In this document: positions 1 to 12,099 of the stretch, one piece after another
Position numbering within the stretch: the first letter of the stretch is position 1
How the letters are laid out: the number at the start of each line of letters is the position of its first letter
DNA from: an uncultured Collinsella sp.
GTDB taxonomy: Bacteria > Actinomycetota > Coriobacteriia > Coriobacteriales > Coriobacteriaceae
DNA length: 12,099 bases
Direction: 5' to 3'
Assembly (NCBI GenBank): GCA_934654605.1
Contig: CAKUGH010000050.1
Span: 1 to 12,099, forward strand
Translations under genes and position numbers: made by a program
Notes under the pieces: model-generated
What the model was told of the DNA's origin: nothing
Databases searched by the model: none
What the model saw: the letters and a program-made list of their open reading frames with translations, nothing else

Positions 1-1
1 T

Positions 2-77
2 TGGAGCGGACAACGGGGCTCGAACCCGCGACCCCAACCTTGGCAAGGTTGTGCTCTACCAACTGAGCCATGTCCGC
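2..77 (-). tRNA. tRNA-Gly (anticodon GCC)
   Basis: A complete cloverleaf is read on the minus strand. The 7-bp acceptor stem is GCGGACA/TGTCCGC, with discriminator T and an encoded CCA end. The D arm contains GCTCAGTTGGTAGAGC. The anticodon stem CAACC/GGTTG encloses loop TTGCCAA, giving anticodon GCC, and the T arm has the GGTTCGAGCC type sequence. At 76 nt it is a standard class I tRNA that decodes GGC/GGU glycine codons. Its own promoter is visible just upstream (90-118). The STAS-HATPase gene ends about 105 bases upstream on the same strand with no clear terminator between, so read-through into the tRNA is possible. Confidence 0.97.
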
Positions 78-89
78 TTGCGGGTTATT

Positions 90-118
90 AATTTACGCGA
101 GTTGCCCAAAAGACGCAA
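90..118 (-). promoter_or_regulatory. Promoter of tRNA-Gly
   Basis: On the minus strand, TTGCGT (113-118) and TAAATT (90-95) form a -35/-10 pair with a 17-nt spacer. The predicted transcription start is only a few bases before the mature tRNA 5' end at 77. The -35 box is preceded, 2 bp upstream, by the same 17-bp palindrome that precedes the tRNA-Leu promoter. Confidence 0.65.
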
Positions 119-120
119 GT

Positions 121-137
121 ACTTTTTTCAAAAAAGT
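121..137 (-). promoter_or_regulatory. Palindromic upstream element of the tRNA-Gly promoter
   Basis: ACTTTTTTCAAAAAAGT is a perfect inverted repeat: 8-bp arms around one central base. It lies 2 bp upstream of the -35 box. An identical element, apart from the central base, lies at the same distance from the tRNA-Leu -35 box (3592-3608). A/T tracts in this position could act as an UP element for the RNA polymerase alpha subunit; the perfect symmetry also fits a dimeric regulator. It lacks the GC stem of an ordinary terminator. Confidence 0.55.
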
Positions 138-182
138 TATCCAGCACAAGCTCTTGGCAGGTAAACACGCTAAAACGATTTG

Positions 183-947
183 CTAGGCACACGATTCCAA
201 CGCTCCGCTAAATAGCTTTACCATCCGAACACGCGTGCCGGCACCGTCCGTACGACGGGCAACCTCCACGTTGTCGACCAGCATGCGCATAAGCTTGATA
301 CCGCGCCCACGTTCCTCGGTCGTAATCGGCTCACTCGACCCGTCGATCGAATAACCCATCCCACGGTCAACGACCTCGATTGCCACTCGATCGCCATAGG
401 CCTGAACCGTCAGGATGCACCCGATGCCGCCCGCATGGTCATACGCATTGCCCAGCGCCTCCCCCGATGCCAATGCGACGTCGTAGCGCTCGTCGCGGCG
501 TAACGGAAGCGATTCGAGCAGCTCGGCAATGCGATGACGATAGTATGGAAGGTTCTCGATACCCTGACGCACCTCGACGCTCTTACTCCAACGTGGCAAC
601 TCCCCCACCGGAATGGCGGGAATCGACTCCCGCGCCGGGCCCGCAACATGAAGAATATCGACGAGACGTGCGATCTCCAAAAAGCGAACGACCTCATCGG
701 ACGCATTGACGAGCGAAAGCAGACCCTCGCGCCTCATGAGTTCACGAGCGCGCGTAAGCAAGAACGCCAAACCTGTCGAGTCGATAAAGCCGACGGCTTG
801 GCAATTGATGACAACGCGGCGCACGCCGCGGTCGATCAAAGCATCTAACCGTCGGCGCAGCGCGGGCACCGAGGCGATGTCGATATCGCTCGGTGGCGTC
901 AAAACCGCTATGTCATTCCACTCATTCATACGACCATGGTTCCCCAA
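183..947 (-). CDS. STAS-HATPase fusion protein (partner-switching antagonist plus RsbW-like domain)
   Basis: The product of 254 residues joins two domains that are usually separate proteins. Residues about 10-105 form a STAS domain of the SpoIIAA/RsbV type, with the phospho-acceptor motif DSTG (Asp56-Ser57). Residues about 130-246 form a GHKL ATPase of the SpoIIAB/RsbW type. Its N box is EALGNAYDH (Glu163, Asn167, His171), its G1 box DRGMG (194-198) and its G2 region GRGIKLM (214-220). In known systems such a kinase phosphorylates the STAS serine and a PP2C phosphatase reverses this; here the PP2C gene lies directly upstream, 60 bases away. No sigma factor gene is in the window, so the final target is unknown. 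The start is uncertain: the TTG at 947 has AGTAGG 5 bases upstream, while an in-frame ATG at 929 (248 aa) has only a distant GGGGA. It is probably cytoplasmic, as no signal peptide or membrane segment is seen. Confidence 0.88.
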   Translation of the reverse strand: MGNHGRMNEWNDIAVLTPPSDIDIASVPALRRRLDALIDRGVRRVVINCQAVGFIDSTGLAFLLTRARELMRREGLLSLVNASDEVVRFLEIARLVDILHVAGPARESIPAIPVGELPRWSKSVEVRQGIENLPYYRHRIAELLESLPLRRDERYDVALASGEALGNAYDHAGGIGCILTVQAYGDRVAIEVVDRGMGYSIDGSSEPITTEERGRGIKLMRMLVDNVEVARRTDGAGTRVRMVKLFSGALESCA

Positions 948-1007
948 AAGAGCCTACTCGATGCATGCATTTCCCCAACCGTACGGATTAGGCCTGGCCA
1001 ACGTCAC

Positions 1008-3353
1008 TTACGACCGGCCACGCAAAAACTCAAGGGACACCAGTGCGATATCGTCGTCCAGCGCCGACTCGGTAAAGCGATCAAGTTCTCCTAAGACCTT
1101 GCCGCAGAGACCCGAAACGCCCTCATCCGAAACCGATAGCAAAAGATCGCGTAGACGTTGTTCGCCAAAGAACGCCCCCGTGCGGTCGCGTGCCTCAATC
1201 GTTCCATCGGTGTACATAAAGAGTATGTCACCAGGAGCGAAGGTAAAGGCACCCGTCTCGTACACCATGCTTTCAAACGCGCCGATCACGCCCGACTGGC
1301 ATCCAAGGAGCTCGACCTCTCCCCCACGAGCCTCGTCGCCGCCAAGCGGCACCGACTCGGGCCTGATAACCATAGTGGGAGGATGACCCGCCGAACAATA
1401 GGTCGCGCGCCCCGCCTTAAGATCGATTTTGGCGATAAAGGCCGTCACGAACGTCTCGACCCTCGAGAAACCCATGAGCATGCTGTTGAGGGAGCGCGCC
1501 ATGCGAGCAGGGCCCGCACCTTCCCAGGCATAGGCCGTCAAGGCCGTCTTGACAAGTGCGGACATGGATGCCGCCTCGATACCCTTGCCGGACACATCGC
1601 CCAGAATCATGACAGCGCAGTCGTCGGGAAGGCGAATGAGCGTATAGAAGTCGCCGCCGACCAACGCGGAGTTCGTGGCCGACAGATACACCGAGTCGGT
1701 CGCGATGCCCGGAACATCGCCGAGCGAATTCCTCATACCGACCTGAAGCGTCTGAGCGATATGGCGCTCTTCACGCTTTTGTGACTCGCCCTCATAGATC
1801 AACTCAAAATCGTGGGCCAAGTGCACCAGATAGTCGTATTCAAGGTCGTCAATCGGCTCTTGGCTGCCGTCGCGAAGCAACAAGGCGCGCGTCGTCGGCC
1901 CCTTGGCAACATCGGCCGGAACGATCGCGTCGTTGTTACGCCTGCTGTCAGCATCCGAGCGATAATGCCCCGCCTCGATGCCAGAGTCTACATAGAGGCC
2001 TTGGCACGGCAGGCCGTGAGCCCTCAACCATCCGCCCATGGGCATAGACTCATCAACGCGCGTCAAGCGAACATGCTTCAAGTCATCGGCGCTCGCACCG
2101 CCCAGAACCGACACCTCAAAGCCATCCGATGCCGCACCCAAACGAGCAGCAGGTGCCGTAGTCGAAAAGAAGAGCGACTCCGGGTCCCCCGGCAACGCCA
2201 CACGACTACCCCCCTCAAAATCGATGACATAGGCTTCGAGGCCCGCATCGTACTCCACCGGGCAGAAATGGCAATTGAGCACAGCGCAGATTTCGGACGA
2301 TACGGCGCGGGAAGCCGCGACCGGATCATCGAGATAGGTAAAGAGCTCGTCGCGCAGCACATTGAGCGAGCGGCCAAGCTCTGAGGTACGGCGCGATCGT
2401 AAGCTTGACGCCATGCCGACCAATTGAATAGACAGGTAATCACAGATGACTTCGAGCACGTTAACGTCATAGGCAAGCGGCGCCTGGGGGCGTTTCCAAC
2501 CGACTTCCAGCACACCGAGAACCTGCGTGCCGTAAAACACGGGAAGACAGATTTCGCTGCGGTATGGAGGCATATCCTGCACGCGCAGCAGGTGCTTGGA
2601 ACGATTATCCAGATCCATGAACATGCCCGAAGCGACTCGATCGCCCTCAAGGTCTTGCTGGATCGACAGACGGCAAGCGCGCGACTCACGAAGCACATAC
2701 GTCGGAATGCCCGCGCCGTACGGCATGAACTCGGGCAGATAGCTGTCCTCTAGCTCCTTGGAAACGCCGCGGAGCTTAAAGCCGCCACTCTCGGAAAAAT
2801 AGATAGCCGCACCGGAGGCATCAAGCGTTCCGACGAGCTGATTCAAAACGGTATCGAGCAGGCTGGGGAGCTCATCGGAACCCACGGTACTCATAATGAC
2901 CGAAAGCGTGCCCGAAAGGCGCTTATTCGCCACTCTAAGCTCCGACAGCGCACGTTTAAGTTGACGGTCGTGGGAATATTGTTCTTCGATGCTGTGAAGT
3001 GCCACCAGGACACGCGGCGCACGGCGCCCAAAGATGCGCGGAGGCGTGACAGATCCCGCACGAACCAAGACGGGAATAAAGGACCCGTCGCTCAGCTTGA
3101 GCATCAGCTCGCTCTCGGAGCCATCGGTCTCAAACGGCAGACGATGTTCGGTCGCGCGCTCAAAGGCAGACGAGTACAGCACATCCTTAACGTCACCATT
3201 GATGACATCGACGCGCTCCTCGCACATCAGGTCGAGCAGGCGACTATTCACATGCAAAATAGTTCCGTCGAGTTCGCAGATGATGACAGCATCGCTCGTG
3301 ATCTCGACCAGCTGGGCAACATCTGCCCACTCGTTGCGCTCAAGCGTTTCCAT
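1008..3353 (-). CDS. PAS-GAF sensor PP2C phosphatase (SpoIIE/RsbU family)
   Basis: A multidomain cytoplasmic serine phosphatase of 781 residues. Counting from the upstream GTG at 3365, an N-terminal PAS-like domain (about 15-130, with VIICELDGTILHVNSRLLDLM) is followed by a short helical linker. A GAF domain comes next (about 165-320, with RSEICLPVFYGTQVLGVLEV), then a less recognisable region of about 330-560. The SpoIIE-type PP2C domain (about 570-780) carries the metal-binding motifs VGGDFY, GDVSGKGIEAA, SAGHPP, YTDGTIEARD and DDDIALVSLEF, so it should be active. The likely role is to dephosphorylate a STAS antagonist, probably the fusion protein encoded next, in response to a signal sensed by PAS/GAF; the signal is unknown. 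I prefer ATG at 3353 because GGTGAGG lies 6 bases upstream. The GTG at 3365 (785 aa) has no Shine-Dalgarno and is preceded at once by an in-frame TAG. Confidence 0.93.
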   Translation of the reverse strand: METLERNEWADVAQLVEITSDAVIICELDGTILHVNSRLLDLMCEERVDVINGDVKDVLYSSAFERATEHRLPFETDGSESELMLKLSDGSFIPVLVRAGSVTPPRIFGRRAPRVLVALHSIEEQYSHDRQLKRALSELRVANKRLSGTLSVIMSTVGSDELPSLLDTVLNQLVGTLDASGAAIYFSESGGFKLRGVSKELEDSYLPEFMPYGAGIPTYVLRESRACRLSIQQDLEGDRVASGMFMDLDNRSKHLLRVQDMPPYRSEICLPVFYGTQVLGVLEVGWKRPQAPLAYDVNVLEVICDYLSIQLVGMASSLRSRRTSELGRSLNVLRDELFTYLDDPVAASRAVSSEICAVLNCHFCPVEYDAGLEAYVIDFEGGSRVALPGDPESLFFSTTAPAARLGAASDGFEVSVLGGASADDLKHVRLTRVDESMPMGGWLRAHGLPCQGLYVDSGIEAGHYRSDADSRRNNDAIVPADVAKGPTTRALLLRDGSQEPIDDLEYDYLVHLAHDFELIYEGESQKREERHIAQTLQVGMRNSLGDVPGIATDSVYLSATNSALVGGDFYTLIRLPDDCAVMILGDVSGKGIEAASMSALVKTALTAYAWEGAGPARMARSLNSMLMGFSRVETFVTAFIAKIDLKAGRATYCSAGHPPTMVIRPESVPLGGDEARGGEVELLGCQSGVIGAFESMVYETGAFTFAPGDILFMYTDGTIEARDRTGAFFGEQRLRDLLLSVSDEGVSGLCGKVLGELDRFTESALDDDIALVSLEFLRGRS

Positions 3354-3359
3354 CGTGGA

Positions 3360-3366
3360 CCTCACC
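3360..3366 (-). promoter_or_regulatory. Ribosome binding site that sets the phosphatase start
   Basis: GGTGAGG on the minus strand lies 6 bases before ATG at 3353. It overlaps the alternative GTG codon at 3365, which makes that GTG a poor start choice. Confidence 0.55.
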
Positions 3367-3379
3367 GTCTATCGGTAAC

Positions 3380-3401
3380 AAAAAAGCCTCCGAAGAGGCT
3401 T
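3380..3401 (-). terminator. Intrinsic terminator after tRNA-Leu
   Basis: On the minus strand a 7-bp stem AAGCCTC/GAGGCTT closes a TTCG tetraloop and runs into a stretch of six T. It begins 11 bases after the encoded CCA of tRNA-Leu. It lies only 26 bases before the ATG of the phosphatase gene, so that gene must depend on read-through or on a promoter that overlaps this hairpin. Confidence 0.88.
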
Positions 3402-3412
3402 CTCAAATGCGA

Positions 3413-3502
3413 TGGTGTCGGAGGCGGGACTTGAACCCGCATGACCAAAAAGCGGTCACTAGCACCTCAAGCTAGCGCGTCTGCCAATTCCGCCACTCCG
3501 AC
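3413..3502 (-). tRNA. tRNA-Leu (anticodon GAG)
   Basis: A class II tRNA of 90 nt on the minus strand. The acceptor stem is GTCGGAG/CTCCGAC, with discriminator A and encoded CCA. The D arm has GGCGGAATTGGCAGACGC. The anticodon stem CTAGC/GCTAG encloses loop TTGAGGT, giving anticodon GAG, which reads CUC/CUU. A long variable arm (TGACCGCTTTTTGGTCA) and a GGTTCAAGTCC T arm complete it. A promoter lies upstream at 3560-3589 and an intrinsic terminator directly downstream. Confidence 0.97.
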
Positions 3503-3559
3503 ATGCTATGTTGTTGATTCGCGGTTCGTTTTGTTGGACCCGCGCGTTCAACGAGGAAG

Positions 3560-3589
3560 ATAATAACCTATGATTCGAGAACTGTGCAA
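3560..3589 (-). promoter_or_regulatory. Promoter of tRNA-Leu
   Basis: TTGCAC (3584-3589) and TATTAT (3560-3565, five of six consensus bases) on the minus strand are separated by 18 nt. A start about seven bases downstream gives a leader of roughly 50 nt before the mature tRNA. The upstream palindrome lies 2 bp away, exactly as at tRNA-Gly. Confidence 0.7.
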
Positions 3590-3591
3590 GC

Positions 3592-3608
3592 ACTTTTTTG
3601 AAAAAAGT
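3592..3608 (-). promoter_or_regulatory. Palindromic upstream element of the tRNA-Leu promoter
   Basis: This perfect inverted repeat with 8-bp arms, read on the minus strand as ACTTTTTTCAAAAAAGT, differs from the tRNA-Gly element only in the strand of the central G/C base. Each is followed by a purine, then C, then the TTGC that begins the -35 box. Same sequence, same spacing and same class of gene argue for a real promoter component. Confidence 0.55.
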
Positions 3609-3646
3609 TTTCGAATTTGTGAATGCGCTGGTAGATGTATATGTCC

Positions 3647-3771
3647 GGCCCCGAATCGGTGTTGCCTCCCGGCGCGTCCTCGGGCATGAGCGATATTTTG
3701 CTACGCACTTCGTGCTGCAAAATATCGCTCCCCCTGCGGAATGCGCCGGGGGGCAACACCGATTCGGGGCC
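3647..3771 (+). repeat. Giant hairpin element, copy 1
   Basis: A nested inverted repeat of 125 nt. The outer arms 3647-3675 and 3743-3771 pair over 29 bp with one G-U type mismatch. The inner arms 3688-3701 and 3717-3730 pair perfectly over 14 bp. Between outer and inner helices lie two 12-nt unpaired strands, GTCCTCGGGCAT (3676-3687) and CCCCTGCGGAAT (3731-3742). The 15-nt apex TACGCACTTCGTGCT (3702-3716) can form a small GCAC/GTGC stem. Orientation is assigned from the GTCCTCGG strand being 5'. It may act as RNA or as folded DNA. It is not an ordinary terminator, because no T tract follows on either strand. Confidence 0.85.
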
Positions 3772-3832
3772 TGCAAATACGTACTCCGGGCACAGTTCTC
3801 AAACATGTTCTGGGGGCTGATATAAAGTTTGT

Positions 3833-3851
3833 GGCTCGGCTTTGCCGAGCC
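3833..3851. repeat. Small hairpin GGCTCGGC-TTT-GCCGAGCC
   Basis: Perfect 8-bp stem with a 3-nt loop between the two giant hairpins. It has no adjacent T tract on the minus strand (ACAAAC follows), so it is a weak terminator candidate at best. It sits directly beside the palindrome CCTTATATAAGG (3851-3862). Confidence 0.6.
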
Positions 3852-3861
3852 CTTATATAAG

Positions 3862-3887
3862 GAGGCCGGAGCTTAAGCTCCGGCCTC
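3862..3887. terminator. 26-bp perfect palindrome, possible end of the opp transcript
   Basis: Two 13-nt arms beginning GAGGCCGGAGCTT are exactly complementary with no spacer, so a folded RNA would open a few central bases as a loop. On the minus strand, the direction of opp transcription, CTTATATAAGG follows, which is AT-rich but not a proper T run. On the plus strand ACTCAATTTGTTATT follows. It could be a poor terminator for oppBCDF, about 210 bases past the oppF stop, or a bidirectional or processing hairpin. Confidence 0.4.
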
Positions 3888-3911
3888 ACTCAATTTGTTA
3901 TTAGATTAAGT

Positions 3912-3952
3912 GAGCGATCAGGGAATCGCTCTCCCCCTGCCGAGTTACCGCA
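3912..3952 (+). repeat. Possible degenerate relative of the giant hairpin element
   Basis: GAGCGAT (3912-3918) and ATCGCTC (3925-3931) form a 7-bp stem with the same bases as the foot of the inner helix of copy 1. Just after it comes CCCCTGCCGAGT, close to the 3' loop strands of copies 1 and 2 (CCCCTGCGGAAT and GTCCTGCGGAGT). No 5' loop strand or outer arm can be seen. It could be a decayed third copy, or part of the flank of copy 2. Confidence 0.4.
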
Positions 3953-4079
3953 GGGCCCGCCCTGGAGTTAGTTTTCAGAACACTCCGCAGGACGCAAGAG
4001 ACCCCCGCCGCACGAAGTGCGCAGCGGGGGTCTCTTGCATGTCCGAGGACGTTCTGAAAACTAACTCCAGGGCGGGCCC
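3953..4079 (-). repeat. Giant hairpin element, copy 2, just after oppF
   Basis: A nested inverted repeat of 127 nt with the same plan as copy 1, in opposite orientation. The outer arms 3953-3981 and 4051-4079 pair perfectly over 29 bp. The inner arms 3994-4008 and 4024-4038 pair perfectly over 15 bp. On the minus strand the loop strands are GTCCTCGGACAT and GTCCTGCGGAGT, and the apex is TGCGCACTTCGTGCG. Loops and apex match copy 1 at 33 of 39 positions, while the inner helix sequence is unrelated and the outer helix matches at only about half. It starts 16 bases after the oppF stop codon, so it would be the 3' end structure of the opp mRNA. No T tract follows. Confidence 0.85.
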
Positions 4080-4095
4080 GAACAAGAACAACCGA

Positions 4096-5124
4096 CTACA
4101 GGTCGATGTGCGATTCCTTGATCGGGAACGGCTCGGCGAAGTGGCAGGCGCAGCAGTGGCCCGGGGCGACTTCCTTAAACTCAGGAAGCTTCTCGGAACA
4201 GATGCCCTGCGCGATCGGGCAGCGCGTGTGGAAACGGCAACCGGTCGGCGGATCCAGCGGCGACGGCGGATCGCCGGCGAGGATGATGCGCTTACGAGTC
4301 TTCTGGATATCCGGATCGGGCACCGGCACAGCAGACAGCAGCGACTGCGTGTACGGATGGTGCGGCTCGCTGTAGAGCGTCTTCCAGTCCGAAACCTCAA
4401 CCATCTTGCCCAGGTACATAACGGCAACACGGTCGGAGATGTGCTGCACGACAGAGAGGTCGTGGGCGATGAAGAGGTAAGCCGTGCCAAACTTGTCCTG
4501 GAGCTCCTTCAGCAGGTTCAGAACCTGCGCCTGAATGGAAACGTCCAAAGCTGAGACCGGCTCGTCGCAGATGATCAGCTTGGGCTTCAGAGCGAACGCG
4601 CGGGCAATGCCGACACGCTGACGCTGACCGCCCGAGAACTCGTGCGGATAGCGGTTGATGTGCTCGGGGTTCAGACCGACGACGTCCAGCAACTCGCGGA
4701 CGCGCTCGATGCGCTCCTCCTTGGTACCCACGCCGTGAATGGTCATGGGCTCGGAGACGATCTCACCAATCGTCATACGAGGATTCAGCGAAGCATAGGG
4801 ATCCTGGAAAATGAACTGCATCTCGCGGCGCATGTCCTTGATCTCATGCTTGCTCATCTCGGAGACATCTTTGCCCTGGAAGAAGACCTTGCCAGCCGTC
4901 GGCTTGGTGAGGCGCATGATGGTGCGGCCCGTCGTGGACTTACCGCAACCGGACTCGCCGACCAGACCGAAGGTCTCGCCCGGATAGATCTCAAACGAGA
5001 TGTCGTTCACAGCAGAGACGACACGCTTGGAGAAGCGCTTGGCGAACATGCCGGACTCAGCGGGAAACTCCTTGGAAAGGTGCTCGACCTTCAGCAGCGG
5101 AGTACGCTCGTTGGTATCTGCCAT
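4096..5124 (-). CDS. oppF: Oligopeptide ABC transporter ATP-binding protein OppF
   Basis: One of the two cytoplasmic ATPases that power the peptide importer. In 342 residues it shows Walker A GESGCGKS (56-63), Q-loop FIFQDP (about 104-109) and the signature FSGGQRQR (163-170). Walker B LIICDEP (183-189) and the switch histidine in AHD (His221) follow. The C-terminal oligopeptide-transporter extension has a cysteine cluster (GCRFHTRCP...C...GHCCACHF), typical of OppD/OppF/DppD/DppF proteins; in some family members these cysteines bind an iron-sulfur cluster. The start ATG at 5124 shares its A with the oppD stop (TAATG), which implies translational coupling. OppF versus DppF cannot be told from sequence alone; the order A-B-C-D-F fits opp. 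Confidence 0.93.
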   Translation of the reverse strand: MADTNERTPLLKVEHLSKEFPAESGMFAKRFSKRVVSAVNDISFEIYPGETFGLVGESGCGKSTTGRTIMRLTKPTAGKVFFQGKDVSEMSKHEIKDMRREMQFIFQDPYASLNPRMTIGEIVSEPMTIHGVGTKEERIERVRELLDVVGLNPEHINRYPHEFSGGQRQRVGIARAFALKPKLIICDEPVSALDVSIQAQVLNLLKELQDKFGTAYLFIAHDLSVVQHISDRVAVMYLGKMVEVSDWKTLYSEPHHPYTQSLLSAVPVPDPDIQKTRKRIILAGDPPSPLDPPTGCRFHTRCPIAQGICSEKLPEFKEVAPGHCCACHFAEPFPIKESHIDL

Positions 5125-6215
5125 TACGCCTCGCCTCCCTTCTTGGAAACCTTGCGCGTGCGCGACGTCTCGGGTGCGTTCTTGAGGAACTCGGGGTCAC
5201 CGGAGTAGTGGCACGCAGAATAGTGACCAGACTCGGTGACAACGCGCTCGGGGCGCTGCTTGCGGCACTTGTCCGTGGCATACGGGCAACGGGGCGAGAA
5301 TACGCAGCCCTCGGGCAGGTTCATGAGCGAAGGCGGGTTGCCGTGAATCGGCGTAAGCGGCTTCTTCTCATCGATAGCCTGCTCCGGGATGGAGCGGATA
5401 AGACCCCAGGTGTAGGGATGACGGCTCTCGTAGAAGATCTCTTCGGCCGTGCCGAACTCAACAGGGCGACCGGCGTACATAACCATGATCTTGTCGGCCA
5501 TGTCGGCGACAACGCCCAGGTCGTGGGTAATCATGATGATGGCGTTACCGTTCTTCTCCTGCATCTCCTGCATGAGCTCAATAATCTGAGCCTGAATGGT
5601 AACGTCCAGAGCGGTCGTGGGCTCGTCGGCAATCAGGATGTCGGGATCGCAGGCAAGAGCCATAGCAATCATGACGCGCTGACGCATACCACCGGAGAAC
5701 TGGTGCGGATACTCATTGACGCGCTTCTCGGGTTCGGGGATACCCACGAGGTCCAGAAGCTCGGTGGCGCGCTTGAGCGCTTCCTGCTTGGAGTAACCAC
5801 GGTGCAGACGAAGGCCCTCGCCCACCTGCTTGCCAATCTTATAGACCGGGTTGAGGGAGGTCATAGGATCCTGGAAGATCATCGCGATATCGTTACCGCG
5901 AATGTGCTGCATCTCTTCCTCGGACATCTCAAGGATGGAACGACCGCGATAGCGAACGTCGCCGCCCTCGATCTTTCCCGGAGGCATCGAGATAAGGCCC
6001 ATGATGGTCATGGCGGTCACGGACTTACCGGAGCCGGACTCACCGACGACACCCAGGGTCTCGCCACGATCGAGCGTGTAGGACACACCGTCGACAGCGC
6101 GAACGACGCCATCCTCGGTATGGAAATACATCTTAAGGTCATCGACCTCGAGCAGATGCTGGCCCTCGGGAACCGGCTGGTCCTTCAGGTCCACATAGTT
6201 CTTGTTCTTCTTCAT
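5124..6215 (-). CDS. oppD: Oligopeptide ABC transporter ATP-binding protein OppD
   Basis: The second ATPase of the importer, 363 residues. It has Walker A GESGSGKS (58-65), Q-loop MIFQDP with Gln115, the signature FSGGMRQR (173-180), Walker B ILIADEP (193-199) and switch His231. The C-terminal extension after about residue 260 carries the family cysteine motif ([11 protein letters not shown]...C...C). It should pair with OppF to form a heterodimer bound to the OppB/OppC permeases. The ATG lies 2 bases after the oppC stop codon, and the gene ends in a one-base overlap with oppF. All catalytic motifs are intact. A lysine-rich tail after about residue 345 is a little longer than usual. Confidence 0.93.
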
Positions 6216-6217
6216 CC

Positions 6218-7153
6218 TTATGCGTCCTTCATCTTGACGTCGAGGGCGTCGCGCAGACCGTCACCCAGCAGGGTGAAGGCGAGCACCGTCGTAAGAATTG
6301 CCAGACCGGGCATGATCATCATCCAGGGGGCGGTCATCAGATACTGCTGACCGTCCTGAATCATCGAACCCCAAGAAGGCGTAGGCGGAATAACGCCCAT
6401 ACCAAGGTAGGACAGAGCGGACTCGGTCAGAATAGCGCCACCGATGTTCATGGTTGCGTAAACCACGATAGAGGCAACAGAGTTCGGGAAGATGTGACGC
6501 ATAACGATGCGGGCGTCGGATGCGCCCATAGCACGAGCTGCGTCAACGTAGTCGTTCTCCTTGACCGTTAGGATTGCCGAGCGGAAGACGCGGGCAATCG
6601 AAGGCCAGCCAAGAATGCCGATGGCGATAAAGACGTTCTGGAGGCCACGGCCGATAACGGCGATCATGGCGACAACGAACAGCACGTACGGGAACGCCAG
6701 GAAGATATCGGCGCAACGCATGATGATCGTATCCCAGATGCCGCCGTAGAAACCGGCGAGGGCACCCATGACCAGACCGATGACCGTCGAGATGGCGGTT
6801 GCCATAATACCGACGGAAAGCGAGACGCGGGCACCGTAGATAACACGGACCAGAATGTCTCGACCGAGGGCATCGGTGCCAAACGGATGCTCGGCACACG
6901 GAGCCAAAAGCGCCGTCTCGGCCATGGTGGTCGAGTCGGATGCCGTCGGAGAACCGAGCCAAGGCTGAGCCCAAAGGTCGGCAGTCAACGCAATAAGAAC
7001 AACGATGACGATCCAGCAGACGCCGATGACGGCGAGCTTGTTCTTACGAAGACGCTTAAAAGCGTCGCCCCACAGCGTGCGGGACTTGGCGGGAGCAGAT
7101 GCGGCCTTGGTGGCGGTAGCCTGCTCCTGAGACTGAGAATCAGTTTCCTGCAT
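6218..7153 (-). CDS. oppC: Oligopeptide ABC transporter permease OppC
   Basis: An inner membrane permease of 311 residues. A cytoplasmic N-terminus of about 35 residues rich in Ser/Ala/Gln is followed by a first membrane helix (about 38-60, LAVIGVCWIVIVVLIALTAD), an external loop, and a block of further helices from about residue 110. The cytoplasmic coupling loop that contacts the ATPases is visible as AARAMGASDARIVMRHIFPN. The family motif ESALSYLGMGVIPPTPSWG lies near the C-terminus. The start ATG at 7153 has GGGAGG 8 bases upstream, within the 14-base gap after oppB. It forms the translocation channel together with OppB. Confidence 0.93.
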   Translation of the reverse strand: MQETDSQSQEQATATKAASAPAKSRTLWGDAFKRLRKNKLAVIGVCWIVIVVLIALTADLWAQPWLGSPTASDSTTMAETALLAPCAEHPFGTDALGRDILVRVIYGARVSLSVGIMATAISTVIGLVMGALAGFYGGIWDTIIMRCADIFLAFPYVLFVVAMIAVIGRGLQNVFIAIGILGWPSIARVFRSAILTVKENDYVDAARAMGASDARIVMRHIFPNSVASIVVYATMNIGGAILTESALSYLGMGVIPPTPSWGSMIQDGQQYLMTAPWMMIMPGLAILTTVLAFTLLGDGLRDALDVKMKDA

Positions 7154-7167
7154 AAGACGTACCTCCC

Positions 7168-8205
7168 TTAGGCCTTATCCGACGGACCGCCAAGGCGGAT
7201 GCGCGGGTCGAGGAATGCATAGCTGATGTCGACGAGCAGGTTGATAACCATAACGACGACAACGACGAGCGTAACGCCGCCCATAACGACAGGCCAGTCA
7301 CGCATGCTGATAGCACGGTAGATCTCATAGCCAATGCCGGGCCAGTTAAAGACTGTCTCGGTCAGGATGGCACCCGAGAGCATAGCGCCAAAGTCGACAC
7401 CAATATAGGTAACGACGGGGATGAGTGCATTCTTAAGCGCATGCTTGATGATGATCGCGCGATTGGAGAGACCCTTGGCCTTTGCCGTACGGATGTAATC
7501 CTGGTTCATGACGTCGAGCAGCTGCGAGCGCATGATGCGGGCAGCATAAGCGGTCGAAACCGAAGCCAGCGTGATGGTCGGAAGCACATAGTGCATCCAG
7601 TCCTGATACTGAGAGCTGGCGCCGCCGGCACCCGAGATCGGCATGGAGAATGCGCCGCCGGTGAGGTCCTTGAGGACGACACCAAAGAACAGCTGCAGCA
7701 GCATACCGAGCCAGAAAGCAGGAACGGCAACGAGGATCGACGTGGTAAGCGTTACCAAAATATCCCAGAAGGAGTAACGTTTAACCGCCGATATGATACC
7801 CGCACCGATACCCATGATTGCCTCGAGCACGATGGCACACGCGGCAAGTTTGACCGTGTACGGATACTTCTGGGCAAAGATTTCCGTAACCGGCAGCTTG
7901 CGCTGGTACGAATTACCCAGATCGCCATGAAGCAGACCGTTCATGTAATACAAGTAACGGTCCACGAGCGACGTCTGAACGGGATCGCCGTTCTCGTCAA
8001 GGATTGCGTTGCCATCCTCGTCCGTCTGGACCAGGTGGTAGCGAACGCGAAGCTGAAGCTCCACCTCGGGGGCTAGAGCCTTGTCTCCACCGATCAACTT
8101 GATCGGATCTCCCGGCACAATATTCTGGAGGGCGAACAGAATCAGCGTAACGCCCAAAAATACCGGGATGAACTGAAGCACACGTTTAACGATGTACTTA
8201 CCCAT
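7168..8205 (-). CDS. oppB: Oligopeptide ABC transporter permease OppB
   Basis: An inner membrane permease of 345 residues. It begins with the typical MGKYIVKRVLQFIPVFLGVT helix and the motif VPGDP. A long external segment follows (about 45-100), then a cluster of membrane helices. The EAA-type coupling loop is AKAKGLSNRAIIIKHALKNA, followed by the family motif GAILTETVFNWPGIG. A GGGGAG Shine-Dalgarno lies just before ATG 8205. The external segment has an acidic stretch (TDEDGNAILDENGDPVQ) that may be lineage-specific. It is first of the tightly packed B-C-D-F block. Confidence 0.93.
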   Translation of the reverse strand: MGKYIVKRVLQFIPVFLGVTLILFALQNIVPGDPIKLIGGDKALAPEVELQLRVRYHLVQTDEDGNAILDENGDPVQTSLVDRYLYYMNGLLHGDLGNSYQRKLPVTEIFAQKYPYTVKLAACAIVLEAIMGIGAGIISAVKRYSFWDILVTLTTSILVAVPAFWLGMLLQLFFGVVLKDLTGGAFSMPISGAGGASSQYQDWMHYVLPTITLASVSTAYAARIMRSQLLDVMNQDYIRTAKAKGLSNRAIIIKHALKNALIPVVTYIGVDFGAMLSGAILTETVFNWPGIGYEIYRAISMRDWPVVMGGVTLVVVVVMVINLLVDISYAFLDPRIRLGGPSDKA

Positions 8206-8235
8206 ACCACTCCCCTATCTAGGGATTAACCTAAA

Positions 8236-8265
8236 TGGGATGCCGATCGCCAGACCGGCATCCCA
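8236..8265 (-). terminator. Hairpin in the oppA-oppB gap
   Basis: A perfect 10-bp stem, TGGGATGCCG/CGGCATCCCA, with a 10-nt loop, is followed on the minus strand by ATTTAGG rather than a T run. It lies about 100 bases after the oppA stop and 30 bases before oppB. Hairpins here commonly stabilise the oppA mRNA or terminate part of transcription, so that the binding protein is made in excess over the membrane parts. That role is inferred from position. Confidence 0.5.
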
Positions 8266-8362
8266 AAATTACCACAAGCCAGTTTACCCCAGGTTAGGGA
8301 GAACTGTATGTTTCCCATGAGGTCTACGTAAATGCTTGACCCTCACGGAAGCTGCAAAACTC

Positions 8363-10039
8363 TTAGGCGAGCTCAGCGGTACCCAGATCGGCGTGCTTCT
8401 GCGGATCAACGTAGAGGTACTTGACGCGGTCGGAGCCAGCGATGGTGTGCGTGTAGAACATCACCGGGATGACCGGGCAGTCGGCGGCGACCATAGCGTC
8501 GGCCTCCTGCATCTTGGCGATACGCTCGTCGTCATCGACGATGGCGCGGGCCTCGTCGACCTTGGCATCAAAGTCGGGATTGCTGTAACCGGAGCGGTTG
8601 TCGCCACCGAGGGAGTCGGAGTGGAACAGCGGGTACAGGAAGTTGTCCATGATCGGGTAGTCGGCGATCCAACCCAGACGACCAAACTGATAGTTGAAGT
8701 TCTGATACTGCTCGAGCAGGGCAGACCACTCGGGGGTATCGGAGGTAGCGGTAACGCCCACCTTGGCGAGGTCGCCGATGATGGACTCCATGATCTCCTT
8801 GTGACCGCCGTCCTGGTTGTAGGACAGGGTCACGTTGATGCCACGGTCGCCGTTAGCGCCAGCGGGAGCAACCTTGTCGAGGTACTCGTTGGCCTTATCA
8901 ACGTTGTACTCGCAGAACTCCCATGCGCCCTCCTTGTAGCCGGCGATTCCCGGAGGAACGATGCCGTCGGCGGGGGTACGGGTGCCCTTGAAGATGGTCT
9001 TGCAGATGGCCTCGCGGTTGATGGCCAGGGAGATACCCTTACGCAGGTCGGCGTTGTTGAACGGCTCGGCCGTGGTGTTGCAGGTCAGATAGTAGGTGGA
9101 AGGCTCGGCGCCGAGCAGCATGTGCTCGCCGTCGCCCATGGTGTAGCCGTCCTTGGACTCGCCACGATCCTTCTTGGCGGCATCGATCTGAGCGACGGGA
9201 ACGTCGCAGATGTCGAGGTTGCCGGCCTGGAACTCCTTGTAAGCGGTCTCAACGTCCTTGATGACCTGGAAGTGGATGGCGTCGATCTTGGCCTTGTCGC
9301 CATAGTAGTCGTCGAACTTCTTGAGGTTGATCTCCTGACCATCCTCCCACTTGCCGTCCATCATGAACGGGCCGTTGCCGACCGGGGCAAGGTAGTAGCT
9401 CTTGACGTCGGACTCGGCGCACTCGGGGACCGGGGCCAGAGCCGGGTGAGAAGCGACAAAGGGGAAATCGGCATAAGCGGTAGACAGCTTAACGACGAGA
9501 GTCTCGTCGTCGGGGCAGGTGACGCCCGTCAGCTCATCAGCGTTGCCGGCAACCAGGTCATCGTAGCCCTCAACCATGGAGAGGTGATAGGAAACCTCGG
9601 AAGGACCGTACTCGGTAGCGATGGCCGACTTGGTGTTGACCAGGCGCTCCCAACCGAGCTTGAAGGACTTGGAGGTAACGTCGTCGCCGTTGTGGAACTT
9701 GGCCTTCTTGATCTTGAAGGTGAACTCGGTGGCGTCGTCGTTGGCCTCGAAGGACTCGCAAGCCAGCGGAACGATCTCGCCCTTCTCGTTGTCATACTCG
9801 GTCAGAGCATCAAACAGCTGGTAGTTGACCTGAGTGCCCTGATCCTCCTGGACGTTGTAGGGGTCAATGCAGACCGGGTTGTTGATGTAGAAGTTCAGCG
9901 TCGAACCGGACTCAGAACCGGAAGCGTCGCCACCCTTCTTGCCGCACGCGGCAAGAAAAGCCATGGAGCTCGCAGCGAGGGTGCCGCCAACAAAGGCGCG
10001 ACGACCCATAACGGGCTGGTGGAACATAGAATCAGCCAT
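8363..10039 (-). CDS. oppA: Oligopeptide-binding lipoprotein OppA (SBP family 5)
   Basis: The extracellular substrate-binding lipoprotein of the importer, 558 residues. The N-terminus has a twin-arginine-like motif GRRAFVG (Arg13-Arg14), a hydrophobic stretch and the lipobox LAAC, with Cys32 as the lipid-modified residue. This suggests export by Tat and anchoring to the outer face of the membrane. A Gly/Ser-rich linker leads into a family 5 solute-binding domain (NFYINNPVCIDPYNVQED onward, with LGWERLVN and LYPLFHSD motifs). The open frame extends upstream to 10165, but ATG 10039 is preceded at 5 bases by a perfect AGGAGG and gives a proper signal peptide. The ligand is probably oligopeptides or dipeptides and cannot be specified. 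The gap to oppB is 157 bases. Confidence 0.94.
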   Translation of the reverse strand: MADSMFHQPVMGRRAFVGGTLAASSMAFLAACGKKGGDASGSESGSTLNFYINNPVCIDPYNVQEDQGTQVNYQLFDALTEYDNEKGEIVPLACESFEANDDATEFTFKIKKAKFHNGDDVTSKSFKLGWERLVNTKSAIATEYGPSEVSYHLSMVEGYDDLVAGNADELTGVTCPDDETLVVKLSTAYADFPFVASHPALAPVPECAESDVKSYYLAPVGNGPFMMDGKWEDGQEINLKKFDDYYGDKAKIDAIHFQVIKDVETAYKEFQAGNLDICDVPVAQIDAAKKDRGESKDGYTMGDGEHMLLGAEPSTYYLTCNTTAEPFNNADLRKGISLAINREAICKTIFKGTRTPADGIVPPGIAGYKEGAWEFCEYNVDKANEYLDKVAPAGANGDRGINVTLSYNQDGGHKEIMESIIGDLAKVGVTATSDTPEWSALLEQYQNFNYQFGRLGWIADYPIMDNFLYPLFHSDSLGGDNRSGYSNPDFDAKVDEARAIVDDDERIAKMQEADAMVAADCPVIPVMFYTHTIAGSDRVKYLYVDPQKHADLGTAELA

Positions 10040-10044
10040 GCCAT

Positions 10045-10050
10045 CCTCCT
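10045..10050 (-). promoter_or_regulatory. Ribosome binding site of oppA
   Basis: A perfect AGGAGG on the minus strand, 5 bases before ATG 10039. It fixes the start and rules out the 42-residue upstream extension. Confidence 0.85.
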
Positions 10051-10137
10051 TATGAGATAGGACAAAAATAGGTAGACCGGACTTATGTCGAGACACCCGA
10101 TCTAAACCATCAAAACGCGGCCCATTGCAATGGCTGG

Positions 10138-10187
10138 TTATGCACAACAGGCCCACGTTTTGCAATACAGTAGCGCATTTTATGCAC
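10138..10187 (-). promoter_or_regulatory. Paired GTGCATAA direct repeats upstream of oppA
   Basis: The octamer GTGCATAA occurs twice on the minus strand, at 10138-10145 and 10180-10187. The copies are 42 bp apart, about four helical turns, and lie 100-150 bases before the oppA start. They could be operator half-sites on one face of the helix. No convincing -35/-10 pair was found in the 10040-10278 region. Confidence 0.3.
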
Positions 10188-10257
10188 GAATGAACCTTCT
10201 TTCCGGTTAACGGTCGAGAAATTCTTTAGTTGGGCGCAGTATGTGGTATTACGCTGC

Positions 10258-10272
10258 GTTCTGTTACAGAAC
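10258..10272 (-). promoter_or_regulatory. Perfect inverted repeat GTTCTGTTACAGAAC, possible operator
   Basis: 7-bp arms with one central base, between the secG terminator and oppA. The symmetry and size suit a dimeric DNA-binding regulator of oppA, but it lies about 220 bases from the start codon and no regulator gene is in the window. Confidence 0.3.
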
Positions 10273-10278
10273 TGTTAA

Positions 10279-10303
10279 CAAAAAGGCCCCGCATTGCGGA
10301 GCC
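10279..10303 (-). terminator. Intrinsic terminator of secG
   Basis: On the minus strand the stem GGCTCCGC/GCGGGGCC (8 bp, one G-T type pair) with loop AAT is followed by TTTTTG. It begins about 27 bases after the secG stop codon, and separates secG from oppA. Confidence 0.88.
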
Positions 10304-10329
10304 TCTAATAAGTGACTTGTGGTGACGGC

Positions 10330-10584
10330 TTAGTAACCGACGATGCCCTGCGGGAAGAAGAACATGCACAGGACGACGCACACGGCGAAGACGACGGCCA
10401 TGATCACCGTCAGGCGATCGAGGTTCTGCTCCATGACGCCCGTGGCAGAGCTGGAATTATACAGGGAGCTGGCGATCATATCCGAAACGCCGGTACCCTT
10501 ACCGGAGTGCATCAGAACGAGAATCGTCAGTGCCACGGCAGAGACAGCCCAAACAACAAACAGAAGAATCTGGAACGGACCCAT
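10330..10584 (-). CDS. secG: Preprotein translocase subunit SecG
   Basis: A small membrane protein of 84 residues with the SecG plan. A first membrane helix (about 4-25, ILLFVVWAVSAVALTILVLM) is followed by the conserved loop HSGKGTGVSDMI and a Ser/Gly-rich stretch. Further on come MEQNLDRLT and a second helix (about 57-77). SecG joins SecY and SecE and improves protein translocation. AAGGAG lies 7 bases before the ATG. It has its own terminator downstream, and the gpmI terminator lies upstream. secG next to glycolytic genes (gap-pgk-tpiA-gpm region) is a recurrent arrangement in Gram-positive bacteria, so this context is normal. Confidence 0.93.
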   Translation of the reverse strand: MGPFQILLFVVWAVSAVALTILVLMHSGKGTGVSDMIASSLYNSSSATGVMEQNLDRLTVIMAVVFAVCVVLCMFFFPQGIVGY

Positions 10585-10650
10585 AGATAAGCTCCTTAAT
10601 AGAACATTTCAAACTCCAGTACTGTACCACAACCCCCAGCACTCCCCCAC

Positions 10651-10681
10651 CTGCCATTTAGGGACGGGGTAGAAATGGCAG
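10651..10681. repeat. 31-nt hairpin CTGCCATTT...AAATGGCAG in the gpmI-secG gap
   Basis: Perfect 9-bp arms (10651-10659 and 10673-10681) around a 13-nt loop containing GGGACGGGG. It lies between the gpmI terminator and secG, about 70 bases before the secG start. It has no T tract. It could be a REP-like dispersed palindrome or a leader hairpin of secG. Confidence 0.45.
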
Positions 10682-10688
10682 AAATACC

Positions 10689-10722
10689 AAAAAAGGGGGT
10701 TGCCCGAATGTGGGCAACCCCC
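10689..10722 (-). terminator. Strong intrinsic terminator of gpmI
   Basis: On the minus strand an 11-bp perfect stem GGGGGTTGCCC/GGGCAACCCCC with loop ACATTC runs straight into six T. It lies about 27 bases after the gpmI stop codon. Confidence 0.95.
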
Positions 10723-10749
10723 TTACAAGAAAACGCTTAGAGTTTTCTG

Positions 10750-12099
10750 TTAGGCCTCGGTGGCGAGCACGCGGCCCGTCATCTCGGCGGAAGGCTCCAG
10801 ACCAGCCATGGTGAGCATGGTCGGGGCGATATCGGAGAGACGGCCGTCCTCGATACCAGCGAGCTGAGCCTTCTCATCAACGATGATGAACGGCACGCGG
10901 TTGGTGGTGTGAGCCGTAAACGGATGCTTGGAACCGTCGGAAGCAACGTCAAACATATGGTCGGCGTTGCCGTGGTCGGCGGTAATCAGCGCAAAGCCGC
11001 CCTTGGCGAGAATCGCCGGGACAACCTTGGACAGGGCATCGTCAACAGCCTCGACGGCCTTGACGGCAGCGTCGAAGACACCAGTGTGACCGACCATGTC
11101 GCAGTTCGCGAAGTTCACGATGTAGAAATCAGCGCGATCCTCGTTGATAGCAGCGACGAGCTTCTCGGTAACCTCGGGAGCGCTCATCTCGGGCTGCAGA
11201 TCGTAGGTAGCAACCTTGGGGGAAGCGACGAGCACGCGCTCCTCGCCCTCCTTGGGCTCCTCGATACCGCCGTTGAGGAAGAACGTCACGTGGGCGTACT
11301 TCTCGGTCTCGGCGGTGTGCAGCTGCTTCAGGCCGTTAGCGGCAATGACGTCGGCCAGGACGTTCTCGGGGAACGTCTTGGGGAAGGCGACCTCGACGTC
11401 AAACGTCGGATCGTACTCGGTCATCGTCACAAAGTGCGAGAGCTTGATCTGCTCGCGCTCAAAGCCGTCGAACTCCTTGTCCGTGAACACGCGGGTCATC
11501 TGACGGGCGCGGTCGGGACGGAAGTTGAAGAAGATGGCCGCGTCGCCCTCGTGGATGCCCTCGTTATGGGCAGCGAAGGGCTCGACGAACTCGTCGCCGC
11601 GCGGATCCTTCTCGTAGTAGGCCTTGATACCGGCAACGGGGTCGGTATCGGCATCGGACGCATTGACCATGACGCCGTAGGCGCGCTGGATGCGCTCCCA
11701 ACGGTTGTCGCGGTCCATGGCCCAATAGCGGCCCGAGACAGTGGCAACGCGGGCGTCGCAACCGGTCTCCTCGGAAATCTTGGCCAGGAAGGCGCAGAAC
11801 TCGCTCATGTAGCCGGCACCGGACTGCGGGTCGACGTCGCGGCCATCCATGAAGGCGTGGACGCGAACGGTCTTGACGCCGCGCTCGGCAGCCATCTTGA
11901 CCAGAGCCTCGACGTGGTTCATATGAGAATGAACGCCGCCAGGGCTCATAAGGCCCATGAGGTGGAGGGTCTTGCCGTCAGCCTTGACGTCGTCCATAGC
12001 CTTGACGAAGACCTCGTTCTCGGCGATGGAGCCGTCCTTGATGGCGTTGTTGATGCGCGAAAGCTCCTGGAACACGATGCGGCCGGCACCGATGTTGAG
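10750..12099 (-). CDS. gpmI: 2,3-bisphosphoglycerate-independent phosphoglycerate mutase (5' end outside window)
   Basis: Interconverts 3- and 2-phosphoglycerate in glycolysis and gluconeogenesis, using two bound Mn ions and a phosphoserine intermediate, in the cytoplasm. The visible 449 residues run from NIGAGRIVFQEL at the window edge to the stop; the family is about 510 residues. Roughly 60 N-terminal residues, including the catalytic serine, are therefore missing. Visible motifs in order are GGVHSHMNH, HAFMDGRDVDP, SGRYWAMDRDNRWER, FFNFRPDRARQ, NFANCDMVGHTG, the metal-binding ITADHGNAD, HTTNRVPF and the C-terminal DIAPTMLTMAGL. The first in-window candidate start (GTG, 12075) is not the true start, because conserved sequence continues upstream of it. 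Confidence 0.97.
   Translation of the reverse strand, partial: LNIGAGRIVFQELSRINNAIKDGSIAENEVFVKAMDDVKADGKTLHLMGLMSPGGVHSHMNHVEALVKMAAERGVKTVRVHAFMDGRDVDPQSGAGYMSEFCAFLAKISEETGCDARVATVSGRYWAMDRDNRWERIQRAYGVMVNASDADTDPVAGIKAYYEKDPRGDEFVEPFAAHNEGIHEGDAAIFFNFRPDRARQMTRVFTDKEFDGFEREQIKLSHFVTMTEYDPTFDVEVAFPKTFPENVLADVIAANGLKQLHTAETEKYAHVTFFLNGGIEEPKEGEERVLVASPKVATYDLQPEMSAPEVTEKLVAAINEDRADFYIVNFANCDMVGHTGVFDAAVKAVEAVDDALSKVVPAILAKGGFALITADHGNADHMFDVASDGSKHPFTAHTTNRVPFIIVDEKAQLAGIEDGRLSDIAPTMLTMAGLEPSAEMTGRVLATEA

What the first reader, a model, noticed from the sequence alone, without database searches (positions are those of the whole stretch)
3647..4079. Two giant hairpins with conserved loops but different, still perfectly paired helices
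Copies at 3647-3771 (+) and 3953-4079 (-) share an exact blueprint: 29-bp outer helix, 12/12-nt internal loop, 14-15-bp inner helix, 15-nt apex. The unpaired parts are conserved: GTCCTCGGRCAT 11 of 12, the apex with GCACTTCGTGC 13 of 15, and the 3' loop strand 9 of 12. The inner helices are unrelated and the outer helices match at about half their positions, yet pairing is 29/29 and 15/15 in copy 2, and 28/29 (plus one wobble) and 14/14 in copy 1. A transposed repeat would keep its arms alike; conserved loops with covarying helices point to selection on a fold. The two loop strands also resemble each other (CCT, optional G, CGG), as if the same protein or RNA contact were presented twice. It may be an undescribed structured RNA or a folded-DNA element. 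I know of a described Collinsella-1 RNA motif but cannot say whether this is the same.
Basis: partly seen in the sequence, partly recalled or inferred. Interest (0 to 1): 0.85.

Follow-up and report, generated by a model that had tools for sequence, protein, structure and literature searches.

The report
Giant gene-end hairpins in gut Coriobacteriia
Just after the stop codons of many Collinsella genes sits a very long hairpin whose small core stays the same while its paired arms change freely yet stay almost perfectly matched, which makes it a large relative of known bacterial gene-end palindromes and a natural test of how such matching is kept.

Summary
Both hairpins belong to a large, apparently unnamed family. 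Shorter forms with the same core (GTCCTC / TGCGGA) occur in other genomes of the class: 76 of 296 match at a strict cut-off, a lower bound.

In 60 of 73 distinct copies the core lies 30-66 nt (mean 47.7, SD 8.0) after the stop codon of a same-strand gene; the opposite-strand control gives 21 of 73 with scattered distances. It is a 3'-UTR element, REP-like in place and as an IS110 target. It has no Rfam match, is not Collinsella-1, and in 30 loci no REP-type transposase carries it.

Covariation is massive, but one-sided transitions give A.C about as often as G.U (17 vs 19), and whole stems are replaced between strains. This points to copying between arms in DNA rather than RNA selection on each pair. 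The conserved core suggests a specific contact; my guess, untested, is an mRNA 3'-end element. Copy 1, beside tRNA-Leu, breaks the placement rule.

The parts
3643..3775 (+). Copy 1: giant hairpin with foot motif (GTCC ... TGCA)
3647..3675 (+). copy 1 outer helix, 5' arm (29 nt)
3676..3681 (+). copy 1 core, 5' strand GTCCTC (invariant in the 24 representatives, which were chosen by it; 17 of 18 flank-chosen orthologues)
3682..3687 (+). copy 1 GGGC (three bases can pair with CCCC 3731-3734) plus AT bulge
3688..3701 (+). copy 1 inner helix, 5' arm
3702..3716 (+). copy 1 apex with GCAC-TTC-GTGC mini-hairpin
3717..3730 (+). copy 1 inner helix, 3' arm
3735..3742 (+). copy 1 core, 3' strand TGCGGA + AT (the IS110 insertion point in relatives)
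3743..3771 (+). copy 1 outer helix, 3' arm
3949..4083 (-). Copy 2: giant hairpin in the 3' UTR of the oligopeptide ABC ATPase gene; core starts 45 nt after the stop codon
4051..4079 (-). copy 2 outer helix, 5' arm
4045..4050 (-). copy 2 core, 5' strand GTCCTC
4039..4044 (-). copy 2 GGAC (pairs with GTCC 3990-3993) plus AT bulge
4024..4038 (-). copy 2 inner helix, 5' arm
4009..4023 (-). copy 2 apex
3994..4008 (-). copy 2 inner helix, 3' arm
3982..3989 (-). copy 2 core, 3' strand TGCGGA + GT
3953..3981 (-). copy 2 outer helix, 3' arm
4096..5124 (-). gene carrying copy 2: ABC_tran + oligo_HPY protein (oppF-like, name inferred)
3413..3502 (-). tRNA-Leu(GAG), divergent neighbour of copy 1 (the copy that breaks the placement rule)

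Best explanation
A family of giant REP-like extragenic palindromes of Coriobacteriia that sits in mRNA 3' UTRs. Shown by sequence: a fixed distance after the stop codon, a fixed strand, a conserved core, and arms that are nearly free in sequence but matched. Inferred: (a) the hairpin acts in the transcript, most likely at the mRNA 3' end as a barrier to 3' exonucleases or a transcription stop, and its core is a contact for a protein or the RNA polymerase; (b) the arms are kept matched by a DNA-level process, template switching or hairpin-directed repair, that copies one arm onto the other, while selection removes copies whose core is lost; (c) ectopic recombination swaps whole hairpins or their caps between 3' UTRs. 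An IS110 element has come to insert at the core.
For: Placement: 60 of 73 distinct elements have a same-strand ORF of at least 100 aa ending 30-66 nt before the core, mean 47.7, SD 8.0; the opposite-strand control is 21 of 73, spread over 8-124 nt. 16 of 17 Collinsella locus groups are co-directional, hairpin foot 8-35 nt after the stop. Conservation by gene: of 30 loci found through a GHMP-kinase gene, not through the hairpin, 21 have the core 41-51 nt after the stop, 15 of these in one 88-89%-identity group with four different stem types. Other groups holding proteins 69-93% identical share the placement: chaperonin, aldolase, PTA, SDH, FtsX and more. Core under constraint in 18 copy-1 orthologues found by the tRNA-Leu flank: pairwise diversity 0.019 (GTCCTC) and 0 (TGCGGA) against 0.17-0.19 in stems, 0.05 in the left and 0.25 in the right flank. 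DNA-level matching: 1894 WC, 19 G.U, 31 mismatched of 1944 arm cells; one-sided transitions 19 G.U vs 17 A.C. Module exchange: one 67-nt cap is identical at three loci with different outer arms (four groups, two of them alike), and 7 of 18 locus groups have more than one cap family. IS110: 5 left and 5 right distinct junctions, all at the core, in at least four hairpin loci; transposase confirmed. Template switching as a maker and keeper of hairpins is in print (PMC8794818: abstract and section 7 read).
Against: No expression or probing data, so transcription is inferred from position only. Copy 1 (all 26 entries of its group) has no co-directional gene on its 5' side; 13 of 73 elements fail the placement test, some at locus edges. 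The element can be lost: L145 and L150 (copy 2) and L396 (GHMP kinase) keep only remnants, and L384-L390 and L404 lack it. At groEL only 2 of 30 loci pass the strict test; four show the core on reading. No U-tract follows: the longest T run in the 12 nt after the outer helix is 3 or less in 28 of 28 distinct long forms, which speaks against a plain terminator; a crude scan found terminator-like hairpins further downstream in only 16 of 55, so a place before the terminator is not shown either. The G.U vs A.C counts are small; A1 gives 5 G.U and 3 A.C, and the 9 G.U and 12 A.C of A2 are inflated by internal loops out of register, so A2 is no fair test. My terminator control was biased by its pattern and is no control. 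The core was used to find most copies, so its invariance there is partly built in; searches are the only flank- or gene-based samples, and the left flank overlaps the query that chose the loci.
Confidence: 0.55

Rival explanations
1. Structured RNA whose base pairs are individually kept by selection on the RNA fold.
For: Covariation far above shuffled and slid controls: 97.5% of cells paired, 42 of 56 pairs with two-sided change, slid versions 40-50%; same for the short form (88.4% against 33-54%); conserved core, 3'-UTR place and fixed strand.
Against: G.U is about 1% of arm cells and not favoured over A.C; stems are replaced wholesale between strains; arms of up to 43 bp share only a loose consensus near the core.
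Confidence: 0.17
2. Ordinary transcription terminators that grew long by template switching; the core is an incidental tip without its own contact.
For: They occupy the terminator place; at groEL other genomes have plain GC-rich hairpins there, some with a TCCTCGCGGA-like loop (L367, L370).
Against: The core is the slowest-changing part in a flank-based sample and recurs in other genomes of the class; no U-tract follows in 28 of 28; at the window locus a terminator-like palindrome lies further downstream (3862-3887).
Confidence: 0.13
3. Non-autonomous mobile element (MITE or REPIN) moved by a transposase.
For: Repeat family, cap exchange between loci, one case where a new hairpin sits next to the 3' half of an older one (L395), RAYT-like Y1 transposases exist in these genomes.
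Against: No shared ends seen; arms match only loosely between copies; placement after orthologous genes in different genomes; of 30 Y1 loci only L288 holds the hairpin, and that is the copy-1 locus with an IS200-type gene; several RAYT-like genes carry their own GGGAC..GTCCC-type palindromes.
Confidence: 0.08
4. Folded-DNA element (cruciform or ssDNA hairpin) bound by a nucleoid, repair or IS110 protein, with no role in RNA.
For: Near-perfect DNA palindromes; IS110 uses the core as target; matching behaves as a DNA property.
Against: Strand and distance are tied to the stop codon of the upstream gene, which a symmetric DNA palindrome would not need; IS110 looks like a parasite of a pre-existing sequence.
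Confidence: 0.07

Closest known systems
REP / BIME / REPIN palindromes of Enterobacteria and Pseudomonas
   Same: Extragenic palindromes repeated in the genome, part of them just after stop codons, targets of IS110-type elements (IS621 into REP: PMC11208160 passages; insertion sequences into REP in general: PMC1525189 abstract; REPINs: PMC3116915 abstract; REP within 15 nt of a stop codon stalls ribosomes, as reported in PMC12306157 passages).
   Different: About 70-135 nt, arms nearly free in sequence and only a small core conserved; strand and distance tied to the upstream gene; no linked RAYT transposase in the 30 loci examined; spread over several lineages of a class.
Collinsella-1 RNA (RF01700)
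   Same: Collinsella, unknown function, structured.
   Different: Different sequence and place; found separately in G001 and G024, no match in G003 and G042.
RNA stems kept by template switching (Monttinen and Loytynoja 2022)
   Same: Perfect stems renewed by copying one arm onto the other; loops conserved (PMC8794818, abstract and section 7).
   Different: There RNA genes on reconstructed trees; here polymorphism within one species group at many loci.
Intrinsic terminators
   Same: Hairpin at the 3' end of genes.
   Different: Far longer, conserved internal core, no U-tract after it.

Membership tests
REP / REPIN | Repeated palindrome in extragenic space | tested here: met
REP / REPIN | Shared primary sequence of the palindrome arms among copies | tested here: not met
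   Only a loose consensus next to the core; the rest differs between loci and species
REP / REPIN | Association with a RAYT (Y1 REP-type) transposase | tested here: not met
   Y1_Tnp in 12 of 13 genomes. Of 30 loci scanned for a paired core, only L288 has one: the copy-1 locus with an IS200-type gene. Loci span about 1.5 kb either side; five listed matches had no locus
REP / REPIN | Target of IS110-family insertion | tested here: met
   10 of 10 distinct junctions of one IS110 element at the core; seven came in by hairpin pattern, three (L274, L283) by IS110 search. Of 30 IS110 loci these two show its ends and L275 a short piece; target sites of the other IS110 elements were not examined
Collinsella-1 (RF01700) | Match to the Rfam model at gathering score | tested here: not met
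   real RF01700 copies elsewhere
MITE | Conserved terminal inverted repeats | tested here: not met
   Outer arms differ between copies; only a weak foot motif is shared
MITE | Target-site duplication | not tested
   No clean empty site was found; losses look like deletions inside the arms
Intrinsic terminator | GC-rich hairpin directly followed by a U-tract | tested here: not met
   Longest T run in the next 12 nt is 3 or less in 28 of 28 distinct long forms; short forms only read
Structured RNA (covariation-supported) | Covariation above phylogenetic background (R-scape) | tested here: inconclusive
   Strong by shuffles and slides but the pattern also fits template switching; R-scape not available
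Structured RNA (covariation-supported) | Transcribed and folded in vivo | not testable with these tools
   no RNA-seq or probing data

The most novel reading that the evidence does not exclude
The hairpins are self-renewing palindromes: the DNA continually copies one arm onto the other and swaps whole hairpins or caps between gene ends, so stem sequence is free while a six-plus-six-base core is held by a dedicated, unknown partner acting at the mRNA 3' end of Coriobacteriia. If so, classic covariation, the usual proof of RNA selection, arises here mainly from mutation, and the core marks a new class-specific 3'-end system.
Probability: 0.35. Interest if true: 0.9.

Novelty: new variant of a known kind. 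Interest (0 to 1): 0.74.

Why it matters
Compensatory changes are taken as the best sign of selected RNA structure. Here many polymorphic loci inside one common gut species group let one ask directly whether matched stems are kept by selection or by copying between arms, since one-sided states, replaced stems and lost hairpins all coexist. If the core has a partner, it would be a 3'-end regulator for metabolic genes of a major gut lineage. It also supplies an IS110 target family, useful for bridge-RNA work.

Tried and rejected
Collinsella-1: rejected. Rfam at gathering and relaxed thresholds: only generic hairpin models such as miRNAs below their cut-offs. RAYT link: not found in 30 loci; the frame printed was the transposase in only six of eleven loci, the others showed the opposite strand. 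Phage or plasmid origin: no match in IMG/VR by exact pattern or in the phage collection; one plasmid-labelled C. aerofaciens record of 900 kb, which may be chromosomal. Empty hairpins, with the core site but no cap: two hits, a short form and a small terminator-like hairpin. Terminator scan: crude, 16 of 55. First ORF caller mis-called genes on the wrong strand and was replaced. First gene-based script failed; redone with tblastn. The terminator G.U control and the A2 counts are not used as tests. One search counts include both strands of one place, so 14-25 matches per genome means fewer places; in G003, 27 matches are 18 places. In one search the core was part of the search pattern, so its low core diversity is not used.

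Dropped rows: nine chance-hit loci (L026, L040, L046, L052, L056, L062, L081, L086, L090) were left out of the element counts because they lack the hairpin. In one search, of 22 orthologous loci plus the window, L153 (an insertion, IS30-like by eye, in place of copy 1), L157 (unreadable copy) and L160 (pattern miss) dropped out and L152 and L158 lacked the anchor; 18 remained.

Full report
OBSERVATION. The two hairpins are present as described and are far more stable than shuffled sequence. A scan of GTDB species genomes for both conserved loops in order found 90 stretches; of the 80 listed, 74 are Collinsella by title, and the other six lack the hairpin. The same scan of IMG/VR found none.

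ANATOMY. Twenty-two distinct representatives plus the two window copies were aligned (A1). With the structure written out, 97.5% of 1316 cells pair, 42 of 56 pairs change on both sides, and versions slid by 1-3 columns pair at 40-50%. From foot to tip: foot motif GTCC..TGCG; outer helix of about 29 bp; a bulge (G against two bases); TCC/GGA; a TC/TGC internal loop; a short helix GGAC/GTCC; AT bulge; inner helix of 14-15 bp; apex hairpin. The outer arms share a loose consensus in the 15 bp or so next to the core. Other caps occur: GTCCTC[GACCA..] and GTCCTC[GCAC..] with a second TCCTGC..TGCGGA at the tip, and in other Collinsella a minimal GTCCTC-GGCC-TTC-GGCC-TGCGGA-like form (model R2).

DISTRIBUTION. 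Model R1 hits 35 of 43 Collinsella genomes at E <= 1e-3; 21 of them have 14-25 matches, counting both strands of one place. G003 has 27 matches at 18 places, 15 of them full length. Hits in other Collinsella are mostly the short form. R2 hits 76 of 296 genomes of the class at E <= 1e-4, with only 17 candidates scored per genome, so this is a lower bound. Of 30 further loci from eight genomes, 28 were flagged with a GTCCTC core and one more (L341) shows it by eye.

PLACE. With a coding-potential gene caller, 16 of 17 locus groups, mostly C. aerofaciens, follow a same-strand stop codon, foot 8-35 nt away; the exception is the copy-1 group. Over 73 distinct elements, a simpler test finds a same-strand ORF of at least 100 aa ending within 130 nt in 60; the stop-to-core distance is 30-66 nt, mean 47.7, SD 8.0. 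The mirror test gives 21, with distances spread over 8-124. An earlier count on 55 elements gave 43 co-directional against 2 opposed within 60 nt. Of the 63 upstream proteins of at least 80 aa, 30 were scanned against Pfam; they include aldolase, PEP carboxylase, aminotransferase, aquaporin, GHMP kinase, chaperonin, phosphotransacetylase, serine dehydratase, FtsX and SRP54. Clustering the 63 gives 15 groups of two or more and 22 singletons; in the chaperonin, GHMP-kinase, aldolase, PTA, SDH, FtsX, TPP-enzyme and ATPase groups, proteins 69-93% identical from different genomes share the placement while the stems differ.

SAMPLES NOT CHOSEN BY THE HAIRPIN. (a) Loci fetched by the tRNA-Leu flank: in 18 aligned copy-1 orthologues, pairwise diversity is 0.17-0.19 in the helices, 0.14 in the apex, 0.019 in GTCCTC, 0 in GGGCAT, CCCC and TGCGGA, 0.056 in the next two bases, 0.05 in the left flank (which overlaps the query) and 0.25 in the right flank. 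Three stem families occur at this one site. (b) Loci fetched by a GHMP-kinase gene (loci for 30 of 41 genomes with a match): 21 have the core 41-51 nt after the stop; 15 of these belong to the group 88-89% identical to the query and show four different stem and cap types. Nine lack it, one of them (L396) by loss of the cap with part of the outer stem left. (c) Loci fetched by groEL: 2 of 30 by the strict test; four show the core on reading, and several others have long hairpins without it. Presence at a given gene is thus gained and lost.

HOW THE ARMS STAY MATCHED. Within loci, 55 two-sided Watson-Crick states, 39 one-sided states and 2 other two-sided states were counted relative to the commonest haplotype; over 81 arm haplotypes 1894 cells are Watson-Crick, 19 G.U and 31 mismatched. 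With other clusters, one-sided transitions were 19 G.U and 17 A.C, transversions 16, and 47 columns had two or more Watson-Crick types. RNA selection should tolerate G.U above A.C; that does not show. The two-sided counts partly reflect replaced stems, so only the G.U to A.C comparison is used as the test. Across representatives, A1 has 5 G.U and 3 A.C; A2 has 9 and 12, but there internal loops put pairs out of register. Template switching is known to repair and create stems (PMC8794818: abstract and section 7; PMC7202029 and PMC3820800: abstract starts in the listing). One haplotype has its core partly turned into paired sequence (GGGAC in place of GGAGT, L142/L155), as such copying would do; that this is rare argues for selection on the core.

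EXCHANGE AND LOSS. An identical 67-nt cap occurs at three loci with different outer arms, and 7 of 18 locus groups have more than one cap family. In L395 a new hairpin begins right after the stop codon and is followed by the 3' half of a hairpin of the type still intact in L392. L145 and L150 have apparently lost copy 2 by deletions within the arms.

IS110. An element with a DEDD/Transposase_20 protein sits at GTCCTG|..|TGCGGA in five left and five right distinct junctions, in at least four hairpin loci. Seven junctions come from loci found by the hairpin; three (L274, L283) come from the IS110 search, whose other loci mostly hold other IS110 elements. L148 and L151, found by the tRNA-Leu flank, also carry it. 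IS621 does the same with REP in E. coli (PMC11208160 passages).

FUNCTION. Committed guess: an mRNA 3'-end element whose core is a contact; decay barrier is slightly preferred over transcription stop because no U-tract follows (28 of 28 distinct long forms). Nothing here shows transcription. E. coli REP within 15 nt of a stop codon can stall ribosomes (as reported in PMC12306157, passages read); here the foot is usually 8-35 nt after the stop, so a translation effect is also open.

LITERATURE. Ten full-text searches, seven of them naming Collinsella or its class or order, gave no description of these hairpins; subscription papers are mostly not held. Collinsella-1 is listed in PMC2864571 (one passage read). 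PMC8040213 reports thousands of candidate RNAs in human microbiomes; only one passage was read and its supplements could not be searched, so an unnamed candidate there may overlap.

Noticed in passing
L288-L314 (e.g. L291, L293, L299, L302): RAYT-like Y1 transposases of roughly 250-350 aa (type name and helix-turn-helix tail recalled, not searched); several lie next to their own GGGACAGTCCC or GGGGAC-type palindromes, a second, separate REP-like system.
   Followed up: partly
L159, L161 (orthologues of window 3953-4079): Two different insertions beginning TGAACTGC (resembling IS3-type ends, recalled) lie at the same position in the hairpin apex (ACGAAGTG|TGAACTGC).
   Followed up: no
L151 / L004: The IS110 copy at the copy-2 hairpin is itself interrupted by another insertion that reads like an IS21 istB piece (by eye, not searched).
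   Followed up: no
L395, after the GHMP-kinase stop codon: New hairpin placed directly before the 3' half of an older one, a snapshot of hairpin replacement.
   Followed up: partly
window 3574-3587 and 3790-3803: 14-nt inverted repeat (93%) brackets copy 1, the copy type without a co-directional upstream gene; a local inversion may explain its odd place.
   Followed up: no
window 3862-3887: Perfect 13-bp palindrome GAGGCCGGAGCTTAAGCTCCGGCCTC between the two hairpins, terminator-like, with a changing centre among strains.
   Followed up: partly
NZ_OY725717.1 (L408): A 900-kb record labelled C. aerofaciens plasmid has four places similar to the window stretch and carries ftsE and ftsX; it may be a chromosome piece.
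   Followed up: no
L027:4101-5486: The IS110 transposase that targets the hairpin has a C-terminal part with a weak HTH_3 match (below the curated cut-off).
   Followed up: no
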